Assembly (NCBI RefSeq): GCF_003201105.1
Contig: NZ_QICJ01000002.1
Coordinates: 496,001 to 560,000, forward strand
DNA: 64,000 nucleotides
Reading direction: 5' to 3'
Source of the DNA: Dyella sp. AtDHG13
GTDB taxonomy: Bacteria; Pseudomonadota; Gammaproteobacteria; Xanthomonadales; Rhodanobacteraceae
Made by a program: the position numbers and the translations under genes. The notes under the pieces were generated by a model, which ran no database searches, had not been told where the DNA came from, and saw nothing but the letters and a program-made list of their open reading frames with translations. Shown here one piece after another: positions 1 through 64,000 of this stretch. The stretch's first letter is position 1. Every line of letters begins with the position of its first letter.

Positions 1-1187
1 GAGGCGGCCAGCACTTTCCTGGCGTCGGCCTGATTCGGCTGCTGGCGCAGCGCGTCGCGCGCCAGTGCTTCGCCTTGCTGCGGCTGCCCCTGGTCATTGG
101 CTGCGCGTGCCTTCGCCAGCGTGCCCCAGAATCTGGCTGTTGCCATCAGGCTGCGCCATTTGCCGGCGTTGTCGGGATCGAGTTTCAGCGCGCGCGCGAA
201 CAGCGCATACGCCTCGTCGTGATGGCCCTCGCGCAGCTTCGCCAGGCCTTGCTCGCCCAGCGCGGCGCCCTGCCGCGCGGTAGGCGATGGCGCCGACGAT
301 GAACCGGAAGGCGACGATGCGCTCGCCGCCGCGCCCTTGGGCGGCGGCACGTAGCTGGCGCCGCCCTTCTTCGCCAGCGCGGCGAGCGCGGCCTTGGCGC
401 TGGCGTCGTCGGGCGCTTCCTTGAGGTAGCGCTGATACCACACGTAGTACGCCGGATCGTCGGCGCCCGCGCTGTTGAGCGCGCGCCGCCACAGCTCCAG
501 CGCTTGCGGTCTGTTGGCATCCGGCCGCTGGTAGATGCGATAGATGATGTCCAGGCCTTCCAGGCGCGTATTTCCGCGGTCGGTGAGCATGTCGGCCAGA
601 ACCAGCGCGAGGCCAAGATCGTCGGGGTTCTGGCGCACGCGCTCGCGCAGTTCGTTCAAGGCGCGGTCGCGTTGGCCCGCGGAAGCCATCGCGCGGTAGT
701 AATCCGCGGCGTAGGCACCGCCGGGCGCGCCTCGCGGAAACAGCGCCTGCATCTTGCGCCACGCTTCGTCGGCCTTGCCGGTGCGCGCATCCAGGCGCGC
801 CTCGGCCAGCGCCGTCTTGTCGCGCGTGGCGAGCCGGTACTGGTCCGCCAGCGCCAGAGTGGCGGGATGATCGGGATAGCGCTGCTGCAACTGCTCCAGG
901 ATCTTGCCCGCCTCGGTGGGACGGTTCGACACCAGCTCGATCTGCCCCATCAAACCCAGCGCATCGGGCTGCGAGGGATCGGCCAGCAGGGCTTTCTCCA
1001 CGATGCCGCGCGCCATGTCGGGGCGATTCTTGGCCAGCCACACGCGCGCCGAATCGAGCAATTGCTTCATCTGCGGACTAGGCGCGCTGCTACCCGCCTG
1101 CGCGACAACGACGGCGGGCACCATGCCGCCGGCCATCAGCAGCACGATGGCGGGTGCGAAGAGACCGCTCAGTGCCGCGCGGGACAC
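1..1187 (-). CDS. bcsC: Cellulose synthase operon protein C, N-terminal part (cut by window edge)
   Basis: About 395 N-terminal residues are visible; the gene continues past base 1. After a signal peptide-like start (hydrophobic stretch AIVLLMAGGMVPAVVVAQA) the protein is a run of tetratricopeptide-like helices rich in Leu, Ala, Asp and Pro. BcsC proteins use such periplasmic TPRs, followed by an outer-membrane barrel (outside this window), to export cellulose. It follows bcsZ and overlaps its 3' end, so the two are likely co-translated. The start is uncertain: GTG at 1187 gives a normal signal peptide, GTG at 1199 is also in frame, and the first in-frame ATG is at 1136 inside the hydrophobic core. 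No strong ribosome binding site settles it. Family call is firm from context and TPR pattern. Confidence 0.85.
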   Translation of the reverse strand, partial: MSRAALSGLFAPAIVLLMAGGMVPAVVVAQAGSSAPSPQMKQLLDSARVWLAKNRPDMARGIVEKALLADPSQPDALGLMGQIELVSNRPTEAGKILEQLQQRYPDHPATLALADQYRLATRDKTALAEARLDARTGKADEAWRKMQALFPRGAPGGAYAADYYRAMASAGQRDRALNELRERVRQNPDDLGLALVLADMLTDRGNTRLEGLDIIYRIYQRPDANRPQALELWRRALNSAGADDPAYYVWYQRYLKEAPDDASAKAALAALAKKGGASYVPPPKGAAASASSPSGSSSAPSPTARQGAALGEQGLAKLREGHHDEAYALFARALKLDPDNAGKWRSLMATARFWGTLAKARAANDQGQPQQGEALARDALRQQPNQADARKVLAA

Positions 1188-2338
1188 GTCGACATCCACG
1201 CGGGAACGACGGCACCGTCCGCATCGAAGCGATACAGGCCATCCAGATAGCCAAGGCCGAACAACGTCAGCACCTGGCTGTAGTAACCCAGGGGAGATTG
1301 TCCGGCGAGCGTGCGCGCGCGCTGCACCTGTGCCTGCGCCAGATCGTGGCGCCCCAGCGCGTCGAGATACGGCGCCACCGCCGTCGAGAAACCCGCGTTG
1401 CCCTGGTTGCTACCGATCACCGCGCCGCTCTGGGTGTCCACGCGTTCCGGTGGCGCGCCGTGCGCGGCGACGTAATCGGCCAGCGGCTTGAACACGTCCA
1501 GCATGGACGAACGCGCCGGCGCATCCGTGGCGAGCATGCCTACCCACAGATAGACGCGAATGGCGTTGTACGCGCTCTCCGCCTTGGTGGCCGGGTCGGG
1601 GCCAAAGCCCTTGCCGCGCTGGTAGAGCACCCAGTCCGGCGAATAGCCGTGTGGCGCGGTGTCGGTGACCAGCCGGGCGGAGCTGTCCAGCATGGCCTTC
1701 CATTCGGGTTGTTCCGGCAGCGCGGACGCCATGCGCCGCATCACCTGCGGCGGCACGTAGCTGGGGTTGAGCCGCCACACGTCGTCGTGCGGATGAAAGC
1801 CCATCGGGCCGGGCAGCACGGTGCGGCCAAGGCCCGGCACTACTGCGGTTTCCTGCGCCACGATGGTGCGCGCAAGCACGGTGCCCAGCGCCGTGTAGCT
1901 GCGCTCGTGCCACAGGCGGCCCGCTTCGAGCAGCGTGTAGGCGATCCAGATGTCCGCATCCGATGCGGCGTTGCTGTCGAGCACGCCCCAGGTCGCCTTG
2001 TCGCCCGCCTTCGTTTCGTGACGGCCCCACTGCCACGCCGGCAGGTGTTTGGTCAGGTCGCCTTGCGCCAGGTTGTTCTGCGTCCAGTTGAGCAGGCGGT
2101 CGAAGGTCGCGCGGTCATTGGCGATGAGGGCGAAGAACAGCGCATACGACTGTCCTTCGGACACGGTGGCCTGCTCCGGCGTGCTCGCATCGATCACGCG
2201 GCCATCCGCGCTCACGGTGTTCTGCTTGAAATGCTCCCAGTCGGGCCACGCGCACGACGCCGCCATCGCGCTACCGGAGGCGAACATCGCGGCGGCGAGC
2301 AGCAGCGCGTGCAACAGTGGCATACCGATGCGTCGCAT
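1169..2338 (-). CDS. bcsZ: Cellulase BcsZ (glycoside hydrolase family 8)
   Basis: A 389-residue periplasmic endo-1,4-beta-glucanase of the cellulose synthase operon; the family trims or edits nascent cellulose. A signal peptide covers about residues 1-27 (ends SGSAMAA). The GH8 acid/base glutamate is seen as Glu61 in TVSEGQSYALFFAL, and the partner aspartate lies in ASDADIW (Asp127/129). Length fits BcsZ (about 370-390). It starts 3 bases after the bcsB stop with a good Shine-Dalgarno (AAAGGTGA), and its end overlaps bcsC, giving the usual B-Z-C order. Confidence 0.95.
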   Translation of the reverse strand: MRRIGMPLLHALLLAAAMFASGSAMAASCAWPDWEHFKQNTVSADGRVIDASTPEQATVSEGQSYALFFALIANDRATFDRLLNWTQNNLAQGDLTKHLPAWQWGRHETKAGDKATWGVLDSNAASDADIWIAYTLLEAGRLWHERSYTALGTVLARTIVAQETAVVPGLGRTVLPGPMGFHPHDDVWRLNPSYVPPQVMRRMASALPEQPEWKAMLDSSARLVTDTAPHGYSPDWVLYQRGKGFGPDPATKAESAYNAIRVYLWVGMLATDAPARSSMLDVFKPLADYVAAHGAPPERVDTQSGAVIGSNQGNAGFSTAVAPYLDALGRHDLAQAQVQRARTLAGQSPLGYYSQVLTLFGLGYLDGLYRFDADGAVVPAWMSTCPARH

Positions 2339-2341
2339 GGC

Positions 2342-4612
2342 TCACCTTTCGAGTCGATGCGCGGCAAGCCGGCCGAGCGCCCAGAACACCGTCAAGGCCA
2401 CGAACAGGCCCGCAAGAATGCCGGCGATGGCCATCAACGCCGGATACCTGGAGATATGCACCCACAGCCACGCGTACCACGGCAGGTGGCCCACGTAATA
2501 GGTGTTGCCCACGGTAAGGCCCACGACGATCTTCTGCCGCACCACGGTGAGATCGCCGCGTACCTCGCCGACCTTGGCGTCGTCGCCGAGCACGTCGAGC
2601 AGGTCGCCCAGGCGATCGGACGCATTGGCGGCCAAGGCCACCACGCTCCTGCCCTTGGTGTACGGCGACTGGAACGCCACGAAGGCCGCGGTGGGTCCGT
2701 TGACGCTCAGCGCGGCACGCCCCGTCGCGCCGCTGACCCGGCCGCGATCGCTCGGCTCGCGCAGGGCGAGGTCGTTTTCGCTGCGCTCGATCAGCATGGG
2801 CAGGCCCTTGCCCCACTTCGCCATCAACTCGCCGGCGGTGCCGGTGCCGATGACGAGCAGGTCGCGATTGTGCATGGCGTCCACCGCGCTGGCGGGCACC
2901 AGCGACACGCGCAGGGCCGGCAGGCCGCTCCAGCGTCCCAACTGGCCGAGCATGGCAAGCATGGTTTCGGTTTCGTGCGCGTCGGGCGTATCGGGCATCA
3001 CCACGGCGGTGTCGGCAAGGTCCGCCATGCGCGTGAACGGAAAACCGCTGGTCGCGAAGAACGCCAGGTTAGGCATGGCCGTGTAATGCACGAACTGGCT
3101 GAAGTCGACGCTGGAATCCGGATCGACCGCCGCGCGTGTGCTGTCCGTTGCCGCGGCAGCGCACAGGCCGGTCTTCTGCGAATCCATGTGGAACTGGAAC
3201 TGGAACTGGTTGGTGGCGCCGATGCGCAGCACGGGCACGCGGATTTCTTCCGCACCGCGCGCTTCCGATCCGGACAGCAGAGGCACGTTGAACTGGCGCT
3301 CGACGCCGGACGGGTCCGCCGGACGCAGCCGCACCGAACGCAGCAGCTGGTCGTTCACGCCGATGTTGAGTACCGAGTCGTTGTAGTTGGAAGGCGCGGT
3401 ATAGCGGTAGCGCACGTTGAGCGGAACGCTGTGGCGCGCCCAGGCGAACAGGTCGGGCGGCAGGCGCATGTCCACGCGGATCGGCGGCGGATTGAAGCCG
3501 CTCGCTTCCAGCTGCGCGGGATCGGTCACCAGTTCCTTGAACGTGACGGGCCGATCCACCGGCGCCCAGTTGGGCGCGTCGTACGGGCGGCGCTCCGGCC
3601 CCAGATCCACCGACTTCACGATGGCCTGGTCGCCCGACATGCCCACCTGCCCAAGCACCAGCGCGTTGGCCGCTTCCTGCAGCTCCTTCGCATCGCGTCC
3701 CGCCAGCACCAGCAGCTTGCGGCCGGATTCCGGCGGGCTGGCGGGGTTGGCCATGACGATGACGGTGGGCCCCTTGATCTCATCGAGCTTCACGCCATCG
3801 GGCATGGCGTTGGGCAGCGCGAAGGCGATGGCGTGCGCATTGGGTGGCGGCGTCTGCACCACCGGGAAACGTGCGCCGCGCCAGCCGGCCAGCGCACCGA
3901 ACCAGGACGACACCACGCCCGCCGCGCGCAAGGTGGGCAGGTCGGCATGCGCGGGCAGCACGAAGGGCACCACCAGCGTGCGGTTGTCGCGGCGGTCGAA
4001 GAACGGCGCGGGCAGCAGCGCCAGGCTGTTGGGCAGGCCGATGTGCGAGGTGGTCAGGGTCAGCGAGGTGTCGGGGCTGATGTCGGTCCACAGCGAGGAG
4101 TGGTACGGGTCTTCGCAATGGTCGAGCGTGTAGTGCGCGATCATCTGCACGCCGATGCGGTTGAAGTCGGTGAACAGGTGCGGATCCAGATCGACGTCGC
4201 GCGTAACGGTCTGCCCAGCCGCTTCCTTGTCCATCGGCAGCGTGGCGATCACTTCACCGTTGAGGAACACCTTCAGGTGCGACAGCGCATAGATCAGCGA
4301 CGGCGAATAGGTATAGACCAGGTGCAGCTTCGCGCCGGTCACCACTTCGTCGTTGCGCACCGCGACGTTCAAGGTGCCGTTCGGATCCTGTCCACGCAAC
4401 TTGATGGGGCCGTAAACGCCCATCTGCTTGAGCGTCAGCTCGCGTGCCACGCCGGCCGGCAAGGTGGGCGCGGCGGATTCCTGCGGCGGCGCCGTCGATG
4501 CCGCGGAGGCAGGCTGGCGTGCGACCTCGGCGGCAGCCAGCGCATGCGCGACGCACGCCACCCAGCATCCCACCAGCAGTAAACCCCATCGAACGTGGCG
4601 TAATGGCCGCAT
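2342..4612 (-). CDS. bcsB: Cellulose synthase periplasmic subunit BcsB
   Basis: About 756 residues. BcsB is the periplasmic, membrane-anchored partner of the glycosyltransferase BcsA and guides the glucan through the periplasm; older annotations call it the cyclic-di-GMP-binding subunit, although c-di-GMP is bound by the PilZ domain of BcsA. I start it at the ATG at 4612 because the residues that follow (MRPLRHVRWGLLLVGCW, cleavage near ALAA) form a signal peptide; an in-frame ATG at 4696 would add 28 unlikely residues. A C-terminal transmembrane helix (near residues 730-750) and basic tail match the family. No bcsA lies upstream: the next gene is an SDR in the same orientation more than 400 bases away. 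Confidence 0.93.
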   Translation of the reverse strand: MRPLRHVRWGLLLVGCWVACVAHALAAAEVARQPASAASTAPPQESAAPTLPAGVARELTLKQMGVYGPIKLRGQDPNGTLNVAVRNDEVVTGAKLHLVYTYSPSLIYALSHLKVFLNGEVIATLPMDKEAAGQTVTRDVDLDPHLFTDFNRIGVQMIAHYTLDHCEDPYHSSLWTDISPDTSLTLTTSHIGLPNSLALLPAPFFDRRDNRTLVVPFVLPAHADLPTLRAAGVVSSWFGALAGWRGARFPVVQTPPPNAHAIAFALPNAMPDGVKLDEIKGPTVIVMANPASPPESGRKLLVLAGRDAKELQEAANALVLGQVGMSGDQAIVKSVDLGPERRPYDAPNWAPVDRPVTFKELVTDPAQLEASGFNPPPIRVDMRLPPDLFAWARHSVPLNVRYRYTAPSNYNDSVLNIGVNDQLLRSVRLRPADPSGVERQFNVPLLSGSEARGAEEIRVPVLRIGATNQFQFQFHMDSQKTGLCAAAATDSTRAAVDPDSSVDFSQFVHYTAMPNLAFFATSGFPFTRMADLADTAVVMPDTPDAHETETMLAMLGQLGRWSGLPALRVSLVPASAVDAMHNRDLLVIGTGTAGELMAKWGKGLPMLIERSENDLALREPSDRGRVSGATGRAALSVNGPTAAFVAFQSPYTKGRSVVALAANASDRLGDLLDVLGDDAKVGEVRGDLTVVRQKIVVGLTVGNTYYVGHLPWYAWLWVHISRYPALMAIAGILAGLFVALTVFWALGRLAAHRLER

Positions 4613-5026
4613 GGCATGATCCTTGGGTCGCGTCGGAACGCCATCTCCGGGCCGGCCTGCGAGGCAAACCTGTGTGCGTTCCCAACCTTTGCCCATCCAA
4701 GCCGCACGATCCGCGGAAACCGCTGGCGCAACGCTGTCGCATCACGCGCCACGGCGGCACCTCCACGTTCGCACCCCTTCTAACGAAGACTCTCCCCGCG
4801 TCCTTGCCGACACATCGTGCATCGACGGAGGCATGGCGAAGTTGATGGCTGTGCATGAAACGCACGCAAGGGCGCTTCGGATGTCAGCGCAACAAACGTC
4901 GTCGCTCGCGGGAAACGATTAAAGAAATCGGCATAAAAGGAACGTGAATAGCGCAGTCCTATGCATTTCCGGCAAAGACTGGCGCGCACGCGCGGCGCAA
5001 AGAACTGCGACGTCCGCGCGATGGAC
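4613..5026. other. Intergenic stretch without a gene, upstream of bcsB
   Basis: This 414-base gap separates the end of the SDR gene from bcsB. I see no open frame with coding character, no RNA gene and no strong terminator. The part around 4920-4960 is locally AT-rich and is the most likely place for a bcsB promoter on the minus strand, but no clear -35/-10 pair can be fixed by eye. Confidence 0.4.
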
Positions 5027-5812
5027 TCAGATCACGCTGGCCTTGCCGCCATCCATGGGAATGACCGCGCCCGTGACATAACTGGCCAGTGGCGAAGCGA
5101 GGAACACGGCCACATTCGCGATCTCGTGCGGCTCGGCCATGCGCCCCAGGGGAATGTCCGCCAACTGCTCGGCCAGCAGTTCGTCGGTGGAACGGCCGCT
5201 CGCCCGCGAGGCGGCGTCCAGCCCTTCCTGCACGCGTCCGGTGCGCGTGATGCCGGGATTGATCACGTTCACCCGCACGCCCCTGGCTGCATACGCATTG
5301 GCGTAGCCCACCGAGGCGAGCATCAGCGCGGCGTTCGCCGCACCGCCGCCGATATGCAGCGGGTTGGCCTGTCGTCCGCCCTGCCCGACCACGTTGACGA
5401 TGCTGCCCTTGCCGCGCGCGGCCATGCGCCGGATCACCGGATCGATCATGTGCATATAGGTGAAGTACTTCGCCTGCATGGTGTCGTGCAATGCATCCGC
5501 GTGCAGCTCGGCCACCGGCGTGCGACGCGCGGCGCCGGCGCAGTTCACCAGCACGTCGATGGGCCCGAATTCGTTCTCGATGTATTCGGCCACCATCTGC
5601 GCGGCCACGCTTTCGCGCAGGTCGGCCGCGGCAACGTCCATGCGCAAGCCTTCGCGCTCAAGGTCATGCTGCGCGGCGTGCAGATGCGCCAGGTTGCGCG
5701 ACACGCCGACCACCCTGGCGTCTTCGCGCGCGAAGGCCATCGCACAGGCCAGGCCGATGCCCTTGCTGGCTCCGGTGACGACCACGACATGCCCGGCCAG
5801 TCCTGTGTCCAT
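5027..5812 (-). CDS. SDR-fold oxidoreductase-like protein with degenerate active site
   Basis: A 261-residue protein with the Rossmann signature VTGASKGIG near the N terminus, the VNCAGA motif and the PG..RT segment of classical short-chain dehydrogenases. The ATG at 5812 starts just before the first beta strand; an ATG at 5857 would add 15 non-conserved residues. The region where classical SDRs carry Ser-Tyr-x-x-x-Lys instead reads NVVGQGG then HIGGGAANAAL, so the catalytic Tyr and Lys, and probably Ser, are absent. The nucleotide-binding half looks intact. It may bind NAD(P) without classical dehydrogenase chemistry or belong to a divergent SDR subfamily. No substrate can be inferred. Confidence 0.85.
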   Translation of the reverse strand: MDTGLAGHVVVVTGASKGIGLACAMAFAREDARVVGVSRNLAHLHAAQHDLEREGLRMDVAAADLRESVAAQMVAEYIENEFGPIDVLVNCAGAARRTPVAELHADALHDTMQAKYFTYMHMIDPVIRRMAARGKGSIVNVVGQGGRQANPLHIGGGAANAALMLASVGYANAYAARGVRVNVINPGITRTGRVQEGLDAASRASGRSTDELLAEQLADIPLGRMAEPHEIANVAVFLASPLASYVTGAVIPMDGGKASVI

Positions 5813-6027
5813 GGAAACGTCCTTCTGCGCATCGATGCGCCATTGAATCACGCGCACCGGCGAGCCGGCGTGAGGTGATGCCTGTCACCCGCGATGGCTG
5901 ATGGGCGGCCCTGCCCGCGCCCTGCCCTTGTGCCGACCATAGGCGCCGCTTTCCGGGCCCAGGCCTGTCCCGGATCTCGTTCAGCCTTATAGGCCATCAG
6001 TCATGTTGCGAATTTCGAGCTTACCCA

Positions 6028-6055
6028 TTGACGGCTTCGATTATGGTGTTATAGT
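6028..6055 (+). promoter_or_regulatory. Sigma-70 promoter of the YtrA operon
   Basis: TTGACG at 6028-6033 and TATAGT at 6050-6055 are separated by 16 bases, a near-consensus promoter pointing at the 107-residue secreted protein gene. Transcription should start near 6062. The -10 box lies inside the palindromic operator at 6045-6068. Confidence 0.75.
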
Positions 6056-6068
6056 TCACTACAACACC
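6045..6068. promoter_or_regulatory. Palindromic operator, GGTG-N16-CACC type
   Basis: The arms GGTGTTATAG and CTACAACACC match as inverted repeats at 9 of 10 positions around a TTCA centre. The outer tetrads are spaced exactly 16 bases apart (GGTG-N16-CACC), the operator form I recall for the YtrA regulator of Xanthomonas citri. It covers the -10 box, so binding should repress. The YtrA-type protein encoded at 6427-6813 is the obvious ligand, implying autoregulation. Confidence 0.7.
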
Positions 6069-6098
6069 GGTCCACGAGGTCACTAAAGGAGACCCGCC

Positions 6099-6422
6099 AT
6101 GAAAGCGAATAACCTGCTAGCACTGACCGCCGCCGCCCTGTTCACTACGGTCGGTTTGGCCGCCATCCACTCCAACGTCAAGAGTCTCCCGGTCAGCGAG
6201 ATCAACGGCGTCAAGGTCATCGACCTGGCTCCGGTGGAGGTCCGCCCCACGGCTGAAGACATGCGCGCCGCCGCCCTGCTGGCCGACGCAGGCATGTCCA
6301 CCGTGACCGTCTCGCCGCTGCTGTCGCCGGTCGCCGCGTCCAAGGCGGTGCTCGGGAGCGAGCTGGCCATGCCCTACTATTCGTTTGGCAGCAACAAGTT
6401 CGGCCGCATCAGCAAGGAATAA
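6099..6422 (+). CDS. Small secreted protein of unknown function, first gene of the YtrA operon
   Basis: 107 residues with a clear signal peptide (MKANNLLALTAAALFTTVGLA) and an exported part of about 85 residues. The ATG has a strong ribosome binding site (AAGGAG). The mature part has an INGVKVIDLAPVEVRPTAED segment and ends PYYSFGSNKFGRISKE; both look constrained but I recognise no domain. It lies between the operator-bearing promoter and the regulator gene (4-base gap), so it is the gene most directly controlled. It could be an envelope-stress or sensing factor for the linked ABC transporter, but that is inference from position. Confidence 0.8.
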   Translation: MKANNLLALTAAALFTTVGLAAIHSNVKSLPVSEINGVKVIDLAPVEVRPTAEDMRAAALLADAGMSTVTVSPLLSPVAASKAVLGSELAMPYYSFGSNKFGRISKE

Positions 6423-6426
6423 CCGT

Positions 6427-6813
6427 ATGACCATTACCTGGAACGACAGCGTCCCGATTTATCGCCAGCTCCGCGAGCGCGTGGTGGCGATGATTCTGGA
6501 CGGCGCCTTGAACGAGGGCGACCCGCTGCCGTCAGTGCGCCAGGTTGCTGCGGATTTCCAGATCAATCCGCTCACCGTATCCAAGGCGTACCAGGAACTG
6601 GTCGATGATCAACTGGTGGAAAAAAGGAGGGGGTTGGGCATGTTCGTCATCGATGGAGCCAGGGAGGCACTGCTCAAGTCCGAGCGCGAGCGCTTCCTTC
6701 GCGAAGAATGGCCCGCGCTCTACGCCAGGCTGCAGCGCCTCGGGTTGGACCTGAAGACCCTGTTGCGCGAGGCGCCGGACAGCCCGGCCGGCCCGGAAGG
6801 GAGCCAATCATGA
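6427..6813 (+). CDS. GntR-family regulator, YtrA subfamily
   Basis: 128 residues. The N-terminal part (about 8-75) is a GntR winged helix: PIYRQLRERVV, then GDPLPSVRQVAADFQINPLTVSKAYQ and the wing residues EKRRGLGMFV. The short helical tail (about 50 residues) without an effector domain is typical of the YtrA subfamily, which usually controls adjacent ABC transporter genes. It overlaps the ABC ATPase gene by 4 bases (ATGA). A matching palindrome sits at the operon promoter, supporting autorepression. Confidence 0.92.
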   Translation: MTITWNDSVPIYRQLRERVVAMILDGALNEGDPLPSVRQVAADFQINPLTVSKAYQELVDDQLVEKRRGLGMFVIDGAREALLKSERERFLREEWPALYARLQRLGLDLKTLLREAPDSPAGPEGSQS

Positions 6814-7667
6814 ATGCGGTGGTGAGGGCCAACGGCCTGACCAAGGCCTACAAGAATGCGCTGGCGCTGAACGACGTGAGCTTCCGCATCGAGTCCGGCC
6901 GCATCGTGGGCCTGATCGGCCCCAACGGCGCCGGCAAGACCACCGCGCTGAAGGCCATCCTGGGCCTCACGGATTTCAAGGGCGAGCTGAACGTGCTGGG
7001 CCTGGACCCGCGCAGCCAGCGCGACAAGCTGATGGAACAGGTGTGCTTCATCGCCGACGTGGCGGTGCTGCCGCGCTGGATCCGGGTGCGCGAGGCCATC
7101 GATTTCGTGGCCAACGTGCATCCGCGCTTCAACCGCGCCAAGTGCGAGGCCTTCCTGGCCCGCACCAAGCTCACGCCCAACCAGCGCGTGAAGCAGATGT
7201 CCAAGGGCATGATCGTGCAACTGCACCTGGCCCTGGTCATGGCCATCGACGCGCGCCTGCTGGTGCTGGACGAGCCCACGCTGGGCCTGGACATCCTCTA
7301 TCGCAAGCAGTTCTACCAGAGCCTGCTGGAGGATTACTTCGACGAGAACAAGACGATCATCGTCACCACGCACCAGGTGGAGGAGATCGAGCACATCCTT
7401 ACCGACCTGATGTTCATCCGCGACGGCAAGATCGTGCTGGACACCGACATGGATACCGTGGGCGAACGATTCGCCGAGGTGATGGTGAGCGCCGACAAGG
7501 CCGCCGCCGCGCGCAGCATGAAGCCGCTGGATGAGCGGCAGGTGTTCGGCAAGAGCATCTTCCTGTTCGACGGCGCCGACCGCGCCACGCTGGAAAGCAT
7601 GGGCGAAGTGCGCCGTCCGACCGTCAGCGACCTGTTCGTCGCCACCATGAAGGGAACCTACGCATGA
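6810..7667 (+). CDS. ABC transporter ATP-binding protein (YtrB-like)
   Basis: 285 residues. Walker A is GPNGAGKTT (37-45), Walker B is LLVLDE (about 150-155) followed by PTLGLD, and the switch histidine is His188 in VTTHQ. The signature motif is degenerate: MSKGMIVQ (about 130-137) in place of LSGGQ, as in other YtrB-like ATPases. The ATG at 6810 overlaps the regulator stop by 4 bases and gives a normal N terminus. It should power the permease encoded next, with which it also overlaps by 4 bases. Substrate is unknown; relatives act in envelope stress or antibiotic response. Confidence 0.93.
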   Translation: MNAVVRANGLTKAYKNALALNDVSFRIESGRIVGLIGPNGAGKTTALKAILGLTDFKGELNVLGLDPRSQRDKLMEQVCFIADVAVLPRWIRVREAIDFVANVHPRFNRAKCEAFLARTKLTPNQRVKQMSKGMIVQLHLALVMAIDARLLVLDEPTLGLDILYRKQFYQSLLEDYFDENKTIIVTTHQVEEIEHILTDLMFIRDGKIVLDTDMDTVGERFAEVMVSADKAAAARSMKPLDERQVFGKSIFLFDGADRATLESMGEVRRPTVSDLFVATMKGTYA

Positions 7668-8629
7668 AAACCTTCTACTGGCTGCTCAAGCGCGAATTCT
7701 GGGAACACCGCGGCGGCTTCCTGTGGGCGCCGGTGATCACCGGCGGCATCTACCTGCTGTTCTTCCTGATCGGGCTGGTCTGGGCGCTCGGCATGGCCCG
7801 CCACGGGTTTTCGATGGACGGCAACGAGATGGGCGACATGTTCGCCCAGGCCGCGGCCGGGCACTCGCAGCACGTGGGCGAGGTGCTCGACGGGTTCATC
7901 GCCTTCTCCGTGATGCTGGTGTTGATCGTGTGCGGCTTCGTGGTGCTGTTCTACTGCCTTGGCGCCCTGTACGACGACCGCCGCGACCGCAGCGTGCTGT
8001 TCTGGAAATCCCTGCCGCTGTCCAATGCCAGCACGGTGCTGTCCAAAGTGGTGTCCGCCGGCGTCATCGCGCCTGTCATCGCGCTGGTGGTGGGGCTGCT
8101 CACCGCGCTGGTGCAGCTGGTGATCCTGCTGATCGCGATGGCCATCCATGGCGTCAACCCGTGGCAAGTGCTGATGCAGACGCATCTGCTGCGCATGACC
8201 GTCACCGCGGTGAGCCTGATCCCGCTGTCGGCATTGTGGGCGCTGCCTTCCATCGGCTGGCTGTTGCTGTGCTCGGCCTGGGCGCGATCCAAGCCCTTCC
8301 TGTGGGCCATCCTGATCCCGGCGATCGCCAACGTGCTGGTGTGGTGGTTCAGCGTGGTCGGACTGTTCAGCACGCACTTCGCCGCCGGCTGGTCCCGTGT
8401 GCTGGCGCGACTGCTGGGCAGCGTGTTCCCCAACTCCTTCCTGTACTGGGGCGAGCCGGACCTGCACTTCGACGCGATGACCAACGGCGGCAGGCTGGCC
8501 GACAGCTCGCAGCTGATCGGCAACGCCTACCACCTGCTCGCCTCGCCCAGCCTGTGGATCGGCGTACTGGGCGGCACCGTGCTGGTCGCTGGCGCCGTGT
8601 GGCTACGCCGGGTCCGCGACGACAGCTGA
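7664..8629 (+). CDS. ABC transporter permease of the YtrA operon
   Basis: 321 residues of an integral membrane protein. A basic N terminus (MKTFYWLLKREFWEHR) precedes about six hydrophobic helices: roughly residues 20-45, 82-105, 135-160, 185-215, 220-245 and 295-315. It has a loop of about 50 residues after helix 1 and another near 250-290. This is the layout of ABC-2-type or YtrC/D-like permeases. It is translationally coupled to the ATPase. Only one permease is present, so the transporter is probably a homodimer of this subunit with the ATPase. Confidence 0.88.
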   Translation: MKTFYWLLKREFWEHRGGFLWAPVITGGIYLLFFLIGLVWALGMARHGFSMDGNEMGDMFAQAAAGHSQHVGEVLDGFIAFSVMLVLIVCGFVVLFYCLGALYDDRRDRSVLFWKSLPLSNASTVLSKVVSAGVIAPVIALVVGLLTALVQLVILLIAMAIHGVNPWQVLMQTHLLRMTVTAVSLIPLSALWALPSIGWLLLCSAWARSKPFLWAILIPAIANVLVWWFSVVGLFSTHFAAGWSRVLARLLGSVFPNSFLYWGEPDLHFDAMTNGGRLADSSQLIGNAYHLLASPSLWIGVLGGTVLVAGAVWLRRVRDDS

Positions 8630-8661
8630 TGCGCCGACGCATTCATAAGGGGAGATACGCC

Positions 8662-9372
8662 ATGAAGACCAACGCCATCACCGCCAGCATCCTGGCACTG
8701 ACCCTGCTGCTGCCGCTGACCGCATGCAGCAACCAGTCGGACCAGGACAACCACGCCAGCAGCGACCTGACGCAGGCGGCCAAGGAAGTGCAGAAGCAGA
8801 CCTCGCCGTCGGTCATCGGCGCGCAAATCCAGAAGGGCATCGCCCAGGCCAAGCAGGAGCTGCTGACCCAGGACATCGATGTGCGGGGCGTCACCTACAA
8901 CCGCGCCAGCAAGCCCGTGCACGATGAGAACGACAGTCGCCCGAAGGCGGTGATCACGCCGCAGGGCGACTTCGTGGTGGCTGGCAAGACGGTCGAGGCT
9001 ACGCCCGAGCAGCACGCCCTGCTGCTGGATTACCGCCAGCAGATCGTCGGCATCGCCGAGGCCGGCATGGACATCGGCGCGAGCAGCGCCGACATGGGCG
9101 TCGACATGGCCAGGACGGCGATTGTCGGCGCGCTCACCGGCAAGAGCGACAAGGACATCGAAGCCAGCATCAAGCCGCAGACCGACAAGATCGAGGCGGC
9201 GGCCATGCAGCTGTGCAAGCGCATGCCCGCCCTGCTCGCCTCGCAGCAGAAGCTGGCCGCCGGCATGCCCGCGTTCCAGCCCTACGCGACGATGACGCAG
9301 AAGGACGTTGATGACTGCGCCAGGAGCAAGGACGAGAACGGCAAGCCCGGCGTCGCGGTGTTCTCGAACTGA
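8662..9372 (+). CDS. Lipoprotein of unknown function, paralogue 1 (resembles YggN/DUF2884 type)
   Basis: 236 residues. The signal peptide ends in the lipobox LTAC, so it is probably lipidated at that Cys. The mature protein is rich in Gln, Lys, Ala and Asp. It shares with the gene at 9589 the pattern PQG.F...G..V then ALL..Y, and near its end AF.PY...TQ....C. The family assignment to YggN/DUF2884 is tentative. It starts 32 bases after the permease with a ribosome binding site (GGGGAG) and is probably the last gene of the YtrA operon. Confidence 0.75.
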   Translation: MKTNAITASILALTLLLPLTACSNQSDQDNHASSDLTQAAKEVQKQTSPSVIGAQIQKGIAQAKQELLTQDIDVRGVTYNRASKPVHDENDSRPKAVITPQGDFVVAGKTVEATPEQHALLLDYRQQIVGIAEAGMDIGASSADMGVDMARTAIVGALTGKSDKDIEASIKPQTDKIEAAAMQLCKRMPALLASQQKLAAGMPAFQPYATMTQKDVDDCARSKDENGKPGVAVFSN

Positions 9373-9426
9373 TCCGATCCACCGGGCGATGCAGGGACGC
9401 TTGCTGTAGTCGCGAAAACAAGCCGG

Positions 9427-9463
9427 CCGCCCGTCTCTCCGCATGGAAGCGGAAGGCGGGCGG
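9427..9463. terminator. GC-rich hairpin after the YtrA operon (weak terminator candidate)
   Basis: CCGCCCG at 9427-9433 pairs with CGGGCGG at 9457-9463, and the inner bases CTCTCCGC and GCGGAAGG extend the stem imperfectly. No T run follows, so any termination would be rho-assisted. It lies about 55 bases after the first lipoprotein gene. Confidence 0.35.
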
Positions 9464-9588
9464 ACAGGCTTGCCAAGCGGCTTTGCCATGACCATAGGAA
9501 CAGGCGGGACACGCTCGGGCGTGGCTACAATCGGAGCGTCACCGGCGAAGCCGCTTCCGCCGCGCCCCTACCGCCCAGGACCACCGCC

Positions 9589-10152
9589 ATGTCTTTCCGC
9601 TACATCCCCTGCGTACTTGCCTTGGCCACGTTGACCGCCGCGTGCAGCGGGTCGGGCGACGATCTTCAGGTCTTTGGCGGCAACACCGACATCATCAACC
9701 ACCGCATCTCGATGCATGACGGCGTCATCACCGTCCGGGCGCCCGGCGTGCCCAACGCCACGGTGGATCCGCAGGGACAGTTCGCCATCGACGGCCAGAA
9801 CGTCACCGTGAACGATGCGCAACGCGCGCTGCTGCAGCGCTACAGCGCCGCCGGCAGGAAGATGCACGACGACGCCGTCGCCACCGGCAAGGCCGGCGCG
9901 GACACGGCGACCAAGGCGCTCAGCATGGCGGCGGGCAAGATGACCGGCGCCGAGAGCACCGAGGAAAGCCGCCAGAAGATGGATGCCGCCGCGCAGGACG
10001 TGCAACAGGCCGCCGCGAAGATCTGCGACGACCTGGCCGAGATGAAATCCGCGCAGGACGAACTGGCCGTCCAGCTGGACGCCTTCAAGCCCTACGGCCA
10101 GGCGGTGACCCAGCAAGGCATCGACAAGTGCCGCAGCAGCGGCAAGCACTGA
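9589..10152 (+). CDS. Lipoprotein of unknown function, paralogue 2 (resembles YggN/DUF2884 type)
   Basis: 187 residues with a signal peptide and a lipobox (LTAAC). It is shorter than the protein at 8662-9372 but shares the same pattern: PQGQFAIDGQNV, ALLQRY, then AAAKIC and AFKPYGQAVTQQGIDKC near the end. The two look like tandem paralogues that have diverged. A possible -10 (TACAAT, 9526-9531) lies about 58 bases upstream, so this gene may have its own promoter. It converges on fumC with only 39 bases between the genes. Function unknown. Confidence 0.78.
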   Translation: MSFRYIPCVLALATLTAACSGSGDDLQVFGGNTDIINHRISMHDGVITVRAPGVPNATVDPQGQFAIDGQNVTVNDAQRALLQRYSAAGRKMHDDAVATGKAGADTATKALSMAAGKMTGAESTEESRQKMDAAAQDVQQAAAKICDDLAEMKSAQDELAVQLDAFKPYGQAVTQQGIDKCRSSGKH

Positions 10153-10191
10153 CGGCGCAGCCACGCCCGCCGCAGGGCGCGAAGAGGCGGC

Positions 10192-11589
<1,398 letters not shown>

Positions 11590-11693
11590 GTCCTTGCGAT
11601 TCCTCGAGTGGGATGTCGGGATACTAGGTCGGGGCGCGTTAGTGCGCCGCCAAGGGGGCGATGCGCCATTACTCCCTCTCCGCTTTGCCCTTT

Positions 11694-11730
11694 GCTCCCT
11701 CTCCCCGCTGGGGAGAGGGTTGGGGTGAGG
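11694..11730 (-). repeat. REP-like palindromic repeat, copy c1
   Basis: A 37-base sequence that on the minus strand reads CCTCACCCCAACCCTCTCC followed by a GGGGAGAGGGAGC arm. It is inverted relative to copy c2 at 11827-11863 and matches it at 34 of 37 positions. Each copy forms its own CCCTCTCCCC/GGGGAGAGGG hairpin, and the two copies can also pair with each other over a loop of about 96 bases. Confidence 0.8.
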
Positions 11731-11804
11731 GGCCAATCTAGCCTCACCGCTTGTGTCGTCGACCGACGCCGGGAGAGCAATCAAAGAGATAACAGCATCA
11801 ATGA

Positions 11805-13322
<1,518 letters not shown>

Positions 13323-13512
13323 GCCTCTCGGTGTAACAAGCAGGACGACGATGGCGTCACCGGCACCGGCGAAGTCATCAAAGGCTGCCTGGCTGCTGTC
13401 GAAAGGCAATGCAGGAACGATGTGCCGAACACGCAGTACCAGGCGATGCTCTGTTGCTGATAGACGAAACCCGGCCTGATGACCGGGCTCGTCGTTCAAC
13501 GGTGTGCGTGGA

Positions 13513-14127
13513 TCACGCCGCCTTCAACAGCCCTTCCGCCTTCAGCGCCGCCTGCACGCTCGGCCGCGCCGCCACGCGCGCCTGGAATGCCTGGATCGCC
13601 GGGAGATCCGACAGGTCGAAGTTCACGTGCTGCGCCCAGTTGGTGACGGTGAAGAGGTAGGCATCCGCGGCCGTGAAGTGCTCGCCGACCAGCCACTCGT
13701 GCTTGGCCAGGTGCTGGTCGAGCAAGGCATAGCGCTTGTGCAGATAGGCCTTGCGCTCTTCGCGCACCGTATCCGGCGTTTCCGCCCTGAACAGCGGCGA
13801 GTAGGTCTTGTGCAGCTCGGAGTTGATGTAGCCCAGCACCTCCTGCAGGCGATAGCGCGCCGTGGTGCCGTTGGCGGGGGCGAGCCCGCTTTCGGGCTTC
13901 AGATCGGCCAGGTACTGCACGATGGTGGGGCCTTCCGTCAGCAGTTCGCCGTTGTCCAGCTTCAGCGCCGGCACGTAGCCCTTGGGGTTGATCTGCCAGT
14001 AGTCCTCGCCATCGGCGGTGCGCTTGGCCTTGGTGTCGACCTTCTCCAGTTCCACCGGAATGCCCGCTTCCAGGGCGACGATGTGCGGCGACAGCGAGCA
14101 GGCACCCGCGGCGTAATAGAGCTTCAT
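13513..14127 (-). CDS. gstA: Glutathione S-transferase, beta class
   Basis: 204 residues. The N terminus MKLYYAAGACSLSPH with Cys10 is the hallmark of bacterial beta-class GSTs, in which Cys10 contacts glutathione. The thioredoxin-like domain (about 1-80, with the cis-Pro segment YVPALKLDNG) is followed by an all-helical C-terminal domain. Start ATG at 14127 is supported by GGAGAG upstream; a longer in-frame start at 14199 is unlikely. The gene is divergent from an HxlR-type regulator, which probably controls it. Confidence 0.93.
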   Translation of the reverse strand: MKLYYAAGACSLSPHIVALEAGIPVELEKVDTKAKRTADGEDYWQINPKGYVPALKLDNGELLTEGPTIVQYLADLKPESGLAPANGTTARYRLQEVLGYINSELHKTYSPLFRAETPDTVREERKAYLHKRYALLDQHLAKHEWLVGEHFTAADAYLFTVTNWAQHVNFDLSDLPAIQAFQARVAARPSVQAALKAEGLLKAA

Positions 14128-14199
14128 GATGGTTCTCTCCATGAGGGACGGGGTCGGCGCGACCCGGGCTCGCGCAGGGCACCGATGATAGGCCACCAT

Positions 14200-14262
14200 G
14201 GTTACTGCTGGATACCACCTAACCGCACGTAACCCCTAAAATGCGGTAACCGCCGGGATACC
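14200..14262. promoter_or_regulatory. Repeated operator-like motifs between gstA and the HxlR gene
   Basis: Within the 160-base divergent gap, GGATACC occurs twice (14210-14216 and 14256-14262), TAACCGC occurs twice (14220-14226 and 14247-14253), and GCGGTAACCGC (14243-14253) is an 11-base near-palindrome. A TAAAAT (14237-14242) could be the -10 box of the plus-strand regulator gene. This density fits binding sites for the adjacent HxlR-type protein, but that is inference. Confidence 0.4.
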
Positions 14263-14287
14263 GGAATCGCATCACAGGATCGCCGCC

Positions 14288-14656
14288 ATGGGCCTGCCCC
14301 TGCGCAAAAGCAAAGTCGCCCCGCTGCCCGGCTGCCCGCTCAGCGAAGTACTCGGCTTGCTGCGCGGCGCCTGGGCGCCCAACGTGATCTGGCAACTGAG
14401 CGGCGAGCCGCGCCGCTTCGGCGAACTGCGCCACGACATACCGCGCATTTCGGCACGCGTGCTGAGTGCGCGGCTGCGCGAGCTGGAATCGCGCGGGCTG
14501 GTGACGCGCCGCGTGCTCGATACCTCGCCGCCCTCGGCCGAATACTCGCTGACGCCGCTGGGGCGCGAGTTGTTGCCGGCGATTGATGCGTTGGCGGGCG
14601 TGGGGAGGAAGTTGCTGGAGGAGTGGGAGGCGAGTCGGCGCAGCAGTGGGCGGTGA
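14288..14656 (+). CDS. HxlR-family winged-helix regulator
   Basis: 122 residues. The order GCPLSEVLGLLRGAW, FGELRHDIPRISARVLSARLRELE and the wing VTRRV...SAEYSLTPLG is typical of HxlR proteins, which often sense reactive electrophiles or oxidants through a cysteine near the N terminus (Cys16 here). It is divergent from gstA, suggesting control of glutathione-dependent detoxification. The two genes share an intergenic region with repeated motifs. Confidence 0.88.
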   Translation: MGLPLRKSKVAPLPGCPLSEVLGLLRGAWAPNVIWQLSGEPRRFGELRHDIPRISARVLSARLRELESRGLVTRRVLDTSPPSAEYSLTPLGRELLPAIDALAGVGRKLLEEWEASRRSSGR

Positions 14657-14737
14657 GTGGATGCGCGAGGGCTGCACTTGCTCAAGAACCGGCCATTGGC
14701 AAAACGATGCCCCGGCGTGCACTGGGACGATGCCTTG

Positions 14738-14863
14738 ATTGAACGATAAGGCGAGCACCCAACCTTTACCCCTCGGGGCTCACCCCAACCCTCTCCTCGC
14801 TCCTCAAAGCCGCAGCCATCCATGGCTGCTCCCCGCGTGCCCCTCCGGGGAGAGGGAGAAGAC
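14738..14863 (+). repeat. Intergenic repeat of the GAGCACCC/GGGGAGAGGG family, copy a
   Basis: It begins with GGCGAGCACCC and contains CTCACCCCAACCCTCTCC, a perfect 18-base palindrome GCAGCCATCCATGGCTGC (14812-14829) and GGGGAGAGGGAG. A 45-base core, ending at the palindrome, matches the inverted copy at 18697-18820 with about 4 differences. It fills most of the gap between the convergent HxlR and cysK genes and could act as a bidirectional transcript end. Confidence 0.75.
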
Positions 14864-14873
14864 AACCGAGGCG

Positions 14874-15815
14874 TCACTCCACCTCGTCGGACCCTTCATT
14901 GACGCCCTCGAACAGGAACGTCGACAGATAACGCTCGCCCGTATCCGGCAGCATCGCCAGCAGCACGGAACCCTGCGGCGCGTCCTTCGCCACCTGCAGC
15001 GCGGCCGCCAGCGTGGCGCCCGCCGAAATGCCGACGAAGATGCCTTCCTTCTGCGCCAGCTCCCGCGAGGTATCGCGCGCCACCACGTCGTCGATGGGCA
15101 GGATTTCATCCGCCACGCCGCGATTGAGCACGGCGGGCACGAAGTCCGGCGTCCAGCCCTGGATCTTGTGCGGCTGCCATTCCTTGCCGGACAGCAGCGC
15201 CGCGCCAGCCGGTTCGCTGGCGATGATCTTCACTTCCGGGCGCGCCACTTTCAGCACCTCGCCCACGCCGGTGAGCGTGCCGCCCGTGCCCCAGCCGGTG
15301 ACGAAGTAATCGAGGCGCTTGCCGGCGAAATCGCGCAGGATTTCCGGCGCCGTCGTATTGCGGTGATAGGCGGGGTTGGCGGGGTTCTCGAACTGGCTGG
15401 CGAGGAACCCGCCGTGCTTCTCGGCCAGTTCCTTCGCCTTGCGCACCATGCCGCTGCCGCGTTCGGCCGCGGGCGTCAGCACCACCTTGGCACCGTAGGC
15501 GCGCATCAGCTTGCGGCGCTCGATAGAAAAGGTTTCCGTCATCACCGCCACGAAGGGATAGCCGCGCGCCGCACACACCGCCGCCAGCGCCACGCCGGTG
15601 TTGCCCGAGGTGGCCTCCACCACGGTCTGGCCGGGCTTGAGCACGCCGCGCTGCTCGGCGTCGATGATGATGGCGTACGCCAGGCGGTCCTTGACCGAGC
15701 CGGCCGGATTGAACGCCTCCACCTTGGCATACAGCGTCACGTGCTTCGGCGCCAGGCGATGGATGCGCACGATGGGCGTGTTGCCGATGGTGTCGAGAAT
15801 GCTGTCGTAGATCAT
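14874..15815 (-). CDS. cysK: Cysteine synthase (O-acetylserine sulfhydrylase)
   Basis: 313 residues. A PLP enzyme forming cysteine from O-acetylserine and sulfide. The PLP lysine is Lys42 in NPAGSVKDR; the substrate loop SGNTG and the phosphate-binding GTGGT are intact. The ATG at 15815 gives the standard start MIYDSILDTIGNTP; the upstream in-frame extension is not conserved. It lies 73 bases after cysG in the same direction, so the two are probably one operon. The length is typical of CysK/CysM; the A or B type is not settled by eye. Confidence 0.95.
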   Translation of the reverse strand: MIYDSILDTIGNTPIVRIHRLAPKHVTLYAKVEAFNPAGSVKDRLAYAIIIDAEQRGVLKPGQTVVEATSGNTGVALAAVCAARGYPFVAVMTETFSIERRKLMRAYGAKVVLTPAAERGSGMVRKAKELAEKHGGFLASQFENPANPAYHRNTTAPEILRDFAGKRLDYFVTGWGTGGTLTGVGEVLKVARPEVKIIASEPAGAALLSGKEWQPHKIQGWTPDFVPAVLNRGVADEILPIDDVVARDTSRELAQKEGIFVGISAGATLAAALQVAKDAPQGSVLLAMLPDTGERYLSTFLFEGVNEGSDEVE

Positions 15816-15888
15816 GGAAAGGCTCCGGAACTCGGCGTGGATAGAGACTAAGGAAAGCGATGGTGCGCCCGCCGGGGGCAAGGTAGCG

Positions 15889-17322
15889 TCAAGCCGCGAC
15901 CGCCTTCGACACCGGCGGGGCAACAGCAAGCATGCCAACGGGACGGCTGCCGAACCATGACAGCGTCGAGGCCAGGCTGGCCACCTCACCGATGATCAGT
16001 AGCGCCGGCGACCGCACATCGTGCAAGGTGGCCTGTTCGACCATATCGGCCAGCGTGCCGGTCACCACCCGCTGCTCCGGGCGGGAGCCGTTCTCGACCA
16101 GCGCGAACGGCGTGCCGGCGGCGCGGCCATGTGCTAGCAGTTGCTGCTGGATCACCGGCAGCTCGCCTGTTCCCATGTAGACCGCCAGCGTCTGCCGCTC
16201 CTGCGCCAGCGCCTGCCAATCCAGCGTGTCGATGGAGTTGCGGCAATGCGCGGTCACCAGCCGCACCGATTGCGCATGCTCGCGATGCGTCAGCGGTACG
16301 CCGGCATAGGCCGCGCAGGCCAGCGCGGCGGTGATGCCGGGCACGACCTCAAAGGGAATGCCATGGCTGCGCAGGAATTCCAGCTCCTCGCCACCACGGC
16401 CGAACACGAAGGGATCACCACCCTTCAGGCGCACTACCCGCCGCCCGGCGGCGGCATGTTGCAGCATCAGCGCGTGGATCTGGGCCTGCGTGGTGTGATG
16501 GTTGCCCGCCTGCTTGGCCACCTCGATGCGCTCGGCATCGCGGCGCGCCAGCGCCAGCACCTCCACGCTCACCAGGCGGTCGTGCAGGATCACATCCGCC
16601 TCGTTCAACGCACGCAGGCCGCGCAAGGTAAGCAAGCCAGGATCACCCGGGCCGGCGCCCACGAGCACCACCGAGCCGGTGGCCTTTGCTTCCGTGGCAT
16701 CGAGCAAGCGCTCGGTCGAGGCCTCCGCCAATGCCCACTGCCCGCGGCGCAACAGGCTCTGCACCGGACCGTTCAACAGGCGCTCGTAGAAGCGACGACG
16801 CAAGGCAAGATCGGGCACCTGCGCGCGAATGCGCTGGCGCATCCGCGCCAGCAAGGTGGCGAGGGAACCCACCACCGGATCGATCAGCACTTCCAGGCGT
16901 TCGCGCAGCAGCCGCGCGAGCATGGGCGCATGGCCGCCGCTGGAAATGGCGATGGTGACGGGGTCACGATCGATCACGGCGGGCACGTGAAAACTCGATT
17001 GCTCCGCGTCATCCACGACGTTGACGAAAAGGCGCCGCGCTTGCGCCAGTGCGGCGATGCGCTGATGCAAGGCGGCATCCGCCGTGGCGGCCATGACCAG
17101 CCAAGCGCCATCCAGCCACGCCTCGTCGAACGTGCCGCGCAACCATTGCACGCGCCCCTCACCCGCCCAGCCGAGCAGCGCGGGGGTGAGGTCGGGCGCC
17201 CCCACCGCGACCCGCGCGCCGGCTTCCAGCAACGAAGCGGCTTTGCGCTCCCCGACCACGCCGCCGCCCACCACCAGTACCTGGCGGCCGGAGAGATCGG
17301 CGAACAGCGGGTAGAGCTTCAT
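15889..17322 (-). CDS. cysG: Siroheme synthase (trifunctional)
   Basis: 477 residues. The N-terminal half (about 1-210) is the NAD-dependent precorrin-2 dehydrogenase/ferrochelatase, with the Rossmann motif [14 protein letters not shown]. The C-terminal half is uroporphyrinogen III methyltransferase, with [15 protein letters not shown], a central [16 protein letters not shown] and the EVVPGITAA segment. Together they make siroheme for sulfite reductase, encoded nearby at 21704-23398. Organised as in E. coli CysG (457 residues). It shares its upstream region with the divergent CysB-like regulator gene. Confidence 0.96.
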
Positions 17323-17458
17323 CCAGCCTCGGGCTCCGTGAGATGGTGCGGTTGACCTTCCACGCTAGGCAGGCAAAGGCGCCTGCACAAATGATTTCTG
17401 GGCGGCCCGATATGCCGGGTCGTTATAAGCCACCCGCGCCGGCCGGCCCCGCCAACGG

Positions 17459-17487
17459 TTGACGCATCGCAACAACAGCTGTATAGA
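17459..17487 (+). promoter_or_regulatory. Promoter of the CysB-like regulator gene
   Basis: TTGACG (17459-17464) and TATAGA (17482-17487) with a 17-base spacer. Transcription would start near 17494 and leave a leader of about 160 bases before the ATG at 17657. A palindrome overlaps the -10 box. Confidence 0.6.
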
Positions 17488-17493
17488 CGTCTA
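17484..17493. promoter_or_regulatory. Palindrome TAGACGTCTA at the cysG/cysB divergent promoter
   Basis: A perfect 10-base palindrome overlapping the -10 region and start site of the plus-strand promoter. It resembles a MetJ box core (AGACGTCT), but no MetJ is visible and one box would not suffice. A related palindrome, TGGACGTCCA, lies just upstream of cysJ at 25213-25222. It may be an operator of a sulfur regulator; unproven. Confidence 0.35.
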
Positions 17494-17656
17494 ATTGATT
17501 CACCGCCGTTACGGTATTCCATGGACTTCCATCGCCACCTGCCGCGCACCGCCCCCAACGCCTGCAAAAGCAAGGCGCCGGCGTGCAGGCCTGCGCGATG
17601 TATCCGCAGCGCGACTCCGAGCCACCCATCCCTCGATTGCCTGTGGAACCCGAACC

Positions 17657-18676
17657 ATGACGCTGACGCAACTTCGCTATCTCGTCGCCATCGCTGATGC
17701 CGGCCTGAACATCACCCTGGCCGCCGAACGGGTGCATGCCACCCAGCCGGGCCTGAGCAAACTGCTGCGCCAGCTCGAGGACGAACTCGGCTTCCAGCTG
17801 TTCCACCGCAAGGGACGCAGCCTGCACGCGATCACGCATGCAGGCACGCACGTGCTGGAGCGCGCGCGCATCATCCTGGCCGAAGCGGCCAACATCCGCT
17901 CCATCGCCGCCAACCTGCGCAACGAATCGCGCGGCACGCTGCGCATCGCCACCACCCACACGCAGGCGCGCTTCGCGCTGCCGTCCGCCGTGGCGGCGCT
18001 GAGCCGCAGCTATCCGCAGGTGAGCGTTCACCTGCAGCCGGTCAGCGATTCGGACGTGATGTCGCTGCTCGACGGCGGCCAGGTGGACCTGGCCATCGTC
18101 AGCACTGCGGCCGGGGCGCCGCCGCCGAACGGCATCGCCCTGCCCGCCTATCGCTGGAACCGCACCGTGGTGGTGCCGAAGAATCACCCGCTCGCGCGCC
18201 AGAAACAGCCGCCCACGCTGGAACAGCTCGCCGCGCATCCGCTGATCAGCTACGACTCCTCGCTGAAGCCGGAGTCGTCGTTGATCCGCGCGTTCCAGAG
18301 CGCCGGCCTCGACCCGCAGATCGTGATGACCGCCAGCGACGCCGACCTGATCAAGACCTACGTGCGCGAAGGCCTGGGCATTGGCGTGCTGGCCGAGATG
18401 GCCTACCAGCCCCAGCACGACACCGACCTGCGAGAACTGGGCGCCGACAACCTGTTCGCCGCCTGCACCACCTGGATCGTGCTGCGCCGGGAAAGCGTGC
18501 TGCGCGAATACGCGCTGGACTTCATCGGTGTGTTTGCGCCGCATCTGGAGCGACGTGCGGTGAGTCGCGCGTTGACGTCCGGTGGTACGGGAACGTCGCA
18601 GTGGCCGGGCGTGCCGCACTGGCGCGAGCGGCAGGTGCCGCTGAAGGTGGCGGAGCCGGTGGTGGAGGCGCAGTAG
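17657..18676 (+). CDS. cysB: LysR-family regulator, CysB-like
   Basis: 339 residues. The N terminus MTLTQLRYLVAIADAGLNIT plus ATQPGLSKLLRQLEDELG is the CysB/Cbl-type winged helix, and the effector domain shows SYDSSLKPESSL and the VREGLGIGVLAEMAY motif. CysB proteins bind acetylserine and activate sulfate assimilation genes; the adjacent cys genes fit this. The ATG at 17657 is preceded by GGAAC; an upstream in-frame start is not conserved. The C-terminal tail after about residue 300 is longer than in E. coli CysB (324). CysB versus Cbl cannot be fully separated by eye, but context favours CysB. Confidence 0.88.
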   Translation: MTLTQLRYLVAIADAGLNITLAAERVHATQPGLSKLLRQLEDELGFQLFHRKGRSLHAITHAGTHVLERARIILAEAANIRSIAANLRNESRGTLRIATTHTQARFALPSAVAALSRSYPQVSVHLQPVSDSDVMSLLDGGQVDLAIVSTAAGAPPPNGIALPAYRWNRTVVVPKNHPLARQKQPPTLEQLAAHPLISYDSSLKPESSLIRAFQSAGLDPQIVMTASDADLIKTYVREGLGIGVLAEMAYQPQHDTDLRELGADNLFAACTTWIVLRRESVLREYALDFIGVFAPHLERRAVSRALTSGGTGTSQWPGVPHWRERQVPLKVAEPVVEAQ

Positions 18677-18696
18677 CGTTCGTTAGCTTTTGGATT

Positions 18697-18820
18697 GTCT
18701 CCCTTAGCCCTTCGTGTCACTCGGGAGCACCCATGGATGGCTGTAGCTTTGAGGAGCAAGGAGAGGGTCGGCGCATTGGGATGACGAGGGGTGGATGCTC
18801 GCCTCACCGCTTCATTCTTT
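18697..18820 (-). repeat. Intergenic repeat of the GAGCACCC/GGGGAGAGGG family, copy b
   Basis: Read on the minus strand it starts GAATGAAGCGGTGAGGCGAG and contains ACCCTCTCCTTGCTCCTCAA, then CAGCCATCCATGGGTGCTCC, closely matching copy a at 14738-14863. It directly adjoins the 177-base inverted-repeat element at 18823. The palindromic centre is imperfect here (CCATGG followed by G instead of C). It follows the CysB-like gene and may define its transcript end. Confidence 0.75.
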
Positions 18821-18822
18821 AG

Positions 18823-18999
18823 CCGTCATTCCTGCGAAGGCAGGAATCCAGTGACTTTGCGCTCGGTTGTCGCGACGTAATTGGCCACTGCGTGGTACAC
18901 ATGAGCAGCGCGGGTGCGGAAGCGTTCGAAAGTGCCAATCGCTTCTTGGCGACAACCGAATGCAAAGTCACTGGATCCCGGCCTACGCCGGGATGACGG
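18823..18999. mobile_element. 177-base MITE-like element with 51-base terminal inverted repeats
   Basis: The left end (18823-18873, beginning CCGTCATTCCTGCGAAGG) and the reverse complement of the right end (18949-18999) agree at 44 of 51 positions. Each end itself folds: ATTCCTGC/GCAGGAAT with a GAAG loop on the left and ATCCCGGC/GCCGGGAT with a GTAG loop on the right, so the stem differences are compensatory. The 75-base centre has no gene. The ends resemble the widespread CGTCATTCC...GGAATCCAG repeats of proteobacteria, which are mobilised in trans. No target duplication is certain. Confidence 0.8.
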
Positions 19000-19057
19000 T
19001 TCTATTGATGCGGTGGGGCAAGAATGGTCCCTGCCCCAACCCGCGCCAAGACAAAGA

Positions 19058-19079
19058 AAAGCGGCCCTCCGGCCGCTTT
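19058..19079 (-). terminator. Rho-independent terminator of the cysJIH-sat operon
   Basis: AAAGCGGCC and GGCCGCTTT form a 9-base stem with a CTCC loop. On the minus strand the stem is followed by TCTTT, about 70 bases after the sat/cysC stop. The 18677-19148 gap otherwise holds repeat b and the MITE-like element. Confidence 0.8.
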
Positions 19080-19148
19080 CAAAAACATCAGGCAACCAAG
19101 CACCACTCCGGTCAGCGTTCCATGCTGTCCGCAGCCGCGCCTCCCCAC

Positions 19149-20915
19149 TCACCCCTGAAGCAACCCCCGTTGCTCCAGCAGCGAAACGATATCCGCCGCC
19201 AGCACCAGCGGATCCGCGGCATTCCCATCGATCCGCAACTCGGGCCGTACCGGCTCCTCATACGGATCACTGATCCCGGTGAAGTGCGCGATCGCGCCGG
19301 CACGCGCCTGCGCATAAAGCCCCTTGCGGTCCCTGGCCTCGCATACCTCCAGCGAAGTCGCCACATGGATCTCGATGAAATCGCCGTGCGCCTCGACCAG
19401 GGCCCGCGCCTCGGCGCGCGCATCCGCATAGGGTGCGATCGGTGCGCATACGGCAATGCCGCCGTGTCGCACGATCTCGCTGGCGACGTAGCCGATGCGC
19501 GTCACGTTGGCGCTGCGGTCCTCGCGGGAAAAGCCGAGCCCGCGCGACAGGTGCTTGCGCACTTCGTCACCGTCCAGCACGGTCACGGCGCGGCTGGTGC
19601 GCTCCAGCAACTGGGCCACCACTGCCTGCGCAATGGTCGATTTGCCGGCGCCGGACAAGCCGGTGAAGAACAGCGCGAAGCCGCGGTTCGCCTGGGCCGG
19701 GTGGCGTTCGCGCAGGATCTTCACCACCTCGGGGAACGAGAACCACGCCGGGATCTCGCTGCCTTCGTGCAGATGCCGACGCAGCTGCGTGCCCGAGATG
19801 TCGCGTACTTCGTCATCCGGCAGCACTTCGTTGGACGGCAGGTAGGTATCGCGGTTGGCGACGTAGACCATGGCCGGGAACGGCACGATGCGGATGCCCA
19901 GTTCATCCTGATGCTGTTCCAGCAGATGCTGCGCATCAAAAGGACCGTAGAACGGCTTGCCGTTGGAGTCGTTGCCCGGGCCGGCGTGGTCACGGCCCAC
20001 GATGAAATGGCTGGCGCCGTAGTTCTTGCGGATGATCGCGTGCCACAGCGCCTCGCGCGGACCGCCCATGCGCATGGCGAGCGGCAGCAGCGAAAGGTGG
20101 GCGCTGTTCGCCGGATACTGCGGCAGCAAGGCCTGGTAGCAGCGCACGCGCGTGTAGTGGTCGATGTCGCCGGGCTTGGTGCGTCCCACCGACGGCTGCA
20201 CCAGCAGCTTCGCACCGACCTGTTGCGCCGCACGCAGGGTCAGCTCGCGGTGTGCGCGATGCATCGGGTTGCGTGTCTGGAACGCGACGATGCGATGCCA
20301 GCCGTGCGCCTGGAACCACTCGCGCAGGCTGCGCGGCGTGTCGCGCAACGCGGCGAAGTCGTAGTGCGAGGGTGCCTGGATGCCGCGCACGCGGCCGCCG
20401 AGATTGACGGGGCGATAGCGCTCCAACAGTTCCGCCACGCCCGGATGCGCGCAGTCGGTAGTGCCGAATACCTTCAGCGCTTCATGCGTGCGATCCGGAC
20501 GGTAGATGTCCTGCACTTCCAGCACGGCCAGCGGTACGCCCTGGCTGTCGCGCAAGGCCACTTCGCTGCCTGGTGCAAGCCGTTCGGCGAACGCCTCGCT
20601 CACGTCCAGCGTGATGGGGATGGGCCACAGCGTGCCGTCGGCCAGGCGATAGTCCTCCACCACGCGCTCGTAGTCGCGCTGGGTGAGGAAGCCCTCCAGC
20701 GGCGAGAACGCGCCGTTGAGCAGCAACTCCAGGTCGCACAGTTGCCGCGTATCCAGGTCCACGCCCGGCAGGCCGGCGCTGCGCTGCTTGAGCGCGGCCG
20801 CTTCTTCGGCCGGCAGGTACAACTCTTTCAGCACACCGCCATGCGGCGGGATCAGCGCAGGTGTTTCTTCGTGGAAGGCGGCAACGTCGGATTGGGCAAG
20901 CGCGCTCTGGCTCAT
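19149..20915 (-). CDS. sat/cysC: Bifunctional ATP sulfurylase / APS kinase
   Basis: 588 residues in two domains. Residues about 1-390 are a homomeric (Met3/Sat-type) ATP sulfurylase with the active-site motif QTRNPMHRAH and GRDHAG. Residues about 405-588 are APS kinase with P-loop GLSGAGKST, the LDGDEVR segment and KGLYAQAR. Together they convert sulfate and 2 ATP to PAPS. Key residues of both domains are present, so both are probably active. This single fused enzyme takes the place of the GTP-dependent CysD/CysN pair used by many gammaproteobacteria. It is the last gene after cysJ, cysI and cysH, 69 bases after cysH. Confidence 0.95.
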   Translation of the reverse strand: MSQSALAQSDVAAFHEETPALIPPHGGVLKELYLPAEEAAALKQRSAGLPGVDLDTRQLCDLELLLNGAFSPLEGFLTQRDYERVVEDYRLADGTLWPIPITLDVSEAFAERLAPGSEVALRDSQGVPLAVLEVQDIYRPDRTHEALKVFGTTDCAHPGVAELLERYRPVNLGGRVRGIQAPSHYDFAALRDTPRSLREWFQAHGWHRIVAFQTRNPMHRAHRELTLRAAQQVGAKLLVQPSVGRTKPGDIDHYTRVRCYQALLPQYPANSAHLSLLPLAMRMGGPREALWHAIIRKNYGASHFIVGRDHAGPGNDSNGKPFYGPFDAQHLLEQHQDELGIRIVPFPAMVYVANRDTYLPSNEVLPDDEVRDISGTQLRRHLHEGSEIPAWFSFPEVVKILRERHPAQANRGFALFFTGLSGAGKSTIAQAVVAQLLERTSRAVTVLDGDEVRKHLSRGLGFSREDRSANVTRIGYVASEIVRHGGIAVCAPIAPYADARAEARALVEAHGDFIEIHVATSLEVCEARDRKGLYAQARAGAIAHFTGISDPYEEPVRPELRIDGNAADPLVLAADIVSLLEQRGLLQG

Positions 20916-20984
20916 GGTGTGGGTCTTTGTTCGGTCGGGGCGGCAACCGGCGTCATGCGCCGGATCGGTTCTTGTGGTGTTCGG

Positions 20985-21707
20985 TCAAACCAGGCCGTGA
21001 AGTCCGCATTCGCGCTTCAGGCCGAAGAAACGGGTGGCGTCGACATCCGTGCCGGGCTCCCAGCGGTGCGTGGTGTGCACATCGCCGATGGAGATGTAGC
21101 CCTGGTCCCACAGCGGGTGGTACGGCAGCCCGTACTTGCGCAGATACATGCCCACGTCGCGGTCGTTCCAGTCGGCGATGGGGTGGAATTTCCAGCGCCC
21201 ATCGCGGCGCTCCGCGAACGGAATGGTGGCGCGCGTGCGCGCCTGGCTGCGACGCAGACCGGCAAACCATGAGCCGGCGCCAAGTTCCCGCAACGCGCGC
21301 TGCATGGGCTCCACCTTGCGCAGCTGGTTGTAGCGGTCGATGCCCGCCACGCCACGCTCCCACAGGCGCCCTTCCCTTGCTTCCAGCCAGGCGGGACTTT
21401 CGGCGGCGCTGAACACTTTCAGGTTCAGCGACAGGCGCTGCCGCAACTCGTCGATGAAGCGATAGGTCTCGGGAAACAGGTAGCCGGTATCGATCAGCAC
21501 CACGGGCAGATCGGGCCGCTGGCGCGTCAACAGGTGCAGCGATACCGCGGCCTGTGCGCCGAAGCTGGACGAAAGCACATGGGTCCCGGGCGCATGGGCC
21601 AGTGTCCAGAGCACCCGTTGCTCGGCCTCCAGCGTGCCCAGCCAGTCATTGAGTTCGTCCAGCGCCCGGGCGTCATGCTGCGCATCCTCGAGCAGCGCCT
21701 GGTTCAT
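20985..21707 (-). CDS. cysH: Phosphoadenosine phosphosulfate (PAPS) reductase
   Basis: 240 residues. Reduces PAPS to sulfite with thioredoxin or glutaredoxin as electron donor. The pyrophosphatase-like motif [10 protein letters not shown] and the C-terminal KRECGLHG with the catalytic Cys are present. The paired cysteines of the iron-sulfur APS reductases are absent, so PAPS is the expected substrate, consistent with the APS kinase domain of the next gene. The start overlaps the cysI stop by 4 bases (ATGA), implying coupling. Confidence 0.95.
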
Positions 21708-23398
21708 GCCACGACCTCCGCTGCAATCCTTCTTGTGTTCACACTGACGACGCCGACGCGCACCAGGAAATCGCCGAACCCTTCGCCTTCTTCCCGTTCT
21801 GCCGCATAGCGCGCGAACAAGGGCGAGAGCGCCTCGATGATCGCAGGCTCGTCCACGTTTTCCCGATATACCTGGTTGAGCCGTTGACCGCGGAAGTCCG
21901 CGCCCAGGCGCAGGTCGTAGCGGCCTGGGCCACGGCCCACCAGCGCGATTTCCGCCAGATAGGGACGCGAGCAGCCGTTGGGGCAGCCGGAGAGACGCAG
22001 CAGGATCGGCGCATCGCGCAAGCCATGCGCGTCCAGCAAGGTTTCCAGCCTGGGCAGCAAGGCAGGCAAGTAGCGCTCGCTTTCCGCCATGGCGAGCCCG
22101 CAGGTCGGCAGCGCCACGCAGGCGACGGCGTGACGGCGGATGCCGCTGTCGGTGCGATAGCCGTCGAGTCCATGCGCCGCCACGATGGCGTCGATGCGGG
22201 CGCGCTGCTCGGCGGCCACGTTCGCGATGATCACGTTCTGGTTGCAGGTCAGACGGAAATCGCCGTCGTGCACCTTCGCCAGCTCGCGCAGCCCGCTGAG
22301 CCAGCGCCGCTCGCCCACGTCGGCAAGGCGGCCGGATTCGATCTGCAGGGTGAGATGCCAGCGGCCGTCGCTGCCTTCGGTCCAGCCGTAGCGGTCGCCG
22401 TTGTGATCGAAATGGAATGCGCGTTCGGGCTCCAGTGCAAAACCGAGCCGCTGTTCCAGTTCGGCCTTGAAGGCATCCAGGCCGCGATGATCGAGCGTGT
22501 ACTTCAGGCGTGCATGCTTGCGTTCGCTGCGGTTGCCCCAGTCGCGTTGCACGGCCACGATGGTTTCTGCCACGGCCAGCAGGCGTTCGGGCGCCACGAA
22601 GCCGATCACGCTGGCCAGCCGTGGATAGGTACTGGGGTCACCGTGCGTCGCGCCCATGCCGCCGCCGATGGCCACGTTGAAGCCTTGCAGTTCGCCCCGC
22701 TCGATGATGGCGATCAGGCCCAAGTCCTGCGCGAACACGTCGATGTCGTTGAGCGGTGGAATCGCCAGGCCGATCTTGAACTTGCGCGGCAGATAGGTGC
22801 GGCCGTACAGCGGCTCTTCGTCTTTTGGCTCGCCGACCAGCGGCTCGCCGTCCAGCCAGATCTCGTGATAGGCCCGCGTGCGCGGCGACAGCTCTTCCGA
22901 CAAACGGGTAGCCCACGCGTAGGCCAACTCATGCGCGGAAGACTCCACCGGATTGGGCGTGCTCACCACGTTGCGTACCACGTCGCCGCAGGCGGCGATG
23001 GTGGTCGCCAGTGCGTCGTGGATGGCGGCGATGGTGGGCTTGAGGCGCTGCTTGATGATGCCGTGCCACTGGAACGTCTGCCGCGTGGTGATGCGCAGCG
23101 TGCCGTTGGCGTGCTCGCGGGCGAGACGATCGAACACCAGCCATTGCGTGGGCGTCACCACGCCGGAGGGCAGGCGCGCGCGCAACATGAAGGAGTACGC
23201 CGGCTCCAGTTTCTGCTTGCGACGCTCTTCGCGCAGGTCGCGGTCGTCCTGCTGGTAGCTGCCGTGGAACTTGAGCAGCTTGTTGTCGTCGTCGCTGATG
23301 GCGTTGGTCACCGGATCGCGCAGGCCTTCGGCGATGGTGCCACGCAGCTGACGGCTGGCGTCCTTGATGCGTTCGAAATCGGAAAGCGGTGGCGTCAT
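21704..23398 (-). CDS. cysI: Sulfite reductase hemoprotein (beta subunit)
   Basis: 564 residues from the ATG at 23398; an ATG at 23410 would add 4 residues and overlap cysJ. The siroheme/4Fe-4S ligands are in [17 protein letters not shown] and [10 protein letters not shown], near residues 424-475. The subunit performs the six-electron reduction of sulfite to sulfide using electrons from CysJ and siroheme from CysG. It follows cysJ almost without a gap and is coupled to cysH. Confidence 0.95.
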
Positions 23399-23399
23399 G

Positions 23400-25202
23400 T
23401 CAGTACACATCGCGGGCGTAGCGGCCCTGCTGCAGAAGGTCGGACAGCCATTCCCTGGCCTGTTCTTGTGACTGGCCGCCGTGCGTCACCGCCACGTCGA
23501 TCAGCGCGGCGTGCACGTCCTTGGCCATGTGGTTGGCGTCGCCGCATACATAGAGATGCGCGCCCTCCTGCAACCACGCGTACAGCTCGCGGCCTTGTTC
23601 GCGGATGCGCTGCTGCACGTAGACCTTGGCGTCGCCATCTCGCGAGAAAGCCAGGTCCAGCCGGTCGAGCGAGCCGTCGCGCAGCGCCGCCTGCCATTCG
23701 ATCTGATAGAGGAAATCGCGGGTGAAATGGCGGTTGCCGAAGAACAGCCAGTTGCGTCCACTTGCGCCGGTTTCGCGGCGCTCCTGCACGAAGGCGCGAA
23801 ACGGCGCCACGCCGGTGCCGGGGCCGATCATGATGACGTCGCGGGCGCTGTCTTTCGGCAGGCGGAAGCGCTCGTTCTCCTCGATGAATACCGGCACGCG
23901 CCGATCGTCACCCGCTGCCGCGATGAACGAGGACGCGGCGCCCCAGTGGCGCTCGCCGTAAGCTTGGTAATCCACCACCGCAACCGTGAGGTGCACTTCG
24001 TCGCCGACGGCTTTCTGGCTGGAGGCGATCGAATACAGGCGCGGCGTCTGCGGACGCAGCGCGGCCACCAGTTCGTCGGCCGACCATTCGGCGGGATGGC
24101 GACGCCACAGGTCGATCGGTTGATCGTCCGCCAGCAACGCGGCAAGGCTGGCCGAGCGGTCGGGCCGCAGCAGGCCGGCCAGTTTCTCGTCGCCACTGGC
24201 GTCAGCCACCGCGGCGATCAGCGGACGGCTCAGGCGTGTGAGTTCGCGTTCGTGCGACAGCCAGCGGCGGAGAGGCAGTTCCCTGCCGCCATGATGGACG
24301 GGTTGGTCGGCGTCGAGCTTGAGCAGGTCCAGCCACTGGTCGACCAGCGCGGGCGGGTTTTCCGGCCAGATGCCGATGGCGTCGCCGGGTTCGTAACTCA
24401 GGCCCGAACCTTCCAGCGACAGTTCGACATGGCGAACGTCGCGCCCCGCATCGCGGGCCACGATGGCCTGGTTGTCGAGCACGGCGGCGGCATATGGGTG
24501 CTCGCGAGTGTGGCGCACGCGCGACGGCACCGGCTGCAAGTTGGCGACGCGCGGTGCGGGCGGCGTCGCGCCCAGCACCTGCCGGGCCGTTTCCAGCGTG
24601 CGTTCGCTCCATGGCGTGGCGACGGCATCGATATCCACGTCCGCTTCGCCCAGCGGCGCGAAGCGCGATGCACCCAGTTCCGCGAAACGCGCATCGAGCT
24701 GCCGGCCAATGGCGCAGAACTGCGGATAGCTCGAATCGCCCAACCCCAGCACGGCGTACTGCAGGCCGGGCAGCTTCGGCGCGCGCTTGCCGAGGATGAA
24801 CTCGACCAGCCCACGCGCTTCGTCCGGCGGCTCGGCGTCGCCCTGGGTGCTTATCACCACGACGAGATGCGTTTCCTTGGCAAGGTCGCGCTGGGGATAG
24901 CTGTCGGCCCGCACCAGCCGCACGGCGAGTCCCGCCGCTTCGGCGCGCGCGCTCAGCTGCGTCGCCAGGCGCTTGGCCTGCCCGGTCTGGCTGCCGTAGA
25001 GAATGGTGAGCCTGTCGCTACCCGGCTTGGCGACGGGCACGGGCCCCACGCCGCGCTGCACCTGTTCGGCGCGCGCCGCGCTCCATGCGGCGATCCAGTA
25101 GAGCTCGGCGGGGCCGAGCCCGGCCGCCAGTCGTTCCAGTGCGGACAGCTTGTCGCCATCGAGGGAGGCCAGCCCGGTTTGCGTTGCGACGACCGCGTTC
25201 AC
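23400..25202 (-). CDS. cysJ: Sulfite reductase flavoprotein (alpha subunit)
   Basis: 600 residues. An N-terminal flavodoxin domain ([24 protein letters not shown]) is joined to a ferredoxin-NADP reductase module with the FAD motif RLYSIASS, the NADPH motif [12 protein letters not shown] and the C-terminal YVCGDA...MAKDV...Y ending in Tyr. It passes electrons from NADPH to CysI. The start is a GTG at 25202, supported by AAAGGTGG just upstream. First gene of the cysJ-cysI-cysH-sat operon, divergent from a TSUP transporter gene. Confidence 0.95.
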
Positions 25203-25212
25203 TGTCCACCTT

Positions 25213-25222
25213 TGGACGTCCA
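25213..25222. promoter_or_regulatory. Palindrome TGGACGTCCA immediately upstream of cysJ
   Basis: A perfect 10-base palindrome with the same GACGTC core as TAGACGTCTA in the cysG/cysB gap. It lies 11 bases before the cysJ GTG, so it may overlap the leader. As a 10-base motif in GC-rich DNA it could be chance. Confidence 0.3.
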
Positions 25223-25278
25223 GACTTCTGAATGGCCAAAGTAGTCATCACTGTTTGTCATGTGAAAGGAAGTGTTGG

Positions 25279-25290
25279 CATAACGTTATG
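25279..25290. promoter_or_regulatory. Palindrome CATAACGTTATG in the cysJ/TSUP divergent region
   Basis: A perfect 12-base palindrome in an unusually AT-rich patch between divergent cysJ and the TSUP transporter gene. CysB sites are AT-rich, so this is a plausible regulator site, but it does not spell a CysB consensus. Confidence 0.4.
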
Positions 25291-25360
25291 TCCGGGGGCT
25301 TATTTCCCATGGAGGCCGGTCGCCACGTACACTGGCCCGGACTTCGCCACGTTCAGGTTC

Positions 25361-26110
25361 ATGCCCACGGATTTCCTTGTCTCGGCCGCCATCGGCGCGC
25401 TGGCCCAGCTCGTCGACGGTGCGCTGGGCATGGCCTATGGCGTGACCTCGGCGGCCCTGCTGCTCGCTTTGGGCCTACCGCCCGCCATGGCCAGCGCCAG
25501 CGTGCACTACGCCGAAACGCTGACCTGCGGCGCCTCCGGCGTGAGCCACGTGATGGCGGGCAATGTGCTCAAGCGCCTGTTCTGGGCGCTGGTGATCCCG
25601 GGCGCCATCGGCGCCACGATCGGCGCCTACGTGGTGAGCCATGTGCCGGCGGTCTGGATGAAGCTGGCGCTCACACCCTATTTGATCGGCATGGGCCTGT
25701 TCCTGCTGTTCCGCCCGCTGCGCCGCCAGCATCTGCATGACGACACCCCGTCCATCAGCCGGCCCCTTGGCCTGGTCGCCGGCTTCGCCGACGCCGTGGC
25801 CGGTGGCGGCTGGAGCGCGTTGACGGTGACGACGCTGGTCGGGCGCGGGGTGCGTCCCCGCATGGTCATCGGCACGGTGCACCTGGCCAAGTGCGTGGTG
25901 AGCGCGGTGGCCAGCATCAGTTTCTTCGTGCATGTGGGCATACCGCACGGCGCCTCCGTGGCCGGCTTGATCGTGGGCGGCGTGCTGGCCGCTCCGCTCA
26001 GTGCGGTGCTGGCGCGCCGGATGCCGCCGCGGGCGGCGACCGTTCTGGCCGCCCTGGCCGTGCTGGCCATCGGCGTCAACAACATCGCGCACAGCTTTCT
26101 CACGCACTGA
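25361..26110 (+). CDS. TSUP (TauE/SafE) family membrane transporter
   Basis: 249 residues, nearly all membrane-embedded, with about seven to eight hydrophobic helices. The two related halves begin with GALAQLVDGALGMAYG and GLVAGFADAVAGGGWSALT, the TSUP repeat signature. I start it at the ATG at 25361, just before the first helix; the in-frame ATG at 25232 would add 43 soluble residues. TSUP proteins move sulfite, sulfate, thiosulfate or organosulfonates. Its position divergent from cysJ suggests sulfate/thiosulfate uptake or sulfite export; direction is not decided by sequence. Confidence 0.85.
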   Translation: MPTDFLVSAAIGALAQLVDGALGMAYGVTSAALLLALGLPPAMASASVHYAETLTCGASGVSHVMAGNVLKRLFWALVIPGAIGATIGAYVVSHVPAVWMKLALTPYLIGMGLFLLFRPLRRQHLHDDTPSISRPLGLVAGFADAVAGGGWSALTVTTLVGRGVRPRMVIGTVHLAKCVVSAVASISFFVHVGIPHGASVAGLIVGGVLAAPLSAVLARRMPPRAATVLAALAVLAIGVNNIAHSFLTH

Positions 26111-26142
26111 CAGCGGTCAACAGGGCCGTCATCGCCTTCGCT

Positions 26143-26148
26143 TAGAAT
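26143..26148 (+). promoter_or_regulatory. Likely -10 box of roxA, implying a leaderless mRNA
   Basis: TAGAAT ends 6 bases before the roxA ATG at 26155, so the start site would fall on or next to the A of the ATG. No Shine-Dalgarno precedes the ATG. The -35 region is weak (around 26117-26125). Confidence 0.4.
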
Positions 26149-26154
26149 GTCGCG

Positions 26155-27348
26155 ATGACCAAAGCATCCGCCCTCCCCATCGAAGTCCGCGGCAGCGCCA
26201 GGCAGCCGCTGGGCATGAGCCCCGCCCAGTTCCTGCGCGATTACTGGCAGAAGCGTCCGCTGCTGATCCGCCAGGCCTTCCCGGATTTCGTCTCGCCCAT
26301 CGAGCCGAACGACCTGGCCGGCCTGGCCATGGAAGAAACGGCGCTGTCGCGCCTGATCGTCCACGACGAGGCCCGCGACCGCTGGAAGGTGAAGAGCGGG
26401 CCGCTCACCGAGAAGGATTTCGCCAGCACGCCCGACAGGAACTGGACCCTGCTGGTGCAGGACGTGGACAAGTGGGACACGGACGTGGCCGCCCTGCTGG
26501 AGGACTTCCGCTTCCTGCCCAGCTGGCGCCTGGACGACATCATGATTTCGTACGCCGAACCGGGCGGCGGCGTGGGCCCGCACGTGGACCAGTACGACGT
26601 GTTCCTGCTGCAGGGCCTGGGCCAGCGCCACTGGGCCATCGACACCAACCCCGACGCGCCGAAGGATTTCCGCCCGGACGTCGAACTCAAGCAGCTGAAG
26701 GTGTTCGAGCCCGACCACGAGTGGATGCTCGAACCCGGCGACATGCTCTACCTGCCACCCGGCGTGCCGCATGACGGCATTGCCTTCGGCGGCCCCTGCC
26801 TGACCATTTCGGTGGGCATGCGCGCGCCTTCCCAGGCGGAGCTGACCGGCGACCTGGCCGACTACCTCGCCGAGCGCCTGCCCGATGAGCTGCGCTACAC
26901 GGATCCGGACCTCACCCCGGCCAAGGCCGCCGGCGAAATCGACCGTGCCGCGCTGGCCCGCCTGCGCCAGGCGCTTCCCTTTGCGGCGGCGCTGGACGAC
27001 GCCACGCTCACCGACTGGTTCGGCCGCTTCATCACCCGCTACCGCAACGCGCAGGCGCCCGTGCCGCCGGAGAAGGAACTCACCGAGGCGGCGCTGCGCA
27101 AGCAACTGGACGGCGGCGCCCACCTGCTGCGCCATCCCTGGGCACGCATGGCCTGGGGTCGCGGCAAGCGGGGCGCCACCCTGTTCGTCAACGGCCACGC
27201 CTATCCGGCCAGCGCGGAGCTGGCCGAGCGGCTGTCGGCCTCGAGCGAGCTGGTCCCGGGCACATCGGTCGAGGACGCCGAGCTGGCCGTGCTGCTCGCC
27301 CTGGTCAACGACGGCCACCTGGTTGCCCACAAGCCGCGCCGCCGATGA
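26155..27348 (+). CDS. roxA: Ribosomal protein L16 arginine hydroxylase (JmjC-type cupin oxygenase)
   Basis: 397 residues. RoxA/YcfD proteins are Fe(II)/2-oxoglutarate oxygenases that hydroxylate an arginine of ribosomal protein L16. The iron ligands are HVD in GPHVDQYDVF and the later His in PPGVPHDG. The N-terminal YWQKRPLLIRQAFP segment is typical, and the length fits YcfD (about 373). It lacks a ribosome binding site and may be leaderless. It overlaps the next gene by 4 bases. Confidence 0.93.
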   Translation: MTKASALPIEVRGSARQPLGMSPAQFLRDYWQKRPLLIRQAFPDFVSPIEPNDLAGLAMEETALSRLIVHDEARDRWKVKSGPLTEKDFASTPDRNWTLLVQDVDKWDTDVAALLEDFRFLPSWRLDDIMISYAEPGGGVGPHVDQYDVFLLQGLGQRHWAIDTNPDAPKDFRPDVELKQLKVFEPDHEWMLEPGDMLYLPPGVPHDGIAFGGPCLTISVGMRAPSQAELTGDLADYLAERLPDELRYTDPDLTPAKAAGEIDRAALARLRQALPFAAALDDATLTDWFGRFITRYRNAQAPVPPEKELTEAALRKQLDGGAHLLRHPWARMAWGRGKRGATLFVNGHAYPASAELAERLSASSELVPGTSVEDAELAVLLALVNDGHLVAHKPRRR

Positions 27349-27875
27349 GCGAGGGCGCCGGCGCAGATATGACGGATGCCGGCCACGAGCCGGCGCGCCC
27401 GTCCCTGCCCGCCGGTGACCGCGTCGAACTGTCCGCCGCAAGGCTTCAACTGCTGACGGAAGCCCGCCGACGCATCGCCATCTACCAGCCCGCGCTGTCC
27501 GACGATGTCTATGGCAGCCCGGCCGAACTGGCCGAGCTCCGGCGCCTGGCCACCTCGGGCCGTGGCGCGGAGATCCGCCTGATCCTGCATGCGCCCGCCG
27601 ACGCCTTGCGCGAGGGCCACCGCCTGGTGGCCCTGGCCCAGCGCCTGCCCAGCACGGTGCTGGTGCGCATGCCCCAGGAGGAACTGGACCTGGCCTATGC
27701 CTCGGCCTACCTGCTCACCGACCAGGGCGGCTACCTGTTCCAGCCCGATGCCCGCCGCGCGACCGGCCGCGCCTCGCCGGCCGACCGCGCCGCGCAGGCG
27801 CCCCTGCTGCAGCACTTCAACGAAGTGTGGGAACGCAGCGCCCGAGCCACCGCGTGGCAGCCGCTCGATCTCTAG
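27345..27875 (+). CDS. Hypothetical protein coupled to roxA
   Basis: 176 residues, soluble, no signal peptide. After a disordered N terminus of about 25 residues it has an alpha/beta pattern: ARRRIAIYQPALSDDVYGSPAELAELRRLA, then EIRLILHAP, VLVRMPQEELDLAYASAYLLTDQGGYLF. This resembles a short nucleotide- or phosphate-binding fold, perhaps a phospholipase D-like half domain, but no catalytic motif is visible. The ATGA overlap with roxA suggests translational coupling and a linked role. Function unknown. Confidence 0.8.
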   Translation: MSEGAGADMTDAGHEPARPSLPAGDRVELSAARLQLLTEARRRIAIYQPALSDDVYGSPAELAELRRLATSGRGAEIRLILHAPADALREGHRLVALAQRLPSTVLVRMPQEELDLAYASAYLLTDQGGYLFQPDARRATGRASPADRAAQAPLLQHFNEVWERSARATAWQPLDL

Positions 27876-28027
27876 CCGCAGCTGAACGGCCGTCGGCCTG
27901 CTACAGCGACGACGGGCCCGCGCGAACCCTGCTGTTTCAACGTGGAAATCCACGCCCTACGACGATGGTCGGTACCCGAAAACTCGAAATATCGTCCGCC
28001 GACCCCATCTGAAATGCGTCTTCTGGG

Positions 28028-28058
28028 TTGCCGCGTCGCAGCAGCCCAAGGCTATAAT
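28028..28058 (+). promoter_or_regulatory. Promoter of the suc operon
   Basis: TTGCCG (28028-28033) and a perfect TATAAT (28053-28058) with a 19-base spacer, pointing at sucA. The predicted start near 28065 leaves a leader of about 70 bases. The preceding gap from 27876 holds nothing else recognisable. Confidence 0.6.
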
Positions 28059-28133
28059 TAACGGGATTTTTCCCAGCCATCCGGCCAACCCCGGCCGGAG
28101 CGCTGCAAGCCTCCCTTCCTCACCGGTGGTGAC

Positions 28134-30980
<2,847 letters not shown>

Positions 30981-30992
30981 ATTTCATTGAAT

Positions 30993-31045
30993 AGTGCGGC
31001 CATGGATGGCCGCTTTTTGACTTTAGCGCTCAGGGATGAACGCAC
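30993..31045 (+). repeat. 53-base two-hairpin intergenic repeat, copy 1
   Basis: It starts AGTGCGG and contains hairpin 1, GCGGCCATGGATGGCCGC, then CTTTTTGACTT and a second hairpin (arms GCGCTCA and TGAACGC with a GGGA loop, one mismatch). It begins 12 bases after the sucA stop. It is in tandem with copy 2 and in the same orientation as transcription. Confidence 0.85.
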
Positions 31046-31057
31046 CGAATTTTGAGA

Positions 31058-31110
31058 AGTGCGGCTAGGGATAGCCGCTTTTTGATCTTAGCGTTCAAGG
31101 ATGAGCGCAC
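31058..31110 (+). repeat. 53-base two-hairpin intergenic repeat, copy 2
   Basis: A diverged tandem copy. Hairpin 1 is GCGGCTAGGGATAGCCGC, where changes on both arms keep the stem intact (compensatory). Hairpin 2 is GCGTTCA/TGAGCGC with one G.T pair. It ends 17 bases before the sucB ATG, so it lies in the sucB leader, just upstream of the ribosome binding site. Confidence 0.8.
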
Positions 31111-31127
31111 TAACTCAAGGAAACTCC

Positions 31128-32333
31128 ATGTCCATCGAAGTCAAAGTTCCCGTCCTGCCCGAATCCGTTTCCGACGCCACCATCGCCACCTGGCACAAGA
31201 AGGCCGGTGAAGCGGTCAAGCGCGACGAAAACCTGGTCGACCTCGAAACCGACAAGGTCGTGCTCGAAGTGCCCTCCCCGGTGGACGGCGTGCTGAAGGA
31301 AATCAAGTTCCAGTCCGGCGACACCGTGACCAGCCAGCAGGTCATCGCGGTGATCGAGGAAGGCGCCGTCGCCTCCGCCCCGGCGGCCGCTCCCGCCGCT
31401 GCCGCCCCGGCTCCGGCCGCAGCCGCCCCGGCCGCTCCGGCTGCCGCCAAGGCAGGCAATGCCGACCTGTCGCCGGCCGGCCTGCGCGTGGCTACCGAGC
31501 AGAACATCGACGCCTCCAAGGTGGCCGGCACCGGCCGCGATGGCCGCGTGACCAAGGAAGACCTGGTCAACTACGGCAAGGGTGGCGCCGCCCCGGCCGC
31601 CGCTGCGCCGGCCGTCAAGCCGACGCCGGGTTCGCGTCCGGAAGAGCGCGTGCCGATGACCCGCATGCGCGCCCGCATCGCCGAGCGCCTGATGCAGTCG
31701 AAGAACTCCATCGCCATGCTCACCTCGTTCAACGAAGTGAACCTGGCCGAAGTGGTGAAGATGCGCAAGGCGCTGGGCGAGTCGTTCGAGAAGGCCAACG
31801 GCGTGAAGCTGGGCTTCATGAGCTTCTTCGTGAAGGCCGCCGCCGAAGCGCTGAAGCGCCACCCGATCGTCAACGCCTCGGTGGACGGCAACGACATCAT
31901 CTATCACGGCTACCAGGACATCTCCATCGCCGTGTCCACCGACAAGGGCCTGGTGACGCCGGTGCTGCGCGACGTGCAGGACCTGAGCTTCGCCGACGTC
32001 GAGCGCGGCATCGTCGACTACGCCAAGAAGGCGCGTGACGGCAAGCTGGGCCTGGACGACCTGCAGGGCGGCACCTTCACCATCACCAACGGCGGCACCT
32101 TCGGCTCGCTGCTGTCGACCCCGATCGTGAATCCGCCGCAGAGCGCCATTCTGGGCATGCACGCCATCAAGGAGCGCGCCATCGTGGAGAACGGCCAGGT
32201 GATCGCCGCGCCGATGATGTACCTGGCGCTGTCCTACGACCACCGCATCATCGACGGCAAGGACGCGGTGCTGTTCCTGGTCGACATCAAGAACCAGCTG
32301 GAGAATCCGCAGCGCATGTTGCTCGGTATTTGA
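31128..32333 (+). CDS. sucB: Dihydrolipoyllysine succinyltransferase (E2 of 2-oxoglutarate dehydrogenase)
   Basis: 401 residues. A lipoyl domain (1-75, lipoylated Lys43 in ETDKV), an Ala/Pro-rich flexible linker, an E1/E3-binding domain (about 107-145, [14 protein letters not shown]) and the catalytic domain with His372 and Asp376 in YDHRIIDG. The ATG at 31128 follows CAAGGAAA; an in-frame ATG 27 bases upstream lies within the repeat and is not used. Middle gene of sucA-sucB-lpd. Confidence 0.97.
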
Positions 32334-32372
32334 GCGCCCCGCTCAAATACCAAATAGGTAACGAAGCTCTGG

Positions 32373-32405
32373 CGGCGAGCCGTGGCATTGAATCCACGCT
32401 CGCCG
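32373..32405 (+). other. Stem-loop between sucB and lpd
   Basis: CGGCGAGCCGTGG (32373-32385) pairs with CCACGCTCGCCG (32394-32405) with one bulged C and an 8-base loop. No T run follows. It may adjust the relative abundance of lpd by processing or partial termination. Confidence 0.45.
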
Positions 32406-32455
32406 CACACATCTCCCGCTTTACCTGCGACGCACTCCCCTGGCGCGTCGCATAG

Positions 32456-33892
<1,437 letters not shown>

Positions 33893-33983
33893 GAGCCAGG
33901 AGTGAGTGGAGAGGAGCGAGAAGCGAGAGCGGCCGCGTGGCGTTCCCGTTTCAGTGAAGCTCCTCCCCGCTCGCCGGCTTCGG

Positions 33984-34020
33984 ACAGGCCCGCTCATGGC
34001 AACATGAGCGGGCCTGTTTG
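33984..34020 (+). terminator. Rho-independent terminator of the suc operon
   Basis: A perfect 15-base stem (ACAGGCCCGCTCATG with CATGAGCGGGCCTGT) and a GCAA tetraloop, followed by TTTGTTG. It lies between lpd and the LOG-family gene. Confidence 0.88.
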
Positions 34021-34110
34021 TTGTAGAAACGCCTAACGGTTCCCCGACAATACGGGGCCTCCCGCTCTACTCTCACTTCTCACTCCTCTTCCCTATTTCC
34101 TCGCTCTCCC

Positions 34111-34701
34111 ATGCCTACCGCCCTTTGCGTCTACTGCGGCTCCAGCAGCGGCAGTCATCCCGAATATGTTGAACAGGCCCGCGCCTTCGGCACGGAAATG
34201 GCACGCCGTGGCATCGCGCTGGTGTATGGCGGCGGCAAGGTCGGCCTGATGGGCACGGTGGCCGACGCCGTGCTCGCGGCCGGCGGCAAGGTCATCGGCG
34301 TGATTCCGCGCCAGCTGGTGGATCTTGAAGTGGCCCATGCCGGCCTGACCGAGCTGGTGGTGGTGGAAACCATGCATCAGCGCAAGACGCGCATGTTCGA
34401 ACTGTCGGATGCCTTCGTGGCCTTGCCGGGCGGCTTCGGCACGATGGACGAAATGTTCGAGATGCTCACCTGGGCGCAGCTGGGCCTGCACCGCTATCCC
34501 TGCGGCTTCCTCGATGTGCGCGGCTATTACGCGCAGTTGCGCGCGATGATGGATCACATGGTGGCCGAACGCTTCGTGCGCCCCGAGCAACGCGACAGTG
34601 TATGGTTCGGTCAGGACATGCAGCAGCTGTTCGACTGGATGGAGCAGTACCAGGGCGTTCACGTGCCCAAATGGATCGACCGCAGCAGCGTCGAAGCCTG
34701 A
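34111..34701 (+). CDS. LOG-family protein (cytokinin riboside monophosphate phosphoribohydrolase type)
   Basis: 196 residues. The family motifs are Arg94 within MHQRKTRMFE and PGGFGTMDE (106-114), which bind and hydrolyse nucleoside 5'-monophosphates to base and ribose phosphate. Known LOG enzymes activate cytokinins; bacterial members may act on AMP or other nucleotides. The Rossmann-like GSSSGSHPEYVEQA and YGGGKVGLMG segments are intact. No Shine-Dalgarno is evident ahead of the ATG. Confidence 0.9.
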   Translation: MPTALCVYCGSSSGSHPEYVEQARAFGTEMARRGIALVYGGGKVGLMGTVADAVLAAGGKVIGVIPRQLVDLEVAHAGLTELVVVETMHQRKTRMFELSDAFVALPGGFGTMDEMFEMLTWAQLGLHRYPCGFLDVRGYYAQLRAMMDHMVAERFVRPEQRDSVWFGQDMQQLFDWMEQYQGVHVPKWIDRSSVEA

Positions 34702-34736
34702 GTCACCGTTTCGCGCACCACGAGAAAGGATGGGCC

Positions 34737-35747
34737 ATGAGCAGTTCCTCCAGCGCCTTTCGCGCTTTCCGCATCCACAACGATGCCGCCGGTTATCGCG
34801 GTAGCCTGGAAACCATCGGCGCGGACGCGTTGAGCCCCGGCGAAGTGCTGGTGCAGGTCGCCTATTCGTCCGTCAACTACAAGGACGCCCTGGCCGGCAC
34901 CGGCAAGGGCAAGATCCTTCGCCAGTACCCGCTCAACGGCGGCATCGATGTGGCCGGCACCGTGGTGGCCTCCACCGATCCGGCCTTCAAGGAAGGCGAT
35001 GCCGTGCTGTGCACGGGTAGCGGGCTGTCCGAGACGCGCGACGGCGGCTATGGCCAGTACGTCCGCCTGCCTTCGGCATGGACCATCCGCCTGCCCAAGG
35101 GGCTGAGCCTGCGCGAGAGCATGATCATCGGTACGGCCGGCTTTACGGCCGCGCTGGCGCTGCTGCGCATGGAAGACAATCGCCAGACGCCAGCCCTGGG
35201 CCCGATTGCCGTCACCGGCGCCACCGGTGGCGTGGGCATGCTGGCCATCGACATCTTCACGCGCGCCGGCTACGCCGTACACGCCATCAGCGGCAAGGCA
35301 TCGCATTTCGACTTCCTGCGCGACCTCGGCGCGGCCGAATGCATCGATCGCCACCAGCTCGCCTTCAGCGGCAAGCCGATGGATTCCGCCCGCTTCGGCG
35401 GCGCGCTGGACAACGTCGGCGGCAGCATGCTCGCCGGCCTGCTGCCGCTGATCGCCCCCTATGGCAACGTCGCCATTTGCGGCAATGCGGGCGGCATCCA
35501 GCTGGAAACCACGGTGATGCCCTTCATCATCCGCGGCGCCAGCCTGCTGGGCATCGCCTCCGCCGGCACCGCCAGGGACATCCGCGACCGGGTGTGGGAG
35601 CGTCTCTCCGGCGACTGGAAGCCGCAACATCTTGAGCGCATCGCCACGCGCGAAGTCACCCTGGAGCAACTGCCCGATGTGTTTTCGCGGATGTTGGCGG
35701 GTGAATCGTTTGGCCGTACCTTGGTACGCGTGGACGGCGCAAGCTGA
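34737..35747 (+). CDS. YhdH/YhfP-family NADPH quinone oxidoreductase (acryloyl-CoA reductase type)
   Basis: 336 residues of the zinc-free medium-chain dehydrogenase fold. The N-terminal half has SSVNYKDALAGTGKGKILR and PLNGGIDVAGTV, characteristic of YhdH/AcuI proteins; the cofactor half has VTGATGGVGMLAIDI. AcuI members reduce acryloyl-CoA with NADPH; others have unknown enone substrates. The ATG at 34737 follows GAAAGGATGG and lies 35 bases after the LOG gene, so the two may be one transcript. Confidence 0.88.
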   Translation: MSSSSSAFRAFRIHNDAAGYRGSLETIGADALSPGEVLVQVAYSSVNYKDALAGTGKGKILRQYPLNGGIDVAGTVVASTDPAFKEGDAVLCTGSGLSETRDGGYGQYVRLPSAWTIRLPKGLSLRESMIIGTAGFTAALALLRMEDNRQTPALGPIAVTGATGGVGMLAIDIFTRAGYAVHAISGKASHFDFLRDLGAAECIDRHQLAFSGKPMDSARFGGALDNVGGSMLAGLLPLIAPYGNVAICGNAGGIQLETTVMPFIIRGASLLGIASAGTARDIRDRVWERLSGDWKPQHLERIATREVTLEQLPDVFSRMLAGESFGRTLVRVDGAS

Positions 35748-35760
35748 GCGTTCGCTCAAC

Positions 35761-35789
35761 TTGGAAGCATCGCGGCAGCGTCATAGAAT
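35761..35789 (+). promoter_or_regulatory. Promoter of the PilH-like regulator gene
   Basis: TTGGAA (35761-35766) and TAGAAT (35784-35789) with a 17-base spacer, giving a start near 35796 and a leader of about 24 bases that carries AAGGGGAA as ribosome binding site. Confidence 0.6.
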
Positions 35790-35819
35790 CCAACGAAACA
35801 ACAAGGGGAACTCCACCTT

Positions 35820-36185
35820 ATGGCACGCATCCTGATCGTCGACGATTCGCCGTCGCAGCTGTTGGGCATCAAGCGCATCGTCGAAAAGCTCGGGCATGAG
35901 GCGCTGACGGCCGAGGATGGCGCTGCCGGTGTCGAAGCGGCGAGGCGCGAACGCCCCGACCTGATCCTGATGGACGTGGTCATGCCGAACCTCAACGGCT
36001 TCCAGGCCACCCGCACCATCAGCAAGGATCCGGACACACAGCACATCCCGGTGGTGCTGGTGACCACCAAGGACCAGGAAACCGACAAGGTGTGGGGCCT
36101 GCGCCAGGGTGCGAGGGCCTACGTCACCAAGCCGATCCGCGAAGAGGAACTGGTCACCACGCTGAAGGAATTGCTGCCGGCCTGA
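35820..36185 (+). CDS. pilH: Type IV pilus response regulator PilH
   Basis: 121 residues, a single receiver domain. The acidic pair Asp8/Asp9, phospho-acceptor Asp52 in LILMDVVMPNLNG and Lys104 in YVTKP are intact. The sequence is very close to PilH proteins of the Chp/Pil chemosensory system that controls twitching motility. Here it stands alone with its own promoter; no pilG, pilI, pilJ or chpA is beside it. A strong bidirectional terminator follows. Another stand-alone CheY-like role cannot be excluded. Confidence 0.88.
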   Translation: MARILIVDDSPSQLLGIKRIVEKLGHEALTAEDGAAGVEAARRERPDLILMDVVMPNLNGFQATRTISKDPDTQHIPVVLVTTKDQETDKVWGLRQGARAYVTKPIREEELVTTLKELLPA

Positions 36186-36204
36186 GGGCACGGCCGCTTC
36201 CCGA

Positions 36205-36234
36205 CAAAAAACGGCGCCCTTCGGCGCCGTTTTT
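36205..36234. terminator. Bidirectional rho-independent terminator between pilH and the J-protein gene
   Basis: CGGCGCC and GGCGCCG form a stem with a CTTC loop, flanked by AAAAAA on one side and TTTTT on the other, so it can end transcripts from both convergent genes. Confidence 0.88.
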
Positions 36235-36254
36235 CGTTGCACGGATGGATGCGC

Positions 36255-37163
36255 TCAACGACGGGGGTCGTAATCGGCGAACTGCTCGCGCAGGGCTTCG
36301 TATGCCTTCTTCTGGGCATCCGTATCCGCCAGCGGCGCGCGGATGGACAGCTCCACCAGCTGATCGCCCGGATGCGCCCCCGGCAACCCGCGCCCCTTCA
36401 AGCGCAGCTTGCGGCCGGACTGCGAGCCCGCCGGAATGCGCAGGTCCACCGTGCCTGCCAGCGTGGGCACCGGCACGGTGGCTCCCAGGGCGGCTTCCCA
36501 CGGCGCGATGGGCAGCACGTGCAGCACATTGCGGCCGTCCAGGCGGAAACGCGCATCGTCGCGGATGCCCACCTCCAGCAGCAGGTCGCCGTTGGGCGCA
36601 CCGCCCGAACCGGCGTGGCCCTGCCCGGCCAGACGGATCACCTGCCCCGGCTGGATGCCTGCCGGAATCTTTACCTCCAGCACGCGCTCGCCGCCGCTGC
36701 CGTCCTGCAGCGCCAGGCGGGTCTTGCCGCCATCGAACGCCGTCTGCAGGTCGATCTGCACGTGCGCATGCACGTCGCCGCCACGGCGTGCGCGGGGTGC
36801 GCCGCGATGGCCGTGGCCCGGCGCGGCGCCGCGTCCGAACAGGCTTTCGAAGAAGTCGCTGAAATCGCCGCCGCCATCGCCGCCGAAATCGAAGCCATGG
36901 CTCTGGCCCCAGCCCGGCGGTGGCCGGAACTGCTCGCCGCCGCGGTAGCCGCCGGCGCGGAGCTCATCGTAGGCCCGGCGCTTTTCGGCGTCGCGAAGCA
37001 CTTCGTTGGCTTCGTTGATCGCCTTGAATTTCTCTTCCGCGCCCGCCTCTTTGTTGCGGTCCGGATGGTATTTCTTGGCCAGCTTGCGGTAGGCGGATTT
37101 GATCTCCGCTTCGCTGGCCTCCGGCTTGACGCCAAGAATGTCGTAATAGTCTTTGAATTCCAC
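36255..37163 (-). CDS. cbpA: DnaJ-domain chaperone of the CbpA type
   Basis: 302 residues. An N-terminal J domain with HPD at 33-35 stimulates DnaK; a Gly/Phe-rich linker ([17 protein letters not shown]) and the two beta-sandwich client-binding domains follow, without the DnaJ zinc finger. This is the CbpA/DnaJ class II layout. The GTG at 37163 is preferred because GGGGAG precedes it and [11 protein letters not shown] follows; an upstream in-frame ATG at 37235 lacks conservation. It converges on pilH. Confidence 0.9.
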
Positions 37164-37386
37164 AACCGCTCCCCGGCAATCCCCGCCCCGCTCAGGCACG
37201 GCGGACATCATGATGCCCCGCCAGCCAGCCGGCAAAGTTCGCCCGACTCATGGGTAATGCGTGGCAGTGCCCTGCCACCCTCTCTATGGTCAGCCAGATG
37301 GGTGCGAAAACCGCGTGATTCAAGGCGACAACACGCCCCCGCCGGCGCTAGCATGCTTCATTCCCCAGCACACAGGCACGACTTCC

Positions 37387-37869
37387 ATGAGCATTAAGGT
37401 CGGCGACACCCTGCCCGATGTCGACATCCGCGCCGTCGGCAACGGCATCGAACAGGTCCGGACCGGGCCGCTGTTTGCCGGGCGGAAGGTCGTGCTGTTC
37501 GCGGTGCCCGGCGCCTTCACCCCCACCTGTTCCAACCGGCATCTGCCGGGCTATGTGCAGCAGTTCGCCCAGTTCCGCGAGCGTGGCGTGGACGTGATGT
37601 GCCTGGCGGTGAACGACGCCTACGTCATGCAGGCCTGGGCCGCCTCGCAGAACGTGCCGCCCGAACTGCTGATGCTGGCCGACGGCAACGGCAACTTCAC
37701 CAGGGCCCTGGGGCTGGAACTGGACGGCAGCAGCTACGGCATGGGCCTGCGCGCCAGGCGCTTCGCCCTGTACGCCGACAATGGCGTGGTGAAGCAATTG
37801 CACGTCGAAGCGCCAGGCGAGTTCCGCGTGTCGACCGCCGAAGCCATGCTGGAACAGATCCCCAGCTGA
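37387..37869 (+). CDS. Peroxiredoxin, Prx5 type
   Basis: 160 residues. The peroxidatic Cys48 is in VPGAFTPTCSNRHLPG, the Prx5/AhpE-like motif. Prx5 proteins reduce hydrogen peroxide and alkyl hydroperoxides, usually with glutaredoxin or glutathione. The other cysteine (VMCLAVND, near residue 73) is a possible partner. The ATG at 37387 starts MSIKVGDTLPDVD; an upstream in-frame start is not conserved. A hairpin follows the stop. Confidence 0.92.
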   Translation: MSIKVGDTLPDVDIRAVGNGIEQVRTGPLFAGRKVVLFAVPGAFTPTCSNRHLPGYVQQFAQFRERGVDVMCLAVNDAYVMQAWAASQNVPPELLMLADGNGNFTRALGLELDGSSYGMGLRARRFALYADNGVVKQLHVEAPGEFRVSTAEAMLEQIPS

Positions 37870-37878
37870 TGGCACTGA

Positions 37879-37908
37879 CGGGATGATGCGTGGAGGCGCA
37901 TCATCCCG
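37879..37908 (+). terminator. Stem-loop after the peroxiredoxin gene (weak terminator candidate)
   Basis: A perfect 12-base stem, CGGGATGATGCG with CGCATCATCCCG, and a TGGAGG loop, 10 bases after the stop. No T run follows, so intrinsic termination would be weak. Confidence 0.45.
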
Positions 37909-37968
37909 CGTCATTCGTTCGCTGCACGTTGTCATGCTCCAGCCGCTGTCCATGCTGTGGAGTTCTTG

Positions 37969-39984
37969 ATGCAACCCGCGACTTACCGACGTCTTGGCCT
38001 TCTCGCCTGCCTGCTCCTGGTTCAGGCCGTTCACGCGCAGGCTGCGCCAGCCGACGAGCAAGGCGTGTTCGTCCTGCACAAGTTCGCGCGCGCGATTGGC
38101 GAGGAGCGCTACACGATCCATCGCGACGCCGGCCAGCTGACGCTCACCTCGGACTTCCAGTTCACCGACCGCGGCACCGCCGTGCCGTTGAAGACGGTCT
38201 ACCAGGCCAAGGACGAGGCCCATCCGTTGTCGTTGAAGGTGGAGGGAAAATCCGCCCGCTTTGCCGAGCTGCACGACGCGTTCACTCTCGACGCCACGCA
38301 GCAACAAGTGCAGCTTGCGCGCGGCAAGGAGCAGCAGCGCTTCGCGGCGAACGACCACACCTTTCTGATGGACGGCTATTCGCCGGTCGCCATGCAGCAG
38401 ATGCTGATGCGCTACTGGATGGCCAAGGGCAAGCCCGCGCGCATCGACGCGCCGCCCGGCGAACCCATCCGTATCGCACCGACGACCGATCTCAAGCTCA
38501 ATGTCTCGGGCCACGCCACGATGGTGCATGGCTACGAAGTGAGCGGCCTGGCCTGGGGCACGGAAACGCTGTGGATGGACGATGAAGGCAAGCTCGTCGC
38601 GCTGGTCACGCGCGATGCGGAAGAGGATCACTTCGAAGCCGTCCGCCAATCGTACGAAGCGGCTCTCGGCGCGTTCATCCAGCGCGCCGCCAACGACAGC
38701 CTGGCCTCGCTCGCGCGCCTGGGCGCCAAGGCGCGCCAGCCGGCCGCGAAACGGCTGGCGATCACGCATGTCACCCTGATCGATGGCACGGGCGCCGCGC
38801 CCCGGCGAGACGCCACGGTGTTCGTGGAAAACGGCATCATCACGCGCATCCTGCCCGACCAGAAGGAGGCGCCCCTCACGCTGTCGGGCTACAGCGTGCT
38901 CGACGGTTCCGGCAAGTACCTTATTCCCGGGCTGTGGGACATGCATGCCCACTACGAGCAGGTGGAATGGGGCCCCGTGTATCTCGCCTCGGGCGTCACC
39001 ACGGTGCGCGACTGCGGCAACGAGTTCGACTTCATCACCTCGGTGCGCGATGCGCTGGATCAGGGGCACGGCATCGGCCCGCGCATTCTCATCGCCGGCC
39101 TGGTGGACGGTACGGGCGCGAAGACGCTGGGCGCCGTCACGGCGGACACGCCGGCCGAAGCCGTCGCCGTCGTGCGGCGCTACAAACAAGTCGGCGCGCG
39201 GCAGATCAAGATCTACAGCAGCATGAAGCCCGAACTGGTGCCCGTGATCACCGCCGAAGCCCACCGGCTGGGCATGACGGTGACCGGCCACGTGCCCTTC
39301 GGCATGACGGCGCCGCAGGTCGTCGAAGCAGGTTACGACAGCATCAACCACATCGACTTCGTCACGCGCGGCTTCATGGACGTGCAACCCGACAAGCCGC
39401 TGCCGCCGCTGGACCTGCATGACGCCAAGGCGAGCCGTGAGTTTGCGCTCTACAAGCAGCACCACACGGTGTTTGACGACACCATCGCGCTGTACGAAAT
39501 CTGGATGCATCCCGATACAACGCCGTTGTCCAGCATCGAGCCCGGCGTGACGCATCTGCCGCCGTCGCTGGCGACAGCGCTGGATAGTCCCGGTGTTCCC
39601 CCCGCGCGCGCCGCGCGCAGCAGCGAGTACTACAAGGACATGTTCGCTGTGCTGCGCGAGCTGCATCGGCAGGGCCTGGCGATCGTGGCGGGCACTGACC
39701 AGGCCATTCCCGGCCATTCCCTGCACCGTGAGCTGGAGATCTACGTGCAGGCCGGTTTCACGCCGATGGAAGCGCTGCAGGCCGCGACCAGCGTGCCGGC
39801 GCGCTTCATGGGGATGGACAGGGAACTGGGCACCATCGTCGTGGGCAAGCGCGCCGACATGGTGCTGCTCGACGGCGATCCACTCGCCGATATCCGCAAC
39901 ACCCGCAAGGTCGTCAGGACCATCGCCGGCGGCGCCGTCTATGAGCCTGCGCCGCTGTGGGAATCCGTGGGTTTCACGCCATGA
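37969..39984 (+). CDS. Secreted amidohydrolase-superfamily protein with an extra N-terminal domain
   Basis: 671 residues. A signal peptide (MQPATYRRLGLLACLLLVQA) is followed by about 240 residues of beta-rich, unrecognised sequence, then a metal-dependent amidohydrolase domain. Metal ligands are His326/His328 (DMHAH), His441 (TGHVPFG), His461 (NHIDF) and Asp577 (GTDQA); the C-terminal GKRADMVLLDGDPL is typical. The usual carboxylated lysine could be in IKIYSS. Relatives include exported imidazolonepropionase/prolidase-like hydrolases. Substrate unknown. The ATG at 37969 has GGAG upstream. Confidence 0.85.
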   Translation: MQPATYRRLGLLACLLLVQAVHAQAAPADEQGVFVLHKFARAIGEERYTIHRDAGQLTLTSDFQFTDRGTAVPLKTVYQAKDEAHPLSLKVEGKSARFAELHDAFTLDATQQQVQLARGKEQQRFAANDHTFLMDGYSPVAMQQMLMRYWMAKGKPARIDAPPGEPIRIAPTTDLKLNVSGHATMVHGYEVSGLAWGTETLWMDDEGKLVALVTRDAEEDHFEAVRQSYEAALGAFIQRAANDSLASLARLGAKARQPAAKRLAITHVTLIDGTGAAPRRDATVFVENGIITRILPDQKEAPLTLSGYSVLDGSGKYLIPGLWDMHAHYEQVEWGPVYLASGVTTVRDCGNEFDFITSVRDALDQGHGIGPRILIAGLVDGTGAKTLGAVTADTPAEAVAVVRRYKQVGARQIKIYSSMKPELVPVITAEAHRLGMTVTGHVPFGMTAPQVVEAGYDSINHIDFVTRGFMDVQPDKPLPPLDLHDAKASREFALYKQHHTVFDDTIALYEIWMHPDTTPLSSIEPGVTHLPPSLATALDSPGVPPARAARSSEYYKDMFAVLRELHRQGLAIVAGTDQAIPGHSLHRELEIYVQAGFTPMEALQAATSVPARFMGMDRELGTIVVGKRADMVLLDGDPLADIRNTRKVVRTIAGGAVYEPAPLWESVGFTP

Positions 39985-40063
39985 GGGGCGCTCCCTGCAC
40001 TGTTCCTTGCCACGGCATGGCGTAGCGTCCACGGCAGTGCACACATCAACGGAAACCATCGCC

Positions 40064-40444
40064 ATGAACGCAAGGGAACAACGGATACCCGGGCCAGATC
40101 ACCCCATCACGGTGACGCCAAGTACCGACCGCATCGTCGTTCGCGCAGCGGGAAGCATTCTCGCCGACACGCGCGCGGCACTGAACCTGCAGGAGGCGTC
40201 CTACCCAGTCGTGCACTACATACCGCGCGAGGACGTGGACATGTCACGGCTCGAACGCACGGAGCACCATACGTATTGTCCGTACAAGGGTGACTGCTCG
40301 TACTACAGCATCCCCTCATTGGGCGAGCGCGGCACGAATGCGGTATGGACGTATGAGCATCCGTACGAGGCCGTCGCCGGCATCAAGGATCATCTCGCCT
40401 TCTACGCCACGCGCGTCGACGCCATCGAGGTCACGCCCGGCTGA
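40064..40444 (+). CDS. DUF427-type protein
   Basis: 126 residues, no signal peptide. The motifs YPVVHYIPREDVDM, THHTYCPYKGDCSYYS-like sequence (seen here as HHTYCPYKGDCSYYS) and WTYEHPYEAVAGIKDHLAFY are characteristic of DUF427 proteins, small beta-rich proteins of unknown function. It follows the amidohydrolase gene by 79 bases and converges on gyrA. A role cannot be stated. Confidence 0.85.
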   Translation: MNAREQRIPGPDHPITVTPSTDRIVVRAAGSILADTRAALNLQEASYPVVHYIPREDVDMSRLERTEHHTYCPYKGDCSYYSIPSLGERGTNAVWTYEHPYEAVAGIKDHLAFYATRVDAIEVTPG

Positions 40445-40458
40445 CGCGGGGCAAAAAA

Positions 40459-40482
40459 GAAGCCCGGCGTGAGCCGGGCTTC
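40459..40482 (-). terminator. Rho-independent terminator of gyrA
   Basis: GAAGCCCGGC and GCCGGGCTTC form a 10-base stem around a 4-base loop. On the minus strand the stem is followed by TTTTTT, about 20 bases after the gyrA stop. Confidence 0.9.
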
Positions 40483-40502
40483 CTCGTACTACAGGCAGGT
40501 GA

Positions 40503-43103
40503 TCACTCGCCGTCGGCGGGTGTTTCCGGCGCCGCATCGATCGGCCCCTCTTCACCTTCGCCCTCGCCTTCGCCGTTCTCGGCTTCGGCATCCAGGCGCA
40601 CCACGCTCACCAGCTTCTCGTCGGCCGGCAGGCGGATCAGCGTCACACCCTGCGTGTTGCGGCCCAGCTGCGAAACTTCCGCCACGCGCGTGCGCACCAG
40701 CGTGCCCTGGTCGGAGATGAGCATCATCTCGTGGGCTTCGGTGACCTGCGTCGCGGCGACCAGCGCACCATTACGCTCGGAACACTGGATGCCGATGACG
40801 CCCTGCGTGCCGCGCCCCTTCTTCGGGAACTCGTCAAGCTGGGTGCGCTTGCCATAGCCACGCTCCGTCGCGGTGAGGATGTCGCCCTCGGCCGCCACGA
40901 TCAGCGAGACCACTTCCGCATCGTCGGCGAGCTTCATGCCGCGCACGCCGGTGGCGGTACGGCCCATCGAGCGGACTTCGGATTCGTCGAAGCGCACCGT
41001 CTTGCCGTTGGAGGCGAACAGCAGCACGTCGCTGTTGCCATCGGTCAGCGCCACGTTGACCAGTGCATCGCCCTCGTCGAGGTTGATGGCGATCTTGCCC
41101 TTCTGCAATTGGAAGGCGAATTCGGTCAGCGGCGTCTTCTTCACCGTGCCCTGCTTGGTGGCGAAGAACACGAACTTGTCTTCGGTGTACTCGCGCACCG
41201 GCAGCACCGCCTGCACCTTCTCGCCCTCGCCCAGCGGCAACAGGTTGACCATCGGCTTGCCGCGCGAGTTGGGGCCCGACTCCGGCATCTGGTACACGTT
41301 GAGCCAGTACACGCGGCCGGTGCTGGTGAAAGTGAGCAGCGTGTCGTGCGTGTTCACCACCCACAGCTGCTCGACGAAATCCTCGTCCTTCAACGCCGAA
41401 GCCGAGCGGCCCTTGCCGCCGCGGCGTTGCGCGCGATACGTGCTGGCCGGCTGGCGCTTCACGTAACCGGTGTGCGACAGCGTGACCACCACGTCTTCCG
41501 GCGCGATCAGGTCGAGGACGTTGAGGTCTTCCTGCGAGTGCTGGATTTCGGTGCGACGCTCGTCGCCGAATTCTTCCTTTACCGCCTCCAGCTCGCCACG
41601 GATCACGGAGAGCAGGCGCGCGGGATCTTCCAGGATCTGGATCAGGCCGCGGATGGTGTCGAGCACCTGGCGGTACTCCTCCGACAGCTTCTCCTGCTCC
41701 AGGCCGGTGAGGCGATGCAGGCGCATCGCGAGGATTTCCTGCGCCTGCACCTCGGAGAGCTGGTAGCCGTCGGCCTTGAGGCCGTCGCGCGGATCCATGT
41801 CTTCCGGACGCGAGGCTTCGGCACCGGTCGCTTCCAGCAGCGCGGACACCATGCCCGGCTGCCACTTGCGCGCCAGCATGCGCTCGCGCGCTTCCTGCGG
41901 CGAGGCCGAGGTGCGGATCAGCTCGATCATCTCGTCGATGTTGGCGAGCGCGACCGTGAGGCCCTCCAGGATGTGCGCGCGGGCGCGTGCCTTGCGCAGT
42001 TCGAAGATGGTACGGCGCGTCACCACTTCGCGGCGGTGACGGATGAAGGCCTCGAGGATTTCCTTGAGGTTCAACAGGCGCGGCTGGCCGTCCAGCAGGG
42101 CGACCATGTTGATGCCGAAGGTCACCTGCAGCTGGGTCTGCTGGAACAGGTTGTTGAGCACCACGTCGGCCATCGCGTCGCGACGGATCTCGATGACCAT
42201 GCGCATGCCGTCCTTGTCGGACTCGTCGCGCAGCTCGCTGATGCCCTCGAGCTTCTTTTCCTTGACCAGCTCGGCGATCTTCTCGATCAGGCGAGCCTTG
42301 TTCACCTGGTACGGCAGCTCGTGGACGATGATCGTCTCGCGGCCGTTGGACTCGGTTTCGATCTCGGTGCGCGCGCGCACCAGGATGCGGCCGCGGCCCG
42401 TGCGATACGCCTCGATGATGCCGGACGAACCGTTGATGATGCCCGCGGTCGGGAAATCCGGACCGGGGATGTGGCGCATCAGGTCGTCGATCGACAGCGA
42501 GGGATCGTCGATCAGCGCGATGGTCGCGGCGATGACCTCGTTGAGGTTGTGCGGCGGCACGTTGGTCGCCATGCCCACCGCGATGCCCGCCGAGCCGTTG
42601 ATCAGCAGGGCCGGCACGCGGGTCGGCAGCACCAGCGGCTCGTGTTCGCTTTCGTCGTAGTTGGGGCCGAAGTCGACGGTTTCCTTGTCGATGTCGGCCA
42701 GCAGCTCGTGCGTGAGGCGCGACATGCGCACCTCGGTGTAACGCATGGCCGCGGCGTTGTCGCCGTCGACCGAACCGAAGTTGCCCTGGCCATCGACCAG
42801 CATGTAACGCAGCGAGAACGGCTGGGCCATGCGCACGATGGCGTCATAGACCGAGGAATCGCCGTGCGGGTGGTATTTACCGATGACGTCACCGACCACG
42901 CGGGCCGATTTCTTGTAGGGCTTGTTCCATGCATTGCCCAGTTCGTTCATGGCGAACAGAACGCGGCGATGCACGGGCTTCAAGCCATCGCGGACATCCG
43001 GAAGGGCGCGTCCCACGATCACGCTCATGGCGTAATCGAGGTAGCTCTGGCGCATCTCGTCTTCGATGTTGACGCGAATGACTTCTTTGGCGAGTTCTGC
43101 CAT
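40503..43103 (-). CDS. gyrA: DNA gyrase subunit A
   Basis: 866 residues. The catalytic Tyr122 (AAMRYTE) and the GyrA box QRRGGKG in the C-terminal wrapping domain are present, and the tail is acidic. Numbering matches E. coli, and the quinolone-resistance region reads [11 protein letters not shown] with Ser83 and Asp87, the usual susceptible residues. The ATG at 43103 starts MAELAKEVI; the in-frame ATG at 43181 adds 26 unlikely residues. It follows mtnA and a gtrA-type gene in the same direction and ends at a strong terminator. Confidence 0.97.
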
Positions 43104-43243
43104 CAATCGGCTTCCCTGATCTAAGAAAAACGGCCCCTGCGCGCTCCCCCTGGAACGTAGGCGCGGGCAGCCTGGAGACAACCTGTGAAGTGTACCACGT
43201 CCAGCGTGGGATTCACAGTATTTTCACCATATCAATCAATGGG

Positions 43244-43654
43244 TTATGCGGACGTTTTGGCGCCCTTGAAAAGCATCAGGCGGGCTGTCGAAAAATTGAA
43301 CACCGCGGCGACGAGAGAACCCCCGGCGGTGGCGATGGCCGGCCAGCGATGCAGCAGCGGAAACACCATCAACAGCACGGCGTAGGTGCCGTAGTTGACC
43401 AGGGCGCCCACGCCCATCAGCGCCATCCAGTGCAGCCATTCGGAGAACAGGCTGCGCCCACTTTCATGGCTGGCGAAGGTCTGCCGGCGGTTCCACAGCC
43501 ACGTGGCGGTGGCGGCCACCGGAATGGAAAGGAGGCGCGAGTAGTACGCACTCCAGCCGCCCCAGGTGACCAGCGCCTGCGCAATGCCGGCATCGACCAC
43601 GAAGCCGATGACGCCACCGATCATGAAAAGAAAGAATTGCTTCGAAAGCTTCAT
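43244..43654 (-). CDS. GtrA-family membrane protein
   Basis: 136 residues with four hydrophobic helices. [19 protein letters not shown] and the later [18 protein letters not shown] and [11 protein letters not shown] segments are typical of GtrA/PST family proteins, which are thought to flip lipid-linked sugars for polysaccharide or glycosylation pathways. The start overlaps the mtnA stop by 4 bases (ATGA), so the genes are coupled. No glycosyltransferase is nearby, which is unusual for this family. Confidence 0.88.
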
Positions 43655-44664
43655 GAACCAAACAGGGCTTGCATGGCCTGCGTGGTCGGATGCTCGATGA
43701 TGCCGCGCTCGGTGACGATGGCGTCGATCAGCTCGGCCGGCGTCACGTCGAACACGGGATTCCACGCTTCCGCGCCTTCCACCACGGTACGGCGGCCGGC
43801 CACGGCCAACAGTTCGGCCGCATCGCGCAGCTCGATCTCGATGTCCGCGCCCGAGGCCGTCGCCATGTCGACGGTGGACGACGGCGCCACCACCATGAAC
43901 TTCACGCCGTGGTGGCGCGCCGCGATGGCGAGCTGATAGGTGCCGATCTTGTTGGCAGTGTCGCCGTTGGCCGCGATGCGATCCGCACCGACGATCACCC
44001 ACTGCACCTCGCCCGAACGCATGAGGTGCGAGGCGGCCGAGTCGGCGATGAGCTTGGCGGGAATGCCGTCGCGCACCAGCTCCCACATGGTCAGGCGCGC
44101 ACCCTGCTGCCACGGACGCGTCTCGCCGGCATACACGCGCTCGATGCGGCCGCCGGCCACGCCCGCGCGAATCACGCCCAGCGCCGTGCCGAAGCCGGAC
44201 GTCGCCAGCGAGCCGGTGTTGCAGTGGGTCAGCACGCCCGAATGTGGGGCGATGAGCGAGGCGCCCAATTCGCCCATATGGCGATTGGCGGCAAGGTCCT
44301 CGTCCTGGATCGCCTGCGCTTCGCGCTCGAGCGCCGCGGCGTCGGCGCCGGCGGCGATACGCGCCTTCATGCGGTCCAGCGCCCACATCAGGTTGACCGC
44401 CGTAGGACGCGCGGCGCGCAGCATGGCCAGTGCCGGTTCCAGCGCCTCGCCCTGCTTCGCGGCCAGCACCACGCCCCAGGCGGCGGCGATGCCGATGGCC
44501 GGCGCGCCGCGGACGGCGAGATCCTTGATGGCCTGCGTCACCTGCGCGGCGTTGGCGCAGTCGATCCAGCGCTCTTCCTGCGGCAGCAGGCGCTGGTCGA
44601 GCAGGCGGAGGTGGTCGCCCTGCCACTGTACGGCACGGATGCGGTCGTAACGGTCGTAATCCAT
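43651..44664 (-). CDS. mtnA: S-methyl-5-thioribose-1-phosphate isomerase
   Basis: 337 residues. Methionine salvage enzyme converting methylthioribose 1-phosphate to methylthioribulose 1-phosphate. Catalytic Cys148 (LTHCNTG) and Asp228 ([11 protein letters not shown]) are present, as are [11 protein letters not shown] and the [16 protein letters not shown] segment. No other mtn genes are in the window. It is coupled to the GtrA-type gene downstream, and gyrA follows that. Confidence 0.96.
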
Positions 44665-44728
44665 AGGAACAACTTTGGTATGCGTTGAAAACGGAATCGG
44701 CGGCGTGAAGCCACGCGCGCCGGAAAGG

Positions 44729-44914
44729 TCAGGCGCCTTCGGGCATCACGATCCACAGCACGATGTAGATCAGCACGCCCGAACCGCCCAGCAGGGTAAG
44801 GATGACCCACAGCAGGCGCACCAGGGTGGGATCCCATCCAAGGTATTCGGCGACACCGCCGCAGACGCCGGCGATCTTCCTGTCCGTGAGCGACCGATGC
44901 AGACGTTTTTCCAT
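44729..44914 (-). CDS. Small PspC-domain membrane protein
   Basis: 61 residues, almost entirely a PspC domain: [18 protein letters not shown], then a transmembrane helix around [23 protein letters not shown]. PspC proteins take part in membrane stress responses in enteric bacteria, but short single-domain versions are common and of unknown role. It lies 23 bases after phaC in the same direction. Confidence 0.85.
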
Positions 44915-44937
44915 GTCCCTGCCCTGCTGTGGGTGGC

Positions 44938-46005
44938 TCAGTCTCTCGTACTGAGCCACTGATGGATAGCCGGCGGCACTTCGCGCTGGGCGCGGCTCGA
45001 CACGTAGATGCCGATGTGCCCGCCCTTGAAGGCCAGCTGCGTGTAATCGGTGGTGCCGACATGGCGCCCCAGCGCGCGCGACGCATCGGGCGGAACCAGG
45101 TGATCCTGCTCGGCGAAGATGTTCAGCACCGGGTGCGTGATCATGCCCAGGTCCACCGGCTTGCCGCCGATGATCAGCTCGCCCTTGATCAGCTTGTTCT
45201 GCTGGTAGAACTCCTTGATGAACTCGCGGAAGGCTTCGCCCGCCTGGTCGGGCGAGTCGAAGATCCAGCGCTCCATGCGCAGGAAGTTCTGCAGTTCCTT
45301 CGGGTTGTCGAGGATATCGACCAGGCCCACGTACTTCTGCTGGTTCAGGCGAACCGGCTTGAGCGTGAGGTAGACCCAGTTGAGCAGCTCGGCGGGAATA
45401 TTGCCCATGGTGTCGACGAACAGGTCGACATTCATCTGCTGCGACCAGCTCGACAGCATGTTGTCCGGCGTCTGGAAATCCACCGGCGTCACCATGGTGA
45501 TGAGGTTCCTGACCTTCTCGCCATGGGTGGCCGTATAGCAGAGCGAGAACGTGCCGCCCTGGCAGATGCCCAGCAGGTTCACCGCATCGACGCCGGCCGC
45601 CTTGCGCACGGCATCCACGCAACGGTCGAGGTAACCGTTGATGTAATCGTCCAGCGTGAGCCAGCGATCGGCGGCGTCGGGATAACCCCAGTCGAGCAGA
45701 AAGATGTCCTCGCCCTGCTCGAGCAGGTTGCGCACCATGGAGCGGTCTTCCTGCAGGTCCGTCATCCACACGGTGTTGACTAGTGCATAGACGATCAGCG
45801 TCGGCGTTTTCGCCGTCGGCTTGCCCTGCCCCTTCATGCGCCAGACCGAGAGCTTGTCCTCGCGATACACCAGCTCGCGCGGCGTATTCGCATACTCCGG
45901 TTCGAGCTGGTGCTTGAGGTTGTCCATGCCCGCCGTCAGCTTGCGCTGGAAAGCGGAGATCTCGCCCATCAGCGCGGCGGGATCGAGACGAAGCGGTGGA
46001 TACAT
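44938..46005 (-). CDS. phaC: Class III poly(hydroxyalkanoate) synthase subunit PhaC
   Basis: 355 residues, the length of class III PhaC. The lipase-like box GICQGG holds nucleophile Cys148; Asp301 (AEQDHLVPP) and His330 (GGHIG) complete the triad. It polymerises hydroxyacyl-CoA on granules together with PhaE. It follows phaE by 9 bases. No phaA, phaB, phasin or depolymerase gene is in the window, so precursor supply is encoded elsewhere. Confidence 0.95.
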   Translation of the reverse strand: MYPPLRLDPAALMGEISAFQRKLTAGMDNLKHQLEPEYANTPRELVYREDKLSVWRMKGQGKPTAKTPTLIVYALVNTVWMTDLQEDRSMVRNLLEQGEDIFLLDWGYPDAADRWLTLDDYINGYLDRCVDAVRKAAGVDAVNLLGICQGGTFSLCYTATHGEKVRNLITMVTPVDFQTPDNMLSSWSQQMNVDLFVDTMGNIPAELLNWVYLTLKPVRLNQQKYVGLVDILDNPKELQNFLRMERWIFDSPDQAGEAFREFIKEFYQQNKLIKGELIIGGKPVDLGMITHPVLNIFAEQDHLVPPDASRALGRHVGTTDYTQLAFKGGHIGIYVSSRAQREVPPAIHQWLSTRD

Positions 46006-46014
46006 GAGAACTCC

Positions 46015-47079
46015 TTACTTGCGCTTGACGCCGCGCGCGACGGACTTGCGTGCGGCGACCGCGGAGGCCGCCTTCTTGGTGCGACCGATGTCGATGGCCT
46101 CGCCGGCCGCGCGCTTGCCGCCCCGGGCGGGCGGCTTCTTTTCGACGGGTTTGGCCGTCTCCGGCTTGCCGGCGAGCTGGCGCTTGAGCGCCGCCACTTC
46201 CGCGCGCAAGGCGGCGACTTCATCGTTGTCCTGCGCGCCGCCCTGCTCACGCACCTCGCGACGCAGTTCGTGCACGCGCTTGCCCAGCGCGGTGACTTCG
46301 CTGCGCGTGGGCAGGCCCATGTCCCGGCACAGCGCGTCCAACTGCTGCTGTTGCAACTGGCGCACACGGCCCTGGGCATTCACCATTTCGCCGTAGGCGT
46401 GGCGGAATTCTTCCGACAGGGCGATTTGCCCGTAGGCCTCTTCCGCCGCATCCACCCACAGGTCGTAAAGCGCCTTCAGCGATTCGATCTGCCTGGACGA
46501 GTCAGTCAGCTCGGCGAGCTTGGCCTGCAAGCGCTCGAAGCCCTCGGTGTTGGCGCGCTGGATGAGCGACTGGTATTTGCCGGCCCACTCCGTATAGCTC
46601 TGCATGGCGGCGGCGAGCGCCTGCTGCAGGCGCTGGCGTTCCCGCGTGTAACCGAAGGCGGCGAAGTGCTCGACATCGAACTTCGCGCCCGGCGCACCCG
46701 TCGCATAGGCCTGGAACCAGGACTGCCACAGCTGCCCGAAACTTTTTGCGGCCTCGCTGTCGATGCTCGCGAAGGCCTGGGCGAAAGGCTGTCCGCCCAG
46801 CGAGGAGAACAGGTTCTGCAGCGACTGCTGCCAGTCGGCCGGCCCCTGTCCCAGGCCGCTGCTCGCGGCGCCCTGCAGCCACTCGCTGTAGCCCTTGAGG
46901 GCCGCCATGCTGCGCGCCATCAGGTCATCGCCGGTGGCCGACGAACCGAACGAAGAGGCGCTGCCCCCGAAGGGGCCCGACGCGGTGCCATGCTGTTGCA
47001 GGTAACGGGTCCAGGCATCCCATGATTGCTGCGCCATCGCCTGGTATTCCTTCAGAAAATCATTCGCCTGCTCAGCCAT
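46015..47079 (-). CDS. phaE: Class III poly(hydroxyalkanoate) synthase subunit PhaE
   Basis: 354 residues, mostly helical, with a probable coiled coil near 265-310 (REQGGAQDNDEVAALRAEVA) and a Lys/Ala-rich basic tail. PhaE partners PhaC in class III synthases and activates it. The ATG at 47079 follows AGAGGACG; an in-frame ATG 42 bases upstream is unlikely. The adjacent phaC supports the assignment, as PhaE is weakly conserved. Confidence 0.88.
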   Translation of the reverse strand: MAEQANDFLKEYQAMAQQSWDAWTRYLQQHGTASGPFGGSASSFGSSATGDDLMARSMAALKGYSEWLQGAASSGLGQGPADWQQSLQNLFSSLGGQPFAQAFASIDSEAAKSFGQLWQSWFQAYATGAPGAKFDVEHFAAFGYTRERQRLQQALAAAMQSYTEWAGKYQSLIQRANTEGFERLQAKLAELTDSSRQIESLKALYDLWVDAAEEAYGQIALSEEFRHAYGEMVNAQGRVRQLQQQQLDALCRDMGLPTRSEVTALGKRVHELRREVREQGGAQDNDEVAALRAEVAALKRQLAGKPETAKPVEKKPPARGGKRAAGEAIDIGRTKKAASAVAARKSVARGVKRK

Positions 47080-47208
47080 GCCCGCGTCCTCTTCATACTC
47101 CGGGCATCGTAGCAAAAGCATCTTGCGGGAGACGCAAAAAGCGTATTAGTCCGCCACGAACAAAGCGTCGTATTGCAACGCAGCATCAGCTGCCGCTCAT
47201 GCGCAAAA

Positions 47209-47238
47209 ACAAAAGCCCAGCTTTCGCCGGGCTTTTGT
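47209..47238 (-). terminator. Rho-independent terminator after pnp
   Basis: ACAAAAGCCC and GGGCTTTTGT form a 10-base stem whose 3' side on the minus strand continues TTTTTG. It lies about 23 bases after the pnp stop and ends the metY-nusA-infB-rpsO-pnp cluster. Confidence 0.85.
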
Positions 47239-47260
47239 CAGTACGTCGCGGTTAGACGAC

Positions 47261-49366
47261 TCAGGCGCTGGCGCCTTCGTCCTCGGCCACGGCCTTCATG
47301 GACAGGCGGATACGGCCCTGCTTGTCCACTTCCAGCACCTTGACCTTGACGATGTCGCCTTCCTTCAGCTTGTCGGAGACCTTCTCCACGCGCTCGCTGG
47401 AAATCTGCGAGACGTGCACCAGGCCGTCCTTGCCCGGCATGATGGTCACGAACGCGCCGAAGTCCATCAGCTTGGCGACCTTGCCCTCGTAGATGCGGCC
47501 CGGCTCGACGTCGGAGACGATCTGCTCGATGCGCTTCTTCGCTTCGTCAGCCGCCAGGCGGTTGACCGAGGCGATCACGACCGTGCCGTCGTCGCTGATG
47601 TCGATGGTGGTGCCGGTCTCTTCGGTGATCGAGCGGATGGTGGCGCCGCCCTTGCCGATCACTTCGCGGATCTTGTCCGGGTGGATCTTGATGGTGAGCA
47701 GGCGCGGGGCGTACTCGCTCATCTCGGTGCGCGCGGTGCTGATCACCTTGGCCATTTCGCCGAGGATGTGCAGGCGGCCACGCTTGGCCTGTTCCAGCGC
47801 CACCTTCATGATCTCTTCGGTGATGCCGTCGATCTTGATGTCCATCTGCAGCGCGGAGATGCCATCGGCGCTACCGGCCACCTTGAAGTCCATGTCGCCG
47901 AGGTGGTCTTCGTCACCCAGGATGTCGGACAGCACGACGAAGTCGTCGCCTTCCTTCACCAGGCCCATGGCGATACCGGCCACCGGCGCCTTCAGCGGGA
48001 TGCCGGCGTCCATCATGGCGAGCGACGAACCGCACACCGAAGCCATCGACGAGGAACCGTTGGACTCGGTGATTTCCGAGACCACGCGCACCACGTACGG
48101 GAACTCTTCGATGGTCGGCTTGACGGCCTGCACGCCGCGCTTGGCGAGACGGCCATGGCCGATTTCGCGACGCTTCGGCGCGCCGAAGCGGCCAGCCTCG
48201 CCCACCGAGAACGGCGGGAAGTTGTAGTGGAACAGGAAGGCGTCCTTCGACTCGCCTTCCGGCGCGTCGATGATCTGCGCATCGCGGGTGGTGCCCAGCG
48301 TGGTCACGACCAGCGCCTGGGTTTCGCCGCGGGTGAACAGCGCCGAACCGTGGGTGCGCGGCAGTACGCCGACGCGGACGGTGATCGGGCGGATGTCGTC
48401 CAGGTTGCGGCCGTCGATGCGGACCTTGGTCTTCAGCACGCCGTCGCGCATGGTGCGGTACTCGAGCTCGGCGAATTCCTTCGCGAGTTCGGCCTTGTCC
48501 CAGCCCTTGGCTTCGGCGTCGGCGGCCAGCGAGGCCAGCACGTCGGCCTTGATGGCGGCGATGGCGTCACGGCGCTGCAGCTTGTCGCGCACCTGGAAGG
48601 CGGTCTCGAGCTGGTCGCCCACGGCGCCCTTCAGGGCGGCGACGAGCGACTCGTTGCGGGCCGGCGCCTGCCAGGCCATGGACGGACGGGCGGCCTGGGT
48701 GGCCAGCTCGGCGATGGCGCGGATGGCGGTCTGCATCTGCTGGTGGCCGAACACCACGGCGCCGAGCATCACTTCCTCGGACAGCAGCTTGGCTTCGGAC
48801 TCCACCATCAGCACGGCGTTGGCCGTGCCGGCGACGACCAGGTCCAGCTCCGAGGTCTTCAGCTCGGTGGCGGTCGGGTTGAGCAGGTACTTGCCGTTGG
48901 CGTAACCGACGCGGGCGGCGCCGATCGGGCCCTTGAACGGGATGCCGGCGAGGCTCAGCGCGGCGGAGGCGCCCAGCATGGCCGGGATGTCACCGTCGAT
49001 TTCCGGGTTCAGCGAGACGACCTGCGCGATGACCTGCACTTCGTTCTTGAACTCTTCCGGGAACAGCGGACGCACCGGACGATCGATCAGACGCGAGGTG
49101 AGCGTCTCCTTCTCGGTCGGGCGGCCTTCGCGCTTGAAGAAACCGCCCGGGATGCGGCCGGCGGAGTAGAACTTCTCGACATAGTCGACCGTAAGCGGGA
49201 AGAAGTCCTGACCTTCCTTCGCCTTGGCAGCGGCCACCACGGTGACCAGCACCACCGTGCCGCCCATGCTGACCATGACGGCACCGGAAGCCTGGCGGGC
49301 GATTTCGCCCGTCTCCAGTGTGACTTCGTGATTACCGAACTGGAATGACTTGGTTACTTTCGCCAC
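47261..49366 (-). CDS. pnp: Polyribonucleotide nucleotidyltransferase (PNPase)
   Basis: 701 residues. Two RNase PH-like domains, a KH domain ([17 protein letters not shown]) and an S1 domain near the C terminus ([15 protein letters not shown]). It degrades RNA 3' to 5' by phosphorolysis and belongs to the degradosome. The start is a GTG at 49366, preceded by AGGAAAA. It follows rpsO, as in E. coli; its leader holds a copy of the 53-base repeat rather than free sequence. Confidence 0.97.
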
Positions 49367-49386
49367 TGTCTTTTCCTGAATGTGAA

Positions 49387-49439
49387 AGTGCGGCCATGGA
49401 TGGCCGCTTTTTGACTTTCGCGTTCACGGATGAACGCAA
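49387..49439 (+). repeat. 53-base two-hairpin intergenic repeat, copy 3
   Basis: It matches copy 1 at about 49 of 53 positions, and both hairpins are perfect (GCGGCCATGGATGGCCGC; GCGTTCA/TGAACGC with a CGGA loop). It is in the opposite orientation to the rpsO-pnp transcript, so the transcript carries its complement. It fills the gap between rpsO and pnp, ending 11 bases after the rpsO stop. Confidence 0.85.
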
Positions 49440-49449
49440 ACATCAATGC

Positions 49450-49719
49450 TTAGCGACGGAGGCCGAGGCGCTCGATGAGGCCCTGGTAACGGGCCAGGTC
49501 ACGATCCTTCAGGTAGGCAAGCAGGCGCTTGCGCTGGTTGACCAGCTTCAGCAGGCCGCGACGGGAATGGTGATCCTGCTTGTGCGACTTGAAGTGGTCG
49601 GTGAGGTGGTCGATGCGGGCGGACAGCAGGGCGACCTGGACTTCCGGCGAACCGGTGTCGTTCGGCACGCGGCCGAAGTCAGCGATGATCTTGCCGGTCT
49701 GTTCTGCGGTAAGGGACAT
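49450..49719 (-). CDS. rpsO: 30S ribosomal protein S15
   Basis: 89 residues, the exact length of bacterial S15. The motifs [22 protein letters not shown] and the C-terminal [12 protein letters not shown] are typical. It binds 16S rRNA early in small-subunit assembly, and in E. coli represses its own mRNA. AGGAAG precedes the ATG, directly after a T7 run and a large hairpin (49745-49789). Confidence 0.97.
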
Positions 49720-49744
49720 GTGATCTCTTCCTAAAAAAACGGGT

Positions 49745-49789
49745 GCGAAGCTTGCGCAACGTCACGCGATGACGTTGCGCAAGCTTCGC
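49745..49789 (-). promoter_or_regulatory. Perfect 20-base stem-loop in the rpsO leader
   Basis: GCGAAGCTTGCGCAACGTCA (49745-49764) is perfectly complementary to 49770-49789, with a 5-base loop. On the minus strand it is followed after 5 bases by TTTTTTT (49733-49739) and then the rpsO ribosome binding site. It may be a processing (RNase III) site, an attenuator between truB and rpsO, or part of an S15 control element. Confidence 0.75.
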
Positions 49790-49857
49790 CTAGATGAATG
49801 AAAAGTCTGGAACAAGCTCCGTATTGTAGCGACCAGAGCCGTATGACAACAAGACCG

Positions 49858-50826
49858 TCATGGTCCGCTGGCATGCTCGGGGCCATTTTTCGGCCCCGTG
49901 GTGGCCGGCGGCAGGTTGAACCCCCGCACGATATGCAGTTTCCCGCCGACGGCCTCGCCCAGAATCTGCAGGCGGCCGTCATCCGCGAACACGGCCACCT
50001 GCCCGTTCAGGGCGGGGTCGATGGGAATCTGCTGGCCCTGTGAGACCGCCAGGCTCTGCGCCGCGTCCAGCCGCAGCACCGGCAGCCCGGCCAAGCCCGC
50101 CGACACGGGCAGCAAAAGCGCCAGCAGGGCCTCGTCGCCCTGCGCCGCCGCGGCTTCCAGCTGTTCGACCGTCACCATGGCCGGCTCCCTGAACGGTTCC
50201 ACCCACAGGCGGCGCAAGGCCGTCAGATGGGCGCCGCACCCCAGGTCCTCGCCCAGGTCCACGGCCAGGCTGCGCACGTAGGTGCCTGAGCCGCACTCCA
50301 CGTACAGGGTCAGGCGGTCGTCCGTGCGGGAGAGCAGGTCGAGCCGATACACCTCGACCTCGCGCGCGGGCACGTCCACCGCCTCTCCGCGCCGCGCCTT
50401 GAGGTAAAGCGGCTCGCCATCCTGCTTGATGGCCGAATAGGCGGGAGGCACCTGGGTGATGCGTCCGCGCAGCCTGGCGAGCGCGGCCTCGATGGCGGCA
50501 TCGGAGAGCACCGGCACCGGGCGCTCCAGCACGATCTCGCCTTCCAGGTCGGCCGTGCTGGTGGTGGCGCCCAGCCTGCATTCGGCCAGATAGGCCTTGC
50601 GGGAGCCCAGCAGCATGCCTGCCAGCTTGGTCGCCTCGCCAAAACACAGCGGCAGCAAGCCGGTGGCCAGCGGATCGAGCGCTCCGGTGTGGCCGCCCTT
50701 CTCCGCCCTGAAAATACCTTTGCGAACCACCTGCAAGGCGGCGTTGGAGCTCAGCCCCAGCGGCTTGTCCAGCAATACGATGCCGTGCAGGTCGCGAAAA
50801 CGGATACGGCTTTTCTTCTTGCTCAT
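49858..50826 (-). CDS. truB: tRNA pseudouridine(55) synthase
   Basis: 322 residues. The active-site motif GGHTGALDPLATG contains the catalytic Asp. YLAECRLGATTSTADLEG and the PPAYSAIK segment are typical. It makes pseudouridine 55 in the T loop of tRNAs. The length is close to E. coli TruB (314). It lies between rbfA and rpsO, as in the classical nusA-infB cluster. The C terminus after about residue 250 carries the PUA-like region and a disordered tail. Confidence 0.96.
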   Translation of the reverse strand: MSKKKSRIRFRDLHGIVLLDKPLGLSSNAALQVVRKGIFRAEKGGHTGALDPLATGLLPLCFGEATKLAGMLLGSRKAYLAECRLGATTSTADLEGEIVLERPVPVLSDAAIEAALARLRGRITQVPPAYSAIKQDGEPLYLKARRGEAVDVPAREVEVYRLDLLSRTDDRLTLYVECGSGTYVRSLAVDLGEDLGCGAHLTALRRLWVEPFREPAMVTVEQLEAAAAQGDEALLALLLPVSAGLAGLPVLRLDAAQSLAVSQGQQIPIDPALNGQVAVFADDGRLQILGEAVGGKLHIVRGFNLPPATTGPKNGPEHASGP

Positions 50827-50885
50827 GAGGTCATGCAGGCCCGCTGCCCTGCCTGGGCAACGGCGGCCTTCTCCTTGCGATCGCC

Positions 50886-51281
50886 TCAGTCGTCGGCGCC
50901 GTCTTCATCCGCGTCGCTGGATGGCGCAGGGCTACGCGCGCTGTCCTGGCGGAGCAGCGTTTCGATGCGCTCGCCCTTGTCGACCGAGTCATCGTACTTG
51001 AAGCGCAGCTCCGGCACGCGGCGCAGGCGCATGGAGCGCGACAGTTCGCGGCGGAACTCCACCGCCAGCTCCTTGAGCGCCTTCACGGCCTCGGCCGAGC
51101 GCTCCGGCTGCAGCGCCGTCACCCATACCGTGGCCCAGTCCAGGTCGCGGGTCACCTCCACATCGGACACGCTCACCGACGGCAGGCCGTGATCGCGCAC
51201 GGCGGCATGGACCAAGAGGCCCAGTTCGCGGCGCAGCTCGGCGCCGACGCGGTCGGTACGCTTGAAATCGCGTGAAGGCAT
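50886..51281 (-). CDS. rbfA: Ribosome-binding factor A
   Basis: 131 residues. A KH-like cold-shock assembly factor for the 30S subunit. DRVGAELRRELGLLVH, SVSDVEVTRDLDWATVWV and RVPELRFKYDDSVDKGERIE are typical. The C-terminal tail is acidic (SDADEDGADD). The ATG at 51281 has GAGGAGAG upstream. It follows infB across a gap of about 200 bases that holds repeat copy 4. Confidence 0.94.
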   Translation of the reverse strand: MPSRDFKRTDRVGAELRRELGLLVHAAVRDHGLPSVSVSDVEVTRDLDWATVWVTALQPERSAEAVKALKELAVEFRRELSRSMRLRRVPELRFKYDDSVDKGERIETLLRQDSARSPAPSSDADEDGADD

Positions 51282-51299
51282 GACGCTCTCCTCAGGATG

Positions 51300-51352
51300 C
51301 GGCGTTCGTCCCTGAACGCGAGAGTCAAAAAGCGTCCATCCATGGACGCACT
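51300..51352 (-). repeat. 53-base two-hairpin intergenic repeat, copy 4
   Basis: On the minus strand hairpin 1 reads GCGTCCATGGATGGACGC, where G to T on one arm is matched by C to A on the other relative to copy 1. Hairpin 2 is GCGTTC/GAACGC with an outer mismatch. It lies between infB and rbfA in the orientation of transcription, 19 bases before the rbfA ATG. Confidence 0.82.
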
Positions 51353-51478
51353 TTTCAATGAGAATCCAGCCGACCGGCGTGGCTGGTCCCGAAAACAAAG
51401 CGAGCGATGTGGGTATCCACACCGCCCGCCGATAAAACCACCGCTGGAGTGACGGCCCGATCCACGGGCCGGTCACCA

Positions 51479-54295
51479 TTACAGCGTGCGGGCCACCTCG
51501 ATACGCTCGAAGCACTCGATCTGGTCGCCGACCTTGACGTCGTTGTACTGCTTCACGGCGATACCGCATTCCATGCCGTTGCGCACTTCGTCGACCAGGT
51601 CCTTGAAGCGACGCAGCGATTCCAGTTCGCCCTGGAACACCACAGTGTTGTCGCGGAGCACGCGGATCGGCTTGCTGCGCTTGACCGTGCCTTCGATGAC
51701 CATGCAACCGGCCACCGCGCCGAACTTGGAGCTGCGGAAGACTTCGCGGACCTGCGCCACGCCGATGATCTCTTCGCGCACTTCCTTGCCCAGCAGGCCC
51801 GAAGCCGCCTGCTTCACCTGGTCGATCACGTCATAGATGATCGAGAAGTAACGAACATCCAGGCCCGAGGTATCGATCACCTTGCGCGCCGAGGCATCGG
51901 CACGAACGTTGAAGCCGATGACCAGCGCCTTGGAGGCGGCGGCCAGGGTGGCGTCGGACTCGGTGATGCCACCGACGCCGGCCGCGATCACGTTGACCTT
52001 CACGTTTTCGTTGCCGATCTGGCTGAGCGACTCGCGCAGCGCCTGCACCGAACCCTGCACATCGGCCTTGACCAGGATGTTGAGCGTCTGCTGCTCGGCA
52101 CCCTGACCCATCTGGGCCATGATGTCCTCGAGGCGGTTGGCCTTGCTGACCATGCGCGTTTCGCGGCGCTTGAGCTGACGCTCGGCCGCCACTTCGCGGG
52201 CCAGGCGCTCGTCGGCCACGACCACGAAGTCGTCGCCGGATTCCGGCACGCCGGACAGACCCAGCACCTGCACCGGAATCGACGGACCCGCCTCCTGCAC
52301 GGTCTTGCCGTTCTCGTCGATCAGCGCGCGCATGCGGCCATACTCGATACCGCAGACGACGAAGTCGCCGCGCTTGAGCGTGCCCTGCTGCACCAGCACG
52401 GTGGCCACCGGACCGCGACCGCGGTCCAGGCTGGACTCGATCACCACGCCGGATGCCGGGCCGTCTTCGACCGCGGTCAGCTCCATCACTTCGGCCTGGA
52501 CCAGGATGGCGTCGAGCAGGTCGTCGATGCCCATGCCGGTCTTGGCGGAAATCGGCACGAACGGCGTGTCGCCGCCCCACTCTTCCGGAATCACTTCCAG
52601 GTTGCCGAGGCCCTGCTTGACGTGGTCGGGATTGGCGTCCGACTTGTCCATCTTGTTGAGCGCCACGATCAGCGGCACCTTGGCGGCGCGCGCATGCTGC
52701 ACGGCTTCGGCCGTCTGCGGCATGACGCCGTCATCGGCGGCCACCACCAGCACCACGATGTCGGTGGACTGCGCACCGCGCGCGCGCATCGACGTGAATG
52801 CAGCGTGGCCCGGAGTGTCCAGGAACGTGATGACGCCCTTGGGCGTTTCCACGTGGTACGCACCGATGTGCTGGGTGATGCCGCCGGCTTCGCCCGAGGC
52901 GACCTTGGTGCGGCGGATGTAGTCCAGCGTGGAGGTCTTGCCGTGGTCGACGTGGCCCATGATGGTGACCACCGGCGGACGCGGCTTCTTCTCGCCTTCC
53001 AGCTCCGCGTTCTGCGTGTGGGCAGCCAGCGCGGCTTCTGCGTTGTTCTCGCTCGCGGCCACGGCCTTGTGGCCGAGCTCTTCCACCACCAGCACGGCGG
53101 TGTCATGGTCGATGGTCTGGTTGATGGTGGCCATCACGCCCATCTTGAAGAGGGCCTTGACCACTTCCGAACCCTTGACCGCCATCTTGTTGGCAAGATC
53201 GGCGACCACATTGTTGTCGCCCACCACGACTTCGCGCACGACGGCGGCCGTCGGACGGGTGAAGCCATGCGGACCGCTGGCAGCCTGCGCGCTGGAGCGG
53301 CCCATGTCGCGGCCTGCGCCCCGGCCCGGCTTGCCGCCGCGCTTGTTGTTGCTGGAACGGCGTGCGCGATCGGCATCGCTCAGGTGCAGCTCGCCTGCGG
53401 CAAAACGCTTGCCGCCGGGGCCTTCCTCGCGCTCACGCGCATAGCGGGTCTTGTTGCTGGCGCCAGGCGCGCTGGCGGCCGCCGGAGCGGGGGCAGGCGC
53501 CGGTGCGGGCGCCGGGGCCGGAGCGGCCACCACCACCTTCTTCTCGCGGCGACGCGGCTCATGGATGCGCGGCACGATCATGCCGAGCGAGCTGTGATCG
53601 ATTCGCTGCACCGGAGCGGGTTCGGCCGGTGCCGGCTTCTCCGCAGGCTCGGCGGCGACCGGCGCGGCCGGAGCCGGAGCGGACTCCTGGCGAGCGGCAG
53701 CGGCGGCCTCGGCGGCAGCCTGGCGCTCCTGCTGCTCCTTGGCGTGCGCAGCAGCTTCAGCCTCGGCCTGCTGGCGACGCTGTTCTTCTTCGGCCTCGCG
53801 CTGGCGCTGGACTTCTTCCGCGCGCTGCTGGGCTTCTTCCTGGCGGCGGCGATCGGCCTCCAGGCGCTCGTTTTCCTCGTGATCGCGCTGGGCCTGCGAC
53901 TCCTGCAGCTTGCGCACGGCCTCTTCGCGCTCGACGTCGCTGCCGGCTTCTTCGGCGATGACGCTGCGCTTGACGTAGGTGCGCTTGGTGCGCACTTCGA
54001 CGTTGACCGTCTTGGCGCCGCCCGCGGCGCCGCGGCCACCCGGTGTGGACAGCTTCAGCTCGCCGCGCGTGCTGCGCTTGAGCGTGATCTGGCGCGGGGA
54101 CGCGGTTTCGCCCTCGGCCGGTGCGTCCTTGCCATGGCTGCGACGCAGGAAGCCCAACAGCTTCATCTTTTCGGTACTGCTGATGATCTGCTCAGGGTCC
54201 GAAAAGGACATGCCAGCCTGACTCAGCTGCGTCAGCAGCCTGTCGACGGGCACCTTCATGCTCTGGGCAAGTTGTTTGATCGTTTCACCGGACAT
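51479..54295 (-). CDS. infB: Translation initiation factor IF-2
   Basis: 938 residues. An N-terminal IF2N domain ([15 protein letters not shown]), a long charged Glu/Arg/Gln then Ala/Pro-rich region (about 130-320), a second N domain near 370-420, then the GTPase core with [10 protein letters not shown] (about 445), DTPGHAAF and NKMDKSD, and the C-terminal beta barrels. It places initiator tRNA on the 30S subunit. It is flanked by nusA and rbfA, and the initiator tRNA gene lies upstream in the same cluster. Confidence 0.97.
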
Positions 54296-54422
54296 CGTGT
54301 TCTTTCTCCGCCGTTCCCGCGCTTATCGTCCGTGCGGCCTTGCCTGCACGGCCACCACCATCCGTGGCGGAAGGCCTTCCGGCCTTCCTCGGCGCGCCCA
54401 TCCAGGGCGCGGCCGCCCGCGG

Positions 54423-55928
54423 TTAGCCGCCCTTCTCCAGGCGCGCGATCATCGGTGCTCGCGCAGCCATGATCAGCGCTGCGGCACGCTCCTCGTCCAT
54501 ACCCTCGATGTCGATCAGGTCGTCAACCGCGAGGTCGGCCAGATCGTCCACCGAGACAACTTCACGCGAGGCCAGCGCGAACGCCGTCGCCTCGTCCATC
54601 CCCGGCAGGTGCAGGAGCTCTTCGGACGGCTGGTGCTCGTCGATGCTCTCTTCCACTGCCAGCGCCTCGGTCAGCAGCGCGTCGCGGGCGCGGGCGCGGA
54701 GCTCCTCGACGATGTCTTCGTCGAAGCCTTCCACGGCCAGCAGCTCGGCGCTGGGCACATAGGCGATTTCCTCGACGCTGGAGAAGCCTTCCTGCACGAG
54801 GATGCTGGCGATCTCCTGGTCCACTTCCAGCTTGTCCATGAACAGCTGGCGGGCGGCCTCCTGCTCGGCCTCGCTCTTGGCGGCGACCTGGTCCTGCGTC
54901 ATTACGTTGAGCTGCCAGCCGGTGAGCTTGCTGGCGAGGCGCACGTTCTGGCCGCCGCGGCCGATGGCCTGGGACAGCTTGTCCTCGGCCACGGCGATGT
55001 CCATGGAGTGCTTCTCTTCGTCCATGATGATGGACTGCACTTCCGCCGGCGCCATGGCGTTGATGACGTATTGGGCCTGGTTCTCGTGCCACAGGATGAT
55101 GTCCACGCGCTCGCCGTTGAGCTCGTTGGACACGGCCTGCACGCGCGAACCGCGCATGCCGATGCAGGCGCCGATGGGATCGGTGCGCGAATCGTGCGCG
55201 ACCACGGCGATCTTGGCGCGGTCACCCGGGTCGCGGGCGCAGCCCTTGATCTCCACCAGGCCCTGGCCGACTTCCGGCACTTCGAGCTTGAACAGCTCGA
55301 TCATGAACTCCGGCGCGGCGCGCGACACGAACAGCTGCGGGCCGCGGGCTTCCGAGCGCACTTCGTAGAGGTAGCCGCGGACGCGGTCGCCAACGCGGGC
55401 CGACTCGCGCGGAATGGTCTTGTCGCGCGGGATGAAAGCCTCGGCGTTGCTGCCCAGGTCCAGGTAGACGTTGCCGCGCTCGACGCGCTTGACGATGCCG
55501 GTGACCAGCTCGCCCACGCGCTCGCGGAAGGCATCCACCACCTGCATGCGCTCGGCTTCGCGCACGCGCTGCACGATCACCTGCTTGGCGGCCTGCGCGG
55601 CGATGCGGCCGAATTCGGCGTTTTCGATCTGCGTCTCGATGTATTCGCCGACCTCGGCGCCTTCGCGCTCGTCGACGGCATCCATCAGACGGATCTGGTG
55701 GAACGGCGATTCCATCTCGCCGTCATCGGCGATGATTTCCCAACGGCGGAAGGTCTCGTAGTCGCCGCTGTGACGGTCGATGACCACGCGGATATCCGGA
55801 TCTTCGTCCGGATAGCGCTTCTTGGCCGCGGACGCGAGCGCCGCTTCCATGGCCTGGAAAATCACTTCGCGCGGCACGCCCTTTTCGTTGGCAACCGCGT
55901 CAACCACCAGCAAAAGTTCTTTGCTCAT
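54423..55928 (-). CDS. nusA: Transcription termination/antitermination factor NusA
   Basis: 501 residues. Order: N-terminal RNA polymerase-binding domain, S1 domain (about 135-200), two KH domains ([15 protein letters not shown] and [17 protein letters not shown]), and two C-terminal acidic repeats with helix-hairpin-helix character ([15 protein letters not shown] and [15 protein letters not shown]). It modulates pausing, termination and antitermination. Second protein gene of the cluster, after rimP. Confidence 0.97.
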
Positions 55929-55976
55929 TGCAGCAACTCCGTAGACGCCACCGGCGTCCCATCGGTTTCGATTGAT

Positions 55977-56492
55977 TTACTTCGTGGCCTTCTTGCCCGG
56001 CTTCTTGCCCGGCTTGGGCTGCGGCACGTAACCGAGCGCCACCCAGTCGGGCACCACGCGCGCGCTTTCCACCGCGTCGTGGTCGAACTCGAAGGTCTTG
56101 CCTTCGGCTTCCAGCGAAATCCGCTCGCCGTTCACCGACACCACCTTGCCGCGCAGGCGACGGCGCCCTTCCAGCGGCGCCTTCAGCAGAATCTTCACTT
56201 CCCCGCCCGTCACCTTGGCGAACTGCGCCGCGGTGAACAGCGGGCGGTCGATGCCCGGCGAGGAAACTTCCAGCACGTAGTGCCCCGGAATCGGGTCTTC
56301 CACGTCCAGCATGGCCGACAGTTCGCGACTCGCCGCTTCGCAGTCGTCCAGATTGACCTCGCGGCCCTCGGTGTCGAGGTAGACGCGCAGGGTACTCTGC
56401 CCCTGCGACGGGGTGAACTCCACGCCGATGCATTCCAGCCCCAGATCGGCCAGAACTTCCGTAAAGCGTTGAGCCAATGCCTGCGTATCCAT
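55977..56492 (-). CDS. rimP: Ribosome maturation factor RimP
   Basis: 171 residues. The N-terminal alpha/beta domain contains [16 protein letters not shown] and [10 protein letters not shown], and the C-terminal SH3-like barrel includes [12 protein letters not shown]. It assists 30S subunit maturation. The basic tail ([13 protein letters not shown]) is lineage-specific. The ATG at 56492 starts [10 protein letters not shown]; an in-frame ATG 33 bases upstream is less likely. A terminator-like hairpin lies directly upstream. Confidence 0.94.
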
Positions 56493-56527
56493 GATTCGCC
56501 TATCGTTACCGGTCGCCAGAAACAAAA

Positions 56528-56548
56528 AATGGGCTCAAGCGGCCCATT
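56528..56548 (-). terminator. Terminator-like hairpin directly upstream of rimP
   Basis: AATGGGC and GCCCATT form a 7-base stem; on the minus strand it is followed by TTTTTT. It is the second hairpin between the initiator tRNA gene and rimP, so read-through or a promoter close to rimP must feed the nusA operon. Confidence 0.7.
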
Positions 56549-56671
56549 CCCTGCTCTTGAAAAGAGCGCACTCGCCGATGTCCCGACCCATCCAGACTCT
56601 TCCGGGGCACCCCACCGGCAGCATCGAAGCCACCTGTGACATACGTGCGACGCTTCCTTGCGCCCAACAAA

Positions 56672-56692
56672 AAAGCCTCACGAGGAGGCTTT
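56672..56692 (-). terminator. Terminator of the initiator tRNA gene
   Basis: AAAGCCTC and GAGGCTTT form an 8-base stem with an ACGAG loop. On the minus strand it is followed by TTTTGTTG. It lies about 19 bases after the tRNA 3' end. Confidence 0.8.
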
Positions 56693-56710
56693 CTTGTTCT
56701 AAGAAAGATC

Positions 56711-56787
<77 letters not shown>

Positions 56788-56800
56788 TCAGAGTCCGGAA

Positions 56801-56829
56801 ATATTAGCGAGATGGCCGAATTCTTGCAA
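56801..56829 (-). promoter_or_regulatory. Promoter of the initiator tRNA gene
   Basis: On the minus strand TTGCAA (56824-56829) and TAATAT (56801-56806) are separated by 17 bases. Transcription would start about 6-8 bases before the tRNA 5' end. Confidence 0.72.
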
Positions 56830-56867
56830 GCCTTTTCCCGAAAATAATTTCACATTCACTGACAAGA

Positions 56868-56896
56868 CATCGTGACGACATGAGGTCGTCACGATG
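56868..56896. terminator. Hairpin after nuoN (terminator candidate)
   Basis: CATCGTGACGAC and GTCGTCACGATG form a perfect 12-base stem with a 5-base loop, 5 bases beyond the nuoN stop. The T run is better on the plus strand (CTTTTTC) than on the minus strand, so its efficiency for nuo transcripts is uncertain. Confidence 0.6.
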
Positions 56897-56901
56897 CTTT
56901 T

Positions 56902-58341
56902 TCAACCGACGAAAACGCTCCGGCACCAGCCGAACAGCGGGCCCCAGACGATGCCGAGCACCAGCAGCGCCAGCACGTTCAACGACAGCACCAGGCGCAC
57001 CGAGGCGTCCTTCTGCAGATGCACTTCGGCGCCCTCGACCGGCTTGTCGAAGTACATCACCTTGACCACGCGCAGGTAGTAGTAGAGGCCGATGATGGCG
57101 AACACGGCGCCCACGATGGCCAGCCACAGGAAGCCGGCGTTGATCGCGGCCTGGAACACCAGCAGCTTGCCGAAGAAGCCGAACAGCGGCGGCACGCCGG
57201 CCAGCGAGAACATCACCAGCATCATCAGGAACGCAGCCCACGGCGAGCGCTGGTTCAGGCCCTTGAGATCGTCGATCTCTTCGCACTCGAAACCGGCACG
57301 GGCCAGGGCCAGGATGATGCCGAAGGCGGCGGCGCCGGTCAGCGCGTAGCTGATGGCGTAGAACAGCGCGGCGGCGTAACCCTCGGGGCCGGCGTTGACC
57401 AGGCCCACCAGCAGGTAACCCATGTGCGAGATGGTCGAATAGGCCAGCAGGCGCTTCAGGTTGCTCTGCACCAGGGCGACGATGTTGCCGATGGCCAGCG
57501 ACAGCACGGCCAGGCAGGCCAGCATGAGCTGCCAGTGGTTGGCCAGGTCGCCCAAGCCGGAGGCCAGCAGGCGATAGGCCATGCCGAACGCGGCCAGCTT
57601 CGGCGCGGAGCCGATGAAGATGGTCACCGCCGTCGGCGAGCCCTGGTACACGTCCGGAATCCACATGTGGAACGGCGCGGCGCCCAGCTTGAAGCCAATG
57701 CCCACGATCATGAAGATCAGGCCGAACACCAGCAGGTGCGGCATGTTCGTGTGGGTGGCGGCCATGTGCAGGTGGGCCAGGTCCAGCGTCTGGGTGGCGC
57801 CGTACACCATCGACATGCCGTACAGCAGCATGCCCGAGGCCAGCGCGCCGAGCACGAAGTACTTGATGGCCGCTTCGGAGGACAGACGCGAATCACGGTT
57901 CAGTGCGACCAGCGCGTACGACGACAGCGTCAGCAGTTCCAGACCCAGGTACACCGTGATCAGGTTGCCGGCCGATACCAGCAGCATGATGCCGATCACC
58001 GCGAAGATGGTCAGCGTGTAGAACTCGCCCACGAACAGCTTGCGGTCCTGCAGGTAGGGCTTGGCGTAGACGAACACCAGCACCGTGCTCAGCAGCGCGA
58101 AGACCTTGAGGATCTCCGACACCCCGTCGCGGATGAACATGCCGCTGAAGGCGGTCACGGGCTGGCTCGGCTGGCCGGCGACCACCAGGTAGATGGCCAC
58201 CAGCAGCACGGCGATGGACAGCCAGTGCAGCATCGGGCGCTGCTCGGGCTTCATGAAGGCATCCAGCAACAGCAGCAAGCACGCCGCCGCCACCAGATAG
58301 AACTCCGGCAACAGGATCAGAATGTCATTGAGATTCGGCAT
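56902..58341 (-). CDS. nuoN: NADH-quinone oxidoreductase subunit N
   Basis: 479 residues, antiporter-like membrane subunit of complex I with about 14 helices. GLELLTLSSYALVALNRD and the FKLGAAPFHMWIPDVYQGSP segment (broken-helix Lys and Glu region) are typical. It starts 12 bases after the nuoM stop. Last gene of the nuo operon; a hairpin follows. Confidence 0.96.
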   Translation of the reverse strand: MPNLNDILILLPEFYLVAAACLLLLLDAFMKPEQRPMLHWLSIAVLLVAIYLVVAGQPSQPVTAFSGMFIRDGVSEILKVFALLSTVLVFVYAKPYLQDRKLFVGEFYTLTIFAVIGIMLLVSAGNLITVYLGLELLTLSSYALVALNRDSRLSSEAAIKYFVLGALASGMLLYGMSMVYGATQTLDLAHLHMAATHTNMPHLLVFGLIFMIVGIGFKLGAAPFHMWIPDVYQGSPTAVTIFIGSAPKLAAFGMAYRLLASGLGDLANHWQLMLACLAVLSLAIGNIVALVQSNLKRLLAYSTISHMGYLLVGLVNAGPEGYAAALFYAISYALTGAAAFGIILALARAGFECEEIDDLKGLNQRSPWAAFLMMLVMFSLAGVPPLFGFFGKLLVFQAAINAGFLWLAIVGAVFAIIGLYYYLRVVKVMYFDKPVEGAEVHLQKDASVRLVLSLNVLALLVLGIVWGPLFGWCRSVFVG

Positions 58342-58353
58342 GATCGGTCCTGC

Positions 58354-59862
58354 TTAGATCTTGTGATTGCCAAGCTGCGTGACCAGCTGCGACACCGAAG
58401 CGTCCATCAGGTGGATCAGCGGCTGCGGCCAGACGCCCAGGGCCAGCACGGCCGCGGCGAAGGCACCCAGAACGAACCACTCGCGGCCATTGATGTCCTT
58501 CATCTCCGCCACGTGCGGGTTGGTGATGTCGCCCCACAGCACGCGCTTGACCATGTACAGCGTGTAGGCCGCGCCGATGATCAGGGTGAAGGCGGCGAAG
58601 AACGCGATCCACGGATTGGCCTGGAAGCTGGCCAGGATCACCTGGAACTCGCCCACGAAACCGCTGGTACCCGGCAGGCCACTGTTGGCCATGGCGAACA
58701 GCACGTAGAAGAAGCCGAACCACGGCATTACGTTGATGACGCCACCGTAATCCTTGATCTGGCGGGTGTGCAGTCGGTCGTACATCACGCCGATGCACGA
58801 GAACATCGCGCCCGACACGAAGCCGTGCGAAATCATCTGCACCATCGCGCCCTGCATGCCCAGCTTCGCGGCATCCAGGTTGTTGGTGCCGCGCACCAGC
58901 ATGAAGGCGATGAAGATGCCCAGGGTCACGAAGCCCATGTGGGCGACGGACGAGTACGCCACCAGCTTCTTCATGTCCTCCTGCACCAGCGCGATGTAGC
59001 CGATGTAGACCACCGCCACCAGGCTGAGGCCGATCACCACCCACGCATACGCGTCGGCAGCATCCGGCGTGATGGGCAGCGAGAAACGCAGGAAACCGTA
59101 GCCGCCGATCTTCAGCATCACTGCGGCCAGCACCACCGAACCGCCGGTGGGCGCTTCCACGTGGGCGTCCGGCAGCCAGGTGTGCACCGGCACCATCGGC
59201 ACCTTCACCGCGAAGGCGATGAGGAAGGCGAAGAACAGCCAGGTCTGCTCCTTCATCGACAGCGGCAGGCTCGCCAGCGTCGCCAGGTCGAAGGTGTGCG
59301 CCTGCAGGTACAGGTAGATCAGGCCCACCAGCATGAAGATGGAGCCGAAGAACGTGTAGATGAAGAACTTCAGCGTGGCGTACACGCGACGCGGACCACC
59401 CCAGACACCGATGAGGATGAACATCGGGATCAGCATGGCCTCGAAGAACACGTAGAACAGCAACGCGTCGGTGGCGCAGAACACGCCGATCATCAGGCCC
59501 TCGAGCACCAGCATGGCGGCCATGTACTGGTGCGGATTGGTCTGAATGACCTCCCAGGCGCCGACGATCACCAGGATGCCGACGAAGGTGGTGAGCAGGA
59601 TCAGCGCGACGGAGATGCCGTCGACGCCAAGGCTATAGTTCACCCCGAGCGAGGCGATCCACACGTGGTTCTCGAGCAGTTGCTTGGCGCTGTCGGCCGC
59701 GTTGAACTGCGACAGCAGGCCAAGGCTGGCCACGAACGTTGCGATGGCCACCAGCAGCGAGATCCAGCGCGCCGCATTGGGACGACCGGAGCCGGCGAGC
59801 AGCACGGGGATGGCGCCCAGGATGGGGAGCCAGATCAGCAGGCTGAGCAAATGATTGAACAT
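58354..59862 (-). CDS. nuoM: NADH-quinone oxidoreductase subunit M
   Basis: 502 residues, antiporter-like proton-pumping subunit of complex I. YVFFEAMLIPMFILIGVWGG (with the key Glu), FAVKVPMVPVHTWLPDAHVE and the YSSVAHMGF segment are typical. Located between nuoL and nuoN with short gaps, as in the standard order. Confidence 0.97.
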   Translation of the reverse strand: MFNHLLSLLIWLPILGAIPVLLAGSGRPNAARWISLLVAIATFVASLGLLSQFNAADSAKQLLENHVWIASLGVNYSLGVDGISVALILLTTFVGILVIVGAWEVIQTNPHQYMAAMLVLEGLMIGVFCATDALLFYVFFEAMLIPMFILIGVWGGPRRVYATLKFFIYTFFGSIFMLVGLIYLYLQAHTFDLATLASLPLSMKEQTWLFFAFLIAFAVKVPMVPVHTWLPDAHVEAPTGGSVVLAAVMLKIGGYGFLRFSLPITPDAADAYAWVVIGLSLVAVVYIGYIALVQEDMKKLVAYSSVAHMGFVTLGIFIAFMLVRGTNNLDAAKLGMQGAMVQMISHGFVSGAMFSCIGVMYDRLHTRQIKDYGGVINVMPWFGFFYVLFAMANSGLPGTSGFVGEFQVILASFQANPWIAFFAAFTLIIGAAYTLYMVKRVLWGDITNPHVAEMKDINGREWFVLGAFAAAVLALGVWPQPLIHLMDASVSQLVTQLGNHKI

Positions 59863-59875
59863 GGAGCAGGTTCCC

Positions 59876-61966
59876 TTATTGCCCGACCAGCCAATACCCG
59901 CCGAGCAGCAGGATAAGGCCGAGAATCATCGCGAAGGCATAGTGATAGAGGTAACCGGACTGCAGGCGACGCACGCCACCCGCGATGCGGTCCACCAGAC
60001 TCGCCGAACCATTGATCAGCACACCGTCGATCACCGCCGCATCGCCGCCCTTCCACAGGACACGACCCAGCGCCATGCCGCCACGGGCAAAGACGATGTA
60101 GTACACCGCGTCAAACCAGTACTTGTGGTTGAGCACGTTGTAGATCGGCTTCAGCGCACTCTTGATGCGATCGGCCACGGACGGGTTGAACAGGTAGATG
60201 TAGGTCTGGATGGCGAACGCCGCCAGCACCAGGAAGAACGGCAGCTGCGTGAAGCCATGCAGGCCGGCGGACGCCCAGTCGTGGAACTCTTTGCCCAGCT
60301 CGCCGAGCACGTTGTTCGCTTCGTTGACGTGGATGGCCGAACCGAACCACTCGCCGAACAGCATCGGCTTCACCGCCAGCGCACCCACGATGATGGACGG
60401 GATCGCCAGCAGGATCAGCGGCAGCGTCACCACCCACGGCGACTCCTTCGGCGTATCGTGCATGATGCCCGGCTCGTGATGGCCGTGGTCGTCCTTGTGC
60501 GAGACGTGATGATGTTCGTCGTGCGCGTCGTGACCGGCATGCGCGTAATCGTCGTGACCGTGACCATGACCGTGGCCATGATCGTGCACCACCACGAAGC
60601 GCTCCTTGCCGTGGAAGGTCAGGTACATCTGGCGGAAGGTGTACAGCGCGGTGACGAAGGCGCCGGCCATCACGCAGAAGTACGCGTAGCTGGCGCCCAG
60701 GCGATGCGACTCGCCCACGGCTTCGATGATGGCGTCCTTCGAATAGAAGCCCGCGAAGAACGGCACGCCGCACAGCGCCAGCGAACCGATCCACATGGTG
60801 ATCCAGGTGATCGGCATGTACTTGCGCAGGCCGCCCATGTAGCGCATGTCCTGCTCATGGTGCATGGCGATGATCACCGAGCCCGCGCCCAGGAACAGCA
60901 GCGCCTTGAAGAAGGCGTGGGTCATCAGGTGGAACACGGCGCCGGCATAGGCCGACACACCCAGCGCTACCGTCATGTAGCCCAGCTGCGACAGCGTGGA
61001 GTACGCGACGACGCGCTTGATGTCGTTCTGCACGATGCCGATCAGGCCGGTGAACAGCGCGCCGGTGGCGCCGATGATCATCACGAAGCTGAGCGCGGTC
61101 TCCGACAGTTCGAAGATCGGCGACATGCGGGCCACCATGAAGATGCCGGCGGTCACCATGGTCGCAGCGTGGATCAGCGCCGAGATCGGGGTCGGGCCTT
61201 CCATCGAATCCGGCAGCCACACATGCAGCGGCACCTGGGCGGACTTGCCCATCGCGCCGACGAACAGGCAGATGCAGATGACCGTGGCGGCATCCCAATG
61301 CGTGTTCTGCGTGATCTGCAGCGTCTTGCCCACCAGGGTCGACGCGGCGGCGAAGGCCGTGGCGTAGTCCAGCGTGTTGAGGAAGTACAGCACGCCGGCG
61401 ATGCCCAGCAGGAAGCCGAAGTCACCCACGCGGTTGACCAGGAAGGCCTTGAGGTTGGCGAAGATCGCCGTGGGGCGCTTGTACCAGAAGCCGATCAGCA
61501 GGTACGACACCAGGCCCACCGCTTCCCAGCCGAAGAACAGCTGCATGAAGTTGTTGCTCATCACGAGCATCAACATCGAGAAGGTGAACAGCGAGATGTA
61601 GCTGAAGAAGCGCTGGTAGCCCGGGTCATCGGCCATGTAGCCGATGGTGTAGACGTGCACCAGCAGCGACACGAAGGTCACCACCACCATCATCATGGCG
61701 GTCAGGCGATCGATCATGAAGCCGACGTGGGCGCTGTAGTGGCCGATGTCGAACCAGGTGTAGATGTTCTGGTTGTAGACCGGCGCACCGCCCGCGGTGA
61801 TCTGGTACAGCACGTAGAACGACAGGCCGCAGGCCACCGCCACGCCAAGGATGGTCGCGGTGTGGGCGCCGGCCCGGCCGATGAAGCGGCCAAAGAAACC
61901 CGCCAGCACGCATCCGACGAGCGGCGCGAGGGCGATGGTCAGCAGGATGGAGGTAGAAAGTTCCAC
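59876..61966 (-). CDS. nuoL: NADH-quinone oxidoreductase subunit L
   Basis: 696 residues, the largest antiporter-like subunit with the C-terminal lateral helix. FGWEAVGLVSYLLIGFWY, PLHVWLPDSMEGPTPISAL and HAATMVTAGIF are typical. The start is a GTG at 61966, 4 bases after the nuoK stop. A very His- and Asp-rich loop (about residues 456-499, with HGHGHGHDD and HDEHHHVSH runs) is inserted between membrane segments; E. coli NuoL (613) lacks it. Confidence 0.96.
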   Translation of the reverse strand: MELSTSILLTIALAPLVGCVLAGFFGRFIGRAGAHTATILGVAVACGLSFYVLYQITAGGAPVYNQNIYTWFDIGHYSAHVGFMIDRLTAMMMVVVTFVSLLVHVYTIGYMADDPGYQRFFSYISLFTFSMLMLVMSNNFMQLFFGWEAVGLVSYLLIGFWYKRPTAIFANLKAFLVNRVGDFGFLLGIAGVLYFLNTLDYATAFAAASTLVGKTLQITQNTHWDAATVICICLFVGAMGKSAQVPLHVWLPDSMEGPTPISALIHAATMVTAGIFMVARMSPIFELSETALSFVMIIGATGALFTGLIGIVQNDIKRVVAYSTLSQLGYMTVALGVSAYAGAVFHLMTHAFFKALLFLGAGSVIIAMHHEQDMRYMGGLRKYMPITWITMWIGSLALCGVPFFAGFYSKDAIIEAVGESHRLGASYAYFCVMAGAFVTALYTFRQMYLTFHGKERFVVVHDHGHGHGHGHDDYAHAGHDAHDEHHHVSHKDDHGHHEPGIMHDTPKESPWVVTLPLILLAIPSIIVGALAVKPMLFGEWFGSAIHVNEANNVLGELGKEFHDWASAGLHGFTQLPFFLVLAAFAIQTYIYLFNPSVADRIKSALKPIYNVLNHKYWFDAVYYIVFARGGMALGRVLWKGGDAAVIDGVLINGSASLVDRIAGGVRRLQSGYLYHYAFAMILGLILLLGGYWLVGQ

Positions 61967-61970
61967 GGGG

Positions 61971-62276
61971 TCAGCCCTTCATGCTGTCGATTTCGGCGAC
62001 GTTGATGGTGCTGCGGTTACGGAACAGCAGGACCAGGATCGCCAGGCCGATGGCGGTTTCCGCCGCGGCCACGGTAAGGATGAAGAACACGAACACCTGC
62101 CCCGCCACGTCGTTGTTGAAACGCGAGAACGCGACGAAGTTGATGTTCACCGCCAGCAGCATCAGCTCGATCGACATCAACAGCACGATGACGTTCTTGC
62201 GGTTGATGAAGAGACTGGCCAGGGCGATGCAGAACAGCACCGCGCCGAGCACGATGAAGTGCGAAAGCGTGATCAT
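61971..62276 (-). CDS. nuoK: NADH-quinone oxidoreductase subunit K
   Basis: 101 residues with three transmembrane helices, the usual size. The conserved membrane glutamates lie in [17 protein letters not shown] and [12 protein letters not shown]. It overlaps the nuoJ stop by 4 bases (ATGA). Confidence 0.96.
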
Positions 62277-62932
62277 GGGGTGGTCTCCTTGCCCGGTGCC
62301 GGCTGCGGCGCGACGGGAACTTCCGCCGCCATCTTCACCACGCGTACGCGGTCACGCGCATTGACGCGGACCTGCTGCGAAGCCTGCTGGTGACGCACGC
62401 CGCTGCGCTGGCGCAGGGTCAGCACGACTGCCGCGACCACGCCCACCGTGAGGATCAGCGCAGCGATTTCGAACGGCAGCAGGAACTGGGTGTAGAGCGC
62501 CTGGCCCAGCCATGCGGTGTTGGACACCGGCACGCCATCCAAGGTGGCCGGGTTGGCGCCCATCACCGTCTCGTGCATGGCGCGCACGCCGATGAGGCCG
62601 AGCATTTCGCCCAGCATGACCAGGGCCACGATGATGCCGACCGGCAGGTACTTGATGAAGCCTTCTCTCACCTGCTCCTGCTTGATGTCCAGCATCATCA
62701 CTACGAACAGGAACAGCACCATCACCGCGCCCACGTAGACCACGATGAGGGCGATGGCGAGGAACTCGGCCTCGGCCAGCAGCCAGATGCAGGCGGTGCT
62801 GAAGAAGGTCAGCACCAGCGAGAGCACGGCATGCACCGAGTTGCGCAGCGTGATCACGCCCAGCGCGGCCACCACGGTGACGGCCGCGAAGGCATAGAAA
62901 CACACGAGTTGGAACATATTCGGATCGATCAT
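62273..62932 (-). CDS. nuoJ: NADH-quinone oxidoreductase subunit J
   Basis: 219 residues with five membrane helices. [21 protein letters not shown] contains the pi-bulge helix with its conserved Tyr/Gly. The C-terminal tail after about residue 175 is basic and longer than in E. coli (184). The start is 12 bases after the nuoI stop. Confidence 0.95.
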
Positions 62933-62944
62933 GATGTCCCGTCC

Positions 62945-63436
62945 TCAGCGATACGCGGCGTCTTGAGCGCGGTTGGCCGCGATTTCGGCTTCGAAGCGAT
63001 CGCCGATGGCGAGCAGCTGCGGCTTGGTCACCACGTTCTCGCCACGCTGCTCGAAGTGGTACTCGTGGATGTGCGTCTCGACGATCGAGTCGACCGGGCA
63101 GCTCTCCTCGCAGAAACCGCAGAAGATGCACTTGAACAGGTCGATGTCGTAGCGCGTGGTGCGGCGCTGGCCGTCGCTTTCACGCGGGGCCGAGTCGATG
63201 GTGATGGCCAGGGCCGGGCACACCGCCTCGCACAGCTTGCACGCGATGCAGCGCTCCTCGCCGTTGGCGTAGCGGCGCAGCGCATGCAGGCCGCGGAAGC
63301 GGTTGGACTTGGGGATGTGCTCCATCGGGTAGCGCATCGTGTACTTCGGGCTGAACATGTATCGCATGGTCAGGCCCAAGCCCTTGAACAGCTCGATGAG
63401 CAGCAGGCTCTTGAAATAGTGAGTAACGCGGGACAT
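62945..63436 (-). CDS. nuoI: NADH-quinone oxidoreductase subunit I
   Basis: 163 residues. Two 4Fe-4S motifs, [13 protein letters not shown] and [13 protein letters not shown], form clusters N6a and N6b that pass electrons towards N2 and quinone. The [15 protein letters not shown] segment after the N-terminal helix is typical. It follows nuoH by 8 bases. Confidence 0.97.
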
Positions 63437-63444
63437 GGTTTTCT

Positions 63445-64000
63445 TCAGCCTCCCGTGCCGACGGTGACCCAGCCGAAATACTTCATGCAGCCGGCGACGA
63501 GGACCCAGACGATGGTGATGGGAATGAACACCTTCCAGCCCAGACGCATGATCTGGTCATAGCGGTAACGCGGGAAGCTGGCGCGGAACCACAGGAACAG
63601 GAAGGCAAACACGAACACCTTGGCGAACAGCCAGAACACGCTGTCCGTGCCGAGGAAACCCCACGAGGCGGGGAACGGCGACAGCCAGCCGCCCAGGAAC
63701 AGGATCGAGGCCAGGAAGCTGACCAGGATCATGTTGGCGTATTCGGCCAGGAAGAACAGCGCGAACGCCGAGCCCGAATATTCCACGTGGAAGCCGGCGA
63801 CGATTTCCGACTCGCCTTCCGCCACGTCGAACGGCGCGCGGTTGGTTTCGGCCACGCCCGAGATGAAGTAGATGACGAAGACCGGCAGCAACGGCCACAT
63901 GAACCACTCGAAGACGCCCTTCGAACCGGCCTGGGCATGCACGATGTCGGTGAGGTTCAGCGAACCGGCCAGCACCAGCACGCAGACCAGGCACAGGCCC
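63445..64000 (-). CDS. nuoH: NADH-quinone oxidoreductase subunit H, C-terminal part (cut by window edge)
   Basis: About 185 C-terminal residues are visible; the gene continues past base 64000. The conserved quinone-site segment [29 protein letters not shown] is present (shown as parts [10 protein letters not shown] and [15 protein letters not shown]), followed by three to four membrane helices and [20 protein letters not shown]. It anchors the complex I membrane arm near the quinone channel. Confidence 0.95.

Follow-up and report, generated by a model that had tools for sequence, protein, structure and literature searches.

Several kinds of short, dispersed, hairpin-forming repeat have been described in bacteria. 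In passages of PMC3733652, the GTAG and CGTC REPs are presented as small hairpins with alternative complementary stem bases that lie predominantly downstream of coding regions. The ends of GTAG REPs often supply a stop codon, intragenic REPs are described from several species and include some in DNA repair genes, and two Rickettsia palindromic elements (RPEs) of lesser length, RPE-4 and RPE-6, are assigned to the CGTC REPs in the same passages. RPEs are characterized, in sections of two other sources (PMC10969869, PMC2229807), as palindromic and dispersed, occurring both between genes and in frame within conserved proteins that are unrelated to one another, where the peptide they encode is itself conserved. 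Intragenic and stop-codon-providing REPs (PMC3733652) and in-frame RPEs (PMC10969869, PMC2229807) are, on the evidence of these passages, already known, and a section of the 2024 review considers an RPE-like route of protein change conceivable in other prokaryotes (PMC10969869). The MITEs ERIC, RUP, and Correia/NEMIS appear in part of PMC2229807 as short, nonautonomous, dispersed, and hairpin forming, sometimes in frame in genes. A section of PMC4333381 gives TwoAYGGAY as a proposed binder of CsrA.

The element considered here was found in a 64,000-nucleotide stretch of Dyella sp. AtDHG13 DNA, the whole of which was analyzed and is termed the window. From sequence comparison, it is a genuine double-hairpin repeat, dispersed and of the REP/RPE kind, for which an mRNA role is probable. 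Its core of about 60 bp consists of a tandem pair of hairpins whose A-N-GGA loops share one strand. Compensating hairpin stems, dispersal, a position mainly behind genes, and intragenic copies are all shared with REPs, and the description "REP-like" in the earlier note is a fair comparison, although two hallmarks of GTAG REPs that were looked for (the tag and a RAYT gene adjoining the repeat) were not found. The conserved bases before hairpin 1 read AGTG, without a GTAG or CGTC tag; in 41 Rudaea copies, model positions 4 to 7 (the opening base of hairpin 1 and the three that precede it) were A in 38, G in 38, T in 39, and G in 37. No linked RAYT was found; such a gene is a trait of GTAG families only, CGTC REPs being also without one. 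The element resembles RPEs in being palindromic, dispersed, and intergenic as well as in frame in unrelated conserved genes with a recurring REDQEAAIHGRT-like peptide. It differs in its length of about 60 bp compared with 105 to 146 bp and in having only about 5 bp (GTGCG/CGCAC) inverted at its ends compared with 12-bp terminal inverted repeats (RPE values from part of PMC2229807), in folding as a pair of distinct hairpins rather than a single long palindrome, and in its free-living gammaproteobacterial hosts. MITEs are also short, dispersed, hairpin forming, and sometimes in frame, but the terminal inverted repeat here is only the 5 bp just mentioned, and neither a target duplication nor a sharp-ended empty site was seen when filled and empty mutS, sucA-sucB, and infB-rbfA sites were compared by eye; at rpsO-pnp, 2 of 30 loci were readable. 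Two hairpins with GGA loops are likewise found in TwoAYGGAY (RF01731), TD-2 (RF03162), and CsrA-binding sRNAs, from which the element differs as a dispersed, partly coding repeat that is often opposite to the mRNA. Across window positions 30700 to 31400, TD-2 scored 19.5 bits against a cutoff of 48.7, and TwoAYGGAY was absent at E values up to 10. At the Rfam gathering threshold, the window gave tRNA only, and ten further copy loci gave 6S RNA and tRNA only. Among the matches listed in a literature search, which left most subscription journals outside, there was no description of such an element in Rhodanobacteraceae, and the genus names Dyella, Rhodanobacter, and Frateuria were absent from two REP surveys.

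All four 53-base copies that the earlier note had listed in the window were recovered to the base. In what follows, a copy is called sense when its GGA strand runs in the direction of the genes and anti when that strand is opposite to them. Copy 1 (30993 to 31045, + strand; hairpin 1 at 30996 to 31013 and hairpin 2 at 31026 to 31043) and copy 2 (31058 to 31110, + strand; hairpins at 31061 to 31078 and 31091 to 31108) are sense and in tandem, and together they take up 118 bases (30993 to 31110) of the 147-base gap between sucA and sucB, as had been observed. Copy 3 is anti and lies in the rpsO-pnp gap (49387 to 49439, + strand; hairpins at 49390 to 49407 and 49420 to 49437). Copy 4 is sense and lies in the infB-rbfA gap (51300 to 51352, − strand; hairpins at 51349 to 51332 and 51319 to 51302). 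The model matches of the four copies were 81.0, 79.0, 82.2, and 76.8 bits, respectively. The arms of hairpin 1 also proved to be as first read, namely, GCGGCCA/TGGCCGC in copies 1 and 3, GCGGCTA/TAGCCGC in copy 2, and GCGTCCA/TGGACGC in copy 4, and the linker CTTTTTGA was retained in 4/4. A BLAST search with the tandem pair found five other places in the Dyella sp. AtDHG13 genome, at E values of 1.1e-16 to 3.4e-7. Hairpin pairs of the same geometry numbered nine in the window, compared to a mean of 2.2 and a maximum of seven in 30 Markov shuffles; geometry alone was deemed weak evidence, and the case was therefore rested on sequence similarity and on the relatives. A solitary GCAGCCATGGATGGCTGC hairpin was also noted in the window at 14812 to 14829 (− strand), hairpin 1 alone had 13 listed matches in the genome, and a 14-pair terminator-like hairpin (51399 to 51430, − strand) was present between infB and rbfA, on the infB side of copy 4.

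A covariance model was built from seven copies of the Dyella sp. AtDHG13 genome. It returned eight strong full-length matches in that genome (72 to 82 bits) together with two weaker ones (36.7 and 31.0 bits). The search of related genomes that the earlier note had proposed showed a family far exceeding four copies, as 46 of 61 genomes matched at an E value of 0.01 or less. At this threshold, matches were obtained from all 20 Dyella genomes, Dyella sp. AtDHG13 included, and from 15 of the 17 other genomes of the same family, two of these weakly (E values of 0.003 to 0.005). Weak matches were obtained from 11 of 24 genomes in other families of the order (best E value, 1.8e-8), many of them to single hairpins. 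The number of matches was 100 in Rudaea cellulosilytica (G027) and 58 in genome G036, counted at an E value of 0.001 or less. Tandem arrays of two to four copies spaced about 60 to 66 bases apart were recurrent. An exact-pattern scan of further genomes found at least 111 matching stretches; among the matches listed, most were from Dyella, Rhodanobacter, Rudaea, Frateuria, Fulvimonas, Dokdonella, Mizugakiibacter, and Oleiagrimonas, with others from loosely classified MAGs, some labeled Lysobacteraceae and one Thermomonas.

As judged from the alignments, the element is conserved as a fold, with the stems maintained by compensation and with the GGA loops and the linker kept. The information content was calculated from the 41 Rudaea copies that were of exact length, well paired, and nonduplicate, out of 77 rows. 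In each loop, the base N before GGA was random, with 0.08 bits in one and 0.10 bits in the other, while the six GGA positions carried 1.28 to 2.00 bits; at least 1.0 bits was reached at 24 of 28 stem positions and at 9 of 12 linker positions. The excess of compensatory changes expected from the window copies was borne out in two alignments, one of Rudaea copies and one of mainly Dyella copies, both fitted to the model and including related rows. In the Rudaea alignment, 88.9% of cells were paired, and 74 double-change cells were counted compared to 25.0 after shuffling; the corresponding values for the mainly Dyella alignment were 94.0%, 137, and 30.7. None of 500 shuffles reached the observed count in either case, and slid controls gave at most 16 double-change cells. 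One stem pair in the mainly Dyella set was present in all four Watson-Crick types at about equal frequency (CG, 21; UA, 20; GC, 19; AU, 18). Two of the five covariation measures in this set were less extreme, as 14 and 10 of the 500 shuffles, respectively, equaled or exceeded them. A third, outer helix, in which an upstream GAAGA would pair with TCTTC of the linker, was also considered. Its pairing in three sets equaled the expectation from base composition at each position, and it was therefore dropped.

The genes beside the element were named by NCBIfam with one representative each, and include ndk, rplT, pheS, atpG, atpD, efpL, and queE; sucA, sucB, rpsO, pnp, truB, rbfA, infB, and rlmN were named by eye, as were leuA and leuD in the genome of Dyella sp. 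AtDHG13. The statement that all copies were intergenic stood for the four in the window according to the gene calls but did not hold beyond it, where two of the genome's eight strong copies form part of the 3′ coding ends of leuA (sense) and leuD (anti). The two others outside the window, both anti, are at ndk-rlmN and between atpG and atpD. In the 96-copy set, made up mainly of Dyella plus G036 (96 of 98 rows), codirectional copies were 38 anti and 3 sense; many of these copies are orthologous, so that the anti class represents about 12 gene pairs. Copies at the suc and infB-rbfA sites were retrieved separately and lie outside this count. The preference for anti was weaker in Rudaea (30 anti versus 15 sense), and the named loci gave 35 anti versus 10 sense. 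The gene calls came from a simple codon-usage script that also gave shadow open reading frames on the wrong strand and misclassed some known sites, such as ndk-rlmN of Dyella sp. AtDHG13, which was called divergent. Among first copies of the anti class in the 96-copy set, 27 of 32 start within 3 nucleotides of the upstream stop codon; when recounted by gene pair, this was the case at 7 of the approximately 12 distinct anti pairs. At one Rudaea locus (L209; 1296 to 1480 and 1501 to 1558), a copy was observed about 20 nucleotides behind the 3′ end of a 6S RNA gene, on the opposite strand.

The role in mRNA processing or stability that the earlier note had put forward is plausible from this placement behind stop codons. 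The reading that we favor, and consider moderately likely, is that of a short, dispersed, palindromic element of the REP/RPE/MITE kind in the Rhodanobacteraceae that spread as DNA and of which many copies were retained as mRNA hairpins. Its spread would probably have proceeded via a folded single strand, through the action of an enzyme. Many copies would then have been kept at operon sites at which the hairpins are transcribed immediately after a stop codon, and these may act as intercistronic or 3′-end mRNA hairpins that protect or process the upstream message, which is the action proposed for REPs. The retention of the GGA loops in most copies of either orientation counts against this reading, as a plain mRNA stabilizer would not need them. 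The weaker anti preference in Rudaea also counts against it, as does the failure to find a mobilizing enzyme, near-identical copies in Rudaea, or a clean empty site. A rival reading is an intrinsic terminator or attenuator between operon genes, formed in the GGA orientation by hairpin 1 and the TTTTT behind it. A consensus scan did find hairpin 1 of all four window copies in that orientation, including the hairpin and T run of copy 1 (30996 to 31018, + strand). Most codirectional copies of the mainly Dyella set are reversed, so that hairpin 1 is followed by an ACTCTTC-like sequence, although copy 4 nonetheless scores weakly as a terminator in the reversed direction. Transcription into sucB would have to run through between one and three sense copies, and the second hairpin and the GGA loops would be left unexplained. 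Termination is considered very improbable.

Constraint in place was examined at the sucA-sucB site. Of 30 loci, 27 were readable by the start-codon pattern; in two genomes, sucB was not matched at the threshold used. One to three copies were present in 17 of the 18 Dyella loci read; the gap was empty in six genomes, one of them Dyella, and degenerate two-hairpin versions were found in three other genera. With one copy taken from each of 17 genomes, the mean pairwise difference was 0.67 at N, 0.65 in the flank, 0.16 in the linker, 0.09 in the stems, and 0.00 at GGA. Including the other genera, GGA was kept in 64 of 64 loops at this sense site (32 copies) and in 17 of 20 at infB-rbfA (sense), compared to only 18 of 32 at rpsO-pnp (anti), while the stems were 95 to 96% paired at all three. 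This count left out hits shorter than 45 nucleotides and one within a truB match, and it kept apart three hits on the opposite strand, found at suc and infB-rbfA, which had GGA in 0 of 6 loops; its rows are related rather than independent, and the model that found them favors GGA. Taken together, the three sites suggest an RNA role of GGA.

Such a role could be that of an RsmA/CsrA binding module, in which two C-G-closed A-N-GGA hairpins, bridgeable by one dimer, have been dispersed into mRNAs such as sucAB. The loops fit the CsrA motif as described in part of PMC4333381 (hairpins with GGA in the loop, generally paired), a csrA gene is present, the three-site counts point the same way within the limits just given, and in another family of the order there are again heads made of two GGA hairpins. 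For most codirectional copies (the 38 versus 3 above), it is the complementary UCC strand that would be in the mRNA, yet GGA was kept in 73 of 76 anti loops of the 96-copy set. No orientation effect was seen in Rudaea, where GGA was kept in 47 of 60 anti and 24 of 30 sense loops after duplicates, hits shorter than 50 nucleotides, and four poor-stem copies in each of the two sets had been left out. GGA was also unchanged at the anti sites ndk-rlmN (eight copies) and atpG-atpD (five copies). The rule that GGA is kept only when sense, which fits the three sites, was thus contradicted by these two and by the genome-wide counts, and it was concluded that a general reading of CsrA/RsmA acting on the mRNA is not supported. 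The binding module is regarded as decidedly unlikely, and an RsmA/CsrA role would be possible most clearly at sucA-sucB. At rplT-pheS (six copies), N was invariant and one GGA was lost, so this site gave little information. A further proposal is considered doubtful to the same degree. In it, a mobile A-N-GGA module, akin to the two-GGA heads, carries RsmA/CsrA sites into mRNAs and became fixed in sucA-sucB in Dyella as well as in other genera; if this were true, the insertions of a repeat family would be building a posttranscriptional regulon, and the same repeats would be translated as parts of proteins.

The about equal retention of GGA in both orientations in Rudaea can be accommodated by purely selfish REP/RPE-like DNA without a host role, whose stems and GGA would be kept for recognition as folded single-stranded DNA. 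The copies in both orientations, the GGA decay at rpsO-pnp, and the location of intragenic copies at points of the protein at which the segment is shorter in solved relatives are in keeping with this account. It does not explain why orthologous copies were conserved at sucA-sucB, ndk-rlmN, and atpG-atpD while N and the flanks changed much, and it is further opposed by the state of the Rudaea copies and of the transposase genes. No near-identical dispersed copies were found in Rudaea, the best pair among 69 rows being 91% alike, and hence no recent transposition is visible there. Y1_Tnp was not found in the genome of Dyella sp. AtDHG13 or in the copy-rich genomes G036 and G026; the copy-rich G027 and G003 have one each, and 40 of the 61 relatives have one. 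At 30 Y1_Tnp loci (at most one per genome), no element was found near the gene, and the best model match was 10.6 bits. Selfish DNA alone is considered fairly unlikely. That the element has dispersed was deduced from its presence differing between close species and from its occurrence in both orientations.

At least 23 of the 96 copies in the mainly Dyella set lie within six coding genes, identified in the relatives by NCBIfam (one member each) as mutS, formate dehydrogenase alpha, gcvP, leuD, ilvE, and leuA. In five of the six the element is read in the same frame and on the same strand, giving the REDQEAAIHGRT-like peptide; in leuA it is translated from the other strand. The element forms the C-terminal tail of the protein in leuD, ilvE, and leuA. 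In formate dehydrogenase alpha and GcvP it is located where solved relatives have a shorter segment, and the same applies to the MutS insert, for which the solved relative is 7ou2. The formate dehydrogenase alpha gene of Dyella G003 (L369, 1321 to 1558) contains four copies in tandem and in frame that make up a 20-residue protein repeat. Further host genes in Rudaea were, by eye, thyA-, hrpA-, and sbcB-like. A longer AtpG in some species was initially a candidate for a further insert and was traced to a start-codon difference.

The mutS loci covered 30 of 60 matching genomes. The element was in frame in 13 of the 36 MutS sequences read, two of the 13 being identical rows, and the site was empty in 23. 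The net gain in length over the empty site was 42, 45, 48, 57, or 105 nucleotides, all multiples of three. The site was filled in 2 of 20 Dyella genomes and in several genera. On a MutS tree made without the insert region, the presence of the element needs six changes, at least four of which are forced by well-supported branches; repeated gain, loss, or gene exchange is therefore required. An AlphaFold model of MutS with the insert, run with five sequences, had a mean pLDDT of 39.3 and was unusable, so no structural claim was based on it. Sites with and without the element are numerous in these bacteria, which are free-living and can be cultivated, and they include the mutS site and the four-copy formate dehydrogenase. 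They present the same element between genes, inside genes, and in both orientations, and could serve to separate selection on DNA movement, RNA folding, and protein tolerance.

Model hits in some further genomes were of other kinds. In G053 and G043, which belong to another family of the order, the model hits were the head of much larger hairpins capped by the GGA hairpins (L437, L438, L441, L444, L445, L447, L448, L451, L455, L456, L459, L460, and L463). Their long, near-perfect outer arms differ between copies, except for the apparent orthologues L445 and L451; 13 folds gave about −87 to −113 kcal/mol, and the hairpins are usually just behind genes. In G049 and G058, the 18-mer GCGGCCATGGATGGCCGC occurs in a different repeat that also holds a AGGCTGTTGAAAAACAGCCT-like hairpin. 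There were 18 and 11 same-score hits in these two genomes, respectively, and 11 loci were read (L442, L446, L449, L450, L453, L454, L457, L458, L461, L462, and L464).
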